DNA of 64,000 bases, taken from contig QCKK01000006.1 in the NCBI GenBank assembly GCA_003215415.1, positions 1-64,000 of the forward strand. Reading direction: 5' to 3'. The first letter of the stretch is position 1. Every line of letters starts with the position of its first letter. The stretch is from Prochlorococcus sp. AG-409-N21 (GTDB lineage: Bacteria; Cyanobacteriota; Cyanobacteriia; PCC-6307; Cyanobiaceae). The notes under the pieces are model-generated. The model made no database searches and had not been told where the DNA came from. It worked only from the letters and a program-made list of their open reading frames with translations. Below, one piece after another: positions 1-64,000 of the stretch. The position numbers and the translations under genes are program-made.

Positions 1-40
1 TGCTGCGGCAATGAGGGCAATTGATCAAATAAATCGTTAA
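1..40 (+). CDS. csoS1D: Carboxysome tandem-BMC shell protein CsoS1D, C-terminal end only (partial)
   Basis: Reading from base 2, the left edge encodes AAAMRAIDQINR followed by a stop at 38-40. This matches the C-terminal end of marine CsoS1D as I remember it (a tail of the form AAAAIRAIDQI). CsoS1D is the tandem-domain shell protein that forms stacked pseudohexameric trimers with a gated central pore. It lies just upstream of rdgB and csoS1 in Prochlorococcus, which is the position here. Its stop overlaps the end of the convergent rdgB by 4 bases. Only 12 residues are visible, so the call rests on tail similarity and synteny. Confidence 0.75.
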   Translation, partial: AAAMRAIDQINR

Positions 41-624
41 TCAGAGATTCCAAGATAATTTCGCAGGAATGGAGCTAAAGCTCTAGCGGCCTTGCCCCTG
101 CTGCCTATCTTTGAGAGTTGTTGTTGGGTTAGTTCGCCATATGTGCAGTTGGCTTCTTTAACCCAAAAAAGAGATTCGAACTCGCCTCCTGAATATGCTG
201 GTTTGGATAGAATTTCTCCCCAGCAGATACCTTCGGCTTCTTTTAAAAGTTTCCCTTCTCCATCGCATAGAACCATAACGCTTATGAAACGAGCACTTCT
301 ATAAGGGTTCTCTTTTAGTGCTTTTAGGACTTTGTTGATTTTTGCCTCATTGTTTGCTGCGAATCTTGCGGAATAAATTCCAGGCGCCCCATTTAGAGAG
401 TCAATTTCCAAGCCAGAGTCATCAGCAATTGTTAGATGCCCTGTCATTTTTGAGGCAGCTTCTGCTTTCAAAATGGCGTTTTCTAAGTAATTAGTGCCGG
501 TTTCTTCTACTTCTAATGAGTCGGGTTGTCGCTGAACACTTAAAGGTAAAGGTCCCAGCATCGCTTCTATCTCAGATACTTTTCTAGGGTTCCCACTTGC
601 AATGGTTAGAAGTGGCTTTTCCAA
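37..624 (-). CDS. rdgB: dITP/XTP pyrophosphatase (RdgB/HAM1 family)
   Basis: This 195-residue protein hydrolyses non-canonical purine triphosphates (dITP, XTP) to monophosphates, keeping them out of DNA and RNA. The N-terminal TIASGNPRKVSEI corresponds to the family SxNxxK nucleotide-binding segment, IADDSGLEIDSLNGAPGIYSAR is the central signature, and SRGKAARAL near the C-terminus is the usual substrate loop. Length is typical for the family. The start is a TTG (MEKPLLTIASGN). The gene sits on the opposite strand between csoS1D and csoS1, an arrangement known in Prochlorococcus; there is no evident functional link to the carboxysome. Confidence 0.93.
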   Translation of the reverse strand: MEKPLLTIASGNPRKVSEIEAMLGPLPLSVQRQPDSLEVEETGTNYLENAILKAEAASKMTGHLTIADDSGLEIDSLNGAPGIYSARFAANNEAKINKVLKALKENPYRSARFISVMVLCDGEGKLLKEAEGICWGEILSKPAYSGGEFESLFWVKEANCTYGELTQQQLSKIGSRGKAARALAPFLRNYLGISD

Positions 625-715
625 AGATTTAAATTGATCTAATTAACCCTAATATCTGGGGTGAGAGTATTTGCTAATCACAAAGAAATTTTATTGAGAC
701 AGGATCGGTTGAACA

Positions 716-759
716 TTCCTCCCCCAGACAATGACTAGGGACCTGTCTCTCTGGAGGAA
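716..759 (+). promoter_or_regulatory. Imperfect stem-loop upstream of csoS1
   Basis: TTCCTCC (716-722) pairs with GGAGGAA (753-759). After a small internal loop, AGACA (726-730) pairs with TGTCT (744-748), closing a 13-nt loop. It is not followed by a T-run, so it does not look like an intrinsic terminator. It may be a leader RNA element or an operator. The pairing is seen; the role is inferred. Confidence 0.45.
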
Positions 760-847
760 AATACATTCATTACAGACCTATCGCAAGCAAATGTCCTGAG
801 TGGCTAACCAATTAACCCATAGTCGTTTTAAACAGTCACAGGAAGGG

Positions 848-866
848 TGATAAGCCTTGCTTATCA
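848..866 (+). promoter_or_regulatory. Perfect 8-bp inverted repeat upstream of csoS1
   Basis: TGATAAGC and GCTTATCA form a perfect 8-bp stem over a CTT loop, 108 bases before the csoS1 start. It could be a dyad operator for a DNA-binding regulator or a hairpin in the 5' UTR. No T-run follows. Confidence 0.45.
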
Positions 867-974
867 ATGTCAGTAAAGACAGTGATCGGCATTTTTGTCT
901 AAATCACTTGACGATCAATTGGTTGAAAGGGCATTGTCCTGCATGAACATTCCACCCCTTTATTCAGGTAGGCA

Positions 975-1286
975 ATGGCTAACGAAACTATGGGAATCGC
1001 TCTCGGCATGATCGAGACCCGCGGCCTTGTACCCGCGATTGAAGCGGCTGACGCAATGACCAAGGCTGCCGAAGTGCGCCTAATTGGTCGTGAATTTGTA
1101 GGCGGCGGCTACGTAACAGTATTGGTTCGCGGCGAAACTGGAGCTGTTAATGCTGCTGTTCGTGCTGGTGCTGATGCATGTGAGCGTGTAGGTGATGGGC
1201 TTGTTGCAGCACACATCATTGCTCGCCCTCATCGCGAAGTTGAGCCTGCTCTTGGTAATGGCAACTTCTTAGGTCAAAAGGATTGA
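975..1286 (+). CDS. csoS1: Major carboxysome shell hexamer protein CsoS1
   Basis: This 103-residue single-BMC-domain protein forms the hexamers that tile the facets of the alpha-carboxysome. The BMC fold is read from GIALGMIETRGLVPAIEAADAM at the N-terminus, the AAEVRL strand and the pore-region GREFVGGGYVTVLVRGE. It is about 90% identical over the domain to csoS1E in this window, with roughly eight substitutions. Codon use is strikingly richer in C/G-ending codons than in csoS1E, consistent with very high expression. It is the first gene of the RuBisCO/carboxysome operon, 70 nt before rbcL. Confidence 0.97.
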   Translation: MANETMGIALGMIETRGLVPAIEAADAMTKAAEVRLIGREFVGGGYVTVLVRGETGAVNAAVRAGADACERVGDGLVAAHIIARPHREVEPALGNGNFLGQKD

Positions 1287-1356
1287 GTTTTGCTGATGAG
1301 TTCTTATTAGAGCTTTAGCAATTCCAAACCTTATTCCGACATAAAGGAGTTAACTA

Positions 1357-2772
1357 ATGAGCAAGAAGTATGACGCTGGGGTAAAGGAGTACAGAGACAC
1401 CTACTGGACTCCCGATTATGTACCCCTAGACACAGATTTGTTGGCCTGCTTCAAATGCACTGGTCAAGAAGGAGTCCCTAGAGAGGAAGTTGCAGCAGCT
1501 GTTGCAGCCGAATCTTCTACAGGTACTTGGTCAACAGTTTGGTCTGAACTGCTAACTGACCTCGAATTCTATAAAGGTCGTTGCTATCGCATTGAGGATG
1601 TCCCTGGAGACAAGGAATCTTTTTATGCATTTATTGCCTATCCTCTTGACCTTTTTGAGGAAGGTTCAATCACGAACGTTCTAACTTCTTTAGTTGGTAA
1701 CGTTTTTGGATTCAAGGCTCTTCGTCACTTGCGCCTTGAAGACATTCGCTTCCCAATGGCTTTTATTAAAACCTGTGGAGGCCCACCTAACGGCATCGTT
1801 GTTGAACGTGATCGGCTGAACAAATACGGTCGTCCACTTCTCGGATGCACCATTAAGCCAAAACTTGGTCTTTCTGGTAAAAACTATGGTCGAGTTGTTT
1901 ATGAATGTCTTCGTGGTGGTCTTGACCTCACTAAGGACGATGAAAATATCAACTCACAGCCATTCCAACGCTGGCGCGAGCGTTTCGAGTTCGTTGCTGA
2001 AGCTGTAAAACTTGCACAACAGGAAACTGGCGAGGTTAAAGGTCATTACCTCAATTGCACAGCCACTACTCCTGAAGAAATGTATGAGCGTGCTGAGTTC
2101 GCCAAGGAACTTGACATGCCAATCATCATGCATGACTACATAACTGGTGGATTCACAGCCAATACAGGCTTGGCCAACTGGTGCCGTAAGAATGGAATGT
2201 TGCTTCACATTCACCGTGCAATGCATGCTGTGATTGACCGTCACCCTAAGCATGGAATTCACTTCCGCGTTCTTGCAAAGTGTTTGCGTCTTTCAGGTGG
2301 TGACCAACTCCATACTGGTACTGTTGTTGGAAAGTTAGAAGGTGATCGTCAGACCACGCTTGGTTATATAGATAACCTTCGTGAATCTTTCGTACCTGAA
2401 GATCGCACACGCGGTAACTTCTTCGACCAGGACTGGGGCTCTATGCCTGGTGTTTTTGCTGTTGCTTCAGGTGGTATTCATGTTTGGCACATGCCAGCTT
2501 TGCTTGCCATCTTTGGTGATGATTCTTGCCTTCAGTTTGGTGGTGGTACTCATGGACATCCATGGGGATCTGCTGCTGGAGCGGCTGCCAACCGGGTAGC
2601 CCTTGAAGCTTGTGTTAAAGCTAGAAATGCAGGTCGTGAGATCGAGAAGGAAAGTCGCGACATTTTGATGGAAGCTGCAAAACATAGTCCTGAACTCGCA
2701 ATCGCTCTTGAGACCTGGAAGGAGATCAAGTTCGAATTCGACACAGTCGACAAACTCGACGTTCAGCAATAG
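1357..2772 (+). CDS. rbcL: Form IA RuBisCO large subunit
   Basis: The 471-residue catalytic subunit carboxylates ribulose-1,5-bisphosphate inside the carboxysome. The activation motif [10 protein letters not shown] is present, with the carbamylated lysine at residue 193 (spinach K201). The flexible loop 6 is GTVVGKLEG, and [16 protein letters not shown] is the standard active-site segment. The sequence is of the proteobacterial-type form IA found in alpha-cyanobacteria. An AAAGGAG ribosome-binding site lies 7 nt before the ATG. It is followed by a 13-bp perfect hairpin and then rbcS. Confidence 0.98.
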
Positions 2773-2776
2773 CGAA

Positions 2777-2808
2777 TTAAAGGAGGAGGATTTTCCCTCC
2801 TCCTTTAA
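2777..2808 (+). other. Strong 13-bp stem-loop in the rbcL-rbcS spacer
   Basis: TTAAAGGAGGAGG (2777-2789) is perfectly complementary to CCTCCTCCTTTAA (2796-2808) over a 6-nt loop (ATTTTC). It starts four bases after the rbcL stop. The following CTCTTTCCTTTC is pyrimidine-rich but not a T-run. It is therefore more likely an mRNA-stabilising or processing element, or a partial attenuator, than a full terminator. The rbcS gene begins 72 nt downstream. Confidence 0.8.
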
Positions 2809-2880
2809 CTCTTTCCTTTCGAAATTCTTAGTCGTCGGTATTTCGTCGGCTTCTATACCATTCACAATCCCAGGTTCACC

Positions 2881-3222
2881 ATGCCTTTCCAGAGCACAGT
2901 TGGTGACTATCAAACAGTCGCTACCCTGGAAACCTTCGGCTTCTTACCGCCGATGACCCAGGACGAAATTTACGATCAAATTGCTTACATCATTGCTCAG
3001 GGTTGGAGCCCTGTCATTGAGCATGTTCATCCCAGTGGTTCCATGCAGACCTATTGGTCTTATTGGAAGTTGCCCTTCTTTGGAGAGAAGGATCTAAATG
3101 TCGTTGTTAGTGAGCTCGAGGCTTGTCATCGTGCTTACCCCGATCACCACGTTCGTATGGTCGGTTATGACGCCTATACGCAAAGTCAGGGAACTGCGTT
3201 CGTTGTTTTCGAAGGTCGCTGA
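2881..3222 (+). CDS. rbcS: Form IA RuBisCO small subunit
   Basis: The 113-residue small subunit caps the L8 core to give the L8S8 holoenzyme. Family segments include ETFGFLPPMTQDEIYDQI at the N-terminus, YWSYWKLPFFGE in the middle and YPDHHVRMVGYDA near the end. Length is typical for form IA small subunits. It is co-directional with rbcL (108 nt) and csoS2 (81 nt). A strong hairpin lies on each side of it, giving this cistron its own structural boundaries within the operon mRNA. Confidence 0.97.
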   Translation: MPFQSTVGDYQTVATLETFGFLPPMTQDEIYDQIAYIIAQGWSPVIEHVHPSGSMQTYWSYWKLPFFGEKDLNVVVSELEACHRAYPDHHVRMVGYDAYTQSQGTAFVVFEGR

Positions 3223-3240
3223 TTACTTAACTCCATATCC

Positions 3241-3267
3241 ATAGCCCCGAAAGATATTCGGGGCTAT
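3241..3267 (+). terminator. 11-bp stem-loop between rbcS and csoS2 (attenuating terminator candidate)
   Basis: ATAGCCCCGAA (3241-3251) pairs perfectly with TTCGGGGCTAT (3257-3267) over a 5-nt AGATA loop. The stem is GC-rich at its core and is followed by the moderately T-rich TCCTTCTCATTAT. It begins 18 nt after the rbcS stop and ends 36 nt before csoS2. A leaky terminator or processing site here would make csoS1-rbcL-rbcS transcripts more abundant than the downstream shell genes. The hairpin is seen; the function is inferred. Confidence 0.7.
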
Positions 3268-3303
3268 TCCTTCTCATTATCAAGACGTTTCTTTTGGGCG
3301 GAC

Positions 3304-5673
3304 ATGGCAAAACAATCAAGTCGAGAACTAGCACTTGAGCGCCGCAAGGCTCTTAGTGAATCAGGGAAGAAGTCCGCTTCTGCAGGTGGATCAGGAGATA
3401 GTCGAGTCAGGACATCTGCTGATGCACGTGTTACAAGAACAAATGCATCTTTTACACAAACCAAAGCCATTAATTCTTCGTCTAACGAGAATTCTTCTAA
3501 TAAATCTTTAGTCTCTTCAGCACCTGCTTCTCACAGGCACGTCAAGAAAAATGTAAGTCGACCAAGTAGAGATTTGGTCCTTGCACGTCGTGAGGCTCTT
3601 TCTAGAAGAGGAAAATCTGCAGATACAAGTTCTGATCGCACACGTATAGATGTTGAACGGGGTATTTCTACTTCAGACAGTTCAAAAGAAATAATCAAAA
3701 ATAAAACCAATCACTCTGCGGATGAAAAAAGCTCTAGTAAATCATCTGCCTCGTCGGTTTCTTTCAATACTTCTGCTGCAGTTTCTAAACTGAATTCTAG
3801 AAGTAGTGATAGACGTTCAGTAACAAAAAGAAGAGCCATACAAAATACTAGTCGAGCATTAGTCCTTGCACGTCGTGAAGCTCAATCAAAACATGGTAAG
3901 TCTGCTGGTAAGCAGCCTACCTCTGCTGCTTCAGTTGCTCGCCAAGGAGATCCCGATTTGAGTAGTCGTGAATTAGCACAGCGAGTACGTGAACTTAGAA
4001 GCAAATCTGGTGCTACTGGCAAACAAAGATCTGGCGCCTCACGGCCTTGTGGTCCTAATCGAAATGGTTCAAAGCAGGGCCTTGCAGCAGATGCTCATTG
4101 GAAGGTTGGATTAAGTGAAACTAGTTCTGGTCAAGTTGTAACTGGTACCCAGGCGAATAGATCTTCTAAAACCACTGGTAATGAAGCCAGTACATGTAGA
4201 TCAATTACTGGTACTCAATATTTAGGCTCCGAAGCGTTTGAGACCTTTTGTCAATCCCCTTCTATACCAAGTCAACCTCCAAAGGTTGGAATTACCAGTA
4301 CCACCCATGGCAACAAAGTTACGGGAAATGAGGTTGGTCGTTCTGAAAAAGTTACAGGTGATGAGCCTGGTACTTGTAAGGCTTTAACTGGCACTGAATA
4401 TATTTCAGCTAATCAAGCCAGTGAGTATTGCGGAGGTGTTCATCCATCACCTCGAAAAGTTGGTCAGAGCTTGACTCTAGACGGTAGAAAAGTAAGTGGT
4501 GTTATGGTTGGTCGTTCTTCAAAAGTTACTGGAGATGAGGCTGGCTCTAGTAAAGAACTTACGGGAGATCAATATTTAGGTACTGATCCTCTACCTGAAG
4601 GTAGACCAGCAGAAAAGGTTGGCTCATTTAATACCCTACGTGGATCAGGTATCACTGGAACTAATGTTGGTCGTAAAGATACTGTGACTGGAAATGAACC
4701 AGGAAGTTGCAAACGGGTAACAGGAGATGAGTATGTCGGGACAGAACAATATCAATCGTTTTGTGGCGGCAGACCAGACCCTGAGGCAGCAAAAGTTGGC
4801 TTAAGTCTTACAAATAAATCACTACGAGTAAGTGGAACACTGACTGGTAGGTCAGATCTTGTTACTGGAGACGAGCCTGGAACATGTAAGGCTGTTACCG
4901 GGACTCCTTATGCGGGCCTTGAACAAGCTGGTCAAAGGTGTGATGGAAGGTCAGTAGATGAAATACAACAGAGGACTCCAAAAAGATTGGCAACTCCTGG
5001 AGCTCGTATGACGGGGCAACAGCCTGGTGTTGGCGGTGTCATGACTGGAGCAGATAAAGGAGCTTGTGAACCATTGACAGGTACTCCATATGTTGGAGGA
5101 GATCAGTTTGAGAAAGCATGTGGTTTCAATTCTTCTTCTATAAAATCCACAAATCAAGATCCTTTTGATTCAGCAATTGGAACTAAGTTCAGTGTTCAAT
5201 CTCCAGCCAGAGCTGCTCAAGTAATCAAAGAAGATAAATCAGGTGTTACTGGTTCCAGCTATGAGAATGGTTCGAATATCACAGGACCTTTTGATATGGC
5301 TAAAAATAAAGTAACCGGAACAGAACAATTTCGTTTTGATACTAAGCATAGGAATTTAAAATCTGATCGAATCGACGAATTGTCAAACGTAGAAACTTCA
5401 TCTAGGCAAACTTCTCGCATTACTGGTGAAGGACAATCTGCTGGCTTAAATATTACTGGAGATGATTGGGCTCGTGGAGAAAGGGTTACTGGGACTGAAG
5501 GCGTTTCAGCGCGTAGACGTAATCCAACTCGTCCTGGACCCATTAGTGCTATGCCTCCTTCACAACAAAAACGAAATGAAGAGATCTCTTCACCTGACTT
5601 TCTTATAACTGGCTCTAGTGGCAATACTCGTGAAGGTCAATTAGTTACTTTCTCGGGCGGGGCACGAGGTTAA
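3304..5673 (+). CDS. csoS2: Carboxysome scaffold/assembly protein CsoS2
   Basis: This 789-residue, largely disordered protein links RuBisCO to the shell and is essential for alpha-carboxysome assembly. Four N-repeats of the SRELALERRKAL type sit near residues 5, 88, 183 and 221; these basic helices bind RuBisCO in the family. Middle repeats, each with a KVG start and paired V/I-TG motifs, begin near residues 267, 327, 385, 438 and 497, with a sixth degenerate one near 560-610. The C-terminal region from about 611 has further ITG/VTG motifs and ends in ITGSSGNTREGQLVTFSGG, the conserved shell-anchoring peptide. The third middle repeat has lost both of its usual cysteines. No frameshift heptamer like that of Halothiobacillus was recognised. 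Confidence 0.97.
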   Translation: MAKQSSRELALERRKALSESGKKSASAGGSGDSRVRTSADARVTRTNASFTQTKAINSSSNENSSNKSLVSSAPASHRHVKKNVSRPSRDLVLARREALSRRGKSADTSSDRTRIDVERGISTSDSSKEIIKNKTNHSADEKSSSKSSASSVSFNTSAAVSKLNSRSSDRRSVTKRRAIQNTSRALVLARREAQSKHGKSAGKQPTSAASVARQGDPDLSSRELAQRVRELRSKSGATGKQRSGASRPCGPNRNGSKQGLAADAHWKVGLSETSSGQVVTGTQANRSSKTTGNEASTCRSITGTQYLGSEAFETFCQSPSIPSQPPKVGITSTTHGNKVTGNEVGRSEKVTGDEPGTCKALTGTEYISANQASEYCGGVHPSPRKVGQSLTLDGRKVSGVMVGRSSKVTGDEAGSSKELTGDQYLGTDPLPEGRPAEKVGSFNTLRGSGITGTNVGRKDTVTGNEPGSCKRVTGDEYVGTEQYQSFCGGRPDPEAAKVGLSLTNKSLRVSGTLTGRSDLVTGDEPGTCKAVTGTPYAGLEQAGQRCDGRSVDEIQQRTPKRLATPGARMTGQQPGVGGVMTGADKGACEPLTGTPYVGGDQFEKACGFNSSSIKSTNQDPFDSAIGTKFSVQSPARAAQVIKEDKSGVTGSSYENGSNITGPFDMAKNKVTGTEQFRFDTKHRNLKSDRIDELSNVETSSRQTSRITGEGQSAGLNITGDDWARGERVTGTEGVSARRRNPTRPGPISAMPPSQQKRNEEISSPDFLITGSSGNTREGQLVTFSGGARG

Positions 5674-5680
5674 ATAGATC

Positions 5681-7216
5681 ATGGCCTTTCGTGGCTTAGC
5701 TAAAGCTAAAAACCTAGATCGTTTCCCAGGGCCTACCGCTCCTAGGAAGAGGTATTCTGTCGAGCAAAATTCTCAAATCCAACCAAATAGCTTTAGAGCT
5801 CCATCTTTTAGCCATCACCCAATTACTGATATTGCATCTAATAAAAGTCTTTCTTCATATGAAGCAGAAGTAAAAGGAAAGTTTGATCAAATTGTTCCTT
5901 TACTTAAAAGAGTCTCGGAATTTCAGAATCAACAGGATTTCGTTTCTAAGGCACAAGATTTAGCTAGAAGAGAATTAGGCTTTGATTTGCCAGCACATGT
6001 TCTTGATAAGGCTTGGATTCAACCTCTTGATATGAGGGCATTATTTGCTTGGTGTGTTTTCCAAGCACATCAATTAGTAAGCAATGATTTCTTCGATTTA
6101 GATCCTCTTAAAGGTGCAGAAGATAGTAACGAGGCAAAAGGATTTGAATCTTTTTTAATTGATTGTGGGTTTCATCTTTTAGATGTCACACCTTGCTCTG
6201 ATGGACGCTTGGCTCACACTATTTCATATGCTTTGCGAATACCTTTTAGTGCCGTCCGTCGACGTTCTCATGCAGGTGCACTTTTTGATATCGAAAACAC
6301 TGTTAGTCGCTGGGTTAAAACCGAACACCGACGTTTTAGGGAAAGTATCCCTAATTCAGCTTCCTCTCCTACACGCTATTTGAAGGCTGTTACTTATCAC
6401 TTTAGTTCTTTAGATCCTCTGCACCAGGGATGTGCTGCACATGGAAGTAATGATGCAGTTGCTGCTGCTGAAGGTTTAAAACGCCTACTTGATTTCAGGG
6501 AGGCTGTTGAGAATAGTTTTTGTTGTGGAGCATCTGTTGATTTGTTACTTATAGGAATTGATACAGATACTGATGCGATTCGTGTTCATGTTCCTTCCTC
6601 TGATAGTGAAATCCTTCTAGATAGGTGGGTGTCAGCGATAGATTTGTATGAAGATACAAAGTTGTTATCACGAGAGCAGAGTCTTCAACAAATTGCCAAT
6701 CAGATCGAATCCTGTGCACCAGGGAAGCCTGATCAAGGAATGGTTAGTTTTATAACTAAATTAATTGCAAATAATATTTCTCAAATTGATTATGTTCGAG
6801 AATTTCACGGAGGAGCATATTCTGATGCAGGACATGCAGAAAGATTTATAGGGGTTGGAATAGGCTTTAAAGAAGTTCATTTGCGAAATCTCACATATTT
6901 TTCTCATCTAGATACAGTTGAAGAAGGTGCTCCAGATTTGGATGTTGGAGTGAAAATATTTAAGGGATTAAATGTTTCTAAGGATCTTCCAATACCAGTA
7001 GTTATTAGATTTGATTATTCGGGTAAGGTTCCAGGAGCAAAGGAACGTGCAATAGCTGATTGTCGCAGAGTTAATAGTGCAATTTCTTCTCGTTATAGCA
7101 ATCTGGTTGAAAATGGCTTATTGCATACTCTTCTCACCATTAGAGACAGAAATCAAAAGTCTTCAGCCGAGGTTGTAGGGTCTTCACTTGATCCTGTCTC
7201 TCAGGAGGTACATTAA
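5681..7216 (+). CDS. csoSCA: Carboxysomal carbonic anhydrase CsoSCA (CsoS3)
   Basis: This 511-residue shell-associated beta-type carbonic anhydrase converts bicarbonate to CO2 inside the carboxysome. The presumed zinc ligands are C172 (in TPCSDGRL), H240 (in YHFSSLDP) and C251 (in HQGCAAHGSND). The 11-residue H-to-C spacing agrees with the characterised Halothiobacillus enzyme. The N-terminal ~60 residues are basic and low-complexity, fitting the CsoS2/RuBisCO-interacting tail of the family. It starts 8 nt after csoS2, and the AGGAGGT before its stop serves as the ribosome-binding site of csoS4A. Confidence 0.96.
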   Translation: MAFRGLAKAKNLDRFPGPTAPRKRYSVEQNSQIQPNSFRAPSFSHHPITDIASNKSLSSYEAEVKGKFDQIVPLLKRVSEFQNQQDFVSKAQDLARRELGFDLPAHVLDKAWIQPLDMRALFAWCVFQAHQLVSNDFFDLDPLKGAEDSNEAKGFESFLIDCGFHLLDVTPCSDGRLAHTISYALRIPFSAVRRRSHAGALFDIENTVSRWVKTEHRRFRESIPNSASSPTRYLKAVTYHFSSLDPLHQGCAAHGSNDAVAAAEGLKRLLDFREAVENSFCCGASVDLLLIGIDTDTDAIRVHVPSSDSEILLDRWVSAIDLYEDTKLLSREQSLQQIANQIESCAPGKPDQGMVSFITKLIANNISQIDYVREFHGGAYSDAGHAERFIGVGIGFKEVHLRNLTYFSHLDTVEEGAPDLDVGVKIFKGLNVSKDLPIPVVIRFDYSGKVPGAKERAIADCRRVNSAISSRYSNLVENGLLHTLLTIRDRNQKSSAEVVGSSLDPVSQEVH

Positions 7217-7217
7217 A

Positions 7218-7493
7218 ATGTTGATCTGCAAAGTTTTGAAGCCATTGGTTTCAACAAATAGGATCCCAGGTTTTGAGCATAAGCATCTACAGGTTGTTTT
7301 AGATGGTAGTTCGAAGAAAGTTGCTGTAGATGCAGTTGGATGCAAGCCTGACGATTGGGTTATTTGTGTTGGCAGCTCTGCTGCTAGAGAAGCAGCAGGC
7401 AGCAAATCTTATCCAAGTGATTTAACAATTGTTGGCATTATTGATCATTGGGACCCTGAAAATTCTAGTCCAAATCAAAGTGGGGCCAAGTAA
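7218..7493 (+). CDS. csoS4A: Carboxysome pentameric vertex protein CsoS4A
   Basis: This 91-residue BMV (EutN/CcmL-type) protein forms pentamers that cap the vertices of the shell. The family pattern is MLICKVLKPLVSTNRIPGFEHKHLQVV, with VAVDAVGCKPDDWVICVGSSAAR following. I moved the start from the ORF-track 7188 to the ATG at 7218. This gives the standard N-terminus and places AGGAGGT (7203-7209) at ideal spacing. It overlaps csoS4B in a TAATG junction, suggesting translational coupling of the two vertex proteins. Confidence 0.95.
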   Translation: MLICKVLKPLVSTNRIPGFEHKHLQVVLDGSSKKVAVDAVGCKPDDWVICVGSSAAREAAGSKSYPSDLTIVGIIDHWDPENSSPNQSGAK

Positions 7494-7744
7494 TGGAAAT
7501 TATGCAAGTTATGGGCAGATTAGTTTGTACTCAGAGGGTCGAAGGTTTAGGACATATGCATTTGAGAATTTTGCGTGATAACAAAGGAAAAAGTTTAGTT
7601 GCTGTTGATCCTGTTGGAGCTAGAGAAGGGAATTGGGTTTTTACTTCTAGTGGCTCGGCTGCACGATTCGCTTGCCCTGATCCAAGTATTCAAACTGATT
7701 TGACAATTGGCGGAATTATTGATTTCTGGTTTCCAGATGGATAA
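7493..7744 (+). CDS. csoS4B: Carboxysome pentameric vertex protein CsoS4B
   Basis: This 83-residue BMV-fold protein is the second vertex pentamer of the alpha-carboxysome. It starts MEIMQVMGRLVCTQRVEGLGHMHL and carries the pore/core segment AVDPVGAREGNWVFTSSGSAAR. It is paralogous to CsoS4A but clearly diverged. The ATG overlaps the csoS4A stop (TAATG). csoS1E starts 42 nt downstream. Confidence 0.95.
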   Translation: MEIMQVMGRLVCTQRVEGLGHMHLRILRDNKGKSLVAVDPVGAREGNWVFTSSGSAARFACPDPSIQTDLTIGGIIDFWFPDG

Positions 7745-7786
7745 AAGAATTCATCTGTATTTATTATCAACCATTTTTTTTAATTC

Positions 7787-8368
7787 ATGACAAACTCCTC
7801 ACCAGGCAGAAGAACCAACAAAGCTTCAACTTCTTCCAGAAAATTAGCTAGTAAAAACTCTGAATTGGATCAAATTGTTGATGTCTCTCCATTATTAGAT
7901 TCAGGAAAGAGTGTGGTTGGTTCGGCTTCAGATCAAGGAGCAAAAACATCTAATTCCAGTCCTGCAAGTGATAGAACAAATAAATCTAGAGTTAAAACAT
8001 CTACTGTGAAAGGGAGTACGTCAGGTAGGGGCCCCTCTTCTTTTGCTGGCAGGCCTCAAAACTCTGATTATTTTGTACAGGGAATAGCCCTAGGAATGAT
8101 TGAAACTAGAGGAATGGTTCCTGCTATTGAAGCGGCTGATGCCATGACTAAGGCAGCTGAAGTTACTCTTGTCTCTAGGGAATATGTAGGAGGGGGATAT
8201 GTAACTGTCATGGTACGCGGCGAGACAGGGGCTGTTAATGCTTCTGTAAGAGCAGGAGCAGATGCATGTGAGCGAGTTGGGGATGGGCTTGTGGCTGCTC
8301 ATATTATTGCCAGGCCACATATAGAGGTTGAGCCTGCGCTCAGGGCTACTTATGCAAGACGTGGATAA
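7787..8368 (+). CDS. csoS1E: N-terminally extended BMC shell protein CsoS1E
   Basis: The protein has 193 residues. About 97 Ser/Thr/Lys/Arg-rich, probably disordered residues precede one BMC domain starting at FVQGIALGM. The domain is about 90% identical to CsoS1 of this locus, so it should co-assemble into shell hexamers. The tail probably projects to one face of the shell. CsoS1E is reported from low-light Prochlorococcus and marine Synechococcus and absent from high-light strains. Its codon use is ordinary for this AT-rich genome, unlike csoS1. The function of the tail is not established; it may recruit cargo or modulate packing. Confidence 0.88.
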   Translation: MTNSSPGRRTNKASTSSRKLASKNSELDQIVDVSPLLDSGKSVVGSASDQGAKTSNSSPASDRTNKSRVKTSTVKGSTSGRGPSSFAGRPQNSDYFVQGIALGMIETRGMVPAIEAADAMTKAAEVTLVSREYVGGGYVTVMVRGETGAVNASVRAGADACERVGDGLVAAHIIARPHIEVEPALRATYARRG

Positions 8369-8397
8369 GTTTTTTCTTACGGGATGGAAGAGCTTTT

Positions 8398-8430
8398 TCT
8401 AATTGAATTAGACATTTGATCTAATTAGAT
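8398..8430 (+). promoter_or_regulatory. Two adjacent TCTAATT-type palindromes between csoS1E and acRAF
   Basis: TCTAATTGAATTAGA (8398-8412) and ATCTAATTAGAT (8419-8430) are both palindromic and share the TCTAATT/TTAGA half-site, spaced by 6 nt. They lie in the 83-nt gap before acRAF and could be an operator pair or weak hairpins. Short AT-only palindromes arise easily in AT-rich DNA, so support is modest. Confidence 0.35.
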
Positions 8431-8451
8431 TCTCACAAAAAAGGTATTTTT

Positions 8452-8700
8452 ATGGATAAATGGGAGCAGCGAAAAAGACCTTTCCGGTTGGAAAGAAGGT
8501 TTGAATTTGAGGACTATGAATCAACACGAGACTTTCTAGATCGCCTGGGAGAGCTAAGTGAAAGGACCAAGCGTTTTCCTGATATAAGTTTTGGCAGAAA
8601 TTATGTGAACCTTACATTGAGACCACTTTCAGAAGATGATGAGGCTCTTTTGGAAGAAGGAGACTTCCAATTCGCTTCTCAGATAGATGAACTGGTCTAA
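8452..8700 (+). CDS. Alpha-carboxysome RuBisCO assembly factor acRAF (PCD-like)
   Basis: This 82-residue protein belongs to the pterin-4a-carbinolamine dehydratase-like family found at the end of cso operons. There it acts as a chaperone for form IA RuBisCO assembly. The catalytic HHP motif of true dehydratases is missing; the equivalent stretch reads ERTKRFPDISFGRNYVNLTL. This supports a structural rather than enzymatic role. It follows csoS1E by 83 nt, with two small palindromes in between. Sequence annotation pipelines often mislabel it as a pterin dehydratase. Confidence 0.85.
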   Translation: MDKWEQRKRPFRLERRFEFEDYESTRDFLDRLGELSERTKRFPDISFGRNYVNLTLRPLSEDDEALLEEGDFQFASQIDELV

Positions 8701-8728
8701 TTAAGTAATTTAATACTCAATTTAAGCT

Positions 8729-8968
8729 TTAGTAGGTAATGTCATGCTCTTTTGGGTTCTCTAAATCACGTTTTATAAGAGCGAGCAAGTAGGAAGGAGC
8801 TTTATAGCGACCAGGAAGGCATCTATTTAGGGTCTCTAAGTGTCCCCAGCAGACTGTCCTTTGAATTTCCTTTGGGCTACGACCTTCTTGCAGCAATCGC
8901 CTTAAAGCCTTGCAGTAAAGCGGATAGCCAGCTTCTAGTTCTCCAATGGTCAGCTTGGCTACAGCCAT
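8729..8968 (-). CDS. DUF3136 family small protein
   Basis: A conserved picocyanobacterial protein of unknown function. I use the internal ATG at 8968 (MAVAKLTIGELEAGYPLYCKAL, 79 residues) rather than the ORF-track start at 9013, because the conserved family sequence begins there. It contains no recognisable catalytic motif. A CW pair (TVCWGHLETLNRCLPGRY) follows a predicted helical N-terminal half. It lies convergent to the carboxysome operon with only 28 nt between stops. Whether it is functionally linked to carboxysomes is unknown. Confidence 0.75.
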   Translation of the reverse strand: MAVAKLTIGELEAGYPLYCKALRRLLQEGRSPKEIQRTVCWGHLETLNRCLPGRYKAPSYLLALIKRDLENPKEHDITY

Positions 8969-9179
8969 GGTTTGTCGCAGGGCAAGACCAACTTTAGACA
9001 ATCGCGGGACCACTTGTCTTGTGGAATGGCTTCAAGAAACGCTTTTCTTTGTTTAATTGCTTTCAAATCAGGGTTTTGGATTGAGTTATATTTTTCAGAT
9101 CTATTGCTATCAAAGAGGTTTAGAAAGTTACCGTCAAAAAAGTTGGACCACCTGTTTCTTTCAAGGTGTTGTGGAATAT

Positions 9180-9578
9180 TTATTCAATTAATGCAATGCA
9201 ATCGATTTCTACACGTCCTCCTTTTGGTAAGGCAGAAACTTGAACACATGCTCTAGCAGGGCTAATTCCTGTTCCGAAAGTTTTTGCGTAAAGCTTGTTT
9301 ACAGTTTCGAAATCCTGGAGATCTACAAGATAAATAGTTGTTTTTACAACTTTCGAAGGACTTGTACCTGCTTCGTTTAATACGGCTGAAAGGTTCCTAA
9401 GAACTTGGAGAGTTTCTGCTTCAACGTCTCCTTGTCCAACTATTTCCCCCGTAATAGGGTCAAGTGCTATTTGGCCAGAGCAAAAAAGCCATTGACCTGC
9501 AAGTATGGCTTGGTTATATGGTCCGACAGGAGCAGGTGCAGAATTTGTTGATATGGATTTTAAAGGAGGTGTTCCCAT
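9180..9578 (-). CDS. ridA: RidA/YjgF enamine-imine deaminase
   Basis: The 132-residue protein hydrolyses reactive enamine/imine intermediates, such as 2-aminoacrylate released by PLP enzymes, thereby protecting other PLP enzymes. The N-terminal APVGPYNQAILAGQWLFCSGQ and C-terminal SPARACVQVSALPKGGRVEIDCIA are the family signatures; the arginine in PARACVQV is the substrate-binding residue. Length and motif spacing are typical of homotrimeric RidA. It lies downstream of gloB on the same strand, 72 nt away. Confidence 0.95.
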   Translation of the reverse strand: MGTPPLKSISTNSAPAPVGPYNQAILAGQWLFCSGQIALDPITGEIVGQGDVEAETLQVLRNLSAVLNEAGTSPSKVVKTTIYLVDLQDFETVNKLYAKTFGTGISPARACVQVSALPKGGRVEIDCIALIE

Positions 9579-9650
9579 TGAAACTTTTTATTAATAGCTA
9601 ACTATTATTTTTACATTAAAGTGGCATTCCATTAAATACAGTCTGAAAGA

Positions 9651-10412
9651 TTAATTCTGCCAAGAGTCTTTATGTAATCGAAGCTTTCCAAGTTCTTCAG
9701 GGCTTGAGGAGCGAACAAAAAGGTTAATTAGTTTTTCTTCGCGAATAGTACTTGGCAGAGTCGTAGCTCCTTTTCTACGCAATTTAATTACTTCGTTAAG
9801 TTTGTTCTTTATGGCAGCATCGTTCGGAAGAAGATTATTCGCCCATTTTAGGTTTGACTCGGTATATTCATGTGCGCAAAAAACCTCAGTTTCCGCTGGC
9901 AGAGAACAAAGCTTTTGAATGGCTTTATACATATCGTGAGGGCTTCCTTCGAAAAGACGTCCACAGCCTCCACTAAAGAGAGTATCTCCACAAAACAAAG
10001 CTGGTATTGAGCTATTTTTATTGACTTTAGGCAGGAAATAAGCAATATGATTCTTTGTATGAGCTGAGACATTAAGGACCTCGATAGATGTTCCTAAAAG
10101 TGAAATATTGTCTCCACCTTTGACTGAAAAAGTCTGGAAAGGTATTCGTTCAATATCAGCTTCAGCTGCTATAACGGATGCATTTGGCCAAGATTTTAGA
10201 AGACCTTTTGTTCCTCCAATGTGGTCAGAGTGGTGGTGAGTTTGTAAGACAGCAATTAACTTTAAGCCATTATTTTCTAGCCATTTTTTCACAGGCGCAG
10301 TTACTGCCGGGTCTACGACAACAGCTTCCTTCCCTCTATACCAGACCCATATGATGTTGTCTTCGAGGACTTGTATTGGTTGAATTTTGGAAATGGCTTC
10401 TTCACTTGGCAT
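9651..10412 (-). CDS. gloB: Hydroxyacylglutathione hydrolase (glyoxalase II)
   Basis: A 253-residue metallo-beta-lactamase-fold enzyme that hydrolyses S-lactoylglutathione to lactate and glutathione, the second step of methylglyoxal detoxification. The binuclear metal motif [10 protein letters not shown] is near residues 58-67. Further ligand segments are [30 protein letters not shown] and [14 protein letters not shown]. The last of these is specific to glyoxalase II among MBL-fold proteins. It is divergent from hisG with a gap of about 50 nt. Glutathione reductase and a GST are encoded further along the window. Confidence 0.95.
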
Positions 10413-10462
10413 AGGGTTGCAAGACTTGATGGTAGTTAAAATTAAGATTGACGAATGACTGC

Positions 10463-11110
10463 ATGATTACTGTTGCGCTTCCAAAAGGGGCCCTTTTAAA
10501 GGATTCTGTAGCTTGCTTCGCAAAAGCAGGGTTAGATTTTTCTGCTGTATTAGAGCCCGGTAATCGCCAGTTAATGGTTCCTTCTCATTGTGGCAGGGCC
10601 AAGGCACTGTTAGTAAGGAATGGGGATGTTCCCGTTTACGTTGCTTATGGTCAAGCACAATTGGGGGTTGTTGGATTTGACGTCTTAAGAGAGCACCAGA
10701 TGCCTGTAGCTCAATTATTAGACCTTGGATTCGGAGGATGTCATATGTCTGTAGCTGTTAAATCAACTAGTGGTTATAAATCTGCGGCAGATCTTCCTCC
10801 TCACTGTCGAGTCGCAAGCAAGTTTACTAATTGCGCAAGAAAATTTTTCGATGATCTTGATATCCCTATTGAATTAGTTCATCTAACTGGTTCAGTTGAA
10901 TTGGGACCTATTACTGGTATGGCTGAGGCAATTGTTGACCTTGTTGCTACAGGAAGGACACTTCAAGAGAATGGTTTGATAGCGATTGAGGATTTGTTTC
11001 ATTCAACGGCTCGACTTGTTGGGCATCCTCTTTCTTTAAGATTAGATAGAGGGGAGATAAAAGAAATAGTTGATGATATCTGTATTAAGAATGATCTTCA
11101 TGGGTTTTAA
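10463..11110 (+). CDS. hisG: ATP phosphoribosyltransferase, short form
   Basis: This catalyses the first committed step of histidine synthesis (ATP + PRPP to phosphoribosyl-ATP). The 215-residue length marks the short form, which lacks the C-terminal regulatory domain and needs HisZ as partner. Key segments are [14 protein letters not shown] at the N-terminus and [16 protein letters not shown], the PRPP-binding loop. I prefer the ATG at 10463 to the TTG at 10448. The ABC exporter gene follows after 5 nt. hisIE is also in this window but unlinked, so the pathway is dispersed. Confidence 0.95.
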
Positions 11111-11115
11111 ATTTA

Positions 11116-12921
11116 ATGGCAATAAATGATTTGAAACGGATTAGACGTCTTGGTCGTTATTTACGAAAGGATCGTAGACGTATCCTCATCATAATGTTAA
11201 TACTGCTACCTGTTTCAATTGCCGGAGCAGTTCAACCTCTTTTGGTTGGACAAGCGATCAGTGTATTAAGAGGTGAATCATCTCTTTCGTGGCTGGGAGA
11301 ACTCTCTACGAGTGAGGCGGTTCGATCAATTATTTTTGCTTTGCTTATATCTGTTCTTGTTCGATTAGGTCTGCAGGGTTATCAGACTTACAACATTCAA
11401 GCCGTCGGACAGCGACTAACGGCTCGTATTCGTGATGACTTATTTAGTCATTCTATGGCTTTATCCTTGAGGTATCACGATAAAATGCCTGTTGGCAAAT
11501 TGTTGACAAGGCTTACCAGTGATGTAGATGCACTTGCTGAGGTTTTTGGGAGTGGGGCTGTTGGAGTACTTGCAGATTTGGTCAGTCTTTTAGTAATTGC
11601 AATCACAATGGTGTTAATTGAGTGGCGTCTTGGAACGTTATTGTTGATAACACAGGTTCCTGTTACTGTTTTTGTCCTTTGGCTGCAAAGACGTTATCGA
11701 AAAGCTAATTACAAAGTAAGAGAAGAATTATCTCAGTTGAATGCTGATTTTCAAGAAAATCTTCAAGGAATAGAAGTGGTTCAGATGTTTAGTAGGGAAG
11801 GTGTTAATGGCAAACAATTTCAACGAACTGGATTGGCTTATCGAAATGCAGTGAACGGAACGATTTTTTTTGATAGCAGTATCTCTGCTTTTATTGAATG
11901 GGTGTCTTTGGCTGCAGTTGCGGTGGTTCTTGCGCTTGGTGGTTTGATGGTAACGGCAGGTTCTATGGGGCTAGGTACTCTTACAACTTTTATCCTTTAT
12001 TCCCAGCGCTTATTTGATCCCCTACGCCAACTTGCGGAGAGGTTTACTCAAATTCAGGGAGGATTAACAGCTGTTGAAAGGATTGGAGAATTACTGGATG
12101 AGCCTCTTGAGATTTTAGATTCTGGGAAAAGAAATCAAGATAAGTTTCCTAGCCCCGTCTCTTCGTCGGATCTCTCAGGAGAAGTCATATTTGAAAATGT
12201 TAGTTTTTCCTATAGAGCAGATGAACCAATACTTGAAGATCTTAGTTTTCGAATTGCTCCCGGAGAACATGTTGCTTTGGTTGGACCAACTGGTTCCGGT
12301 AAAACAACTCTTATCAGATTGCTATGTAGGTTATATGAACCTCAAAAAGGCCGGATTTTTCTAGATGGCCGGGATATTAGAGATATACCATTATTTACCT
12401 TACGTAAATATTTGGGAGTTGTTCTTCAAGACACCTTTCTTTTTAGCGGAAATGTTGAGCAAAATCTTAGATTGGATTCGTATATAACTGATTCGCGTTT
12501 GAAAGATATATGTAGTGATTTAGGTTTAGATCCACTTATGAAGAGATTGCCTGATGGATTGGATACAGAGCTAAGAGAACGTGGCGGAAATCTTTCATCA
12601 GGGGAAAGACAACTTTTAGCAGTGGCAAGAGTAGCCATTAGGAATCCAACTGTTCTGGTAATGGATGAAGCCACTGCTTTTATGGATCCATCAACAGAAG
12701 CCACCTTGCAAAATGATCTAGATCGCTTGCTAGAACGTCGAACAGCATTAGTAATTGCACATCGACTAGCAACTGTTGAAGCTGCAGATCGGATTTTGGT
12801 TTTACGTAAAGGGAAGTTAATAGAGGAAGGAACTCACCAACAACTTTGCAATCAAGGAGGCCTATATGCACAACTAGCGGCCTTGCAGAAGAGTGGCCTA
12901 GCAAAAGATTTGACTAAATAA
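11116..12921 (+). CDS. ABC transporter, fused membrane and ATPase domains (MsbA/MdlB-like exporter)
   Basis: A 601-residue half-transporter that should work as a homodimer or with a partner to export a lipid or other hydrophobic substrate. The N-terminal ~310 residues form the six-helix type-1 exporter domain, starting with the ILIIMLILLPVSIAGAVQPLL helix. The ATPase domain follows, with Walker A GPTGSGKTTLIRLL near residue 389, the ABC signature NLSSGERQ near 492 and Walker B VLVMDEAT near 512. It is closely coupled to hisG (5 nt), but a functional tie is not evident. The substrate cannot be told from sequence. Confidence 0.9.
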   Translation: MAINDLKRIRRLGRYLRKDRRRILIIMLILLPVSIAGAVQPLLVGQAISVLRGESSLSWLGELSTSEAVRSIIFALLISVLVRLGLQGYQTYNIQAVGQRLTARIRDDLFSHSMALSLRYHDKMPVGKLLTRLTSDVDALAEVFGSGAVGVLADLVSLLVIAITMVLIEWRLGTLLLITQVPVTVFVLWLQRRYRKANYKVREELSQLNADFQENLQGIEVVQMFSREGVNGKQFQRTGLAYRNAVNGTIFFDSSISAFIEWVSLAAVAVVLALGGLMVTAGSMGLGTLTTFILYSQRLFDPLRQLAERFTQIQGGLTAVERIGELLDEPLEILDSGKRNQDKFPSPVSSSDLSGEVIFENVSFSYRADEPILEDLSFRIAPGEHVALVGPTGSGKTTLIRLLCRLYEPQKGRIFLDGRDIRDIPLFTLRKYLGVVLQDTFLFSGNVEQNLRLDSYITDSRLKDICSDLGLDPLMKRLPDGLDTELRERGGNLSSGERQLLAVARVAIRNPTVLVMDEATAFMDPSTEATLQNDLDRLLERRTALVIAHRLATVEAADRILVLRKGKLIEEGTHQQLCNQGGLYAQLAALQKSGLAKDLTK

Positions 12922-12960
12922 GATACTTTTTGACCTTGCTGAGGCAGAGTAATAAGGCAG

Positions 12961-13479
12961 TTGAACACATATGGTGTGATCAGCGCCTGTCAACTAACAC
13001 CTGAATCACTTCGCCAGATTTATGGGGAAGATGCGCGTGAATGCCCTTTTTTAAATGAGCAAATCCCGCTTGTGTTCAGTCAATCCAGGCAATTTGATCT
13101 TGTAGAGCTTGAACAGTTATTGCAATCCGTTGGATGGAGTCGCAGACCAGTAAGAAGGGTCAGAAGAGCCTTAGATAACAGCCTTTTAACAATTGGATTG
13201 TGGCGCCATGATTCCAATTTCCCGAGATTAGTTGGTTTTGCTCGTTGTACAGGTGATGGTGTAATTGAAGCGACCGTTTGGGATGTCGCAATTCATCCGT
13301 TATATCAAGGATCTGGATTGGGGAAAGAATTAATGAAATATGTCCTTGATCTTTTGCGTGATATGAAGATTGAAAGAGTAACTTTATTTGCTGATCCAGG
13401 AGTAGTTAGTTTTTATCAGAGTCAGGGATGGATCTTGGAGCCAAGAGGAAATCGTTGTGCTTTTTGGTATGCAAGTTGA
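12961..13479 (+). CDS. GNAT-family N-acetyltransferase (Ycf52/NSI-like)
   Basis: This 172-residue protein has the acetyl-CoA-binding motif A, IHPLYQGSGLGKELMKYVL, then TLFADPGVVSFYQSQGW near the C-terminus. This pattern resembles the cyanobacterial Ycf52 family and the plant plastid NSI/GNAT acetyltransferases. An extended N-terminal region of about 75 residues precedes the fold. The ORF start is a TTG at 12961; a different near-cognate start is possible. It ends 6 nt from the convergent glycosyltransferase gene. The substrate is unknown. Confidence 0.8.
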   Translation: MNTYGVISACQLTPESLRQIYGEDARECPFLNEQIPLVFSQSRQFDLVELEQLLQSVGWSRRPVRRVRRALDNSLLTIGLWRHDSNFPRLVGFARCTGDGVIEATVWDVAIHPLYQGSGLGKELMKYVLDLLRDMKIERVTLFADPGVVSFYQSQGWILEPRGNRCAFWYAS

Positions 13480-13485
13480 TTGCTG

Positions 13486-14187
13486 CTACTTGTAATACCT
13501 TTGGCTTAATTCCTTCGTTGATACTCCATTACGCCAGAGGCTTCTTAAATGGGCATTCCTTATGGTTTGCATTATCATGTTCTTCTTGGCCCAGCGACGC
13601 GCATTTGTATAAAGAGGTAGTCCTAAACTTTTTAGCTTAGCTTTTCTATTTACACGTTCTATTAAATCGATGTCTTCCATTAAATGGATTGATGAGTACC
13701 CTCCAATTTCTTCATAAAGTTTCCTGCTAATTAATAGACCTTGATCTCCATATGGCATTTTTTTGAAGTGACTACGGAGCCATACAAAGAATTCTAATAG
13801 TCTGAAACTCAAGTCTTTACTTAATACTTTGAATTCGAAGAACCATGCAATACCTTCGTTTGATGAATTGATAAGTTCTGCCAATATGAAAAACCAATTT
13901 TCTGGCAGCCTGCTATCTGCATGTAAAAAGAACAACCAGTCTCCATGAGCTCTTGAAGCACCATGTCTCAGTTGTTCGCCTCTATTGGCTTCTGAGAGAT
14001 GCAGGACTCTTGCTCCTGAAAGAGTTGCCAAAAGGCATGTTTTATCTTTGCTACCACAATCCACGATTATCAAATCTATCTTCTCATTCCATAAATGTAG
14101 ATCTGCTAAAAGTAAAGGCAGTTGCTTCGCTTCATTTAGGCTTGGGATAATGACGCTTAGTCTTTTCTTTGGTTTGATTGAAGCCAT
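13486..14187 (-). CDS. Family 2 glycosyltransferase (rSAM/selenodomain-associated transferase 2 type)
   Basis: A 233-residue GT-A-fold transferase. The nucleotide-sugar site is indicated by RLSVIIPSLNEAKQLPLLL at the N-terminus and the metal-binding HADSRLPENW around residue 92. SSIHLMEDIDLIERV is the acceptor-side acidic motif. Short length and pairing with a DUF2064-type gene place it in the TIGR04283-like group. It overlaps the upstream partner gene by 31 nt on the same strand, so the two are almost certainly cotranslated. The substrate is not known. Confidence 0.85.
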   Translation of the reverse strand: MASIKPKKRLSVIIPSLNEAKQLPLLLADLHLWNEKIDLIIVDCGSKDKTCLLATLSGARVLHLSEANRGEQLRHGASRAHGDWLFFLHADSRLPENWFFILAELINSSNEGIAWFFEFKVLSKDLSFRLLEFFVWLRSHFKKMPYGDQGLLISRKLYEEIGGYSSIHLMEDIDLIERVNRKAKLKSLGLPLYTNARRWAKKNMIMQTIRNAHLRSLWRNGVSTKELSQRYYK

Positions 14188-14834
14188 GGTTCTAGATCTT
14201 CAATTAGGTCAAGATCAGATTGCTCTTGAAGTAATTGATAATTAATCTTTAGTGATTCTGCTTTTCTGAGAGTTTCTGAAAGGACATGGTTGGTCCCCCA
14301 AGGAATTCCGCAGAAGGGCCATTGAGGTACTGGGTTTAGTAATGAGCCTGATAGTCCTATTAGCCAATAACCTCCATCTTTGGCAGGCCCTATAACCATC
14401 TGGTGGCTTTCTAGAAGCTCTATTGCCTTAAGAATATCCTGCTCACAAAGAGAGGGAAGATCTGCACCAATGATTAAAGTTGTTCTTCCAGTATGAGAGG
14501 TTATTTTTTTTTCTCTTTGGCAGAAAATGATTTGTCGCCTCATTCGAAGCCCAAGGCTTCCTTCTCCTTGTTGATGGATTTGAAAACCTTCAAGTGTCCT
14601 ACTCCAGCGCTGGCAAGCTTTGGGACCTAATCCAGAAATGGCTATACGAGCATTTATGAGATCTCTTTGATTGATTCTTCTCACTACAGCAATTGTGTGC
14701 TTAGTTACCTCGTTTTGTATTACCGATGCAGGCAGGCGACCTATTTGATTGGAAAGACGGCTTTTGCACCTTCCTGCTGCTGGCCATCTGGCCATGATTA
14801 TCAATGAAGGCTTTGCCATATATACAGAATGCAC
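14157..14834 (-). CDS. DUF2064/TIGR04282-type nucleotidyl/glycosyl transferase
   Basis: A 225-residue protein of the CofC/MobA-like nucleotidyltransferase fold. LIIMARWPAAGRCKSRLSNQIG is the N-terminal nucleotide-binding loop, and LIIGADLPSLCEQDI and GPAKDGGYWLIGLSG are the conserved acidic and glycine segments of the family. It overlaps the family 2 transferase gene by 31 nt; the two are commonly paired in bacteria. In some organisms this family is linked to arsenosugar or selenium-type neighbourhoods, but no radical-SAM gene is adjacent here. Its function is therefore left open. Confidence 0.82.
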   Translation of the reverse strand: MHSVYMAKPSLIIMARWPAAGRCKSRLSNQIGRLPASVIQNEVTKHTIAVVRRINQRDLINARIAISGLGPKACQRWSRTLEGFQIHQQGEGSLGLRMRRQIIFCQREKKITSHTGRTTLIIGADLPSLCEQDILKAIELLESHQMVIGPAKDGGYWLIGLSGSLLNPVPQWPFCGIPWGTNHVLSETLRKAESLKINYQLLQEQSDLDLIEDLEPWLQSNQRKD

Positions 14835-15065
14835 TTTCAGGTTTTTGATTGCACAGAAGTGATAGTTAGGTAACTGTTCGTTTCAGTCGCCTTTGAATTA
14901 GATCAAGAATTTTGTCGAAAGTTATGTAACCCTGGCAATGAGTTGGCTGTCAGGGCAGTCAATTTGGATTGGAATGAGATTGAATCTGAAAAGTCAGCAT
15001 CTGATCAAAGACGGAACTCTTGCCAATAAATGCTTAGATTCAGCCATCAAGCTGTTGAGGATCTG

Positions 15066-16466
15066 GTGATTACGGGCAAAGAGCTATGGACAAAGGTTCA
15101 GCAGGCTCTTCAGCAAAATTTAAGTAAACCTACCTTTGAGACTTGGATCCGCCCTGCCAGATGTAGTGCTCTCCTAAACGGTGAGCTAACTTTGATAGCC
15201 CCTAATAGCTTCTCAAGTGATTGGTTGCGTAAGAATTATGTTCGGAAAATTGAAGAAGTTGCTAGCAATATATATGGTGAAGGAATCACAGTTGTGGTTC
15301 AAGTTCAAGAAATTGATGATGTCTTAGCTTCTACACCTTCAAAAAGAGTTGTATCTGATAATGGAATGCCTTCGAATGATGAAAGTAGTCGTTTTCCATT
15401 AAATACAAAAGTAAATCGCCGTCGTAAGAAACTTCCTGGACTAAATGTTCGGTATGCCTTCAATAGGTTTGTTGTTGGCCCAAATAGTCGGATGGCTCAT
15501 GCGGCAGCTTTGGCAGTTGCTGAATCTCCAGGAAGAGAATTCAATCCATTGTTTATTTGTGGAGGGGTGGGATTAGGTAAGACCCATTTGATGCAGGCAA
15601 TTGGTAACTATCGCCTTGAAATAGATCCAGATGCCAAGGTTTCATATGTATCTACAGAAACATTTACTAATGATTTAATTATGGCTATCCGCATGGATGG
15701 CATGCAAGCTTTTAGAGATAGATACAGGGCTGCTGATTTAATACTTGTTGATGACATTCAATTTATTGAGGGCAAAGAATATACACAAGAAGAGTTTTTT
15801 CATACCTTTAATGCTCTACATGAGGCAGGACGTCAAATTGTTATTGCTAGCGATAGACCGCCAAGTCAGATTCCAAGACTTCAGGAAAGGCTAATCTCTA
15901 GATTTTCGATGGGTTTAATAGCTGATATTCAGGCACCTGATTTAGAAACTCGGATGGCTATTCTTCAAAAAAAAGCTGAGCAAGAAAGAATGAGGCTTCC
16001 ACGAGACCTGATTCATTTTATTGCTGGAAGATTCACTTCGAATATCCGTGAATTAGAAGGAGCGCTTACAAGGGCAGTTGCATTCTCTTCTATTACTGGT
16101 CTACCAATGACAGTTGAATCGGTTGCTCCAATGTTGGATCCAAATGGACAAGGCGTTGAAGTTACTCCGCAGCAAGTAATTGATAAGGTCTCTGAAGTTT
16201 TTGAGGTTACCCCTGAAGAAATGCGAAGTAGTACTAGAAGGAGACCAGTTAGTCAGGCAAGACAAGTAGGAATGTATTTAATGAGGCAAGGGACTGATTT
16301 AAGTTTGCCGAGAATTGGCGAGTCTTTCGGTGGAAAAGATCACACAACTGTTATGTATGCAATCGAGCAAGTTGAAAAGAAGCTTTCGAGTGATCCCACT
16401 ATGGCTAGTCAAGTGCAAAGAATCAGGGACTTGCTTCAAATTGATTCAAGGAAAAGAAAAAAATAA
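15066..16466 (+). CDS. dnaA: Chromosomal replication initiator DnaA
   Basis: This AAA+ initiator binds DnaA boxes and opens the origin. Domain I starts [25 protein letters not shown]. Walker A is [15 protein letters not shown], Walker [15 protein letters not shown], and the domain IV helix-turn-helix signature is [16 protein letters not shown] use the GTG at 15066 (466 residues) because TTGAGGA lies 5 nt upstream and the family sequence starts there; the track start at 15030 adds 12 unconserved residues. No DnaA-box cluster or dnaN is adjacent, so this does not look like the origin. Confidence 0.95.
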
Positions 16467-16544
16467 AATTTTAATTAAATCATTAGTTTAATTTTGATAT
16501 TAATAAATAAAATCTTAAATATATTTAATTTCAATATTTTTAGT

Positions 16545-17813
16545 TTAATTATCCATGTTCTTGAATGGAATTGGATCTTGATCAAAACGATTCCGGGTTG
16601 GTATGTTGCTTCTTATGCTAGGGCCATCTATTTGTGCTGTTTTTTCAAGTGCGTTGCGAAAATATCTGGCAGAAAGAATATTCATATCACGTGGTACTGA
16701 AATCCTGTCTCTAAGATATCTCAAGCCATTAGCGCTTCCTGGATTCGGATGGCAAGGCTCATTAAGGAGCATTGTAGTCAGACTTGCTCTTAGAGGTTGA
16801 TCAAATTTCTTGGGCCCCAATGGGTTTAAATCTAGTAAAGTTTTCCGATGTTTTATAACTCGTTGTAGGGCATATTTTTTAGGAAGATTCTTATCATCTC
16901 CTTCATATTTCCAACTTGTTTCTAGTCCCCCCAGTCCTACTCCAGTATCAATAGCATAAGAAAATTCTTCTTGCATTGGATTGGAATTTTTCCAGCAACC
17001 TCCCATTTGAGGAGGCAGGTCGTGAGCATGAGTGTGGAAATCGCCTTGTGTACCTTGATATTCAGTAAGTTTTTCAAGTGCTTCAAACCATTTATTAATT
17101 AATGGGAATTCCTTTCTTACATTGAACCCTTTATAGTATGCAAGAGATGCACTCATCCTCTCAAGGTAAGGGACAAAAATGATGTCAGTAACACCTGGGA
17201 GCATCTTGTCTTTATCTATCAAGCTTTCATCTAAGAATGGCCCTTTTGTTTCTTGTAGTTTGTATTCTAAATTTTTTGCTTCTTGATTAAAGATCTCTTT
17301 GCACCTTTCCTCTTGTTGATTACTTAGCCTTGGAGTGCACAGCCACTGACACCATGCAGAAAATAGTCTTCTTTCAAGTTTACGTAATTTTATAGACTGT
17401 GGATTTCCAAGTGATACCCCAAGGGATCCAAATACTTCTTCTAGGGTTAAGAGGATTAAATCACTTTCTGTAATTAGCTTTCCATTTACTTCTAATGCGG
17501 GCAGCATCCCTGAGGGAACCTTTTTTAGATACCAATCTTCTTTTCTGCCATAACACCGCATGGTGACTTTCTTTATTTGATATGGAATTTGCTTCCATTC
17601 AAGCCATAGCCAAATTTTTTGACAGTAAGGGCACCAGGCGTGATTGTCTCTGTATAAGGTGACTTGGATGTCTTTTTCTGAATTGCCAAATAACCTGAGG
17701 TTAGAGTAAGAGTTTGTTGCTCCATTGGCTCTATCAACTTCTTTTATGACGAATTTGTCGAGCTCTTCCCAGCTCATTGCATCCCTATGATTTTTCATTT
17801 GTGATTCCCACAC
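16545..17813 (-). CDS. Long glutathione S-transferase-domain protein
   Basis: A 422-residue protein, about twice the size of a classical GST. The N-terminal thioredoxin-fold domain has a glutaredoxin-like CPYC pair (C61, C64) in NHAWCPYCQKIWLWLEWK. Next comes VPSGMLPALEVNGKLITESD, the glutathione-binding cis-Pro and SD motif. An all-helical GST C-domain covers roughly residues 150-280. The last ~130 residues, with tryptophan- and proline-rich segments, are not explained by the GST fold. It is divergent from glutathione reductase across 127 nt, which supports a glutathione-dependent redox role. M6 or M13 could be the start. Confidence 0.85.
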   Translation of the reverse strand: MWESQMKNHRDAMSWEELDKFVIKEVDRANGATNSYSNLRLFGNSEKDIQVTLYRDNHAWCPYCQKIWLWLEWKQIPYQIKKVTMRCYGRKEDWYLKKVPSGMLPALEVNGKLITESDLILLTLEEVFGSLGVSLGNPQSIKLRKLERRLFSAWCQWLCTPRLSNQQEERCKEIFNQEAKNLEYKLQETKGPFLDESLIDKDKMLPGVTDIIFVPYLERMSASLAYYKGFNVRKEFPLINKWFEALEKLTEYQGTQGDFHTHAHDLPPQMGGCWKNSNPMQEEFSYAIDTGVGLGGLETSWKYEGDDKNLPKKYALQRVIKHRKTLLDLNPLGPKKFDQPLRASLTTMLLNEPCHPNPGSANGLRYLRDRISVPRDMNILSARYFRNALEKTAQIDGPSIRSNIPTRNRFDQDPIPFKNMDN

Positions 17814-17940
17814 CTACTGCCTACAGTCTCTCTAGATTATTACGTGAATGTGAATAGTAAAAATTAATTTAGATTTGCTTGGCTTTGCATTCATTGCCGA
17901 ATAGCAGGAAAATTAAGAAGAGTAATTAACCAGATTTCCT

Positions 17941-19296
17941 TTGAAAAGAATTTTTGACTTAGTGGTTTTGGGAGCAGGCTCTGGCGGGCTAGCAGCTGCT
18001 AAAAGAGCAGCAGGTCATGGGGCAAATGTTGCGATTATTGAGGGAGATCGAGTCGGTGGTACTTGCGTGATACGTGGTTGTGTACCTAAAAAGCTTCTTG
18101 TATATGGCTCAATATATAGAGATCTTTTGGCTTCGGCCTCAAGCTTCGGCATTACGCTGAGTGCTTCCAGTGACACAAAAGTTTTATTAGAGAATGTTCG
18201 GAAAGAAGTAGATCGTTTAAATAGGCTGCATATTGATTTACTAGAAAAAGCCGGAGTAACGTTGATAAAAGGCTGGGGAAGTTTTACGGGGCCAAACAAT
18301 GTAATTGTACGTAATGACGTAAAGGAAAATTCTATTGAGATAAAGGCCAATCGTTTCTTGATCTCCGTGGGAGGACGTCCATGCCGACCAAATATTCCAG
18401 GAGCTTCTTTAGGATGGGTAAGTGATGATATGTTTTTGAAAGATGATTTTCCTAAAAAAGTAGTGGTAGTTGGTGGAGGATATATTGGATGTGAATTTGC
18501 TTGTATCCTTAGTGGCTTGGGAGTAGAGGTTACACAATTAGTTAGAGGAAAATATCTCTTGCGTGGTTTTGATAGAGAGTTGTCATCTGTATTAAAGGAA
18601 GGTATGGAAATGAAAGATATCCGATTTGATTTTGGTTGTTCGCCGACATCGCTTGTGATTGATTCTGGTGAATTGGTTTTGAATACAAATAATCAGCAAA
18701 GATATCGTTCAGGAGGAGTCCTTTTTGCTACAGGTCGGAGGCCATTCCTTCAAGGTTTAAATATAGAGATGGCAGGAGTAGAGGTACAGCAAGGAAGGAT
18801 AGTAGTAGATTCAAAATTGGCTACAAATGTTCCACATATTTATGCTGTTGGAGATGTAACGGATCGAATAAACCTAACTCCTGTAGCGATAGATGAAGGT
18901 AGGGCTTTTGCTGATAGTGTTTTCGGCAAGCAAAGACGTAATGTTAATTATGAGTTGGTGCCACATGCAGTCTTTGCTTCTCCTGAAGTTGCTTCTGTGG
19001 GCTATACAGAAGAAGATGCTTATGAGAAATTTGGAAAGGAGGCGATAAGAATTTTTCGAGCACGCTTTAGAACAATGTCACAGACATTGTCTAAGAGAGG
19101 ACCTCGTTGCTTATTGAAATTGATTGTTAAGGCTCAAACTGACAAGGTCATCGGTTGCCATATGGTTGGTGAAAATTCTGCAGAGATAATTCAGATGGCT
19201 TCAATAGCAATAGGGATGGGTGCAACTAAATCGGATTTTGATAAGACTATGGCATTGCATCCAACAGTTGCAGAGGAATTTGTAACAATGACTTGA
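17941..19296 (+). CDS. gor: Glutathione-disulfide reductase
   Basis: A 451-residue FAD/NADPH oxidoreductase that regenerates reduced glutathione. FAD binding is by VVLGAGSGGLAAAKRAA. The redox disulfide is C42/C47 in GGTCVIRGCVPKKL. The second dinucleotide site is VVVGGGYIGCEFACILSGLG, and the C-terminal active-site base lies in ALHPTVAEEFVTM. The usual pair of basic residues after GRPFL-type segments favours a glutathione rather than lipoamide substrate. The start is a TTG (MKRIFDLVVLG). It is divergent from the GST-domain gene and convergent with the exchanger. Confidence 0.93.
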   Translation: MKRIFDLVVLGAGSGGLAAAKRAAGHGANVAIIEGDRVGGTCVIRGCVPKKLLVYGSIYRDLLASASSFGITLSASSDTKVLLENVRKEVDRLNRLHIDLLEKAGVTLIKGWGSFTGPNNVIVRNDVKENSIEIKANRFLISVGGRPCRPNIPGASLGWVSDDMFLKDDFPKKVVVVGGGYIGCEFACILSGLGVEVTQLVRGKYLLRGFDRELSSVLKEGMEMKDIRFDFGCSPTSLVIDSGELVLNTNNQQRYRSGGVLFATGRRPFLQGLNIEMAGVEVQQGRIVVDSKLATNVPHIYAVGDVTDRINLTPVAIDEGRAFADSVFGKQRRNVNYELVPHAVFASPEVASVGYTEEDAYEKFGKEAIRIFRARFRTMSQTLSKRGPRCLLKLIVKAQTDKVIGCHMVGENSAEIIQMASIAIGMGATKSDFDKTMALHPTVAEEFVTMT

Positions 19297-19344
19297 TTAG
19301 ATAGACTTAATTGTGAATTGAACATTTGGAGATATTTTCTTTAT

Positions 19345-20451
19345 CTAATTATTTATTCGCTTTTTTCTTATATCATTCCAGTACATAAGCGTTTGGAAAG
19401 TCATGAGAATTGCTACTGTGGGCAATACAATGCAAAGCATCAATAATCGAAATTCTTCTTGGATGCCCGGATATGTTTTAGGTAGAACTTGTTCTACTAG
19501 GTAAAAGAAATATAGCCCTAGAAGTATTGCGCCTTCAATTCTGCTGATCTTTCCCTTTGTCCAAAAGATTGGCATGCATGCAAGTGTGGTCAAAACCATT
19601 AAAGGGAGGTCTCTTTGTATTAGTAATTGATCGACTTGCAAACTTCTTGGACCAGAGACTATTGCAGAAGTACTTAGCACTAACAGTTGGTTTAATAAAC
19701 TGCTGCCAACTACGTTTCCAATGGCTAAATCTGTACGACCCTTTATTGCGGCCACTAGTGAAGTTATTAATTCTGGCATTGATGTCCCTGCTGAAACAAT
19801 AGTGAGGCCTATAACAGCCTCGCTAACTCCAAGTAAAGTTGCAGAAGAGCTTGCCCCTTTTACAAGAAGATTTGCACCTACTGTTAAAAGAAATATGCCG
19901 CAAATTAGATTGAAAACTGATCTAAGCAAACTATTTTTATTCTTATTAGGCTTGACGTTGATTTCTGGCTCTGCTTCTTCTATCCCTTCAGGTTCTTCGC
20001 GAGCAGTGCGGATTTCCCAAATTGTATTTATCGCAAGAGCTATGAGTAGTGCAATTCCAGATTGCCAAGTGATTTTCCCTGTGGAACTCATGCCCCATAC
20101 GGCAGCTGAGACAGCCAAAAGAAGAGGAACATCTCTTCTTACTAATCGACTTTCTACTCTCAAAGGCATTACAAGAGCACTACTTCCTAAAACCACCATG
20201 ACGTTAAAGATGTTGCTACCCACGACATTGCTTACTGCTAGAGCATCCGAGCCATTTATTACAGAGTTGACACTTACAAAGAGTTCAGGTGCACTTGTAC
20301 CTAAAGAAACAACTGTCAAACCGATTACAAGTTGAGGGATCCCAAGAATTAGAGATAAGACCACAGCCCCTTGAACGAAAAGCTCTCCTCCTCCAAATAG
20401 CAGGCCTATGCCTATCAGCACTTCAAAAGCTGAGACTAGAAATGGTGGCAT
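19345..20451 (-). CDS. Calcium/sodium antiporter (CaCA family, YrbG-like)
   Basis: A 368-residue inner-membrane exchanger with about ten hydrophobic segments and the two inverted alpha-repeats that form the ion site. These are GLTVVSLGTSAPELFVSV in the first half and GLTIVSAGTSMPELITSL in the second. An acidic cytosolic loop (EEPEGIEEAEPE) separates the halves, as in YrbG-type proteins. It probably exports Ca2+ in exchange for Na+ or H+. It converges on gor and diverges from pyrC across about 230 nt. Confidence 0.92.
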   Translation of the reverse strand: MPPFLVSAFEVLIGIGLLFGGGELFVQGAVVLSLILGIPQLVIGLTVVSLGTSAPELFVSVNSVINGSDALAVSNVVGSNIFNVMVVLGSSALVMPLRVESRLVRRDVPLLLAVSAAVWGMSSTGKITWQSGIALLIALAINTIWEIRTAREEPEGIEEAEPEINVKPNKNKNSLLRSVFNLICGIFLLTVGANLLVKGASSSATLLGVSEAVIGLTIVSAGTSMPELITSLVAAIKGRTDLAIGNVVGSSLLNQLLVLSTSAIVSGPRSLQVDQLLIQRDLPLMVLTTLACMPIFWTKGKISRIEGAILLGLYFFYLVEQVLPKTYPGIQEEFRLLMLCIVLPTVAILMTFQTLMYWNDIRKKRINN

Positions 20452-20669
20452 AGCAAACTAATAGCGTTAATGAACCTTGCTTGTTCTAAATGACTTGACT
20501 CTACTAAAGGATACAAAGACTTTCTCGCTTAGAACATCGAGAATGTAATTCTATTGTGATTGAAGGACATTTTCTGTCATCAAACTGTGTAAATTCTTGG
20601 TACTTGCTATTTACCATGCATACCAGAACATTAATTCCTAGCTATTACTAAAATAGTTCAATAGATGAT

Positions 20670-20675
20670 TATAAT
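20670..20675 (+). promoter_or_regulatory. Consensus -10 element just upstream of pyrC
   Basis: A perfect TATAAT at 20670-20675 ends 8 nt before the pyrC ATG at 20684. No TTGACA-like -35 is found 17 nt upstream. If used, the transcript would start at or next to the initiation codon, giving a nearly leaderless mRNA. Single hexamers occur often by chance in AT-rich DNA. Confidence 0.35.
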
Positions 20676-20683
20676 CTGGGTTG

Positions 20684-21772
20684 ATGACTAATCATCCATC
20701 GGCTAAAAAAATTACTATTTGTCAACCTGATGATTGGCATGTACACCTTCGTGACGGGACTCTTCTGAAAGGAGTGTTGAGGAGTACTGCAAAGGTTTTT
20801 AGACGGGCAATAGTAATGCCTAACCTTCAACCTCCAATTACAAGTATTGATGCAGCGTTTGCCTATAGAGATAGGATCTTGGCAAGTTTGCCACGGGAAC
20901 TCTCTTTTACTCCATTGATGACAGCTTATTTGACTGATGATTTTTCATCAAAAGTTTTAGAGAAAGGTCATAGCAAAGGCATTTTCTTTGCAGCCAAGCT
21001 ATACCCAGCAAACTCTACAACGAACTCTGCTAGTGGTGTTAGTGATCTTAGAAGAATTGACTTTTTATTGGAGACAATGGAAAGGATAGGGTTGCCGTTA
21101 CTTATTCATGGCGAAGTAACTGATCCTGATGTTGATATCTTTGATAGGGAAGCAGTTTTTATTGACCGACATTTAACGCCTCTTTTGACTAGGTTTCCCG
21201 ATCTTCGAATAGTACTTGAACATATTACAACCGAGCATGCGGTTAAGTTTGTAGAAAGTAATGGACCAAATTTAGCGGCTACAATTACTCCTCATCATCT
21301 ACATATAAATCGCAATGCGATGTTTTTAAATGGATTGAGAAGTGATTTTTATTGTTTACCTGTTGTTAAACGAGAAAAACATAGATTGGCTTTGAGGAAA
21401 GCTGCAACTAGTGGGAAACCATGCTTTTTCTTGGGAACAGATTCGGCTCCTCATCTACGCTCTTCGAAAGAAAATGCTTGTGGCTGTGCTGGTATTTTTA
21501 ATGCACCATTTGCAATTGAGAGTTATGTAGAAGTTTTTGAGCAAGAGGATTCATTGGATTCTCTTGAGGCATTTGCGAGTAAAAATGGCTCTCAATTTTA
21601 TGGATTGCCATCTAACAAAGATTCAATCACTCTAATTAAAGAATCTCAAACTGTTCCAAAATATATTGAGATTTTGAATGATCAGGGGCAGTTGGAACAC
21701 TTGGTGCCTTTTCATGCCGGAGAAACTTTGAGTTGGAGAATTGAAACTAAGAATTCGAATGGTTCAGAGTAA
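20684..21772 (+). CDS. pyrC: Dihydroorotase (PyrC type)
   Basis: A zinc amidohydrolase that cyclises carbamoyl-aspartate to dihydroorotate in pyrimidine synthesis. The metal motif is DDWHVHLRDG near the N-terminus. AAKLYPANSTTNS carries the carbamylated bridging lysine near residue 105. LLIHGEVTDP and VLEHITTEHA supply the two zinc histidines, and FLGTDSAPH is the catalytic aspartate segment. This pattern is the class II (E. coli PyrC) type. The ATG at 20684 is preferred to the TTG at 20681. No other pyrimidine gene is adjacent. Confidence 0.95.
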   Translation: MTNHPSAKKITICQPDDWHVHLRDGTLLKGVLRSTAKVFRRAIVMPNLQPPITSIDAAFAYRDRILASLPRELSFTPLMTAYLTDDFSSKVLEKGHSKGIFFAAKLYPANSTTNSASGVSDLRRIDFLLETMERIGLPLLIHGEVTDPDVDIFDREAVFIDRHLTPLLTRFPDLRIVLEHITTEHAVKFVESNGPNLAATITPHHLHINRNAMFLNGLRSDFYCLPVVKREKHRLALRKAATSGKPCFFLGTDSAPHLRSSKENACGCAGIFNAPFAIESYVEVFEQEDSLDSLEAFASKNGSQFYGLPSNKDSITLIKESQTVPKYIEILNDQGQLEHLVPFHAGETLSWRIETKNSNGSE

Positions 21773-21881
21773 ATACCAGTTCCGTGGATTTAATTTTCTT
21801 TTGACAAAGAACTAATTTCTCTCTCGATTTTTGTCGGGGACTCAGTTCTTCTGGTTAGGTGCTATCTCTTGGATTGATCTA

Positions 21882-21967
21882 TGGGAGCAGGGGGACTTGA
21901 ACCCCCACAGTCTTTTACGACCTACGGATTTTAAGTCCGCTGCGTCTACCAATTCCGCCATGCTCCC
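21882..21967 (-). tRNA. trnL: tRNA-Leu (anticodon UAA)
   Basis: On the minus strand an 86-nt cloverleaf reads 5'-GGGAGCATGGCGGAATTGGT and ends TGCTCCC plus discriminator A. The 7-bp acceptor stem GGGAGCA/TGCTCCC is perfect. The anticodon loop is in GGACTTAAAATCC, giving UAA. A long variable arm and a GGGGGTTCAAGTCCCCC T-arm follow, as expected for a class II leucine tRNA. CCA is not encoded. There is no group I intron in the anticodon loop, unlike the trnL-UAA of many other cyanobacteria. Confidence 0.97.
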
Positions 21968-22057
21968 TTATTGGGTTGACCAAGTTCCATAATTACATCT
22001 TAGATTCATGGAAGTACAGCATCTCACGCCCCTCTTCTTAAGACTCTTCACAACCAA

Positions 22058-22282
22058 ATGATGAACGATACTTTTTTGCTTTTAGGGACTTATGCCTCTT
22101 TAGGGTTCCTTTATCTAATTGTGGTTCCATTGTCCTTGTATTTTTGGATGAATCGGAGGTGGAACATTATGGGCAAGATTGAACGGTTGGGAATTTATGG
22201 ACTTGTCTTCCTGTTCTTCCCTGGTCTTATATTGTTTGCACCCTTTCTGAATCTTCGCCTTAATGGTCAAGGAGATATTTGA
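22058..22282 (+). CDS. ndhL: NAD(P)H-quinone oxidoreductase subunit L
   Basis: This 74-residue, two-helix membrane protein is a cyanobacteria/chloroplast-specific subunit of the thylakoid NDH-1 complex, used in cyclic electron flow and respiration. Helix one is [20 protein letters not shown] and helix two [19 protein letters not shown]. It starts at either of two consecutive ATGs. DUF3007 follows after 3 nt and trpA after that, a gene order conserved in cyanobacteria. Confidence 0.93.
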
Positions 22283-22285
22283 AAA

Positions 22286-22633
22286 TTGACAAGAGCAAAG
22301 GTATTTTTACTCGGATTTTTGATATTGGGCTTGGGAGGTATTGGTTATTTTGCTTTTAGATTGAGTGGACTTGAGAGCCTTCCAGCAGGAATAGCATCTG
22401 AAGCTGTACTTGTCCTTTTAGTGGTTGGTTGGACTATTTCTTACTTGGTTCGGGTTGTTACAGGCAATATGACTTTTATTGAGCAAAGAAGAAGATATAG
22501 AGAGGTTTACGAAGAATTGACCAATTCTGAACTTTCTAGGCTTCTAGAAGCTATGCCTGAAAATGAAAGGAATACCCTTTTAGCCGAACTTGAGAATAAA
22601 AAGAAAATATCTAACTCTTCTGCTGATACATAG
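22286..22633 (+). CDS. DUF3007 family membrane protein
   Basis: A 115-residue cyanobacterial protein of unknown function with a TTG start. Two membrane segments (FLLGFLILGLGGIGYFAF and AVLVLLVVGWTISYLVRVV) are followed by a charged, helical C-terminal half (EQRRRYREVYEELTNSEL...). It is 3 nt behind ndhL and 54 nt ahead of trpA, so it should be cotranscribed with both. Association with ndhL hints at thylakoid membranes, but this is inference. Confidence 0.82.
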   Translation: MTRAKVFLLGFLILGLGGIGYFAFRLSGLESLPAGIASEAVLVLLVVGWTISYLVRVVTGNMTFIEQRRRYREVYEELTNSELSRLLEAMPENERNTLLAELENKKKISNSSADT

Positions 22634-22687
22634 ATGTATTAAAACTTGCTCATCTAATGTGATCAAACAGCATATTAAGGAAGACTC

Positions 22688-23506
22688 TTGGAGAACGAAT
22701 TAAATCAAAAACGTACTATTGCCAATAGCTTCGAAAAAGTTAAACAGCAAGGCCGTATAGCTCTAATGCCTTTTATGATGGCAGGTGATCCTGACTTAGA
22801 GACTTCAGCGCAGGTTTTACTTGGTCTTCAGAATTCAGGTGCAGACTTGGTTGAAATAGGTATCCCTTATAGCGACCCTCTTGCTGATGGTCCTGTGATT
22901 CAAGAGGCGGCTGCCAGAGCACTTAATTCAGGAACTACTCCATCTCGAGTCTTGAAGATGTTGTCTGGTTTGAAAGGTAAATTGTCAATACCGATTATTC
23001 TTTTTACTTATAGCAATCCATTAATTGCTAAGGGTATGGATAATTTTTGTGATGAAGCTGCTAAGGCAGGAGTATCTGGCCTTGTGGTTCCGGATCTTCC
23101 TTTAGAAGAAGCAGAGCGTCTTTCACCCTTGGCTTTATCTAAAGGATTAGATTTGGTTCTATTAGTTGCTCCTACAACCCCTAAAGAACGCATGCAAAGA
23201 ATTTCAGATAGTAGTAGAGGTTTTACTTACTTGGTGAGTGTTACAGGCGTTACGGGTGAACGAAAAAATATGCAAGAACGTGTTGGGTCTTTAGTGAAAG
23301 AATTGAAGAGTTTTTGTTCACTTCCTATCGCAGTTGGCTTTGGTATTTCAGGTCCAGAACAGGTAAGACAGGTGCGAAGATGGGGTGCTGATGGCGCAAT
23401 AGTTGGAAGTGCACTTGTTAAGCGAATTGCTAATGCTCAGAGAGGACATGAGGCAGAGCAGGCCTGTAAATTTTGCTTGGAACTTAGCAAGGCTTTTTAT
23501 GATTAG
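22688..23506 (+). CDS. trpA: Tryptophan synthase alpha subunit
   Basis: This 272-residue TIM-barrel enzyme cleaves indole-3-glycerol phosphate to indole, which is passed to TrpB. Signature segments are [21 protein letters not shown] with the catalytic Glu/Asp pair and [15 protein letters not shown]. The phosphate-binding end is [33 protein letters not shown] (MENELNQKR) is the likely start. It is the third gene of the ndhL-DUF3007-trpA run. Confidence 0.96.
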
Positions 23507-23546
23507 TAATGTATTAAAACCCTAAAGAGGTAGCTATATAAGCAAT

Positions 23547-23576
23547 AAAAAAAGTCCTGATGTATTTTCAGGACTT
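23547..23576 (-). terminator. Intrinsic terminator of the cyAbrB gene
   Basis: Read on the minus strand, AAGTCCTGA pairs with TCAGGACTT (9 bp, 7-nt loop) and is followed by a run of T residues. On the plus strand these appear as AAAAAAA just left of the stem. This is a standard rho-independent terminator for the minus-strand abrB gene, whose stop is 66 nt upstream. In the plus direction the stem is not followed by Ts, so it is a poor terminator for trpA. Confidence 0.8.
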
Positions 23577-23642
23577 GGCTTGCAAATAAAATTAATTAGG
23601 ATTTATTTGATCTATAGTCTTGGTTGATTCTATTGGTTTTCT

Positions 23643-24008
23643 TCAATCTTCGTCAGTCTCACCAACAGGAACTAGTCTGATTTGTTTACGCCCAAGCTTG
23701 ATTGTAAAATCATCACCAGGGTTTAGATCAAGTAACGCTGTATAAGCTTTGCCTATTAATAAATTGCCATTGCCTTGAACAGTGGCAATATAGCTAAGCT
23801 TTCGACCACCTTTTCCAATACCAGCAACTCCAGTTGCTCCTAGGTTTACACCCTTTGCTTCAAGAAGAGATTCGTAGAAAGCAGTGAAATTAAGACGTTC
23901 AGCTCCATCTTTCTTGTTGGAGACATATCCACAGGCACGAACTAGATCTGATTTGCTGACATCACCGAGTTCTTTGACTTTCGCGAGGAGGTCGCTACCA
24001 GTTAGCAT
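23643..24008 (-). CDS. cyAbrB-family transcriptional regulator
   Basis: A 121-residue member of the cyanobacterial AbrB family, in which the DNA-binding AbrB domain is at the C-terminus (NPGDDFTIKLGRKQIRLVPVG). The N-terminal part has LAKVKELGDVSKSDLVRACGYVSNKKDG and LNFTAFYESLLEAKG, conserved in cyAbrB proteins. Relatives regulate carbon and nitrogen metabolism, hydrogenase and redox genes. It ends at a clear terminator. An isolated gene, divergent from the YciI-like gene. Confidence 0.88.
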   Translation of the reverse strand: MLTGSDLLAKVKELGDVSKSDLVRACGYVSNKKDGAERLNFTAFYESLLEAKGVNLGATGVAGIGKGGRKLSYIATVQGNGNLLIGKAYTALLDLNPGDDFTIKLGRKQIRLVPVGETDED

Positions 24009-24109
24009 GATAAGTAAGTTTGAAATCTACTTAAACAACATAGCGTTAAATCACCTATATGTGTCAACATTTAGAGGTAAACATTTCAAGATGATTGAAA
24101 ACTTTAACC

Positions 24110-24379
24110 ATGGCTCGATTCGTTCTTTGGGGAATTTACTGCGCAAATGCTCTAGAAAAGCGAACACCATTTCGAGAAGAGCACCTTAATAGACTCGCTA
24201 CACTTAAGGAAAATGGTACTCTAATCACTCTTGGTCCTACTACATCTAGTAGTCACGTATTTGGAATATTTGAAGGAAATAGTATTGAAGAGATTAGAGA
24301 CCTTATAAAAGACGACATCTATTGGAAAAAAAGAATTTGGACTGATATTGAGGTTTATCCTTGGACCCAAGCTTTTTGA
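24110..24379 (+). CDS. YciI-like (YCII domain) protein
   Basis: About 89 residues from the ATG at 24110 (MARFVLWGIYC). The track start at 24095 is a TTG adding five residues. The YCII ferredoxin-like fold is indicated by FREEHLNRLATLKENGTLITLGP followed by GIFEGNSIEEIRDLIKDD. The usual His/Asp-type residues of the pocket are partly kept (EEHL). Function in cyanobacteria is unknown. Its 3' end overlaps the convergent cytochrome gene by 25 nt. Confidence 0.8.
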   Translation: MARFVLWGIYCANALEKRTPFREEHLNRLATLKENGTLITLGPTTSSSHVFGIFEGNSIEEIRDLIKDDIYWKKRIWTDIEVYPWTQAF

Positions 24380-24732
24380 GCTTGATTCCATACCCACTTT
24401 GCGACTTCAATGTCACCTCCTTCCCCTAATAATTCTTTATAACCAGACATAATTCCAATACCTTCTCGTGCAACTTTGGCAATTGCATCAGGATTATCTA
24501 ACCCATTACGCTTAAGTGCTGAAAGCTTTAGTGTTTTTCCTCTCCTGATGATATTTCCGCCATTTATATGGCAGCCAGAACAATTTTGTTTAAAAAGCTT
24601 TTCCCCTTGAATTTCCTCAACAGCAAAGCTAGGGGTCTCAATCATCAGTAATAAAGTGATCAGTATGAATACTTTTATACCTTCATTTATCTTTTTGCAG
24701 GTAAGGGATAGGATCGGCTGGATTTTGGGCAT
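24355..24732 (-). CDS. Cytochrome c6-like protein
   Basis: A 125-residue secreted c-type cytochrome. A hydrophobic N-terminus (VFILITLLLMIETPSFAVEE) acts as signal peptide. Haem attaches at CSGCH in FKQNCSGCHINGGNIIRRGKTL, and the sixth ligand is probably the methionine in GIGIMSGYKE. The end, IEVAKWVWNQAQKAWVQ, matches the c6-type C-terminal helix. Unlike photosynthetic c6 (AMPAF), the Met segment differs, so it may be a c6B/c6C variant rather than the main donor to photosystem I. Plastocyanin is also encoded in this window. Confidence 0.83.
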   Translation of the reverse strand: MPKIQPILSLTCKKINEGIKVFILITLLLMIETPSFAVEEIQGEKLFKQNCSGCHINGGNIIRRGKTLKLSALKRNGLDNPDAIAKVAREGIGIMSGYKELLGEGGDIEVAKWVWNQAQKAWVQG

Positions 24733-24852
24733 ATGATCATTAAAGAGATTTGAATAGTTTGATTCATTAAATAGTTGATTGCTTGAATTGTAAATTCATC
24801 TTCTCTGAGAGTTCTTCAGTTGAGAAAAGATGAAACTCCCTTAACTTGGCAA

Positions 24853-24868
24853 TGACTTTATAAAGTCA
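24853..24868. promoter_or_regulatory. Perfect 16-bp palindrome between the divergent cytochrome and Nif11 genes
   Basis: TGACTTTATAAAGTCA is a perfect dyad in the 268-nt region between the cytochrome c (minus) and the Nif11-type gene (plus). It is 120 nt from the former start and 132 nt from the latter. It resembles a dimeric-regulator operator. No T-run is associated. Confidence 0.45.
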
Positions 24869-25000
24869 AGACCAGTAAAAAATACGCTAAAGAATCTCCT
24901 TTTATTGATAATAAGACTTGATAGTTGTACATCCATAGCCTTACGTCAATTTGTTTGTACTATTTCAGAGAAGAGGAGTTTGAACTCAGGATGGAAAACT

Positions 25001-25201
25001 ATGTCTATGCAAGAGCTTCAGAGATTTCTAGAAAAAGTAGAGCAACTTCAGCAAATGGTGAAATCTTTAGACAAAGTACCTGGCAGGAGAGAGAAGTTGG
25101 CTGCTTGTGACAATCATGATGAGGTCGTTGAGTTAGCAAAGTCTTGGGGATTTCAAATAGGGCGTAGATGGGGGGAAGATAGGTCAATGGAAAATATTTA
25201 G
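25001..25201 (+). CDS. Nif11-domain small protein
   Basis: I take the ATG at 25001, giving 66 residues (MSMQELQRFLEKVEQLQQMV...). The track ORF begins 32 residues earlier in unconserved sequence. The pattern, an N-terminal helix starting MSxxxLxxFL and then DEVVELAKSWGFQIG, is that of the Nif11-like leader family. Picocyanobacteria use this family both as stand-alone proteins and as leaders of lanthipeptides (prochlorosins). There is no GG cleavage site and no Cys-rich core after the domain, so it is not an obvious prochlorosin precursor. No modification enzyme gene is nearby. Confidence 0.72.
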   Translation: MSMQELQRFLEKVEQLQQMVKSLDKVPGRREKLAACDNHDEVVELAKSWGFQIGRRWGEDRSMENI

Positions 25202-25256
25202 AGTTCTCTTCAATAGCCAGAAGATTCATTGAAGGAATTTGATTAGTGGTATCGGT

Positions 25257-25607
25257 TTATTTGTTTGAGTCTGATTCCTGAGACCTGTTATCTGATATTT
25301 GACTTTTTTCCCGAAGCTCTTCTAATAAAAGATCTAGTTGACCAAAAGGGTCATCTGATTGTTGACTTTCCGAAATTGCTGGTTTATTTAGAGACCATCT
25401 TGCTTCAACTAAGCATAGCTTTTGGGCTAGTTTCGCAATCCCTCCTGCCTCATAGGTTTTTTTTAAAACTTCTATGATTGCAGACATCCTTGTTGAATGA
25501 GCATCTAAATTCCGACTTAGGTCTGCTTGACTACGATTTTGATTCTTAAGCCAATCTTTGATTAGCAGAGACAATTCTTCTTCGGTTTTAGAAGACCAAT
25601 TCGGCAT
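25257..25607 (-). CDS. Conserved hypothetical protein, possible helix-turn-helix
   Basis: A 116-residue protein that I do not recognise. Its N-terminal half, LSLLIKDWLKNQNRSQADLSRNLDAHSTRMSAIIEVLKKTY, is helical and could form a helix-turn-helix. The middle (GGIAKLAQKLCLVEARW) looks folded, while the last ~45 residues are acidic and Ser/Gln-rich, probably disordered. It lies 49 nt downstream of the sigma factor on the same strand, so the two may be cotranscribed. A role in regulating the sigma factor is conceivable but not shown. Confidence 0.65.
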   Translation of the reverse strand: MPNWSSKTEEELSLLIKDWLKNQNRSQADLSRNLDAHSTRMSAIIEVLKKTYEAGGIAKLAQKLCLVEARWSLNKPAISESQQSDDPFGQLDLLLEELREKSQISDNRSQESDSNK

Positions 25608-25656
25608 TCTTATTAGAAAGAAGTGGTTTTAATGAATTTAGCGTTTTTAAATTTAG

Positions 25657-26589
25657 TTAAATTTCGCTCTCAATCAATCCACTTTGGATTCCAGTCTTCC
25701 GGAGTTTACGTAGTGCACGATGAACAACTTGTCTGCAATACTCTCTACTGCAATTCATGTGCCTTGCAACTTCGGCAAGTGTTCTCCATTCATTAGTTCC
25801 ATCTAGTCCAAATCTAAGTGTGACAACAGTTTTTTCTTTTGGGGTGAGATTTGCTTGTTTCAGTAATTTCCAGACAAACGCACTTCTCTCAGCAAGTTCA
25901 GCGAGTTCCATTGGTGCTATCTCATCACTTGGTAGCACATCTACTAATTCAGATGGATCGGCTTTTGATTTAACCATTCCCTGAAGGCTGACAGTAATAC
26001 TGCGGAGTTCACATCCAAGTAGATCTTCTACTTCACTTAAAGGCAGTTTCATAGCGCTAGCTAGTTGGCTGGCTGTTGGGGAAAGGCCATTCGATTGCAT
26101 TAACCGAGCCTTCGCGGATCTTAGTTTTGTCAGCTTCTCATTTACATTTACAGGAATACGAATAGTTCTACTTTGGGTTGATAAAGCTCTGTTTAAACCT
26201 TGTCTAATCCACCAATAAGCATAAGTAGAAAACCTATGTCCACGAGTCGGATCATATTTCTCAACTGCTCTTGTTAGCCCAAGGGTTCCTTCTTGAATTA
26301 GGTCTAATAGCTCTAAACCTTTTCCTTGATACCTTTTGGCAAGGTTAACCACCAGCCTTAGGTTTGCTGTGATCATTTGACTCTTTGCTCTTTCTCCTAT
26401 TCGAATTGTTCGCCTTTCTTCTTCGTTGTAGTCACATGATCGAAAGGAATCCCCTTCTTTTTGAGGTCGACTAGTTATTGCAAGCATTGCTTGAACTTTT
26501 CGACCCATTGTTAGTTCTTGTTCAGGCGTGAGGAGTTGATGTCTCCCTATCTCACTAAGGAAAGCGCTTAATGAACTCATCATTGACAC
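25657..26589 (-). CDS. Group 2 (RpoD-like) alternative sigma factor
   Basis: A 310-residue sigma-70 family protein without the long region 1.1. Region 1.2 is [23 protein letters not shown]. Region 2 is [30 protein letters not shown]...[11 protein letters not shown], with the -10-recognition helix well kept. Region 4.2 is [29 protein letters not shown], which differs from the usual RERIRQIE of the principal sigma factor and suggests altered -35 contacts. Cyanobacterial group 2 sigmas respond to light, nutrient and stress signals. The precise subtype cannot be assigned here. Confidence 0.9.
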
Positions 26590-26811
26590 CTACTTCTTTA
26601 TTGAAACTAGGTCCAAAGTGTTGTTATTCTGAACTCGTAAGAAAGAGTACCGAATTAATATTTTTTACCTTTTAAATGTTTTCTTAATAATGTATTGATT
26701 TTGTAGTTATAGGAGCTCTTTTGCTAGCTATGAATGTAGGCCTGATTCTAGTTTTTGTTACTTTTTCCTTTAAGCTTCTACTTGGATTCAAAATTGCACG
26801 GAGCTTAATTT

Positions 26812-27282
26812 ATGGATGGGGTTCTAGGAAGTGCTGGCATTGCTTATACGCATTATCTGAGTTTCATGATCTGCTTTGCGGCTTTAGTGCTAGAAAGAAA
26901 ACTCTTAAAGGCAGAACCTAATAGGCAAGAAGCTATTTTTATGGTTGTTACAGATGTTGTATATGGCCTGGCTGCTCTGATTCTTTTAATTACTGGAATT
27001 TTGAGAGTTCTTTATTTTGGACAGGGAGTTGAGTTTTATACGCAAAACCCTATTTTTTGGTGGAAGGTTGGAGTCTTTCTTTCAGTGGGTGGGCTTTCTC
27101 TTTACCCTACAGTGACTTATATCCTTTGGGCCATACCTTTGAGTAAGGGTGATTTACCTGAAGTATCTAAGAAATTAGTTGCTCGTCTTAGCTGGATAAT
27201 AAATATTGAATTGGTTGGTTTTGCTGCAATCCCTTTCCTGGCAGCATTGATGGCTAGAGGAATTGGCCTTAATTCTGTATAA
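26812..27282 (+). CDS. DUF2214 family membrane protein
   Basis: A 156-residue protein with four hydrophobic segments: HYLSFMICFAALVLE, VVYGLAALILLITGILRVLYF, WWKVGVFLSVGGLSLYPTVTYILW and LVGFAAIPFLAALMARGIG. Conserved His, Arg and Lys residues lie near the membrane surfaces. The family is widespread in cyanobacteria and proteobacteria, and its function is unknown. It is divergent from the sigma factor and convergent with hisIE. Confidence 0.82.
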   Translation: MDGVLGSAGIAYTHYLSFMICFAALVLERKLLKAEPNRQEAIFMVVTDVVYGLAALILLITGILRVLYFGQGVEFYTQNPIFWWKVGVFLSVGGLSLYPTVTYILWAIPLSKGDLPEVSKKLVARLSWIINIELVGFAAIPFLAALMARGIGLNSV

Positions 27283-27333
27283 GCCAAAAAATAATTTATC
27301 TGGAATGTGCTTTTTGCTTATATTTTTAATTTT

Positions 27334-28005
27334 CTATTTGTTTCGTCGAGGAGCTCCTCTTCGCCCTGCTAAAACTGAGAGAACATCTCTCCAGTCGACT
27401 TCATGATTAGCAAGAGCAACTTGGAGATGAAATATAAGGTCAGCAGCTTCGTTCGCAATTGATGCTTTGTCATTGTCTTTGCATGCCATTACAAACTCCG
27501 CACTCTCTTCCCCAATTTTTTTGAGAATACTATTGTCCCCACCATTAAATAAACTATTTGTATAACTACCTTCTTCTGGCCACTTTTTCCTATTGCTAAT
27601 CAAGTCAAAAAGAGAGCTGGAGATGTCTTTAGGCGGTTGTACTTTTAGTTTTTCCTCTTGTGAGAGCTTTTCCCCATCTTCGAAGAAACAACTTCTGGCA
27701 CCTGTATGGCATGCCACATTTCCCTTTTGTTCAATAGTTAGTAATAGAACGTCGGCATCACAATCGTATCTAATTCCTTTTAGGGTTTGTGTATAACCAC
27801 TGGTTGCACCTTTGTGCCAAAGTTCATTTCGAGAACGACTCCAGTAATGAACCGCGCCAGTTTCTAAAGTTTTTTCAAGAGAAGCTTTGTTCATCCAAGC
27901 GAGCATTAGGACCGCTCCATCCAGCCAATCTTGAGAAATAGCAGGTATTAAACCTTTTTCGTCAAAACGGAGTTCTTCTATGAAGGTTGTGTGTGATTCT
28001 TTCAT
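27334..28005 (-). CDS. hisI: Bifunctional phosphoribosyl-AMP cyclohydrolase / phosphoribosyl-ATP pyrophosphatase
   Basis: A 223-residue HisIE fusion catalysing steps 2 and 3 of histidine synthesis, acting after HisG. The N-terminal HisI domain has the metal/zinc region [12 protein letters not shown] and [13 protein letters not shown]. The C-terminal HisE domain, from about residue 130, has [18 protein letters not shown] and [14 protein letters not shown], the MazG-like acidic helix pair. The fusion is usual in cyanobacteria. It lies divergent from the QueD-like gene with a gap of 66 nt. Confidence 0.95.
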
Positions 28006-28071
28006 TGGTCCTGAGAATAATTAGGACTTTGAACTTGTTCTCTGTCCCTAGTTTCCTTAATCTCTTGTTTG

Positions 28072-28548
28072 ATGCTAAATCCGTCTTTTGTGTTTACCTG
28101 CAAAAAACTTTTTGAAGGTTATCCGTGCTGTCATAGGCAATGGAAGCATTCTGGTCATTGTAGGTTTGTGCATGGCTACAGTAGAACCTTTGCTTTTTGG
28201 TTCGCTGCAAAGCAACTAGATGAATTTGGTTTTGTGGTTGATTTTTCTAGTCTCAAACCTTTGGAGGAAAAATTAATGAATCAATTTGATCATACATTTC
28301 TCGTAAATGCCGATGATCCGTTGTTGCCTGAATGGCAAAAACTTCATGACTTAGGAGCCTTGGATTTAAGGGTTATGAAAAATGTTGGTATGGAATCAAC
28401 TTCTGAATTGGTTTGGCAGTGGGCTAACAATCTCTTATTCAGTAGAGACAATGGAAGAACATGTTGTTGGAAAGTTGAAGCATCTGAAAATGATTTAAAT
28501 TCTGCAAGCTATGAGTTTTTACCCGAATGGTTTTCGTTAAAAGATTAA
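28072..28548 (+). CDS. QueD/6-pyruvoyl-tetrahydropterin synthase-like protein
   Basis: About 158 residues from the ATG at 28072. The fold is indicated by CCHRQWKHSGHCRFVHGYSRTF, then FGFVVDFSSLKPLEEKLMNQFDHTFL. Relative to E. coli QueD (AAHR...KC...LHGHSF), the first zinc His (H21), the catalytic Cys (C30) and the second zinc His (H34) are kept. The third ligand, His of HGH, is Tyr (Y36). The C-terminal catalytic Glu segment is also divergent (WKVEASENDL). It may be a divergent enzyme of pterin or queuosine chemistry, or a non-canonical member. Neighbours give no hint. Confidence 0.78.
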   Translation: MLNPSFVFTCKKLFEGYPCCHRQWKHSGHCRFVHGYSRTFAFWFAAKQLDEFGFVVDFSSLKPLEEKLMNQFDHTFLVNADDPLLPEWQKLHDLGALDLRVMKNVGMESTSELVWQWANNLLFSRDNGRTCCWKVEASENDLNSASYEFLPEWFSLKD

Positions 28549-28779
28549 AATTGTGTTTGATCCTTTATTGAAAAATCGTGCGCTGATTTTTTGTAAGCTC
28601 CGAAGAGCCTGAGTTGCTAGTGTATATGTAAGCTCTAAGGGTTTGAAGAAATGTAGAAAAAATAATTATATGATTTTTAATTAACAAAAAACATAAGAGT
28701 TAAATTTTTGTCGTTTTGCTTCGTGGTCTCTATAATCGTAATTAAAAATCAATTCTATTATTTATGATTTAAATTAATA

Positions 28780-31371
28780 CTAATCAAGATGTATATTCCC
28801 AGACTTAATTTCTACTTTTATGGTTTCTCCTTCTATATATTTCCCTGAAAGAATTGTTTTTGCTATAGCTGTTTCAAGCTCTTTCTGGATGGCTCTTTTT
28901 ATAGGCCTTGCTCCATATATTGGGTCATAACCAATTTTAGTAATCCAATTTAATGCCTGTTCACTTACTTCCAGAAATAATTTTTTTTCTAGTAACCTTT
29001 GACGTAGAATCGCAATTTGTAGATCAACTATTTTTCTTAGCTGGTCATTTTGCAATGAATTAAATATTATAGTTTCGTCAAGTCTATTTAGGAATTCCGG
29101 CCTGAATCTTTGACGCAGTAATTCATTGACTATTTCAGAAAGTTTTCCCTCATTTTGATCAGAATTACTTAATTCGATAATAGATTCACTCCCTAAATTA
29201 CTAGTAAGTATAAGGATTGTATTTTTGAAATTTACTTTGCGCCCTTGGCCATCAGTCGCATGGCCTTCGTCTAATATCTGAAGCATTATGTTGAATATAT
29301 CTTTATGGGCTTTTTCTACTTCATCAAATAGAACTATGGAGTAAGGATGTCTTCTGATTGCTTCAGTTAATTGACCTCCTTCTTCATAGCCAACATATCC
29401 GGGTGGTGCTCCTATTAATCGACTTGCAGAGTGTTTTTCCATGTACTCAGACATATCTATTCGTACAATTGCCTCTTCGCTATCGAACAGTTGAGCAGCT
29501 AATACTTTGCATAATTCAGTTTTCCCTACTCCTGTTGGCCCAAGGAAAATAAAACTAGCTATAGGTCGATTAGGGTCGTTTAGACCTGCTCTTGATCGTT
29601 GAATAGCATCTGAAACGGCAATGACAGCTTGATTTTGGCCTATAACTCTTTGATGGAGCTTATCTGGAAGCTCAAGCAACTTCTCCATCTCGGATTGGAC
29701 TAATTTCGAAATTGGTATGCCTGTCCATTTGGCAATTACTTCTGCAATATCTTCTTCTTTGACTTCTTCACGAAGTATAGATTTTTCCTCAAATCCATCT
29801 GCGTTCTTTATTTCAAGTTCTCTTTCTGCAAGTTCTTTGTGCAATTCACCTAGCTTGCCGTATTCAAGTTCAGCTGCTTTATTTAGGTCGTAACTCCTCT
29901 TGGCTTGATCAATTTGTATCTGGACTGTTTCTATTTCTTCTTTAATAGATGAGAGTTCATCGATAGCACTTTTTTCTTTTTCCCACTGTTGATTTAAAGA
30001 TTTTTGCTGAGCCAAGAGGTTATCTACTTCATGTTCTAATCGGACTAACCTTTCTTTACTGGAGATATCAGACTCTCTTTGAAGTGAAAGTTTTTCCATT
30101 TGCAATTGAAGGATTTTTCGATCAATTTCATCAACTTCTTCTGGTTTTGATGTTATTTCCATTTTAAGTTTGGCAGCTGATTCATCTATAAGATCTATCG
30201 CTTTGTCTGGTAGGTATCGGTCTGGTATGTATCTATTGCTCATAACTGCTGCTGCTACAAGGGAGTTGTCTGAAATTCTTACCCCATGGTGAACTTCATA
30301 ACGTTCTTTTAGACCTCTTAAAATTGAAATAGTATCTTCTATAGAAGGTTCATTTACGAGTACTTGTTGCAATCTCCTTTCTAAAGCCGGATCTTTTTCG
30401 ATATGTTTTTTATGTTCGTTGATAGTTGTTGCTCCAATACATCTTAATTCTCCTCTGGCAAGCATAGGTTTCAAAAGATTGCTCGCATCTAAAGCACCAC
30501 CCGTTGCACCTGCACCTACTACGGTATGTATTTCGTCAATAAAAAGGATTATTTTTCCTTCTGAAGCTGTGATTTCCTTAAGTACTGCTTTTAACCTTTC
30601 TTCGAATTCACCACGATATTTTGCCCCCGCGATTAAAGCTCCCATATCGAGAGCAATTAATTGACGTTTTTTTAGGGCGTCAGGGACATCTCCATTGACA
30701 ATTCTTTGAGCCAGTCCTTCGACTATGGCTGTTTTTCCTACGCCAGGTTCGCCAATCAATACAGGGTTGTTTTTAGTTCTCCTGCTGAGTATTTGAATGG
30801 TTCGGCGTATCTCTTCGTCACGACCTATTACAGGGTCGAGCTTTCCTTTTCGAGCCGAGTCAGTTAGCTCTCTTCCATATTTTGTTAGTGCCTCATAAGT
30901 ATCTTCAGGACTTTGACTTGTGACCTTTTGATTACCTCTTATTGCTCTAATTGAATAAATTAATTGGCTTGTATTAGTGCCTGCTTCTTTAAGGAGCCTT
31001 TGTCCGCATTTCTGTTCCTTTGATAAGGAAAGTAAGAGATGTTCAATAGAGATAAAGCTATCTCCGTATGATTTTTTTGTTTCTTGGGCAGTTTCAATTA
31101 CTTTCTCTAATTCTTTCCCTAGATAGATGGAATCAGGAACATCATTCATAGTTGCTTGTTGGGCTATGTATTTATTAATTGAGGTAATTAGATCGTTCTT
31201 TCTCGTATTTGCTTTCTGTAGAATTTTTTGAGCAAGATCACTCTCCTCTACAAGAACAGCCAGTAGATGTTCAGGGCCAATCTTTTGCTGCTTTTTCTTT
31301 TTTGCAAGCTCTTTAGCACTAATAATTGAACCCCAGGCCTTTTCTGTAAATTGTTCTGCGGAAGGTTGCAT
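28780..31371 (-). CDS. clpB: ATP-dependent protein disaggregase ClpB
   Basis: An 863-residue Hsp104-type AAA+ chaperone that extracts and refolds aggregated proteins with DnaK. The N-domain starts [25 protein letters not shown]1 Walker A is [13 protein letters not shown] near residue 205. The coiled-coil middle domain, which distinguishes ClpB from ClpA/ClpC, is clear at about 405-525. NBD2 Walker A is [15 protein letters not shown] near 605. Length is typical. A 248-nt gap with no gene separates its start from the upstream Nif11-type gene. Cyanobacteria often carry two clpB genes, and this is one of them. Confidence 0.95.
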
Positions 31372-31619
31372 TTTGCTCTTAATACAGCCAAATTAATCTT
31401 ATTCAATGTATCTAATCCTATTGTTGAAAAAACCGCATTATTTCTGTACGGTATTCTCGGTAATGTTCGGTAAGCACTATAACTAAACATGAATAACTTT
31501 TTCTGTTCCTTTCTCGATTCAAATACTCCTTAGAGTAGAAGGAGAGGTTCTTTGTTTTTATATTTGGTCAAGTACAAAATTCTTCTGCCATTTTTTATAC
31601 CAAGTATTTCTAACAGTTT

Positions 31620-31838
31620 TCATAACTTCCGAATCGGATAAATCATACTTTCGTTAAACCAGGATTCAATTGATTCTGAAATAGATTCATTCTCAAAGTC
31701 TTGCTTTGAAAGATTAAAGCCATAATGCTTAGCAGTTGTAATCAGATCTTGATTTGTCTTGCATTTGCGTAGAGCATTTCTTAATGCCAAGCTATGTTCG
31801 CTAGCTTTGATGAGGCAAGTAAAATCTTCTCTTGACAT
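31620..31838 (-). CDS. Second Nif11-domain small protein
   Basis: A 72-residue protein with the Nif11-like layout: MSREDFTCLIKASEHSLALRNALRKCKTNQDLITTAKHYGFNLSKQD, an N-terminal helix and then the AKxxGFxLS segment. The tail (ESIESWFNESMIYPIRKL) has no double-Gly cleavage site and no Cys-rich core. It appears to be a stand-alone family member. No lanthipeptide synthetase or transporter gene is adjacent. It lies upstream of clpB on the same strand and downstream of the petE terminator. Confidence 0.72.
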   Translation of the reverse strand: MSREDFTCLIKASEHSLALRNALRKCKTNQDLITTAKHYGFNLSKQDFENESISESIESWFNESMIYPIRKL

Positions 31839-31916
31839 AAGGTTTCCAATTACTTTTGTGAACCAAGTTATAGGTGCTATTGAATCAATAGCAAAAGATA
31901 TCTTTTTTTACTAATG

Positions 31917-31970
31917 AAAAAGCAGTCAAAATAAGAAGTGAAATCACTGTTCTTATCTTGACTGCTTTTT
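31917..31970. terminator. Nested bidirectional terminator downstream of petE
   Basis: AAAAAGCAGTCAA (31917-31929) pairs perfectly with TTGACTGCTTTTT (31958-31970). Inside it ATAAGAA (31931-31937) pairs with TTCTTAT (31950-31956), and a GTGA/TCAC pair closes the apex. A- and T-runs at both ends make it an effective intrinsic terminator in either direction. It ends the petE operon, whose stop codon lies 48 nt away on the minus strand. Confidence 0.85.
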
Positions 31971-32017
31971 ATGTGAGACAAGCTCAGCTAATAGGTGATA
32001 GGTCTTAATTGGGGGAT

Positions 32018-32389
32018 TTACTGAACAACAACCTTCCCAACCATTCCAGCTCCTCTGTGAGGTTCACAGTAGAACTCGAAATTACCTGCCTCGCTAAAGG
32101 TTTTCTCCCAAGATTCGCCTGGGGCAAAAGCAAGATCAGAATGACTTAGTTCTTCATGACCTTCAAAAACTGCATTGTGAGGTGCCAGCTTGTTGTTTAC
32201 AAACTTCACTTTGTCACCAGCATTAATGGTGATAGTGCTTGGTTCAAATGCAAGCATTCCAGCATCAGTACCTAGCTTTACTTCTACTGTTGCTGCTTGG
32301 GCTGTAGAGACATTGAGACCAACTAAAAGCAACAGTGCAAAACAAGCTGCTGCAATTGATCTAAAAATAGAAGTCATAGGAATCTTCAT
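32018..32389 (-). CDS. petE: Plastocyanin
   Basis: A 123-residue secreted blue-copper protein that carries electrons from cytochrome b6f to photosystem I in the thylakoid lumen. The signal peptide (FALLLLVGLNVSTAQA) is cleaved near residue 32. The copper ligands are H71 (APHNAVF), C108, H111 and M116 (FYCEPHRGAGM). Its ATG overlaps the stop of the SDR gene by 4 nt, and that gene in turn overlaps hemE. A strong terminator follows. Confidence 0.96.
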   Translation of the reverse strand: MKIPMTSIFRSIAAACFALLLLVGLNVSTAQAATVEVKLGTDAGMLAFEPSTITINAGDKVKFVNNKLAPHNAVFEGHEELSHSDLAFAPGESWEKTFSEAGNFEFYCEPHRGAGMVGKVVVQ

Positions 32390-33405
32390 TTCTGTGGATA
32401 GTTTAGCCTTCTTCCTCTCTTAAGTCGCGGGAGCCCGGAATTTGAAAGTATTGCTTCAAGAGTTGAAGCGTTGCTAATCCCACCAAAATCTTCTGGTCTG
32501 GTAATGGGTTCGTGATCAAAGTGCCTTTGTTTAATACTGAATCGATCCCATGGGTTTATTTGAATTCTCAACAGGTTAATTAGTATTTCTATTAGCCAAT
32601 CCCATAAAGGCAATCCAGGGGTTTTTTTCATTCCGTTCCAATCTAGAAGGGTGTTGATAGCGTCGCTTATCGATATAAACGGTTGTGCCAAAACATATTT
32701 TGTTAATACCTTTTGGCTGCTTTTTGAATTTGGAGTGTGTGGTGAAGTGGCTAAATGACCGCATATAAATGCGATGTCAGAAGCATGGATGAAGTGGAAC
32801 CTAGAGTCTGCTTTTAGCCATCTTGCCAGCCATAGCCATTTGTTGGCCTCTAATAATCCTGCTGTCAGGTAGCTTGTAGGAAATGTGCTTTGTCCATCTA
32901 CGCGCCCACCAAAGACAAGAGTTGGGAAAACTGCCACTATCTTTGAGGCTAAAGGGTGAAGTTTAAGTTCTTCTAAACATTTTGCTTTTGTTTGTATATA
33001 TTCGGTTCCATATGTTATTGCTTCTGGTAAGAGATCAAGATTATTTTTAAGGATACTTGCGGTTGAAAAGTAAATAATTTGTTCGATAGTTTCTCTATCT
33101 AGTAAGTCTAGTAACTGTTTGACTGCAATTACATTAACATCAAGAGCTCTTTTAGGATCACCCCAGGCAGTCGCTGTATGGATTACTCTTGTTACTGACT
33201 TAATTTTATCAGAGAATAATCTTATTTCCCTTAAATCTCCAACAATAATTTCAATCCTATGATCTTTTCTATTAACCCCAGTAAGTTTAAAAGGGTCTCT
33301 AACTAAAAGTAGCAATTCTGCATTTGTATTTTCAAGAAGCCAATTTGTAATGTATTGACCTACACAGCCACTTGCACCTGTTATTAGTATCTTAGACTTT
33401 TTCAA
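32386..33405 (-). CDS. NAD(P)-dependent epimerase/dehydratase (extended SDR)
   Basis: A 339-residue Rossmann-fold protein. Nucleotide binding is shown by [19 protein letters not shown], and [21 protein letters not shown] is the second SDR motif. The active-site Tyr and Lys are probably in [19 protein letters not shown] (the YxxxK pattern is spread out). The substrate is not predictable. Four-base overlaps with hemE upstream and petE downstream suggest translational coupling and coexpression with photosynthetic functions. Confidence 0.83.
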
Positions 33406-34460
33406 GTGGAAGTCCTTATTAGTTCATCAACCGACTTCCCTGCCTCAAAGAATACTTGTGCATTTTTTTCTGGTGTGCCTGGCAGGATTCCATGGCCAAG
33501 ATTAAGGATATGTTTTCGACCTTTTGCTTTTAATACAGTGTCTAGAATTCTTGAACGAATTGCTTCTGCGGTTCCGAACAGAAGGCCAGGGTCGACATTG
33601 CCTTGAACTCCAACATTTAGAGGAAGCCGATTGCATCCATCTGCCATGTCGACTGTCCAATCAAGTGAAACAATATCTACACCTGTTTGCCCCATTCTTT
33701 CTAGAACTCCTGCACTCCCAGATATATACAAAATTGTTGGAGTATTTGGGTGCTTTGCTTTGACTAGATCTATAACTTTCTTTTGGTAAGGAGCTGCAAA
33801 AGTGTCATAATCAATAGGACTTAACTGGCCAGCCCAGGAATCAAACATTTGAACTACTTGGGCTCCAGAACTTATTTGATAACACAAATAGTTGGCTATT
33901 GATTGAGCAAAATGATCTAGAAGACTATGAAGAAGATTTGGCTCTTGGAAAGCCATGGATTTGATGACTGCATAATTTTTGCTGCTTTTGCCTTCAACTA
34001 CGTAGGCTGCCAAAGTCCAAGGGGCTCCTACGAAGCCCAAAACGGCTGCTTTATTGCCAACACTTTCACGAAGGCGACCAAGTACTTCTCCTACAAATGG
34101 CATAGAAGACTCTGGGTTCAATGGTGTTAGTGCGTTTACTTGAGCTTGAGTCCGGATTGGTTCTTGAATTAATGGGCCTTTACTTTCTACGATGTCAAAG
34201 TCAATTCCCATTCCAGGAAGAGGGGTGAGAATATCTGAAAAAAGAATTACTCCATCTGGCTCAAATGCTTTAAATGGTTGCATTGATATTTCATAAGAGA
34301 GATCTGGATTCTCTGAGCGTTCTCTGAAGCTGGGATGCCGGTCACGAAGGTTTCTATATACCTCCATGTATCGACCTGCTTGTCTCATCATCCATACAGG
34401 GGGACGTTCAACTGATTCGCCTAAAGCAGCGCGAAGCAAGAGGGGTAATGAGTCGCTCAT
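33402..34460 (-). CDS. hemE: Uroporphyrinogen decarboxylase
   Basis: A 352-residue TIM-barrel enzyme that decarboxylates uroporphyrinogen III to coproporphyrinogen III, on the common path to haem and chlorophyll. The N-terminal [12 protein letters not shown] is the substrate-binding signature. [17 protein letters not shown] and [20 protein letters not shown] are further conserved segments, and [21 protein letters not shown] lies at the C-terminus. Its stop overlaps the SDR start (4 nt), making it the first gene of the hemE-SDR-petE unit. Confidence 0.96.
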
Positions 34461-34539
34461 CAGTGGGACAGAATTATCTGGAAACTTAACTGAGAGCCTT
34501 CCTTGAATGGACAGAACTTATAAGGAGAGTGCATCTTCG

Positions 34540-36837
34540 TCACACCTTTGAACGTTTTTCTGCAATTTCAAGTTCTTTCTTATCTTTGTGCCTGAAAATT
34601 AGAACACTGAGGGGAGGTAAGCAAAGATTTATTGATTGCTGATAACCGTGGATATTCCAGTTCTCGGACGACTTGCCTCCCATATTGCCCAAATTGCTAC
34701 CCCCATACCTTTCACTATCAGTATTGAATATCTCTTCGTAGAAGCCCTCCATAGGGACTCCAATTCTATAGCTGGAATGAGCTTGAGGTGTGAAATTAGC
34801 AATTATGACAAGCCATTTACCTGTTGAACTTTCTCTTCTCATGAAGCTAATTATTGATTGACTACTGTCATTACAATCAATCCATTGAAAGCCAAATTGG
34901 TCGAAATCATCTTTCCAGAGTGCTGGCTCTGATTTGTATAAATAATTTAGATCTTCTATTAATTTTTGTATTCCAACATGTGGCTCATATTCAAGTAATT
35001 CCCATTGCAAGTCTCCCCATACATTCCATTCGGAACGTTGCCCAAATTCCATTCCCATAAATATTGTTTTTTTTCCTGGATGAGTCCACATATAAGCAAG
35101 CAGTGCGCGAGTATTTGCATATTTTTGCCAATCATCTCCTGGCATTTTATGTAATAAATTACTTTTACCATGAACAACTTCATCATGGCTAAGTGCAAGC
35201 ATGAAGTTTTCTGTATATGCATACCATATAGAGAACGTAACGTTGTTTTGATGGAATTGTCTAAACCATGGATCAAGTTCAAAATAATCCAGCATATCGT
35301 GCATCCAACCCATATTCCATTTTAAATTAAAACCTAGTCCTCCAATATCTGTAGGCTTAGTAACCATAGGCCATGTTGTTGATTCTTCTGCTATAGAAAG
35401 TGCTCCTGGAAAGTATTGAAAAAGAACATGATTTGCTTGTTGGAGGAATTGCACAGCCTCAGTATTTTCTCTACCACCATTTTCATTAGCAATCCATTCA
35501 CCATCTGGACGCAAATAGTCTCGATATAACATTGATGCAACTGCATCTACTCTAATGCCATCAATATGGAATTGTTCAAACCAATAAATTAGGTTAGCTA
35601 CAAGAAAATTACGAACTTCATTCCTGCTGTAATTGAAAATTAATGTTCCCCATTCTTTGTGTTCGCCTATACGTGGATCAGAATGTTCATAAAGGTGTGT
35701 CCCATCAAAGAAGGCTAGTCCGTGAGAATCTTTTGGGAAATGTCCTGGTACCCAATCAAGAATTACACCTATTCCTTCGACATGACAACTATCAACAAAT
35801 TCACGGAATTCATTTGGTGTTCCATATCTGCTAGTAGGTGCATACCAGCCAGTTACTTGATATCCCCATGAACCATCAAAGGGATGTTCTGAAATAGGCA
35901 TCAATTCAATATGAGTGAAGCCCCTCTCTTTGACATAAGGAATTAATTTTTTTGTAAGCTCTGGATATGTAAGAAGCCTTGCTCCAGGCTTCATATCTGC
36001 TGCTGGGACAGGTTTACGCGGTTCACCATTAGATTCTATAAATGGTTTGTTGGCGGAGGCATGAAGCCAGCTGCCCAGATGCATTTCATATACCGAAATT
36101 GGCTGATCAAGTGCATTTTTTCTGTCTCGATCAATCATCCATTTTTCATCATTCCAATTGAAGTCTCCAAGCTTTGTAATTACTGAACTTTTTGCTGGTC
36201 TTACTTCGTGACTAAATCCATATGGATCTGCTTTCTTGTAACAGTGACCTTTTTCATTCCTAACTTCATATTGATAAAGCATTCCCTTTTTCAAGCCTGG
36301 AATAAAAAGTTCCCAAATGCCTCCTTCTCTAAGTTGCATTGGGTGGTGTCGTCCGTCCCATGAATTGAAATCGCCAATTATAGAAACGCTTTTTGCATGA
36401 GGTGCCCATAAGCAGAACATGACACCTTCAATCCCTTCACGATTAACAATGTGAGCCCCCATCCTTTGCCAAATGTGATGGTGATTGCCTTCTGCAAAGA
36501 GGTGTCTATCCATTTCACCCATCCACTCTTCCCTAAAAGACCATGGGTCATGTTGCTCATGTTCAATTTCACCTCTAATGACCTTTATTCGGTAGCTTGA
36601 ACCAGGATCTTTATTTACTGCTGCTTCAAATATCCAGGGGTGATTAGGATTTGTCATCACAGTTTTTTGGCTGTGACATATGAGCTCTACTTGACTTGCA
36701 TCTGGCATCCAAACCCGAACTACCCATTGATTTTCCCGGGCTTGGGGACCCAGCACTGCATATGGATGGCTATGGCGGCACTCAGCAAGCTTTTGCCCTT
36801 CTTCTTTCATCCAGTCGATGAATAAACTGGCAGTCAT
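34540..36837 (-). CDS. glgB: 1,4-alpha-glucan branching enzyme
   Basis: A 765-residue GH13 enzyme that creates alpha-1,6 branches in glycogen. The N-terminal CBM48-type region (HPYAVLGPQ...[14 protein letters not shown]) precedes ICLW-like segments and the catalytic barrel. The nucleophile Asp is in [18 protein letters not shown], the acid Glu in [14 protein letters not shown], and the third Asp in [16 protein letters not shown]. Length is typical for cyanobacterial GlgB. It lies 79 nt upstream of hemE on the same strand. Glucokinase is also in this window. Confidence 0.96.
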
Positions 36838-36902
36838 TTCATAACTGGGTCTAATGAAGTGAAAGCTTAGGCTGGCGAGTACTTTTCTAGGAAGCTTTTC
36901 AA

Positions 36903-38528
36903 TTAGAAAAGTGGATTGATTTTGAATTTTGAGTTTTCAAGTTCCAATTGGATAGTAATTACCTGACAATTGCAATTTGGGGGGCCTGCCGCGTTTTTAC
37001 TATTTCCAGTATTTACTCCTATAGCAGGCCATGCCGCACCAGCTATTGAGAGGCGAAGGCATTCTCCAACCTTCACCTCTGCAAGGAATGGTTGGAGAAT
37101 TACTCTTCTAGGTTTTTTTTGAAGATTCTCTTCTTTCGAAACTCTTAGGAAGCCAGTTGAAAGTTGATGTACTTCTTTGGGCTTGTTTTTTTTCACTAAC
37201 GAAAGAGCAACACATAGATCAAAGCTTTCTTGGTCAGAATGAGCATTTAATTTTAAATGTGGAATTCCCTCAAGTGTTTCATTGTAAGTAAAAGGCAAAG
37301 TTGTAAAAGTTGCCACATCGGAACGTATATCGATTGCACTTCTTTCCACAGGCCCTGGACTTGGACTTAGGTGTCCTCCAGTTGATGGGACTGGCCTCCA
37401 AGGATCGTGAACGATTACCAAAAATCCATTTCCAGCATTGTCCTTTTTTAATAAACCACTATTTGCATTAATGCAGGCAAGTCCATCACTACAAAGTGCC
37501 CAATAATTATTTTCTGATTTCGATTGGGTTTTTGCTTTAGTTCTTTTAAGCCAAGTTTGATTCGTTAAATTCCATAAGAAACAGGTTTCCTCTTTTAGAC
37601 TTTTCGTGTTCTTTTGTCTTTTCAGATGTTTATTGAAGAAGTTAAGCTGAATTTCTTGTAATTCTGGCCACCATTGAAGGTGAGTTGCAGGCCCTATAAG
37701 AATCTTTGGATCGCCCCCAGCTTGAAGAGATTGTTTGTAAAGGTCAATTATCCCTCTTAGATGAGGATCCCACCATCCACCTATCAAAAGCATTGGTTTC
37801 TGCAGCCAAGTTTTTAATGGACGGTGAGTTATCCAATTTGAGGCTTTATCGGCAGGTTGATGAAACCATTTAGAGGCCATTCCATTGGGGTCATATGCCT
37901 CTAGTAGAGAAAGACCATTCCTTAAGTAGTTTTTATTCTCTAAGTTCGTTCGAATTTCTTGCCAGTCTTCTTCCTTTCCTTTCCTTTTGGCTTGTAATGC
38001 AGCCAATTGAAGTCCCCACGCAATCCCTAAGTGCCACCAATGTGCCCCTCCTTCACAGCTCCAGTGATCTCTTTCTGCAAGGCCTGTCATCGCCGGCACC
38101 AGACAATCAGGGGGGAGGCTTCCTGGCTCTCCTAATAGCTGGGTTAAGCCCTGGTAAGAAAAACCATAAGTGCCTAGTCGACCATCACATTCAGGAAGTG
38201 AACGTACCCATCTATGGGTTTCAGATGTATCTGAAGCTTCTTGAATAAATCCAAGAAAGTTTCCAGTTGACTCTCCTTGGCCTCTTACATCTTGAATGAC
38301 TACTAGAAATCCATGACTTGCCCACCAAGATGGATGGGCATAGGTGATGGTTGAGGCAAGAGTTTTTCCATAAGGCTGTCGCATTAAAAGTGCTGGCCAT
38401 GGTCCACCTTTTTTTGGATTCCATATGCGAGAGGAAAGTTGTACCCCATCAACGAGGGTTAGAGTTTCATCCCTGAATTCAATCTCCAGGTCATTCACTT
38501 GGTGAAATCTCAACGTATATTTGGACAA
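36903..38528 (-). CDS. CocE/NonD family hydrolase (X-Pro dipeptidyl-peptidase-like)
   Basis: A 541-residue alpha/beta-hydrolase. The nucleophile motif GFSYQG gives S124 in [16 protein letters not shown], and [18 protein letters not shown] is the oxyanion-side segment. A probable catalytic Asp lies in [15 protein letters not shown] and a His in [16 protein letters not shown]-terminal jelly-roll domain (from about residue 330) is typical of the family. The enzyme cleaves esters, amides or X-Pro peptides; the substrate is unknown. It overlaps the 88-aa gene by 19 nt. Confidence 0.85.
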
Positions 38529-38776
38529 TTAAGCCCAATTACATAGGTGGCAAGTATTTCTGAATCAATTGCGTTGAGATTCCTTTCTCTAGATATGACC
38601 TTGATTGATTTAGCTGAAATTGCCGACACCCCTTCTCTGTTAAGTGACTTGAATTGTTTGCAAAGTCTTTGAGCTTCTTTTGGATTGTTTTTCACACTTT
38701 CAAGGAGACTTGATTGTGCTAATGCAAAAGGACAAATGGCAATGATTGAAATTAATTGGAGATATAGGTAGCGCAT
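38510..38776 (-). CDS. Small secreted hypothetical protein
   Basis: An 88-residue protein that I do not recognise. A clear signal peptide (LQLISIIAICPFALAQ) is followed by a short mature chain containing two cysteines (LCKQF and LNCPN) that could form a disulfide in the periplasm. The mature region is helical with many Lys/Asn/Ser. It overlaps the downstream hydrolase gene by 19 nt, so the two are probably cotranscribed. Function unknown. Confidence 0.65.
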   Translation of the reverse strand: MRYLYLQLISIIAICPFALAQSSLLESVKNNPKEAQRLCKQFKSLNREGVSAISAKSIKVISRERNLNAIDSEILATYVIGLNCPNIR

Positions 38777-38841
38777 TGATCCTATTGGAAAGTATCTTCT
38801 ATATTTGAGTCCTACAAAACCATTTTTCTCATCTTGATGGG

Positions 38842-39243
38842 TCAGTTTTGAATTTGCCTGCCTTTTGCTCTTTTAATTAGTGAGCTTGCCATGGCTAAAT
38901 TGAAAACAGGTTCCTTACTGATTCTTAATTGCCTTTTTAGTCTGCCTGCTTTATTTATTAAATCTTGAGGAGTCAAAGAAGCTAAAGCTTTGCTTGAGGA
39001 TATCCCTGCATATAGAAGCAATGAAGCTTCCCATGGCATCAGATTTAGATCAACTACGAGATTTGCCATCCCCCTTAGACGCTTTAGATTTCGAGTAGAT
39101 GATCGACCTTTCGCTGCTAGAAGATTAATCTCTTTGTCTTCTATTTTGCTAAGGGCATACCATGTATTGATTCCTGCAGAAATTAGTTCTTTTTCCTCGT
39201 CTTTAAAGGTTTGTGCAAGACCATTCAACTGATCATTGCTCAT
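38842..39243 (-). CDS. DUF4332 helix-hairpin-helix protein
   Basis: A 133-residue protein of the cyanobacterial DUF4332 type. Tandem helix-hairpin-helix-like stretches are visible: LISAGINTWYALSKIEDKEINLLA and LLYAGISSSKALASLTPQDLINKAG. The basic linker (KGRSSTRNLKRLRGMANL) resembles nucleic-acid-binding HhH proteins such as ribosomal S13, but binding is not shown. Its start overlaps the end of the ycf51 gene by 11 nt on the same strand. Confidence 0.78.
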   Translation of the reverse strand: MSNDQLNGLAQTFKDEEKELISAGINTWYALSKIEDKEINLLAAKGRSSTRNLKRLRGMANLVVDLNLMPWEASLLLYAGISSSKALASLTPQDLINKAGRLKRQLRISKEPVFNLAMASSLIKRAKGRQIQN

Positions 39244-39712
39244 TATATTTCTCTGGTTGAGTTTCGGTTGTATTGGTGCTGAGGTCTCTTACGACTTCCC
39301 CAATAATGATTGGCTTACTAATTCCTTGGCCAACACTTTCAACTTTTCTTAGCCTAACCTTGACTTTCGCTCCATTACGCCCACCTCCTTTTAGGCTGCC
39401 TGCAAGTTTTTCTAAAGAAGGTTGAATGGCCTCATCAGGAAAGTCGCTTTTTGCTTGCGCTACGACCAAGTCATTCCCGTTGTCGAAAACGGTTGGTACA
39501 TATTTGGCGCCTTCAATATTTAGAGGGGGAACGTAGCTTTTTGCGAAGGCCCAACAACTTCCTGATAGGAGAAGGGAGAAGATTGTTGCACCTACCAGTC
39601 TGAATTTCGCACCCCAATTAATGAAAAAAGCAATGATTGTTGTTATCCCTAATACAAGGCCTGTTAAGGCTAGCCATTTTGTTGATGAGGCCAGTAGAAA
39701 GGGGATGGACAT
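39233..39712 (-). CDS. ycf51: Ycf51 (DUF2518) family protein
   Basis: A 159-residue membrane protein conserved in cyanobacteria and some plastids. Two hydrophobic segments at the N-terminus (WLALTGLVLGITTIIAFFINWG and LVGATIFSLLLSGSCWAFA) are followed by a ~100-residue soluble domain ending in an acidic, polar tail. Function unknown. It is the first gene of the minus-strand run leading to glgB, divergent from the tamB-like gene across 66 nt. Confidence 0.82.
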   Translation of the reverse strand: MSIPFLLASSTKWLALTGLVLGITTIIAFFINWGAKFRLVGATIFSLLLSGSCWAFAKSYVPPLNIEGAKYVPTVFDNGNDLVVAQAKSDFPDEAIQPSLEKLAGSLKGGGRNGAKVKVRLRKVESVGQGISKPIIIGEVVRDLSTNTTETQPEKYNEQ

Positions 39713-39778
39713 AATTTTTGAAAATCATATCTGGTTCTTCTTATAGTTTCTCAACTCCCCTAAAGGTTAAAAAATGCA

Positions 39779-42700
39779 ATGGGAGTAAAGAATAGAAATT
39801 TAGGAATATCGAAATGGGGCTTGATGACTGGCCTTGTCCTAATAGGGGGTGCTGCAACTTGGTTTGGTACAGACAAATTATTAGAAGGATTTTTTAATCG
39901 TAATCGCTTGCAATTGCAACAACAATTGTCTCGACCATTAGGACATCCTTTAAGAATTGGTCAATATCGGGGCCTTAAATTTTGGGGAATTGCAATTGGT
40001 CCTACTGAAGTATTGCCTGGAGACAATGATGATTCCACAGCTTCCTTTCAAGAAATCAAAGTCAAGTTTGCCCCTCTTGCAAGCTTGTTTAATTGGCGAC
40101 CTGTAGTAGTTCTAATTCCAGAAAAAACCAACCTTGTTTTGCGTAGGAATTCGAGTGGCTCATATTGGGTTCCTGGAGATTCAAATGGTGATTCTTCTCC
40201 TCCAATTGATTTAAGGCTGAAATTAACGAGCCCAGCCCGAGTATTTTTTGAGCCTACAAACCTTGAGCTGTTTGTAGTTACACGAGCTTCGTTAATGCTT
40301 TCTCAAAAAAAAGTAAAAGGTTTCATTGATGTGACTTTGCCAAATAAGGGAAAAGTATTTTTAAGAGGTAAGGGATATTGGGATAGATTGCAATTCATAG
40401 GGAACACAAACTTTAAAGGTCTTCGGATTCAATCTTTTAAAGATTTTTTGCCTGAAAGATTCCCCTATCAGGCTGAAGGTATTTTTAATGGTGGCTTTAA
40501 GATTAGTTTTCAGAAAGGGATCGTTGGCTGTAAAGGAGCAATTAATCTCAATGATTTTCGGCTGAAGGGTGGAGCATTAAATAATTCTATTTCCTCAAAT
40601 AAGGCAAGAATCATTTGTTTAGGAGATAGAGCAAATTTGCTTAAAACTAATTGGGAATATGGTGCATGGAAAAGTACTTTAAGTGGAGATATTATTTTTA
40701 ATAGAAAAAATTCATTTGATGTGTCAATAAATGGATTTGTTGGTCTAGAAGAATTTACTAATCCTGAGTTTAATTTCAATGCATTCTTGCCTATAAACTT
40801 GAAGCAGGGATCATTTAAGTTGGGGAAATTAAAAGCAGATTTTAATCTAAGCCCTATTCAATTGTCTAAGGTATCATCGATTCTTGGAACTTCATTTGGA
40901 GGTATTTTCTCTGCAGTAGGACAATTGGACGGTCATTTAAATGATTTGAATACAAAAGCGTCTTTGAAATTAATAAATCCAGAAGTTAATGGTGTGCGTC
41001 TGCAGGAAGATTGGGTGGGAACCTTTAATAGTGAAACTAGTGGTAAAAGCTTGTTGCAAATGGCTTCAGAAGGCGCTGCAACACCAGGAACTCTAACGGC
41101 AGAGTTTAATAAAAATTGGAGTTTAGATTACGCCTCAATTAATCGTGGGGGTGGAGAGGTCTTTCTAAAGGCTCTTCCCTCTCGGTTCAATTGGAAAATT
41201 GATCGCTTTAGATTAGATGGATTAGAAATTGCAATTCCATCTGATGAGGGTTTTAAAGGAATCTTTGGCGAATTAATAGGGCAAGGCAATCTTTCATTAA
41301 GTCCTTTTTCTTTTAGTGGAGAAGTGGCTATGCGATATCCACGTTTAATTGGCTTGCAATTAAAGGAGGCCAGTTTAAGTGGAAGATATATAGATAATAA
41401 ATATAGTTTATTTAGCAAGCTAAAGCCTTCTGATAAAGGCCTATTAACTCTATCTGCTGAAGGTGAAATTGGAGGAGAAGTTGATATAAAGGCTGAGGGT
41501 AAGGAATTAAGTCCTGGTTGGATAGCCAGTAGTGCAATGCAACTACCTCAAATCAACAAAAAAGCTAAGCCTGTATCTGGTCTCACAAAAGATCTAGGTG
41601 ATTTTTTTATTGAGACGATTAAAGGATCTTTAGATGCCCAGTTGAATGAATTAAAGAAGGCACAGCAATACTTGAAGTCAAAGAAAGAGATCGAAAGAGA
41701 AAAAAGTATTATTAATTATGAGGATATCCAGGGAGAAGTTGATGCAGATATTCATCTTAAAGGTCCAAATATTAAAAATATTGAGGCTGACGTACGAATC
41801 AAAGGCAACCTTTGGTCAGATCAATATATGGGAGAAAGACCTAAAAAAAATGAATATTTCTCGGCAAATTTATCAGGACCTCTCAAGTCAGGATCTGGAG
41901 CCTTCTCCTTGCTCAACCTGCCTTTCTCTTCCTTGACTATATTTACTCCACTACCATCTTCTCTTCAAGGGAAGATGAATTTAAAAGGCAATTATACTCT
42001 TGATAAGGACAATTATAAATTGGATGCTTCATTGAAGTTTATTGATTCAAAACTTGATGAAGACTCCTTTGTCCTTGACAAGGGTAAATTCTTTTTATCT
42101 GAATCCAAATTATTCATGGATATTGCATTGCGCAGTAACTCTTCCAAAGAGCCATTGACTTTGAAGGGATCTTTACCCTTGAAGAAAGATGAGGAAATGA
42201 ATATAAGAGTTGAAAGTCATGGTGATGCCCTTAATTTTTTAGATGGACTTAGTGGAAATAATGTTGACTGGATAAAAGGTAACTCTAATTTAAGATTATT
42301 ACTTAGAGGGCCATTTAGTGCTCCAGAAGCAAATGGATTCTTCGTTCTCGATGAAAGTAGATTGGTTGTAATGGAAGAAGATGTAATGAACTTAGAGGGG
42401 TTATTTCTCTTTGACTTTAATCGATTAGAAGTCAAAAGTCTAACAGCGAATATTGGAGAGGAAGGTGAATTTCTTGCTGCTGGGTCTGTCCCCTTCGTGA
42501 AGCCTCTTCCTGAGAAAAAACCATTGTCAATAATGATGAAGAAAGTTAGATTAAGATTGCCAGTGGCCGATGTGGAAGTTGCTGGCAACCTTGATTTCAA
42601 TGGTGCTTTAGTTACGCCAAAGTTTGGCGGAGATCTAGTTGTAAATGATGGCACAATCTCACCTCAAAGAAATCGATTCTCTAAACCTTCTAAGCTTTTT

Positions 42701-43780
42701 TCGAAGTTATCTACAAAGAAGGACTCTAATAAAAAACAAATTTCTTTAAATGAATCTTCTGTTGATATTGATGAGGAATTGTTGCCTGAACAAAAGTGGA
42801 ATTATGGTCAACCGTTGGTTTTATTTGGTCAAGATGTAGAAGATTCATCTAATAGAAATTTAAAAGAATCATTGCCTAAATTTTCATTTATAAGTTTTGA
42901 TAATCTGAAATTACGTCTTGGACCAAAACTGCGTATTACTTCTCCTCCTCTCGCAGAATTCAGGACGGCAGGATCGTTAATATTAAATGGCCCTCTTGAT
43001 TCTACTTTGAAAGCAAGTGGAGTGATTCGCTTGCTTAATGGTCGTATAAACCTTTTTACTACTACTTTTAATTTGGATCGAAGTGCTCCAAATGTTGCTG
43101 TATTTACGCCTTCCTTAGGGGTTATTCCTTATGTTGACGTTGCTATGAGTAGCAGAGTCTCTGAAAATATTGGCGATGGAAGTAATCCAGCTTCTTCAAC
43201 AAATTTCTCATCTAATGGGACTGTTCCTTTAGGTATTGGTGGATTTAGATTAGTAAAGGTAATGGTTCAAGCTACTGGTCCAGCTGATCGATTAGCTGAA
43301 AATATTCAATTAAGTAGTTCACCTAAACTTCCTCGGGCGCAGCTTTTAGGATTAATTGGAGGAAATTCTTTGAGACGATTGCTTGGAGGTGGAGAAACAG
43401 AAGTACTGGCAAGTGTTCTTGGTAAATCGGTTTTGACTCCTTTCTTGGGTAATATTTCCGGGGCTTTTAGTGATCGATTGCAATTGGCTATTTATCCAGC
43501 ATTGGTAAATCCACAAACTGGTGAAGAAGGGATTGATAATCAGCAGGCAAATTCAGAGTCCACTTCTGCTCAAGTCTCACCGCAGCAAGCTTGGGTGACA
43601 GAAATCGGATTTGATTTGACTGAGAGGTTTAACTTTTCTGTCCTTGCAACTCCTAACAGGAAAGATATTCCTCCTCAAGGAACTCTTAACTATCAGGTCA
43701 CTCCTAATGTTGGTTTGGTGGGTTCCTTAGATAAAAAAGGAGCCTGGCAAAGTCAGTTGCAGATGTTTTTTAGATTTTGA
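39779..43780 (+). CDS. tamB: TamB/DUF490 family translocation and assembly protein
   Basis: This 1333-residue protein has an N-terminal membrane anchor (WGLMTGLVLIGGAATWFGT), then long beta-rich AsmA-like repeat sequence. The C-terminal DUF490/TamB domain ends QVTPNVGLVGSLDKKGAWQSQLQMFFRF. The family (TamB; Tic236 in plastids) spans the periplasm and helps insert outer-membrane proteins or move lipids. A lysine/glutamate-rich helical insertion (QYLKSKKEIEREKS) lies near residue 625. Its length is in the range of cyanobacterial homologues. proA follows after 88 nt. Confidence 0.88.
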   Translation: MGVKNRNLGISKWGLMTGLVLIGGAATWFGTDKLLEGFFNRNRLQLQQQLSRPLGHPLRIGQYRGLKFWGIAIGPTEVLPGDNDDSTASFQEIKVKFAPLASLFNWRPVVVLIPEKTNLVLRRNSSGSYWVPGDSNGDSSPPIDLRLKLTSPARVFFEPTNLELFVVTRASLMLSQKKVKGFIDVTLPNKGKVFLRGKGYWDRLQFIGNTNFKGLRIQSFKDFLPERFPYQAEGIFNGGFKISFQKGIVGCKGAINLNDFRLKGGALNNSISSNKARIICLGDRANLLKTNWEYGAWKSTLSGDIIFNRKNSFDVSINGFVGLEEFTNPEFNFNAFLPINLKQGSFKLGKLKADFNLSPIQLSKVSSILGTSFGGIFSAVGQLDGHLNDLNTKASLKLINPEVNGVRLQEDWVGTFNSETSGKSLLQMASEGAATPGTLTAEFNKNWSLDYASINRGGGEVFLKALPSRFNWKIDRFRLDGLEIAIPSDEGFKGIFGELIGQGNLSLSPFSFSGEVAMRYPRLIGLQLKEASLSGRYIDNKYSLFSKLKPSDKGLLTLSAEGEIGGEVDIKAEGKELSPGWIASSAMQLPQINKKAKPVSGLTKDLGDFFIETIKGSLDAQLNELKKAQQYLKSKKEIEREKSIINYEDIQGEVDADIHLKGPNIKNIEADVRIKGNLWSDQYMGERPKKNEYFSANLSGPLKSGSGAFSLLNLPFSSLTIFTPLPSSLQGKMNLKGNYTLDKDNYKLDASLKFIDSKLDEDSFVLDKGKFFLSESKLFMDIALRSNSSKEPLTLKGSLPLKKDEEMNIRVESHGDALNFLDGLSGNNVDWIKGNSNLRLLLRGPFSAPEANGFFVLDESRLVVMEEDVMNLEGLFLFDFNRLEVKSLTANIGEEGEFLAAGSVPFVKPLPEKKPLSIMMKKVRLRLPVADVEVAGNLDFNGALVTPKFGGDLVVNDGTISPQRNRFSKPSKLFSKLSTKKDSNKKQISLNESSVDIDEELLPEQKWNYGQPLVLFGQDVEDSSNRNLKESLPKFSFISFDNLKLRLGPKLRITSPPLAEFRTAGSLILNGPLDSTLKASGVIRLLNGRINLFTTTFNLDRSAPNVAVFTPSLGVIPYVDVAMSSRVSENIGDGSNPASSTNFSSNGTVPLGIGGFRLVKVMVQATGPADRLAENIQLSSSPKLPRAQLLGLIGGNSLRRLLGGGETEVLASVLGKSVLTPFLGNISGAFSDRLQLAIYPALVNPQTGEEGIDNQQANSESTSAQVSPQQAWVTEIGFDLTERFNFSVLATPNRKDIPPQGTLNYQVTPNVGLVGSLDKKGAWQSQLQMFFRF

Positions 43781-43868
43781 ATAAAAGGTTTGTAATTAAT
43801 AAACAAGCTTAGACCTCAACAGACTTTTTTTAGGCAAGATGATGTATTGAAGTTGATAGGTAATCGAA

Positions 43869-45173
43869 ATGAACTTTGAAGTTCAAGCACCTTCCAATGA
43901 TTTGATTGAGCGTGCCATGGATGTTCGCCGTACTGCTACACAATTAGGTCAAACAACAAATGAACAAAGGAGATTTGCCCTTGAACAGATAGCCAACGCT
44001 TTAAGTAAAAGAGAACAAGATATCCTTGCTGCCAATGAGGAGGATCTGGACCGCTCGCAGGAAGAAGGTCTATCTAATTCTTTAATGTCTAGATTGAAGT
44101 TAACAAAATCCAAGCTTCAAGGCGCGATTGAAGGAGTCAGAAAAGTTGCCCAACTTGAGGATCCTTTGGGACTTGTTCAATTGAATAGAGAGATTGGATC
44201 TGGTTTGATCTTAGAAAGATTGACAGTTCCATTGGGTGTGCTTGGAGTCATTTTTGAAGCAAGACCAGATGCGTTGATTCAGATTGCTTCTCTTGCAATT
44301 CGTTCAGGGAATGGAGCAATGCTTAAGGGAGGGAGAGAGGCTATTAGAAGTAATGAGGTGATCATGGAGTCCATTCAATCTGGACTTGACTTTTCCGATA
44401 TCAATCGGAAGGCGTTGACACTTTTAACGACTCGAGAAGAGAGCCTTTCGTTACTTCGCCTTGATGGCCTTGTTGATTTAATTATTCCTAGAGGTAGTAA
44501 TGAGCTTGTTAGATTTATTCAAGACAATACTCGTATTCCTGTTCTTGGGCATGCGGATGGAGTTTGTCATTTATATATCGATTTAGAAGCAGATATAGAA
44601 CAGGCTTTAAACATAGCCATTGATAGTAAGACTCAATATCCCGCTGCTTGTAATGCGATTGAGACGTTGCTCTTACACAGAGAAATTGCATCAGAATTCC
44701 TTGAAAAGGCGATTCCTGCTTTTAAAAAAGAAGGTGTCCTTCTTTTGGGAGATTCTCAAAGCCAAGCACTTGGCATAGAAGGAGAAGCTAGTGAGGATGA
44801 TTGGGATAAAGAGTATTTAGATCTTGTATTGTCAATTCGAATAGTTGACAATTTTGAAATGGCTTTGGAGCATATTCTCCTTCATGGTTCTCGACATACT
44901 GAGTCAATAGTTACTAGCAACAAAAAAACTGCTGAATCTTTTTTGCGTGCGGTTGATAGTGCAGGTGTCTATCACAATTGTTCCACTCGTTTTGCTGATG
45001 GTTTTCGTTATGGTTTTGGTGCAGAGGTTGGAATTAGTACACAAACCTTGCCGCCTAGAGGTCCAGTTGGCTTAGAAGGTCTGGTAACTTATCGTTATTT
45101 CTTAAGGGGTGATGGACACATCGTTTCTGATTTTGTATCAGGCAAAATCAGTTTTTCTCATAAAGACTTTTAG
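43869..45173 (+). CDS. proA: Gamma-glutamyl phosphate reductase
   Basis: A 434-residue aldehyde-dehydrogenase-fold enzyme that reduces gamma-glutamyl phosphate to the semialdehyde in proline synthesis. The catalytic cysteine is in [22 protein letters not shown] contacts are in [26 protein letters not shown]. The C-terminal end [19 protein letters not shown] is the standard family tail. folB starts 5 nt after its stop. No proB is adjacent. Confidence 0.96.
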
Positions 45174-45178
45174 ATGTT

Positions 45179-45577
45179 ATGAAATTTCTATATGAAGGGG
45201 CTATTCATATAAGTGATCTCCGCTTGTGGGCACATGTTGGTGTTCTTCAAAAGGAACAGGAATATGGTCAATGGTTTAACTTGGATATCAGCATTTATCA
45301 AAATATTGATAATGCCTCGAAAAATGACGACCTTTCTGAGACGATTGATTACAGCATTGCAATTAATAAAATACAAAAACTAGCTCATGAAGTTAACTCT
45401 AAGACTATCGAGAACTTTAGTGAGCAAGTTCTAAATTCTCTTGAGGAGTTATATGGTTCAGTTCCGATGAGAGTGTTGCTTAGTAAATGTGATGTACCTG
45501 TTTCGGGTTTTAATGGGAATGTGGCTGTTGAGAGGTATAGGCACTGGCCTGCCACATATTTTCAGCATGACACTTAG
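45179..45577 (+). CDS. folB: Dihydroneopterin aldolase
   Basis: A 132-residue T-fold enzyme of folate synthesis that cleaves dihydroneopterin to 6-hydroxymethyl-dihydropterin. Characteristic parts are IHISDLRLWAHVGVLQKEQEYGQWF (active-site Glu) and DLSETIDYSIAINKIQKLAHE. The catalytic Lys is in VLLSKCDVPVSGFNGNVAVERYRH (a variant of the usual KP). It is 5 nt behind proA, and its stop lies inside the start of the following hydrolase gene. Confidence 0.9.
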   Translation: MKFLYEGAIHISDLRLWAHVGVLQKEQEYGQWFNLDISIYQNIDNASKNDDLSETIDYSIAINKIQKLAHEVNSKTIENFSEQVLNSLEELYGSVPMRVLLSKCDVPVSGFNGNVAVERYRHWPATYFQHDT

Positions 45578-46163
45578 GCGTCCTTTAGTACTCGTTCATG
45601 GTCTTTGGAATACACCAAAGTTGTTTAATCCACTGATCAAGATGTTGGACATATCTGATGAAATGATCTTCGCTCCATATCTTCGTCATGGCTTTGGAAG
45701 AATATCTCTTGAGAATTTAGCTAATTCATTAGATCACTACATCTATGAGCGATTTGGATCTGATACTTATATTGATATCCTTGGGTTTTCTATGGGCGGT
45801 ATTATAAGTCGTGTTTGGTTGCAAAGTCTTGGTGGAGCCTTACGTACGCAACGTTTCATATGTGTAGGCAGTCCCCAACAAGGTACTTTGACTGCTCAAT
45901 TGATTCCTCCTTTTTTGTTTAGAGGCATTGCCGATATGAAGATAGGAAGCCCTTTAATTAATGACTTGAATCATGATTGCTCTTTATTGGGTGAGGTTGA
46001 GTGTTCGAGTTATTTTTGCAAGTGGGATTTGATGGCATTCCCTGGCTGGATGGCTCGACTCCCCATAGGTAACTTTGAACCTTTGCCAGTAATGACTCAC
46101 AGAGGGTTGATAACTAGTTCAAAAGCTCTTGATCTTCTTGTACCAAAGTTACTTGGCTTCTGA
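45567..46163 (+). CDS. Alpha/beta-fold hydrolase (lipase-like)
   Basis: From the ATG at 45567 the protein has 198 residues (MTLRRPLVLVHGLWNTPKLF). The track start at 45489 lies deep inside folB and lacks support. The oxyanion segment is LVLVHGLWNTP and the nucleophile elbow DILGFSMGGIISRVWL. A catalytic His is probably in VMTHRGLITSS at the C-terminus. It resembles cyanobacterial triacylglycerol-lipase-like proteins; the substrate is unknown. It overlaps folB by 11 nt and the convergent M3 peptidase by 15 nt. Confidence 0.83.
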   Translation: MTLRRPLVLVHGLWNTPKLFNPLIKMLDISDEMIFAPYLRHGFGRISLENLANSLDHYIYERFGSDTYIDILGFSMGGIISRVWLQSLGGALRTQRFICVGSPQQGTLTAQLIPPFLFRGIADMKIGSPLINDLNHDCSLLGEVECSSYFCKWDLMAFPGWMARLPIGNFEPLPVMTHRGLITSSKALDLLVPKLLGF

Positions 46164-48296
46164 TTTTTCTAATCCACAATGTTTTATTAGCGCTTTAGTA
46201 GTTGCAGCTCGCCCTCGAAAAGATTTGAAAATCTTTTCTGGTGCCTGACTTCCTCCCAGGGCCAGAATAGTTTCTCGAAACTTATGCCCAGTTGCGCGGA
46301 CTTTGTCTTCGTTATCAAGTCCAACTTCTTCAAAAGCTGAGAAAGCATCTGCACTTAGTACTTCAGCCCATTTGTAAGAGTAATATCCAGCTGAATAACC
46401 ACCAGCAAAAATATGACTGAAAGAACATAGGAAATTATCTTCTGGAATTGGAGGAATTACTGTTGTTTGAAGAGCAATTTCCCTCCTTAGATCATCTGGC
46501 GATAATCCAGATAATGGGTCCCAAGCACTATGCAATCGCAGATCGGTCAATGCGAAGTGCACTTGTCGAAGTGTTGTTAAACCTGCATTGAATGTTTTGC
46601 TTAATTGGAGTTTTTTGAACTCTGCTTCTTCTAGTTTTTCTCCTGTTTCCCAATGTTTAGCCATACGAATGAAAGTAGCTCTTTCAAGACACCAATTCTC
46701 CATAAATTGACTAGGTAGTTCAACAGCATCCCACTCGACATTGTTAATTCCTGCTGCTTGTGGATAGTCGACGGTAGTAAGCATATGTTGGAGGCCATGG
46801 CCAAATTCGTGAAAAAGAGTTTTAACTTCGTCAAAGCTCATAAGGCTTGGCGTGTTACCAATCGGAGGACTTTGATTACATATCAAATAAGCAATTGGCA
46901 GAACTTGTTTCCCTTGATCATCCTTGTCTCGATTTAGGCATTCATCCATCCAGGCACCTCCTCTTTTAGTAGAGGGTCTAACAAAAGGATCTAAATAAAA
47001 AGCGGCAAGATCTGCCCCACTCTTATCTATTACTTTGAAATAGCGAACATCTGGATGCCAAATAGGTGCTTCTCCATCAGCTGCCTTGATTGAAATTTCA
47101 AATAATCTGCTACAAAGATTGAACAAACCATCTAAAACTTGCGGAAGTGGAAACCAAGGCCTTAGTGCTTCCTGATCAAGATCAAAAGTTTTTTGTTTTA
47201 ATTTTTCTGACCAAAAACTAATGTCCCAAGGGTAGAGATCTTTTGCTTCTGGAGAATTTAAGGATTCGGCATAGGCTTTTAGATTCTTTAATTCGATTTC
47301 AGCAGAAGCCAAGGCTGCTTTACGTAGTTCTTCGAGAAGATTTTCAACAGCAGAAATATTGCTTGCCATTTTGTTCGCAAGGCTTAATTCTGCCCAATTT
47401 TTATAACCAAGTCTTTTTGATTGTTCAAGCCTTAAAGTCAGAATCTCCTCTATAAGAGGTTTGTTATTTAATGTTCCTTCGCTTGCACGACTTACATAGG
47501 CTTTATATAATTTTTCCCTAAGAGATCTGTTCTTTGCAAAGGTAATAAAAGGGACATAACGAGGAATGTCGAGACCCAATCGCCATGGTCCATTCTCTGC
47601 TGTTGGTTGATCATTATCATTGTCTTCTCTTTTGTCTCCAGCTTCTCTAGCTGAATCGGCAAGAATTTCTAATGCACTTATAGGTAATCCTTCTACATCT
47701 GAAAGGTTAGTAAGTAAGAGGCTCCATTCATTGGTCGCATCAAGTACATGGTTGCTGAAAGTAGTTGAAAGCTCTGCAAGGCGTTGAATTGTTGTATTAA
47801 ATTCCTTTTGCTTATCTCCCTTTAGTCCTACACCACGATGTTTCATGGATAGCAACTCAGATTCAATAATTCTGATTTGGATTTCATTAAGGGGTTCTGC
47901 AGGGTTGCTTTTTAAAGAGCAAAGTGCTTTGTGAATAATATTGCTTTGACCTAATTTATTACCAAAGCGAATGATTTCTGGTTGTTGATTTGCATAAGCA
48001 TCACGTAATTTTGGAGAATTGCAAACTGCATTTAAATGGCTCACTGCACCCCAACTCCAGCGTAATCTCTCTCCAATATTTTGGAGGGGAATCATTAGTT
48101 CCTCCCAAGATAATTTTTGATGTGTAGAGAGGCTGATCTCGAGATTCTCTTCTAATTTATTAATTTGCTCGGTTAGATTATTAATTAATTTTGGTAAGTA
48201 TTTATTTATTTGTTGAGGCGTAATTGCTTCATAATCAGGTAAGCCATTACCAGTAAGTAATGGTGAAGATTCTTTGTGAAATTCTTTTTTGTTCAT
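46149..48296 (-). CDS. prlC: M3 family oligopeptidase (oligopeptidase A-like)
   Basis: A 715-residue cytosolic zinc metallopeptidase that degrades short peptides, such as signal peptide fragments. The zinc motif HEFGH is in VKTLFHEFGHGLQHML near residue 495, with the third ligand Glu in INNVEWDAVELPSQFMENWC. The helical N-terminal lid domain is present. Length agrees with E. coli oligopeptidase A. It starts 1 nt after the ndhD stop on the same strand, so the two are likely coupled. Confidence 0.92.
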   Translation of the reverse strand: MNKKEFHKESSPLLTGNGLPDYEAITPQQINKYLPKLINNLTEQINKLEENLEISLSTHQKLSWEELMIPLQNIGERLRWSWGAVSHLNAVCNSPKLRDAYANQQPEIIRFGNKLGQSNIIHKALCSLKSNPAEPLNEIQIRIIESELLSMKHRGVGLKGDKQKEFNTTIQRLAELSTTFSNHVLDATNEWSLLLTNLSDVEGLPISALEILADSAREAGDKREDNDNDQPTAENGPWRLGLDIPRYVPFITFAKNRSLREKLYKAYVSRASEGTLNNKPLIEEILTLRLEQSKRLGYKNWAELSLANKMASNISAVENLLEELRKAALASAEIELKNLKAYAESLNSPEAKDLYPWDISFWSEKLKQKTFDLDQEALRPWFPLPQVLDGLFNLCSRLFEISIKAADGEAPIWHPDVRYFKVIDKSGADLAAFYLDPFVRPSTKRGGAWMDECLNRDKDDQGKQVLPIAYLICNQSPPIGNTPSLMSFDEVKTLFHEFGHGLQHMLTTVDYPQAAGINNVEWDAVELPSQFMENWCLERATFIRMAKHWETGEKLEEAEFKKLQLSKTFNAGLTTLRQVHFALTDLRLHSAWDPLSGLSPDDLRREIALQTTVIPPIPEDNFLCSFSHIFAGGYSAGYYSYKWAEVLSADAFSAFEEVGLDNEDKVRATGHKFRETILALGGSQAPEKIFKSFRGRAATTKALIKHCGLEKSEAK

Positions 48297-48297
48297 A

Positions 48298-49869
48298 TCA
48301 GCTTATTGGTAAATAATTCAGAGTTGCGAGGCTAGAGCTAAATAGTTTTTCTGCCAAGGCATTTGTTGAAACCTCATATAAATCAATAGCAATTCTTGGC
48401 CAGAACCCTATTACTAGAGTTGGAACTAAAAGGCTTAATCCAATGCTTAGTTCTCTGGGATTCATTTCTCTAACTGATGCTAGTGCAGGGATTCTTGGTC
48501 CAAAGAAGACTCTTCTGCACATTGAAAGTAAGTAAATAGGAGTAAGTACCAACCCAATTGCAGCGGAAATTACTGTTATAGCTCTAAAGACTGAGGTAAA
48601 AGCATTTTGACTTGTGATGCCAAGGAAAACAGTTATCTCACTTACAAATCCACTCATGCCAGGCAGTGCCAATGAGGCAAGTGAGCTTGTCAAGAAAAAT
48701 GCGAATGTAATAGGTAGAACTTTTGCAAGCCCTCCCATGTTGGGAATGGAGAGAGTATTTGTTCTTTCGTAAAAACTTCCAGTAACGAAGAACATTGCTG
48801 CTGCAATTAACCCATGACTAATCATTTGAAGCATTGCACCACTAATTCCAAGAGAGTCGATGGCACCTATCCCAAGCAGTACAAATCCCATATGGCTTAC
48901 GGAACTGCAGGCTATTCGACGCTTTACATTGTCTTGGGCAAATGCATTAAGGGCTCCATAAATAATGTTTACTATTCCAAGGACTATTAATGCGGGTGCA
49001 ATAAATAAGTGTTCTTGGGGAAGCATTTGAACATTAAATCTCAATAGGGCATAGCCACCCATTTTTAGTAAGACCCCAGCAAGAAGCATTGAAACAGGAG
49101 CGTTGGCTTCCCCATGTGCATCTGGTAGCCAAGTATGTAAAGGAAAGATTGGTAGTTTGACTCCAAAACCAATTAAGAAGCCTATATAACAAAGTAGTCC
49201 AAAACTTCCTCCTGGAGATCTAGAAGCTAATTCAGTTAGATTTAGCGAAAAATGATCTCCAGAAAGGGCTAGAGCAAGCCCACTGATTAATATCAATAAT
49301 GATGCTAAGGCTGTATAAAGTATAAATTTAGTTGCTGCATATAGACGTCTGTTCCCTCCCCAGATTGCAATGAGAAGGTAAACAGGTACTAATTCGAGTT
49401 CCCATGAAAGGAAAAAGAGGAGGAAATCTTGAGAAAGGAAAACGAGTCCTTGTGCCGAGGCTTGAATAAGTATGAGAGCAAAATAGAGTCTGGTTTTACT
49501 TTGTATTTTCCAACTAGCGGCCGCTGACAATAAAGTGATTAATCCACTTAAAGCAATCAAGGGGGCAGATATACCGTCTACTCCAAGTGACCATTCAAGG
49601 CCTACAAAGGGTATCCAACTAATTCTTTCTACAAGTTGTAGTCCATCAAATTGACTATCAAATAAAAAAATTAATACGCCAACAATCAGCAAGAAATCTG
49701 CGAATAAAACTGTTAAGGCAAGGTTTCGCGGCGAAAGAAGTGAGGTCCCTTTTTCATCTTCGGGAATGAATGGCATCAAAAGTGATCCTGCTGCTGGGAG
49801 CAAGACAATGAGAGAGAGCCAGGGGATGAATTGTTGGGACGCAGCCGTAAGCGGCAGATTGGCGTCCAT
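48298..49869 (-). CDS. ndhD: NAD(P)H-quinone oxidoreductase chain 4 (NdhD)
   Basis: A 523-residue proton-pumping membrane subunit of the NDH-1 complex with about 14 hydrophobic helices. Conserved parts are [21 protein letters not shown] with the key Glu. [33 protein letters not shown] is the lysine/broken-helix region, and [21 protein letters not shown] follows. It belongs to the NDH-1M/L type used in respiration and cyclic electron flow. It lies between thrB and the M3 peptidase gene. Confidence 0.95.
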
Positions 49870-49917
49870 GACTAATCAGAGAATCTTTATGAACTTACCA
49901 GCAGGCAGGCCTTCTTT

Positions 49918-49951
49918 TGAGTAAATCTACCCAGTGAGTAAATCTACCCAT
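49918..49951. repeat. 17-nt tandem duplication at the thrB 3' end
   Basis: TGAGTAAATCTACCCA occurs twice with a 17-nt period, at 49918-49933 and 49935-49950. The right-hand copy contains the thrB stop (CTA on this strand) and the last codons. The left-hand copy lies in the spacer towards ndhD and so duplicates a second in-frame or near-frame stop region. Confidence 0.85.
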
Positions 49952-50891
49952 CGTTGTCAGGCCGCCAAGAGCTTCCTAATTTTTGTAGATTTAGCACTGG
50001 GGCCCTGCTTGCAACTCCTAATGACTCCCATTTTTTAACCATTGCTTGGCTAACTAAAGCTCCCTCTGATTCATTGCATAGAGCTAATAAACTTGGCCCT
50101 GCTCCACTTATTGAACAACCCAGCGCGCCAGCTCTTAAGGCAGCCTCCCTAACTTCAAGGCCTCCCTTAATGAGTCTCCATCGATATGGTTCGTGTAAAC
50201 GATCGTGCATCCCGTCGGATATAAGGTCTCCGTTCCCAGTCCGTAGCCCTTGTAATAACAAAGTAAGTGCTCCAAGATTTACTACTGCATCTCCAATGGG
50301 AATAGTTTTTGGCATAACCCTTCTTGCTTCATTTGTACTTAGTCGAATCGAAGGTACTGCTACTACTGCTTTTATTGGTTCTTTCCATTCACAACGAACT
50401 ACTCGCCACCTTTCCGAAGCTGCTTTTGCGGTAAGGCAAAGGCCACCTAAAAGAGATGGGACAACATTGTCTGGATGCCCTTCTATGTCGATTGCTAATT
50501 CTAGAAGCTTTTCTTTGCTAAGAGGCTCGCCCATTAGAGCGTTTGCTCCCACCAAGCCTGCCACAATTGCGGTTGCGCTGCTTCCAAGCCCTCTTGCTGG
50601 TGGAACAGCAAGTCTTACGCGAGCCTCTAGTCCAACTGGTTCTATTCCTGCAGCTTTCCATACTCTTTGCGCTGCACGATAAACAAGATTATCTGGGCCT
50701 CCACGCAAATGACTGCCTTCGCTGCCCTCAATAATTAGTTCAAATTTTTCTCCATTGCCTTCAATCCTTCGCATAACAAATTTATTGCTCAGATCCAATG
50801 CTGCGCCTAGACAATCAAAACCTGGTCCAAGGTTGGCAGTAGTGGAAGGTACATCCACAATCACTTTTTGACCAATCCTTGGCTGGACCAT
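49944..50891 (-). CDS. thrB: Homoserine kinase
   Basis: A GHMP-family kinase that phosphorylates homoserine on the way to threonine. I use the ATG at 50891 (MVQPRIGQKVIVDVPSTTANLGPGFDCLG, 315 residues). The track start at 50957 would overlap glk by 47 nt and adds unconserved sequence. The ATP-binding motif is PPARGLGSSATAIVAGL and the C-terminal GHMP motif GALGCSISGAGPSLLAL. A tandem 17-nt repeat spans its stop codon. Confidence 0.93.
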   Translation of the reverse strand: MVQPRIGQKVIVDVPSTTANLGPGFDCLGAALDLSNKFVMRRIEGNGEKFELIIEGSEGSHLRGGPDNLVYRAAQRVWKAAGIEPVGLEARVRLAVPPARGLGSSATAIVAGLVGANALMGEPLSKEKLLELAIDIEGHPDNVVPSLLGGLCLTAKAASERWRVVRCEWKEPIKAVVAVPSIRLSTNEARRVMPKTIPIGDAVVNLGALTLLLQGLRTGNGDLISDGMHDRLHEPYRWRLIKGGLEVREAALRAGALGCSISGAGPSLLALCNESEGALVSQAMVKKWESLGVASRAPVLNLQKLGSSWRPDNDG

Positions 50892-50910
50892 TCTTGCCTG
50901 TCTGTTGAAG

Positions 50911-51963
50911 TCAGTCTCCCATCTCGCTCGCGAGCATGCGAGCTCTGCAGGCAGCACTAAATAAGCCTACTTCTGAATCTAATAGCACTGTTATTGGTAA
51001 TTGATCCATAAAAGTTGAGAATCTACCTTTGTTCCTAAAGGATTTTAAAAAGGTTTCAGACCTTAATCCAGATAAGTGTTTTTTTGCAGTTCCTCCCCCT
51101 AGCCATAAGCCACCAACAGATAGTTCATGCAAAGCAACATCTCCTGCGGCAGATCCATATGCACTTAGCCAAAGTTGCAAAACTTCAGTCATTAAGGGAT
51201 CTTTATTTTTTGCTGCATCACTTACTAATGCAGGTAAATCAGGGCAATTTATGTCGTTATTTTTTCTATTTCTCCAAAGCTGAGCCGCTTCTTTTAAATC
51301 ATGCGAATTGCCATCACTTTGATTAAGTCTCCAATTCGCGATATGTCCTAAGCCAGTTCCACTTACAACTCTTTCTAAGGAAAGTCGTTCTAAACCGAGA
51401 TCATTCTTTATCCAAGATGAAAATTGCCATTCTTTTTCTGATTTTGCAGAGAACTCACGATGACTTCCTTCACTTGGTAGAGCAATGATTTTATTTTTAA
51501 TGGATATTCCTCTTGCGATTCCTAAGCCTGTACCTGCACCAATGATTGCAATATTGCCTTTTAAATCATTTCCGTTTTTACCTTTTTGTATTTCCATCTT
51601 TTGCTCACCTTTTAGGTATGGAAGCCCATAAATTAAAACGGCAAAGTCGTTGATAAGTTCTAGATTTTTAAGGCCAGCGATTTCACATAGTCTTTTCTCA
51701 TCAAGCTCCCAAGGAAGATTTGTTATATGAGAAAAACCATTTTCAACTAAACCTGCTACTGCTATGCAACCATAATTATTGCGACTTAATTTAATGGGAG
51801 CTTCATTTAAAAAGTCTCTAAAAAGTGCATCGAAAGAAATCCATTCTCTAGATAGATATTTTTTTTTATATATTTCAATAAGCCCCTGATTGTTTTCATA
51901 TATTGATAAAAGGGTCTTTGTTCCGCCTAGATCCCCTGCAATAATAATCTCAGAAGAAGTCAT
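50911..51963 (-). CDS. glk: Glucokinase
   Basis: A 350-residue Glk-family (not ROK) glucokinase that feeds glucose into glycolysis or glycogen metabolism. The phosphate-1 loop is IIAGDLGGTKTLLSIYE. The glucose-binding ELINDFAVLIYGLPYL and the adenosine loop AIIGAGTGLGIARG are present, as is ALPSEGSHREFSAKSE. It lies 19 nt before thrB on the same strand and 41 nt after the DUF1824 gene. Glucose uptake is known in Prochlorococcus, which fits a working glucokinase. Confidence 0.93.
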   Translation of the reverse strand: MTSSEIIIAGDLGGTKTLLSIYENNQGLIEIYKKKYLSREWISFDALFRDFLNEAPIKLSRNNYGCIAVAGLVENGFSHITNLPWELDEKRLCEIAGLKNLELINDFAVLIYGLPYLKGEQKMEIQKGKNGNDLKGNIAIIGAGTGLGIARGISIKNKIIALPSEGSHREFSAKSEKEWQFSSWIKNDLGLERLSLERVVSGTGLGHIANWRLNQSDGNSHDLKEAAQLWRNRKNNDINCPDLPALVSDAAKNKDPLMTEVLQLWLSAYGSAAGDVALHELSVGGLWLGGGTAKKHLSGLRSETFLKSFRNKGRFSTFMDQLPITVLLDSEVGLFSAACRARMLASEMGD

Positions 51964-52004
51964 AAAGTCTTTAGCTATTAGTTAGCACCTTAGAGAAAAA
52001 GTCT

Positions 52005-52418
52005 TTAAACTTTATCGATAAAAAAGTCCAAAGGAAAAGGTCCCCAAGTATTGGAGAATTTTTCTTTGTCAGCAATTTGTCCACTTATAAGAATACCTTC
52101 CCCTAGTCCATGTTCGGTACGAATGCGAATTTCTTGAGAAGATTGATTGGCTTTAAGGAAAACAGGACCTTTCTCTTTTGCTCTTTCTATAATTCTCATT
52201 GGAGACCAAGAAAAGAAGCTTTCAATCTGCTTAATTGCAAGCAAAGCTTTCTCTTCGGTACTTGCCATTATGCCAACAGTAAACCACTCAGCAGTAGCTA
52301 TTTCACGGTGAAGTTCTTCGATTAGTTTTTGTTGCAGCTCTTTACTCAAAACCGGAGCTGTTCTTAGAAGGCTTAGGTCTGATAGATTACTTATTGATCC
52401 AGGGGTATTCGTGTTCAT
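52005..52418 (-). CDS. DUF1824 family protein
   Basis: A 137-residue protein of a cyanobacterial/plastid-lineage family of unknown function. Conserved parts are AEWFTVGIMASTEEKALLAIKQIE, GPVFLKANQSSQEIRIRTEHGLGEGILISGQ and WGPFPLDFFIDK at the end. No catalytic motif is recognisable. It lies 41 nt upstream of glk, possibly in the same transcript. Confidence 0.82.
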   Translation of the reverse strand: MNTNTPGSISNLSDLSLLRTAPVLSKELQQKLIEELHREIATAEWFTVGIMASTEEKALLAIKQIESFFSWSPMRIIERAKEKGPVFLKANQSSQEIRIRTEHGLGEGILISGQIADKEKFSNTWGPFPLDFFIDKV

Positions 52419-52534
52419 TGCAAACTCTGAAGTAAGTGAAATTGTTTAAAGCTAGAATTTGTAACCATTGCTTAATTTTATTTTAATTAAAAGGGTCAAA
52501 TATCTAAAGGAAGGTTCATCTAATTTTACTTTAC

Positions 52535-54460
52535 CTATTGCTGATTAGATGACCTGCCTCTCTTTCTTATCTCTTCATCCAATAAATATATAAAATCTTC
52601 TATTTTCATGCTGCCAAAGTCTTTCCCATTAAGAGCTCTTACGGAAACTTTTCTCTCTTCTTGCTCTTTATCTCCGACTATCAACAGAAATGGAACTTTC
52701 TGAAGTGTATGTTCTCTTATCTTGAATCCAATCTTTTCATTTCTTAAGTCAATTTGTGTCCTATATCCTAGATGAGAAAGTTTTGAATGATATTCTTTAC
52801 ACAGACTTGAGTTCCTATCAGTTATTCCCATTATCACTAGTTGGGTTGGCGCTAACCAGGCAGGAAAGCGTCCTGCATAGTGTTCAATTAATATTCCAAT
52901 AAATCTCTCAAATGAACCTAATATTGCTCTATGAAGCATAACTGGAGTTTTCTTTTGATTATCCTCTCCAATAAATGATGCATCTAATCTTTCTGGCATT
53001 GAGAAATCAACTTGTATGGTCCCACACTGCCAGATCCGACCAATGCAATCTTTTAATGAGAATTCAATTTTAGGACCATAGAATGCACCTTCTCCAGGGA
53101 GAACTTCCCATTTTAGATTTTTCGCATTTAGTGCATCAGATAATGCTTTTTCTGATTTATCCCAAATTTCGTCACTCCCTACACGTTGGTTGGGTCTGGT
53201 AGAAAGTTTTATCTGAACAGAATCAAAACCAAATGAACTGTATACCTCGAATACTAAATCAATAAAGTTTGAGACTTCAGATTGAATTTGTGATTCGTCG
53301 CAGAAAATATGTGCATCATCTTGTACAAAATTTCTTACTCTCATTAGTCCATGAAGTGATCCTGAAGGTTCGTTCCTATGGCATGAGCCAAACTCAGCAA
53401 GGCGAATAGGTAGGTCACGATAACTTTTAAGTCCTTGGTTGAAAACTTGTACATGGCATGGACAATTCATTGGTTTTATTGCGTATTCTCTATTTTCAGA
53501 ATTAGTAGTAAACATATCGTCTTTAAATTTCTCCCAATGTCCTGATCTCTCCCATAAGCTTCTATCTACAGCTTGTGGAGTTTTGATTTCTTGGTATCCA
53601 TTTATTTTTAGAACCTCGCGAATGTACTGTTCAAGGACCTGATAGATTGCCCAACCATTTGGATGCCAGAAAACCATCCCTGGTGATTCTTCTTGTGTAT
53701 GGAATAAAGACATTTTTTTGCCAATCTTTCGATGATCTCTTTTTTCAGCTTCCTCAATCCTCTGTATATAACTTTTAAGATCTTTAGATGTAGGCCAGGC
53801 TGTTCCATATATCCTTTGAAGCATTTCATTTCTGGAATCGCCACGCCAATAAGCACCTGAAACCTTGGTTAACTTAAAATGGCGGAGGTGCCTTGTATTT
53901 GGTACATGTGGTCCTCTACACATGTCAATATACTCTTGATGTATATATAACTTTATTTTTTCATCACTTGGAATTTCCTCAATAATTTGCACCTTGTATG
54001 GCTCATCTCTTCCTATAAATGTATTCCTAGCCTCTTCTTTTGAAACTTCCTTTACAGTTACATCATAGTCTCTTTTGATCAATTCTTTTATCCGTATTTC
54101 GATAGCTTCTAGGTCATCTAACGTGAAGGCTTTTTCATATGCAATATCATAATAAAAACCATCGTCAATTACTGGCCCAATTGCCATCTTGGCAGTTGGG
54201 AATAATTGTTTTACTGCATGTCCAATTAAGTGAGCGAATGAATGTCTTATGGTGTCAATTCCCTCTTTGTCTTTTGCTGTGACAATACTTACTGATGCAT
54301 TTTGATTTATTGGAATACAAGTATCTATTAGATTCCCATTAATAAGTCCTGCTATTGCAGCTTTTGCTAGACCAGGACCAAGGCTTTCGGCTACTTGCAT
54401 TATAGTTACTGAGCCTTCGAAATCTTTTTGACTCCCGTCAGGCAGGGTTATTTTTGGCAT
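52535..54460 (-). CDS. thrS: Threonyl-tRNA synthetase
   Basis: A 641-residue class II synthetase. The TGS domain starts [20 protein letters not shown]. The editing domain has [23 protein letters not shown] (HxxxH). The catalytic core has the zinc Cys in [28 protein letters not shown] (motif 2 region) and [21 protein letters not shown] as motif 3. The anticodon-binding domain is at the C-terminus. It is monocistronic by appearance, with gaps of more than 110 nt on both sides. Confidence 0.97.
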
Positions 54461-54518
54461 GAGTTAAGTGCTGAATTAAATGATTTGCATTTAATAAAAC
54501 TTGGATTAGTTTAACGGA

Positions 54519-54632
54519 CTAGATATTCTTAATTCCAAGTTGAGCTAGTTCAATGTTACTTATATTCTCTGATTCTTCTTGGTTGAAAATTGTTGATGAT
54601 TTTGAGGATTTCTTAAAAAGCTTGGCAATCAT
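54519..54632 (-). CDS. Possible 37-residue small protein (too short for the ORF track)
   Basis: In the 248-nt gap between thrS and the muramidase gene, the minus strand has an ATG-started frame. It begins MIAKLFKKSSKSSTIFNQEE and ends IELAQLGIKNI, closed by TAG at 54519. The N-terminus is strongly basic and the middle acidic. There is no good ribosome-binding site, and I do not recognise the sequence. It may be chance. Confidence 0.22.
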   Translation of the reverse strand: MIAKLFKKSSKSSTIFNQEESENISNIELAQLGIKNI

Positions 54633-54708
54633 TGGTTTTTGTGATGATTTCGTTTTTCACTTCCCATTTACCCTTTAAGTATGGGGACCTTTCAGAGTCA
54701 TGCTTTTC

Positions 54709-55410
54709 TTATTTCCCTTGATTTAGATGCTTCAAATTGGAATGATAAAACTTCCTCAGTTCTTGATGAGTCTTGTTCGGTTGGCCATAATTGCTTTTCC
54801 CTTTGCTGTTTGGGAAAGATGCCCAATCATTTGAAAGTAGAGAAATAGCTTGTTTAGTGAGGCCTTTTAAGTCAATTTCTTTTAAAGCGCCCCTTTTCTT
54901 TGCTAGATGAAGAGCTGCTTGGTCTTGATGGTGAGGATTGAAATTTGCAAGATTTAGCTCTTTTGCTGTTTGATTCCAGGTTCCAGGAATGAATTGGTAG
55001 GCACCAGCAGCAGCACTCTTATAGCGCTTTACTACTACAACATTTGGATGTTTAGAAAAATCATTGAATACCCCTCCTCCGAAAATTGTCCTATATCCAA
55101 TGTCTTTCCCTCCCATCCAAGTGCCTTCTGCATATCTAATAGTATTAAGTAGAGCGCGACGCTTGGGAGTTATAAGATATTTGTTTTGAGATTCAATATG
55201 TTCTAAAGGAAGCTGTTTGTTCTGTTCCTTAGATGATAAAAGATTTTGGGTTTGCTTTCCTTGTATTCCAATTGGGTCAAATAAAATTGAAAGAAGAATC
55301 GCAATAGAAGATGAAGCTATAGCTAAAAGTACCAGATTTGATTCGGCGTTGGCACTTTGATATTGAGTTTGGGTAGAACCTGCCAACTTGTAAAAGTTAT
55401 TCCATATCAC
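54709..55410 (-). CDS. Membrane-anchored lambda-type (GH104) muramidase
   Basis: A 233-residue protein with an N-terminal membrane helix (VLLAIASSSIAILLSILF, residues ~27-44) and a C-terminal domain closely following phage lambda endolysin. The catalytic Glu is E95 in IRYAEGTWMGG. Then come FNDFSKHPNVVV, SAAAGAYQFIPGTWN, QDQAALHLAKKRGALKEID and DWASFP...YGQ. Such enzymes cleave peptidoglycan glycans with anhydro-product formation. The membrane anchor and lack of any phage neighbour argue for a host cell-wall enzyme rather than a prophage lysin. Confidence 0.87.
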   Translation of the reverse strand: MIWNNFYKLAGSTQTQYQSANAESNLVLLAIASSSIAILLSILFDPIGIQGKQTQNLLSSKEQNKQLPLEHIESQNKYLITPKRRALLNTIRYAEGTWMGGKDIGYRTIFGGGVFNDFSKHPNVVVVKRYKSAAAGAYQFIPGTWNQTAKELNLANFNPHHQDQAALHLAKKRGALKEIDLKGLTKQAISLLSNDWASFPNSKGKSNYGQPNKTHQELRKFYHSNLKHLNQGK

Positions 55411-55621
55411 TATGTATTAATGCCAACCCTTTTGGCGACCTTTCTTGGAATCCTCTTGACGGGTCGACTAGTAATGTGCTGTAAAGAGCAAAAACTAATT
55501 ATTTAATTTAACTAGGCCTTTTTGGCGGTTTAGAGCCTTTTTATCAAAGATCTTGCTTCGAAAAAGAAAATGAAATGCTAATTGATTCATTAGTAAAACT
55601 TTTCTTTGGCCTATTCACTGA

Positions 55622-56635
55622 TTAATCAATGTCTAGGAAACCAATCGCATCTTTTAACTTCTTCAAGGTTTTTTCTGCAACCTGCTCTGCTTTGTTTTGA
55701 CCTTGCCTTAGTAATTCGATTAATTCACCCTTATCTTTCATTAGATTGAAATATTTCTCTTGAATTGGTTGCAGTGATGAAATTATTGTTTCAGTTAGGA
55801 GTGGTTTGAAAGTCCCCCATCCCATATCGGCACATGTTTGGATCGCTATATTTTCTTCTAGGCCAGAGAGGCTTGAATAAATACGAAGAAGATTCCCTGC
55901 TTCTGGTCTTTGTGGATTATTTAATTCTATTCCTAGAATAGGATCAGTTTTTGCTCGCTTTATTTTCCTTGAAATTAATTCCGGTGTGTCAAGCAAGGAA
56001 ATGCGACTATTTTCATTAGGATCACTTTTACTCATTTTGGAGTGTCCATCTACAAGACTCATGATCCTTGAACCTTGCTTAGTAATAAGAGGTTTAGGAA
56101 CCTTAAGAATAGGGTTTTCTTTGTCACCATAATTAGAATTTATTCTTTGTTGTGCGATGTCTCTTGCTAGTTCTAGATGCTGCTTTTGATCTTCTCCTAC
56201 CGGCACTAAGTCTGCTTCGTATAAAAGGATGTCAGCGGCCATTAAAACTGGGTAATCGAACAATCCAATAGACACATTTTCTCCTTGCTTGATAGATTTT
56301 TCTTTAAACTGAATCATTCTCTCCATCCAATTTAACGGGGTCAAACAGTTCAGTAACCAGCAAAGTTCAGAATGAGCGGAAACATGACTCTGTACGAAAA
56401 TTGTTGATTGCTCTGGACTTATTCCACACGCCATATAAATGGCAGCTGTTGAGAGAGTTTCTTCTGCTAATTGTTTATTGTTATGGGGAACAGTGATTGC
56501 ATGCAAATCAACAACGCAGAAAAATGTCTCATGAGTCTCTTGTAAATCAACCCAGTTGCGTATAGCTCCAATCCAATTTCCTATATGAATTGCACCTGTT
56601 GGTTGAACTCCTGAAAGTACCCTTGGGCGCCTCAT
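55622..56635 (-). CDS. trpS: Tryptophanyl-tRNA synthetase
   Basis: A 337-residue class I synthetase. The HIGH-like motif is GAIHIGNWIGAIRNW near residue 17 and the KMSKS loop is GHSKMSKSDPNENSRI. VVDLHAITVPHN and YPVLMAADILLYEADLVPVGEDQKQHLEL are the tryptophan-binding segments. Length is typical. It starts 4 nt after the stop of the RGG-box protein gene, so both are probably in one transcript. Confidence 0.97.
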   Translation of the reverse strand: MRRPRVLSGVQPTGAIHIGNWIGAIRNWVDLQETHETFFCVVDLHAITVPHNNKQLAEETLSTAAIYMACGISPEQSTIFVQSHVSAHSELCWLLNCLTPLNWMERMIQFKEKSIKQGENVSIGLFDYPVLMAADILLYEADLVPVGEDQKQHLELARDIAQQRINSNYGDKENPILKVPKPLITKQGSRIMSLVDGHSKMSKSDPNENSRISLLDTPELISRKIKRAKTDPILGIELNNPQRPEAGNLLRIYSSLSGLEENIAIQTCADMGWGTFKPLLTETIISSLQPIQEKYFNLMKDKGELIELLRQGQNKAEQVAEKTLKKLKDAIGFLDID

Positions 56636-56639
56636 TTAA

Positions 56640-57185
56640 TTACGCCTCCGTTGCATTTTTTGGATCTATTTCACTGATTTCTGAATTAGCTACTTCAGTG
56701 TTCTCAACTTCATCTTTAGTCTTTGAAACTTCAAGGTTTTCATCGAAGACCTCAGAAGCTTTTTCAGTATTTGGAGTGGTTGGCGTTTGAGGTTTTTCAG
56801 GACGTGCAAAGGGATTAGGTTTTGGACCTCGATGAGAGATTTCTCTCTCATCATTAAATCGACCTTTACGTGGTCCGTCTTCTCTACGTGTTTGATGTGT
56901 TCCTTGAGATCGGGATTGCGCAACTAAATCTTCTAATTTGCCTTCATCGAGCATTTGGCCAAGAGTTCTAAGTGCAAAGCCAAGTACTGCAACAGTAGAG
57001 CGGAGATTGAAAGCTTCTTGGAGGCTTCTTGCGGCACGCATCTCGTTGTCGCTGAGCCTTATGCGAAAGCCTCCTTCTCTATTGCCAGGACCGCGCCCAC
57101 CCCGGAATCCTCCTCGGTTGCTGCCATCTCGGTTTGCATCGTTTCCCCTTTCGTTTTGTTGAGGATCGCTGTAGGAATCACCCAT
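56640..57185 (-). CDS. RGG-box hypothetical protein
   Basis: A 181-residue protein that I cannot name. The N-terminus is Gly/Arg-rich (RGGFRGGRGPGNREGGFRIR), an RGG box like those in RNA-binding proteins. The middle (LSDNEMRAARSLQEAFNLRSTVAVLGFALRTLGQML) looks like a ribbon-helix-helix or helical dimerisation segment. A basic stretch and a long acidic, disordered tail follow. The layout suggests a nucleic-acid-binding protein. It is 4 nt upstream of trpS. Confidence 0.72.
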   Translation of the reverse strand: MGDSYSDPQQNERGNDANRDGSNRGGFRGGRGPGNREGGFRIRLSDNEMRAARSLQEAFNLRSTVAVLGFALRTLGQMLDEGKLEDLVAQSRSQGTHQTRREDGPRKGRFNDEREISHRGPKPNPFARPEKPQTPTTPNTEKASEVFDENLEVSKTKDEVENTEVANSEISEIDPKNATEA

Positions 57186-57417
57186 GGCCTGTTGCTATCG
57201 TCTGGGCAAGTGTGACGCATCATCGGGTCACTTGCGATGGATTGTTGTTACTGCTTCAGCAGATTCACATTTAATACAAGCTGAGTTAAAAATTCTTCAA
57301 GGCCTATAAGGTTGAAAACCTTGCGTTTTTGTGATGTTTGGCGAAAAGGAAAAAAACCGGTGATCTAATCATTATTGCCTCATTCTCCAAGTGAGCTAAG
57401 AAGTAGAAGTTCAAGGT

Positions 57418-58797
57418 TTGCTAGTGAAAGTTCCTTTTCTCTCTTCAACATCCATAATTAGTTCTAATTTCCCATTGGGTATTTTGGGAATCCTTATAGG
57501 ATCTTTGTTCCTTGGTGAATGGTTATTGACTGATGTTGTCCATCTCTCCGGTACTGCAATAGGTCTTTCAGGAGCGGCAATAGCAGTTTGGTTGCTTTCA
57601 AAGCCAAGAGGCGCAAAATTTGAACCGCCAGACTCATTCCAGGGATGGCTCAGGCGCTGCAAGGAGGTTTTGGAGCAATTTGAGCCTTTAGAGGAAGAAG
57701 ACAATTCTTATGAATTGCGTATGCAGCGTGCAAAGGCTTTAGAAGCTGTTCTTGATAGATCTGAGGAATTAAGAATTGCTTTCGTTAGTTCAGATGGGGT
57801 TGAGTTGCCAAAAAGATCAACTTTGGAATCTGCCTTTGCTGATGATGAATTTTTTAAACTTAGTTTTGCCTCTTCGTCTCTTTCTCTTTCGGACCAATCT
57901 TGGATTTGGCCAGAATTTCTCTATGAAGAAGACTTACTTTTGTATTTTCTTCCTTTACCTTTAAGGGCTGCTGATTTTCTTTGGTTAGACAAGATTCCTG
58001 GCGGCCAACCTTCTTGGCTGGTAGTTCTTTCAAAAGATTCGGATAGTTGGGAAAATCATATGAATGCTTTGAAAGCCCAATTGCCCCCAAGATGGAGTAA
58101 CAGTGTTCTGAGATGGAATGAATCCAACCAAGAGGGTTCAGAAATTTTAGAACCAATTAGAGAAAGGTTTAAGCATAGGAAGACCATCATTGAAGAGACT
58201 AGAAAGAGAATGCTCTCTAGATTGCATTCGTCTTGGCAGAATGACTTAGAGAATCTAAGGAGAAAGAAATTTTCTACTATTCAACAAAAAACTCAATGGA
58301 TAGTAGCTGGGGCGGTTTTTGCTTCTCCTGTTCCCTCAGCTGACCTTCTGATAATGACTGTGGTTAATGGATTAATGGTCAAAGAAATGGCAAAAATATG
58401 GTCTTGTTCATGGAAAGTGGAAGTTTTAAATACTGTCGCTCGTGAACTGGCAGGAGTTGCTGTTGCCCAAGGTGTTGTCGAGTGGAGTACTCAGGCTTTG
58501 CTTGGTATGGCAAAACTTCATGGAACAAGTTGGCTCGCAGCAGGAACTCTCCAATCACTTAGTGCCGCTTATTTAACTAGAGTTGTCGGTCGTTCGATGG
58601 CAGATTGGCTTGCTTTGAATAATGGAGTAGATGCAATTGATTTGGAAGCATTGAAACTACAGGCTCCTCAATTGGTTGCTAATGCGGCAGAACATGAAAG
58701 AGTAGACTGGGGTGGATTTATTAAGCAATCACTTCTTTGGTTAAATGACAAGAATGTTGCATCAAGTGATTCAACAACCTTATATAAGCCTTCCTAA
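57418..58797 (+). CDS. DUF697/YcjF-like membrane protein
   Basis: A 459-residue cyanobacterial protein with two N-terminal hydrophobic segments (LGILGILIGSLFLGEWLL and GLSGAAIAVWLLS) and a central domain of about 200 residues. A C-terminal DUF697-type helical region follows (QWIVAGAVFASPVPSADLLIMTVVNGLMVKEMAKIW). DUF697 is usually fused to a Ras-like GTPase, but no Walker A or NKxD motif is visible here, so the GTPase part is lost or degenerate. A start further in is possible. The region 57186-57417 before it holds the divergent promoters. Confidence 0.78.
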   Translation: MLVKVPFLSSTSIISSNFPLGILGILIGSLFLGEWLLTDVVHLSGTAIGLSGAAIAVWLLSKPRGAKFEPPDSFQGWLRRCKEVLEQFEPLEEEDNSYELRMQRAKALEAVLDRSEELRIAFVSSDGVELPKRSTLESAFADDEFFKLSFASSSLSLSDQSWIWPEFLYEEDLLLYFLPLPLRAADFLWLDKIPGGQPSWLVVLSKDSDSWENHMNALKAQLPPRWSNSVLRWNESNQEGSEILEPIRERFKHRKTIIEETRKRMLSRLHSSWQNDLENLRRKKFSTIQQKTQWIVAGAVFASPVPSADLLIMTVVNGLMVKEMAKIWSCSWKVEVLNTVARELAGVAVAQGVVEWSTQALLGMAKLHGTSWLAAGTLQSLSAAYLTRVVGRSMADWLALNNGVDAIDLEALKLQAPQLVANAAEHERVDWGGFIKQSLLWLNDKNVASSDSTTLYKPS

Positions 58798-58799
58798 GA

Positions 58800-58835
58800 A
58801 AAAAGGAATTATAATGATATTTGACTTTCCTTTTT
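58800..58835 (+). terminator. Weak terminator candidate after the DUF697 gene
   Basis: AAAAAGGAA (58800-58808) pairs with TTCCTTTTT (58827-58835) over an 18-nt AT-rich loop, right after the stop codon. The Ts are inside the stem, and the loop is long, so strength is doubtful. Confidence 0.4.
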
Positions 58836-58945
58836 GTTAATTGAAATCTTCATCTGTGTTTTTTTTATGACTACTTTACATTGCTTGAATGGACTTAATG
58901 CTATAAATATTTAAAGCCTTTGAGTCGTTTTACCTTTTGCTTTCC

Positions 58946-59893
58946 ATGCGAAAACTATTAACAAGCATTTCTGCAAGAAATTGGTTTTTAGTTGCTACCT
59001 TATGTGTATTGATGTCCTGCAACTTTCCATCAAGGAGAGTTGATCGAGTTTCGGAAAGTTCAAAACCTATAGTTTTAACAACTTTTACTATACTTGCAGA
59101 TATGGCAAGAAACATTGCAGGAGATCGTTTAATCATAAATTCAATAACTAAACTTGGGGCCGAGATCCATGGGTATAAGCCTACCCCAAGTGATATTGTT
59201 AAAGCTTCAAAAGCAGATTTGATTATTGAGAATGGACTTGGGCTTGAGCTATGGGCTAATAAATTTATAGCTTCTGCAGGAAATGTTCCTACGTTAACTT
59301 TAACTAAAGGAATGCAACCTCTTTTGATTGAAGGAGATATTTATTCGGGAAAACCTAACCCTCATGTTTGGATGTCTCCCAAGCGAGCAATTATTTTTGT
59401 TGAACGTCTTGTAGATGCATTTATCAAAATTGATCCGTTAGGTGAAGAAATCTTTCTGAGAAGAGGGAATGCATATATAAAAAAATTACGTGTTCTGGAT
59501 AAAGAGCTTTTTCAGGCCATAAGTTCAATTCCAGCAAGTAGAAGGGTATTGGTTACTTGTGAAGGGGCCTTTTCCTATTTGGCGGATGACTATGGCATGA
59601 AAGAAGCTTATTTGTGGCCTGTAAATTCTGAGAGCCAGGTGACTCCTAAAAGAATGCTTAATTTGATAAACCTTATAAATGAAAGACAGATACCCACAAT
59701 TTTCTGTGAAAGCACTGTTAGTGCTGAGTCTCAATTGGAAGTGGCTAGGGCTACAGGTGCAAAGTTTGGAGGTACTTTTTATGTTGATTCGTTATCTGAT
59801 TCCAATGGACCTGCTTCTACTTTGTTAGATCTTCATAGACATAATGTCAGTTTGATTACCAGTGGCCTTACTTACAATGCTGTTGAGAAATGA
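58946..59893 (+). CDS. mntC: Metal ABC transporter substrate-binding lipoprotein, Mn-type
   Basis: A cluster A-I metal-binding protein of 315 residues from the ATG at 58946. The lipobox cysteine is C25 in VLMSC. The four presumed metal ligands are H75 (IHGYKP), H140 (PHVWMSP), E206 (VTCEGAFSYL) and D281 (YVDSLSD). His-His-Glu-Asp with Glu at position three is the set of manganese-type MntC, whereas ZnuA has a third His. The CEGAFSYL context closely resembles cyanobacterial MntC. The stop overlaps the ATPase gene in ATGA. Zn or Fe cannot be excluded. Confidence 0.85.
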   Translation: MRKLLTSISARNWFLVATLCVLMSCNFPSRRVDRVSESSKPIVLTTFTILADMARNIAGDRLIINSITKLGAEIHGYKPTPSDIVKASKADLIIENGLGLELWANKFIASAGNVPTLTLTKGMQPLLIEGDIYSGKPNPHVWMSPKRAIIFVERLVDAFIKIDPLGEEIFLRRGNAYIKKLRVLDKELFQAISSIPASRRVLVTCEGAFSYLADDYGMKEAYLWPVNSESQVTPKRMLNLINLINERQIPTIFCESTVSAESQLEVARATGAKFGGTFYVDSLSDSNGPASTLLDLHRHNVSLITSGLTYNAVEK

Positions 59894-60684
59894 TTAATTC
59901 GGCTCGATTTGCCAATCAAAATGATCCTTTGCGAATAGAGGCAAAAGAAATCTGTGTCGACTACAACGGCACAGTTGCTCTCTACGACGCCAGCTTGAAT
60001 CTTGGATCAGGTTGTATTTGTGGGCTTGTTGGAATGAATGGTGCAGGGAAGTCAACGCTCTTTAAGGCTTTAATGGGATTTGTTCGTCCTTCGAGAGGGA
60101 CTATTTGCATTAATGGGGTTTCTGTAAGACGAGCTCAAAAAGATCAAGCTGTGGCTTATGTACCTCAAAACGAAGGAGTTGATTGCTCATTCCCTGTCAG
60201 TGTTTGGGATGTGGTAATGATGGGTCGTTATGGGTCTATGAATCTTCTTCGGATGCCTAGGGAGTCTGATAGGCAGGCTGTATTTCATGCGCTTGAAAGG
60301 GTTGAATTAGTTGAACTGCAAGAGAGACCTATTAGTGCTCTTTCAGGTGGACAAAGAAAAAGAGCATTCTTGGCACGGGCGATTGCTCAACGCGCATCTG
60401 TTCTTTTGTTGGATGAACCTTTCGCTGGAGTAGATGTTCGCACTGAAAAATTAATGTCTGACTTGTTTCTTCAATTTAAGAATGAAGGTCGTACGATTCT
60501 TATCTCTACTCATGATCTGAGCCATGTACGTGATTTTTGTGATTTAGTTGTCTTGATAAATAAGACTGTCTTAGCTTATGGCGAAACTTCTAAAGTATTT
60601 ACTCAGGAAAATATAATCAATACCTTTGGAGGAATGCCACCTAACTTGCTTTCTGGCCCTACCACGACAGAGGGATATAGATGA
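59890..60684 (+). CDS. mntA: Metal ABC transporter ATP-binding protein
   Basis: A 264-residue ABC ATPase that powers metal import. Walker A is GMNGAGKSTLFKAL, the ABC signature is ALSGGQRKRAFLARAIAQ, Walker B is LLLDEPFAGVD, and the switch His is in ISTHDLSHV. It is translationally coupled by ATGA overlaps to both the binding protein and the permease. Substrate assignment follows the binding protein. Confidence 0.9.
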   Translation: MINSARFANQNDPLRIEAKEICVDYNGTVALYDASLNLGSGCICGLVGMNGAGKSTLFKALMGFVRPSRGTICINGVSVRRAQKDQAVAYVPQNEGVDCSFPVSVWDVVMMGRYGSMNLLRMPRESDRQAVFHALERVELVELQERPISALSGGQRKRAFLARAIAQRASVLLLDEPFAGVDVRTEKLMSDLFLQFKNEGRTILISTHDLSHVRDFCDLVVLINKTVLAYGETSKVFTQENIINTFGGMPPNLLSGPTTTEGYR

Positions 60685-61550
60685 TGATTGATGTTTGTAT
60701 TTTTTCAACATCATTAAATTTTTTATTAGATCCTTTAAGTCATGAATTCATGAGGCGTGCATTAATGGTTAGTGCATTGGTAGGAGGAGTATGTGGTTTG
60801 CTTTCATGTTATTTGACTCTAAAAGGCTGGGCATTGATGGGAGATGCCGTATCACATGCTGTCATGCCTGGAGTTGTAGTTGCCTATGCTCTTGGTCTCC
60901 CCTTTTCGATTGGTGCATTTGTATTTGGAGTTGGCTCAGTAGCGTTAATTGGTTTCGTAAAGCAAAAGTCAAGAATTAAGGAAGATACTGTTATCGGACT
61001 TGTATTTACAGGATTCTTTGCTCTTGGAATTGTCTTGGTATCTAAGATAAAAAGTAATATAGATTTAATGCATATTCTTTTTGGTAGCCCTTTAGGAATC
61101 TCGGTTTCAGATGTTAGACATACCCTGGCTATTTCAGCAATAGTTGTTTCCTTGCTTTTTATATTTAGAAGGGACCTTATGCTTTATTGTTTCGATCCGA
61201 CGCATGCCCAATCAATAGGCATTAATACAATATTTCTGCATTATTTGCTTTTATCTGTGTTATCTCTTTCTGCTGTGGTAGGTCTGCAAACAGTTGGAAT
61301 AATATTAGTTGTTGCTATGCTCATTACTCCAGGTGCTACAGCTTATTTGTTAACAGATAGATTTGATCGAATGACCTTCCTCGCTATTTTAAGCAGTTCG
61401 TTGTCAAGTGTTATTGGTGTATATATAAGTTTTTGGTTTGATATTGAAACAGGGGGCTCAATAGTACTAGTTCAAACATTCTTATTTTTAATCGCCTTTT
61501 TATTTGCTCCTAGGTACGGGATTTTTAAAGTTAGAAAATCACCATCATGA
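60681..61550 (+). CDS. mntB: Metal ABC transporter permease (ABC-3 family)
   Basis: A 289-residue integral membrane protein with eight or nine hydrophobic helices. It contains the family segments LKGWALMGDAVSHAVMPGVVVAYALG and GLQTVGIILVVAMLITPGATAYLL. It forms the channel of the importer together with the ATPase. Overlaps ATGA with the ATPase upstream and with the DUF4336 gene downstream. Confidence 0.9.
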   Translation: MMIDVCIFSTSLNFLLDPLSHEFMRRALMVSALVGGVCGLLSCYLTLKGWALMGDAVSHAVMPGVVVAYALGLPFSIGAFVFGVGSVALIGFVKQKSRIKEDTVIGLVFTGFFALGIVLVSKIKSNIDLMHILFGSPLGISVSDVRHTLAISAIVVSLLFIFRRDLMLYCFDPTHAQSIGINTIFLHYLLLSVLSLSAVVGLQTVGIILVVAMLITPGATAYLLTDRFDRMTFLAILSSSLSSVIGVYISFWFDIETGGSIVLVQTFLFLIAFLFAPRYGIFKVRKSPS

Positions 61551-62761
61551 AAGATGTCGAAAAAGTTTCAATGACGTCAAATAAATCGGACTTCTCATTA
61601 GATCGAAGCTGGCCATGGTGGCCTCTTTTGCCTCTTTATCCCTATGGCTTTAGGAGAACACTAATAAGTGAAATAATCCCTAACCAGATTTGGAGTTTTG
61701 AGCAGCTTCAAGGCCTTTATTACGTTGCTGTACCAGTTCGACTAACAGTAGTAAAAGTTTCAGGTGGATTAATGCTATTTAACCCTTTGCCTCCTACTGC
61801 TGAGCTTCTAAAGGCATTAAATGAATTAATAAAAAAATATGGCCCTGTCTTGTCAATTATTCTTCCTACAGCTTCGGGCCTAGAACACAAAATTGCTTTG
61901 CCTTCTATTGCAAGAGCATTCCCAGAGGCTTTGGTGTGGGTCTGTCCAGGTCAATGGAGTTTCCCTCTCAATATGTCATTACCCTTTTTGGGAGTTAGCT
62001 CATCTCGTACAAAGTATTTATTACAAGATGGAGTCCCTCATGAAGATTGCACTTCTTGGATCCCTCTTGGGCCTTTGGACATAGGTTTGGGGAGATTTCA
62101 AGAGGTTTCATGTTTTCACCATCCATCTAAAGCTCTTCTTGTAACTGATGCTTTAGTTGGGATTGAGGCGAGACCACCTTCTTTATTTGATTTTGATCCA
62201 ACTCCTTTGCTGTTTCACTCTCGTGAAAGGGGCGATGAACCTCTTTTTGATTCCTATGAACAAAGACTTAAAGGATGGGCAAGATTAGTTTTATTTGCCT
62301 CTTTTCTTAGACCGGCTTTGTTAGAGATTCCTTCATGGATTGATGTTTTTAGATATTCATTTAAAAAAGGACTGCGTAACCCTAAGGCTCATTTTGGATT
62401 GTTTCCTTTCATATGGAAAGAGGGGTGGGAGGATTCAGCGAAAAAGCTTTTAGGTGAAAAAGAACCGCTCTTGCAAGTTGCTCCTGTGTTGGAAAGACTT
62501 ATCTTTCCACGGTCAAAAAATACATTATTTGAATGGCTTGATAATTTAAGTAATTTAAAAGGAATGAAGTGGTTAGTTTCAGCTCATTTTAGTGCCCTTG
62601 TTCCTTTTGATAAGAAGCGAATCAGAAGTCTTAAAAATAATATTTCATCAAGAAAATGGGCAGACTCTCAAGGAGATTTTTCATTTTTAAGTAGTCTTGA
62701 TCAAGGATTATTTAACGCAGGCATTGTTCCAAAAGATCCTTTAAAAGCGTTTAAAGATTAA
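61547..62761 (+). CDS. DUF4336 family protein
   Basis: A 404-residue cyanobacterial/plant-type protein of unknown function. It starts with an aromatic-rich segment (RSWPWWPLLPLYPYGFRRTL), then a region that could adopt a metallo-beta-lactamase-like fold (LMLFNPLPPTAELLKALNEL and ILPTASGLEHKIALPSIARAFP, with a single conserved His). The canonical HxHxDH metal motif is missing. It is coupled to the metal permease by an ATGA overlap. Its 3' end overlaps the convergent DUF760 gene by 11 nt. Confidence 0.8.
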   Translation: MKDVEKVSMTSNKSDFSLDRSWPWWPLLPLYPYGFRRTLISEIIPNQIWSFEQLQGLYYVAVPVRLTVVKVSGGLMLFNPLPPTAELLKALNELIKKYGPVLSIILPTASGLEHKIALPSIARAFPEALVWVCPGQWSFPLNMSLPFLGVSSSRTKYLLQDGVPHEDCTSWIPLGPLDIGLGRFQEVSCFHHPSKALLVTDALVGIEARPPSLFDFDPTPLLFHSRERGDEPLFDSYEQRLKGWARLVLFASFLRPALLEIPSWIDVFRYSFKKGLRNPKAHFGLFPFIWKEGWEDSAKKLLGEKEPLLQVAPVLERLIFPRSKNTLFEWLDNLSNLKGMKWLVSAHFSALVPFDKKRIRSLKNNISSRKWADSQGDFSFLSSLDQGLFNAGIVPKDPLKAFKD

Positions 62762-63101
62762 GGTCTTCAGGGTTAACAGACATATCTTCATCTGAGAAAA
62801 GGGACTCTTCAAGTTCTTTCCTTTGTTCCATTTGTCTCAAGAAATATCCTGTCATCATTGCTGAGGCTAGTAAATTCGCGAAGTTATCTCTGCTTGATGT
62901 GACCTTCATCTCAAATTGTTCGCCAGGAAGCATTCCTAGAAGCCCTTGAACATTGTGTCGAATAATTTCCTGGATATCGTTGCTGGCAGATTTAGCAACC
63001 CGCTGCATAACATCAGGAGATTGATCTTGAAGGTATTGGATTAATCCATTTCCCTCTTGGCTGTCGCTGCTATCCGTAGCAAGGAACTCAGGGTTGAACA
63101 T
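62751..63101 (-). CDS. DUF760 family protein
   Basis: A 116-residue protein of the cyanobacterial/plastid DUF760 family: NGLIQYLQDQSPDVMQRVAKSASNDIQEIIRHNVQGLLGMLPGEQFEMKV and then ANLLASAMMTGYFLRQMEQR. The fold is all-helical. Biochemical function is not known. It lies 16 nt downstream of lepB on the same strand, so it is probably cotranscribed with it. Confidence 0.87.
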   Translation of the reverse strand: MFNPEFLATDSSDSQEGNGLIQYLQDQSPDVMQRVAKSASNDIQEIIRHNVQGLLGMLPGEQFEMKVTSSRDNFANLLASAMMTGYFLRQMEQRKELEESLFSDEDMSVNPEDLNL

Positions 63102-63117
63102 CCCAGTCTGTTCTGCG

Positions 63118-63756
63118 TTACGACCTTGACCTTATCGCAGCTTGGTCAAATGACTCAATATCCTTCTGGTCGGGGAACCGAATAGGACCAAAATTCTTTA
63201 AAGGCCAATATCTCCAGATTGCAGTCCCTATAACGTTTTCTTCAGGAAGTGGCCCCCAAATATGTGAATCAAGACTGTTGTTGCGATTATCACCAAGAAC
63301 CCAGAATTGATGATCTGGGACAGTTATTGATTTCATTTCATAGGCTATTTGTTCTTCCCTCCATTTTTCGTTTATTAATTGGCCATTCCTAATGAGGTTT
63401 CCATTTTGAACTTCAATATGATCACCTGGAAGGCCAACAACTCTTTTGATCAAAGCTGAGTTCTTGTCATAACCAGCTTCTACAAGGATTGAAGGAGCTT
63501 GAAATACAACCACACTCCCAATACTTAGGGACTTCTTAGTTGCTCTACTAATACGTGGGCTGATTTTTTCTATTAGAATTCGATCTTGCAACTGAAGGGT
63601 TGGAAGCATTGACCCTGATGGAATCCATCGAGGTTCTAGTACTTGCCATCTGAGCAACAAAGCAAATGCTAACCAGAGAAGAAAAGAGCGTAACCCTTTG
63701 CTTTTATCGGGGTTAGGGTTAGAAGGTGATAGCGGCATAAAAATTTTCTCCCTCAA
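63118..63756 (-). CDS. lepB: Signal peptidase I
   Basis: A 212-residue membrane-anchored serine protease that removes Sec signal peptides. The N-terminal helix is SFLLWLAFALLLRW. The nucleophile is S49 in RWIPSGSMLPTL, the general-base Lys is in SALIKRVVGLPGDHIEV, and box E is FWVLGDNRNNSLDSHIWG. M7 may be the true start. It is divergent from menD and 16 nt upstream of DUF760. Confidence 0.94.
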   Translation of the reverse strand: MREKIFMPLSPSNPNPDKSKGLRSFLLWLAFALLLRWQVLEPRWIPSGSMLPTLQLQDRILIEKISPRISRATKKSLSIGSVVVFQAPSILVEAGYDKNSALIKRVVGLPGDHIEVQNGNLIRNGQLINEKWREEQIAYEMKSITVPDHQFWVLGDNRNNSLDSHIWGPLPEENVIGTAIWRYWPLKNFGPIRFPDQKDIESFDQAAIRSRS

Positions 63757-63848
63757 TTTTTAGAGGTTGGTGCTATCCGAAGGTTGCTTTAGTTAAGGCA
63801 CTGCTTCTGTCATTAGCAAGAACCAATTTATTTATCTGCTTCAAATTT

Positions 63849-64000
63849 TTGAAGCTACTTCAGGTCAAAGGCCTTGATCATATTGTCCTTTGTCCAGGTA
63901 GTCGCTCTAGTCCTTTGGCAATTGCTGCAGGGAAATTGGAGCAACTTGGAAATTTGAAATTAATTACTTCCTTAGATGAACGTTCTGGTGCATTTCTTGC
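63849..64000 (+). CDS. menD: MenD, N-terminal fragment (runs off the right edge)
   Basis: An open frame running to the window edge encodes DHIVLCPGSRSSPLAIAAGKLEQL and then LITSLDERSGAF. These are the N-terminal signatures of the thiamine-diphosphate enzyme 2-succinyl-5-enolpyruvyl-6-hydroxy-3-cyclohexene-1-carboxylate synthase. It makes phylloquinone for photosystem I. The start is uncertain. TTG at 63849 is the only ATG/GTG/TTG in frame, but homologues have about 20 more residues upstream, and the frame is open from 63741, so a rarer start such as ATT is possible. Confidence 0.85.
   Translation, partial: MKLLQVKGLDHIVLCPGSRSSPLAIAAGKLEQLGNLKLITSLDERSGAFL

Follow-up and report, generated by a model that had tools for sequence, protein, structure and literature searches.

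A conserved minus-strand RNA between rdgB and csoS1 is predicted to pair with the 5' end of the carboxysome-RuBisCO messenger in Prochlorococcus and its relatives

The gene-free region between the divergent genes rdgB (minus strand) and csoS1 (plus strand), positions 625-974 of a 64,000-nucleotide stretch of Prochlorococcus sp. AG-409-N21 DNA (the window), carries a structured RNA on its minus strand, and a near-invariant segment of this RNA is complementary to the inferred 5' end of the csoS1 messenger. From the comparative evidence we consider it likely (probability about 0.7) that the RNA is a trans-pairing antisense regulator of the csoS1-rbcL mRNA, either as a small RNA or derived from the rdgB leader, and that its effect is probably inhibitory. 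The features of the region are collected in Table 1.

Table 1. Features of the rdgB-csoS1 region, in window coordinates.
Feature	Position	Strand	Evidence or remark
rdgB/Ham1 (XTP/dITP pyrophosphatase)	37-624	-	PF01725, E 2.8e-48; divergent neighbour, downstream of the structured RNA
Structured RNA	about 690-750	-	Inferred 5' end ~750; covariation, G-U/A-C asymmetry, covariance-model matches
Stem 1 (closing), 3' arm CCTGTCTC	696-703	-	Same evidence as 5' arm
Near-invariant antisense segment GGAAUGUUC	711-719	-	Two DNA copies identical in 89-90/90 distinct loci per position
Stem-loop 2 (CCCUAG...CUGGGG), loop CAUUG	722-740	-	Helix 2: 6/7 pairs doubly changed
Stem 1 (closing), 5' arm GAGACAGG	742-749	-	Helix 1: 8/8 pairs doubly changed; 89.7% of cells paired
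RNA promoter -10, TATTTT	758-763	-	TANNNT 6-10 nt before the stem in 85/87 RNAs; shuffled 11.5
RNA promoter -35, TTGCGA	781-786	-	TTG 16-19 nt upstream of -10 in 64/87 RNAs; shuffled 0.7
Candidate LysR-type (RbcR/CbbR-like) operator, ATAAG-N5-CTTAT	850-864		Kept in 133/133 distinct loci
csoS1 promoter -35, TTGACG	908-913	+	TTGAC(G/T) in 133/133
csoS1 promoter -10, CATTGT	932-937	+	Nearly all NANNNT; 18 nt after -35, 7 nt before G945
Short csoS1 mRNA leader, inferred +1 = G945	945-974	+	Promoter spacing; identity to the RNA copy begins at +1
GAACATTCCACCCC, predicted pairing site of the RNA at the leader start	945-958	+	
csoS1, first gene of the carboxysome/RuBisCO operon	975-1286	+	BMC domain PF00936

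In the operon csoS1 is followed by rbcL, rbcS, csoS2 and csoSCA (carboxysomal carbonic anhydrase). Since rdgB and csoS1 flank the region on opposite strands, it is a divergent promoter region and not simply an upstream leader. An earlier reading of the DNA from its letters (the sequence-only reading) described it as the longest gene-free stretch of the window. This is effectively true, as the larger gaps given by a simple open reading frame screen, at 31372-32017 and 21773-22285, hold a 72-aa ORF and a tRNA. The 72-aa ORF (31620-31838, minus strand), located in the largest of the ORF-free gaps, resembles a Nif11-type leader peptide on inspection by eye. RbcL of the window was 100% identical to that of Prochlorococcus AG-409-P03 and AG-363-K07, the nearest named loci. 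When 400 genomes of the family were searched with the DNA, 309 gave a match, many over most of 690-1000. Orthologous upstream regions were taken by the position of csoS1 and aligned, with further loci added later. Operators and promoters were compared in 133 distinct orthologous sequences (about 130 loci), while covariation was assessed in 77 diverse sequences aligned without structure.

Comparison between these loci established an RNA structure of 15 pairs, 14 of which showed double changes. The conserved stem is given for the region as GAGACAGG (696-703) with CCTGTCTC (742-749). Compensatory changes in orthologous regions, which the sequence-only reading had proposed to look for, were found in this minus-strand RNA, with 104 doubly changed cells compared to 26.7 ± 4.3 in shuffled alignments and none of 500 shuffles being as good. 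Pairing was maintained in 87.4% of the cells compared to 77.5% after shuffling. The covariation score was 0.345 against 0.177 for shuffled alignments, and reached at most 0.144 when the partner was slid by one column. RNAalifold run on a plain MAFFT alignment recovered the outer five pairs only, because the stems of GC-rich Synechococcus were misaligned, and the named structure with a covariance model was used in its place.

One-sided changes within the pairs identify the strand. In the structure-blind alignment 92 of them left a G-U on the minus strand and 30 an A-C, the latter being the plus-strand G-U count. The model-fitted alignment, which leans towards the strand of the model, gave 93 and 21, respectively. 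The excess of G-U on the minus strand, seen as A-C on the plus strand, shows that the RNA is the minus strand.

The covariance model found the RNA in 71 of 121 genomes, representing 43 of 59 genera, and nearly all of the genomes with a match have a single copy. A second, weak match (25.9 bits) was observed at locus L197, about 3677-3737 (G055:C1:579076-579136), away from rdgB and csoS1. It carries GGTTGAACATTCCA and may be a paralogous RNA or a chance match. Rfam gave no relevant match in the region at gathering or relaxed thresholds, and no named RNA for the region was found in Rfam or the literature examined, though one may be annotated in the Prochlorococcus primary transcriptome or among marine Synechococcus sRNAs. 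A blastn search gave no match in phages, a 14-mer scan of viral contigs was at about chance level among the matches listed, and the six covariance-model matches examined in viral contigs were all located inside open reading frames, so that no viral mimic was found.

Judged by its conserved sequence the RNA has a promoter of its own and is transcribed away from csoS1; in 58 of the 87 RNAs the promoter spacer is 17 nt. The RNA combines three properties of a trans-acting small RNA, namely covarying structure, an own promoter (sequence evidence) and a conserved segment complementary to the 5' region of a target. A defined 3' end was not found, as terminator-like sites were present between the RNA and rdgB in just 7 of 78 loci, and the RNA may for this reason simply be the rdgB leader. 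In that case it would form the beginning of the rdgB transcript and act in cis on rdgB, with pairing to the abundant csoS1 mRNA serving to regulate rdgB or to tie it to carbon fixation. The promoter is directed at rdgB, the stem ends ~45-75 nt before the rdgB start, and rdgB adjoins the RNA in almost all RNA-bearing loci, even where sbtA has been inserted. Taken alone, however, an rdgB leader leaves the complementarity to the csoS1 5' end unexplained, and we know of no functional link between rdgB and the carboxysome. We regard this explanation as unlikely, though it is compatible with an antisense regulator of csoS1, since a free RNA could be processed from the rdgB leader.

On the opposite strand, the distance from TTGAC to GAAC was 37 nt in 130 of 131 loci. 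This rigid spacing of -35, -10 and GAAC points to a sigma-70-type csoS1 promoter from which transcription would begin at G945, so that the leader is only ~30 nt long. Upstream of the promoter lies a perfect 8-bp dyad with a 3-nt loop (848-855/859-866), which the sequence-only reading had correctly described. Across the 133 orthologues the dyad core ATNAG-N5-CTNAT was kept (strict in 131 loci, with one mismatch in 2), central and outer positions were free, the middle position varied one-sidedly and no compensatory changes were found in the arms. This is the pattern of a DNA operator and not of an RNA hairpin. A review (PMC13249358, citing Bolay et al. 2022) places the sites of activation by cyanobacterial RbcR, ATTA(G/A)-N5-(C/T)TAAT, ~90 nt upstream of the start. 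With its centre 87-89 nt upstream of the inferred +1, this T-N11-A dyad is best taken for an RbcR-type operator, located outside the transcribed RNA. The candidate site shares with RbcR/CbbR sites the ATAAG/ATTAG-N5-CTTAT/CTAAT-type dyad and the near-90-nt position, but differs in that the third base is mostly A and that the operon is an alpha-carboxysome operon. In the assembly containing the window, which is 65% complete, one LysR-type regulator was found, and its match to the NCBIfam CbbR model was below cut-off.

Two further observations concern such sites. In L053 and L054, sponge-associated Synechococcus-type loci, the right arm of the operator is CTAAT, as in the published RbcR consensus; their leader is GAACATTCCCCCC, and neither the RNA nor rdgB was seen nearby. 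A perfect ATAAG-N5-CTTAT was also present in the same genome as the window (L201, site 1501) ~150 bp upstream of an ORF that by eye encodes a plant-type ferredoxin, a possible second target of the LysR-type regulator. Sites were also seen in L199 and L202.

The sequence-only reading placed the control of the carboxysome operon in this region, and the csoS1 promoter and predicted operator do lie within it. It also took the 350 nt for a structured plus-strand leader and considered the inverted repeats to be RNA structures or operators. A transcript start downstream of 870, which it named as counting against this, is what the analysis predicts. Inverted repeats exist, and as stated neither has a T-run; one proved to be an RNA structure and the other a candidate operator, but the RNA structure is not that of a csoS1 leader. 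The imperfect hairpin of the sequence-only reading had been mis-paired, as TTCCTCC/GGAGGAA lacks conservation and AGACA at 726-730 is not the pairing partner of TGTCT. In a cis-acting leader or riboswitch of csoS1 the structure would follow the transcription start on the sense strand, whereas the structure found is on the minus strand and the predicted start, G945, follows a promoter at 908-937. Folded as plus-strand RNA the 350 nt were no more stable than shuffles (z -0.75, 21/100). With the G-U/A-C asymmetry and the dyad also against it, a long leader of the csoS1 operon can hardly be upheld.

The antisense segment GGAAUGUUC has its reverse complement, GAACATTCC, where the csoS1 mRNA is inferred to begin, and there the counterpart facing it in the leader is GAACAUUCC. 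The two copies agree at each of positions +1 to +9 in 89-90 of 90 loci, and mostly disagree from the base before +1 upstream. Identity thus stops exactly at the inferred +1, as predicted for base-pairing with a transcript that starts at G945. Past +9, most of the differences still allow a G-U pair, to which base composition could contribute. The duplex energy was -26.9 kcal/mol for cognate partners, -24.6 for non-cognate partners and -11.4 for shuffled leaders. The tree-corrected co-change of the two GAACATTCC copies was in the right direction and, with too few independent pairs, not significant. Altogether, this conserved complementarity suggests that the RNA probably controls the csoS1 messenger through base-pairing.

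The two GAACATTCC copies could instead be DNA sites for one protein that represses at the csoS1 start and upstream, the RNA complementarity being incidental. The spacing of the copies is indeed steady, mostly 231-236 bp, in compact genomes. In many genera, however, an intervening sbtA gene (PF05982) puts 1.6-2.5 kb between RNA and target. In Cyanobium-type genomes, where it occupies the space from rdgB to csoS1, the RNA is still next to rdgB, its stem has covaried and the core of the csoS1 leader is unchanged. That RNA and target are both kept across this gap argues against a local DNA repeat as well as against any csoS1 leader structure. The inserted gene, a bicarbonate transporter gene, is found between rdgB and the csoS1 promoter at L036:2044-3108, with homologues in L180-L196 (Cyanobium-type and freshwater Synechococcus), and thus adjoins the gene for the predicted antisense RNA. 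Several lineages lack the RNA; remnants are present in some (L130, L155), and L155 has also lost the -10. Most RNA-less lineages retain GAACATTCC, while the CCACCCC part that follows drifts in some. The RNA is therefore dispensable in some lineages, and a further function, separate from the RNA, is probable for the leader core. Retention of the leader copy in several such lineages would suit a protein site; the position of the upstream copy within a covarying RNA stem and the end of similarity exactly at the inferred transcription start would not, and we find such a pair of protein sites very improbable.

For an antisense RNA, a second contact with csoS1 was also considered. The CAUUG loop of stem 2 is complementary to the csoS1 start-codon region by duplex prediction, and in dimer folding it pairs with the ribosome-binding site and AUG (window dimer -38.4, monomers -21.2 and -5.9). 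Over 95 distinct pairs the energy of the start-region contact was -13.9 compared to -9.9 for shuffled segments (mean z -1.6). In high-light strains the start region is changed to GTAG(A/G)CAATG, and their RNAs carry UGUCUAC (z -3.5); these RNAs gave -15.2 kcal/mol on their own start region, and other RNAs -6.9 to -9.7. In other clades the own start region was not always the best match. The predicted contact is thus mixed across clades, and we consider it suggestive only.

We propose the following mechanism. The minus strand from ~750 to 690 encodes the structured RNA, transcribed from its own promoter away from csoS1. The closing stem of the RNA encloses the second stem-loop together with UGGAAUGUUCAACC, a segment that is either single-stranded or folded into a mini-hairpin and that would pair with the first 9-14 nt (GAACAUUCCACCCC) of the csoS1-rbcL-carboxysome mRNA, starting at G945 under an RbcR-type activator site, and the loop of stem 2 could also cover the ribosome-binding site and start codon. 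When abundant, the RNA would most likely inhibit csoS1 translation or mRNA accumulation. Entry of the ribosome would be hindered by pairing over +1 to ~+14, and possibly at the start codon, and the effect that we favour is repression of csoS1 translation; alternatively, the RNA may protect the 5' end of the csoS1 mRNA. It could act as a free small RNA or as the 5' part of the rdgB mRNA. Comparison between loci shows the structure and its strand, the two promoters, the operator pattern and the conserved complementarity, whereas a separate small RNA, its pairing in cells, the start-codon contact and the direction of regulation are the predicted part of this scheme. The furthest-reaching version of the proposal, in which a hitherto undescribed family of sRNAs, dating back to the ancestor of Prochlorococcus, marine Synechococcus and Cyanobium, clamps the carboxysome-RuBisCO mRNA at its first nucleotides and start codon, as a post-transcriptional brake on what is the main operon for carbon fixation in the most abundant phototrophs, seems to us possible, if slightly short of an even chance.

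Computational screening has touched this region before. Cluster 87 of Axmann et al. 2005 (PMC1242208), untested there (NT), is a 'Region upstream of the rbcLS cluster containing conserved promoter' represented by two sequences in an alignment of length 336, with Z -4.24 in one orientation and -3.64 in the other. The description fits 625-974, but the signal was attributed to the promoter and the table gives no strand, structure, target or distribution. Among the Prochlorococcus sRNAs Yfr1-Yfr29, Yfr10 pulls down csoS1/csoS2 mRNA (PMC2518516, PMC6778093, PMC7368042). The RNA described here resembles the Yfr RNAs, which are small structured picocyanobacterial non-coding RNAs, some acting on carbon-fixation mRNAs, and, as in the case of Yfr28, it overlaps a neighbour's 5' UTR. 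No Rfam family matches it, and the Yfr8-Yfr21 table places no MED4 RNA beside rdgB/csoS1. RblR, from a cyanobacterium of another lineage, is reportedly a cis antisense RNA of rbcL. In Synechocystis 6803, RblR is an antisense RNA that acts on RuBisCO expression (PMC5306279). The RNA found here is likewise predicted to be antisense to a carbon-fixation message, but does not overlap its target.

These cells invest heavily in protein for carboxysomes and RuBisCO. The regulators that we found described for this synthesis are mostly transcriptional, and for alpha-carboxysome operons the present analysis provides a concrete map of the predicted RbcR site and promoter. If the antisense reading is true, a deeply conserved RNA directed at the start of that messenger would offer a direct handle on how ocean picocyanobacteria with very few regulatory proteins adjust carbon fixation.
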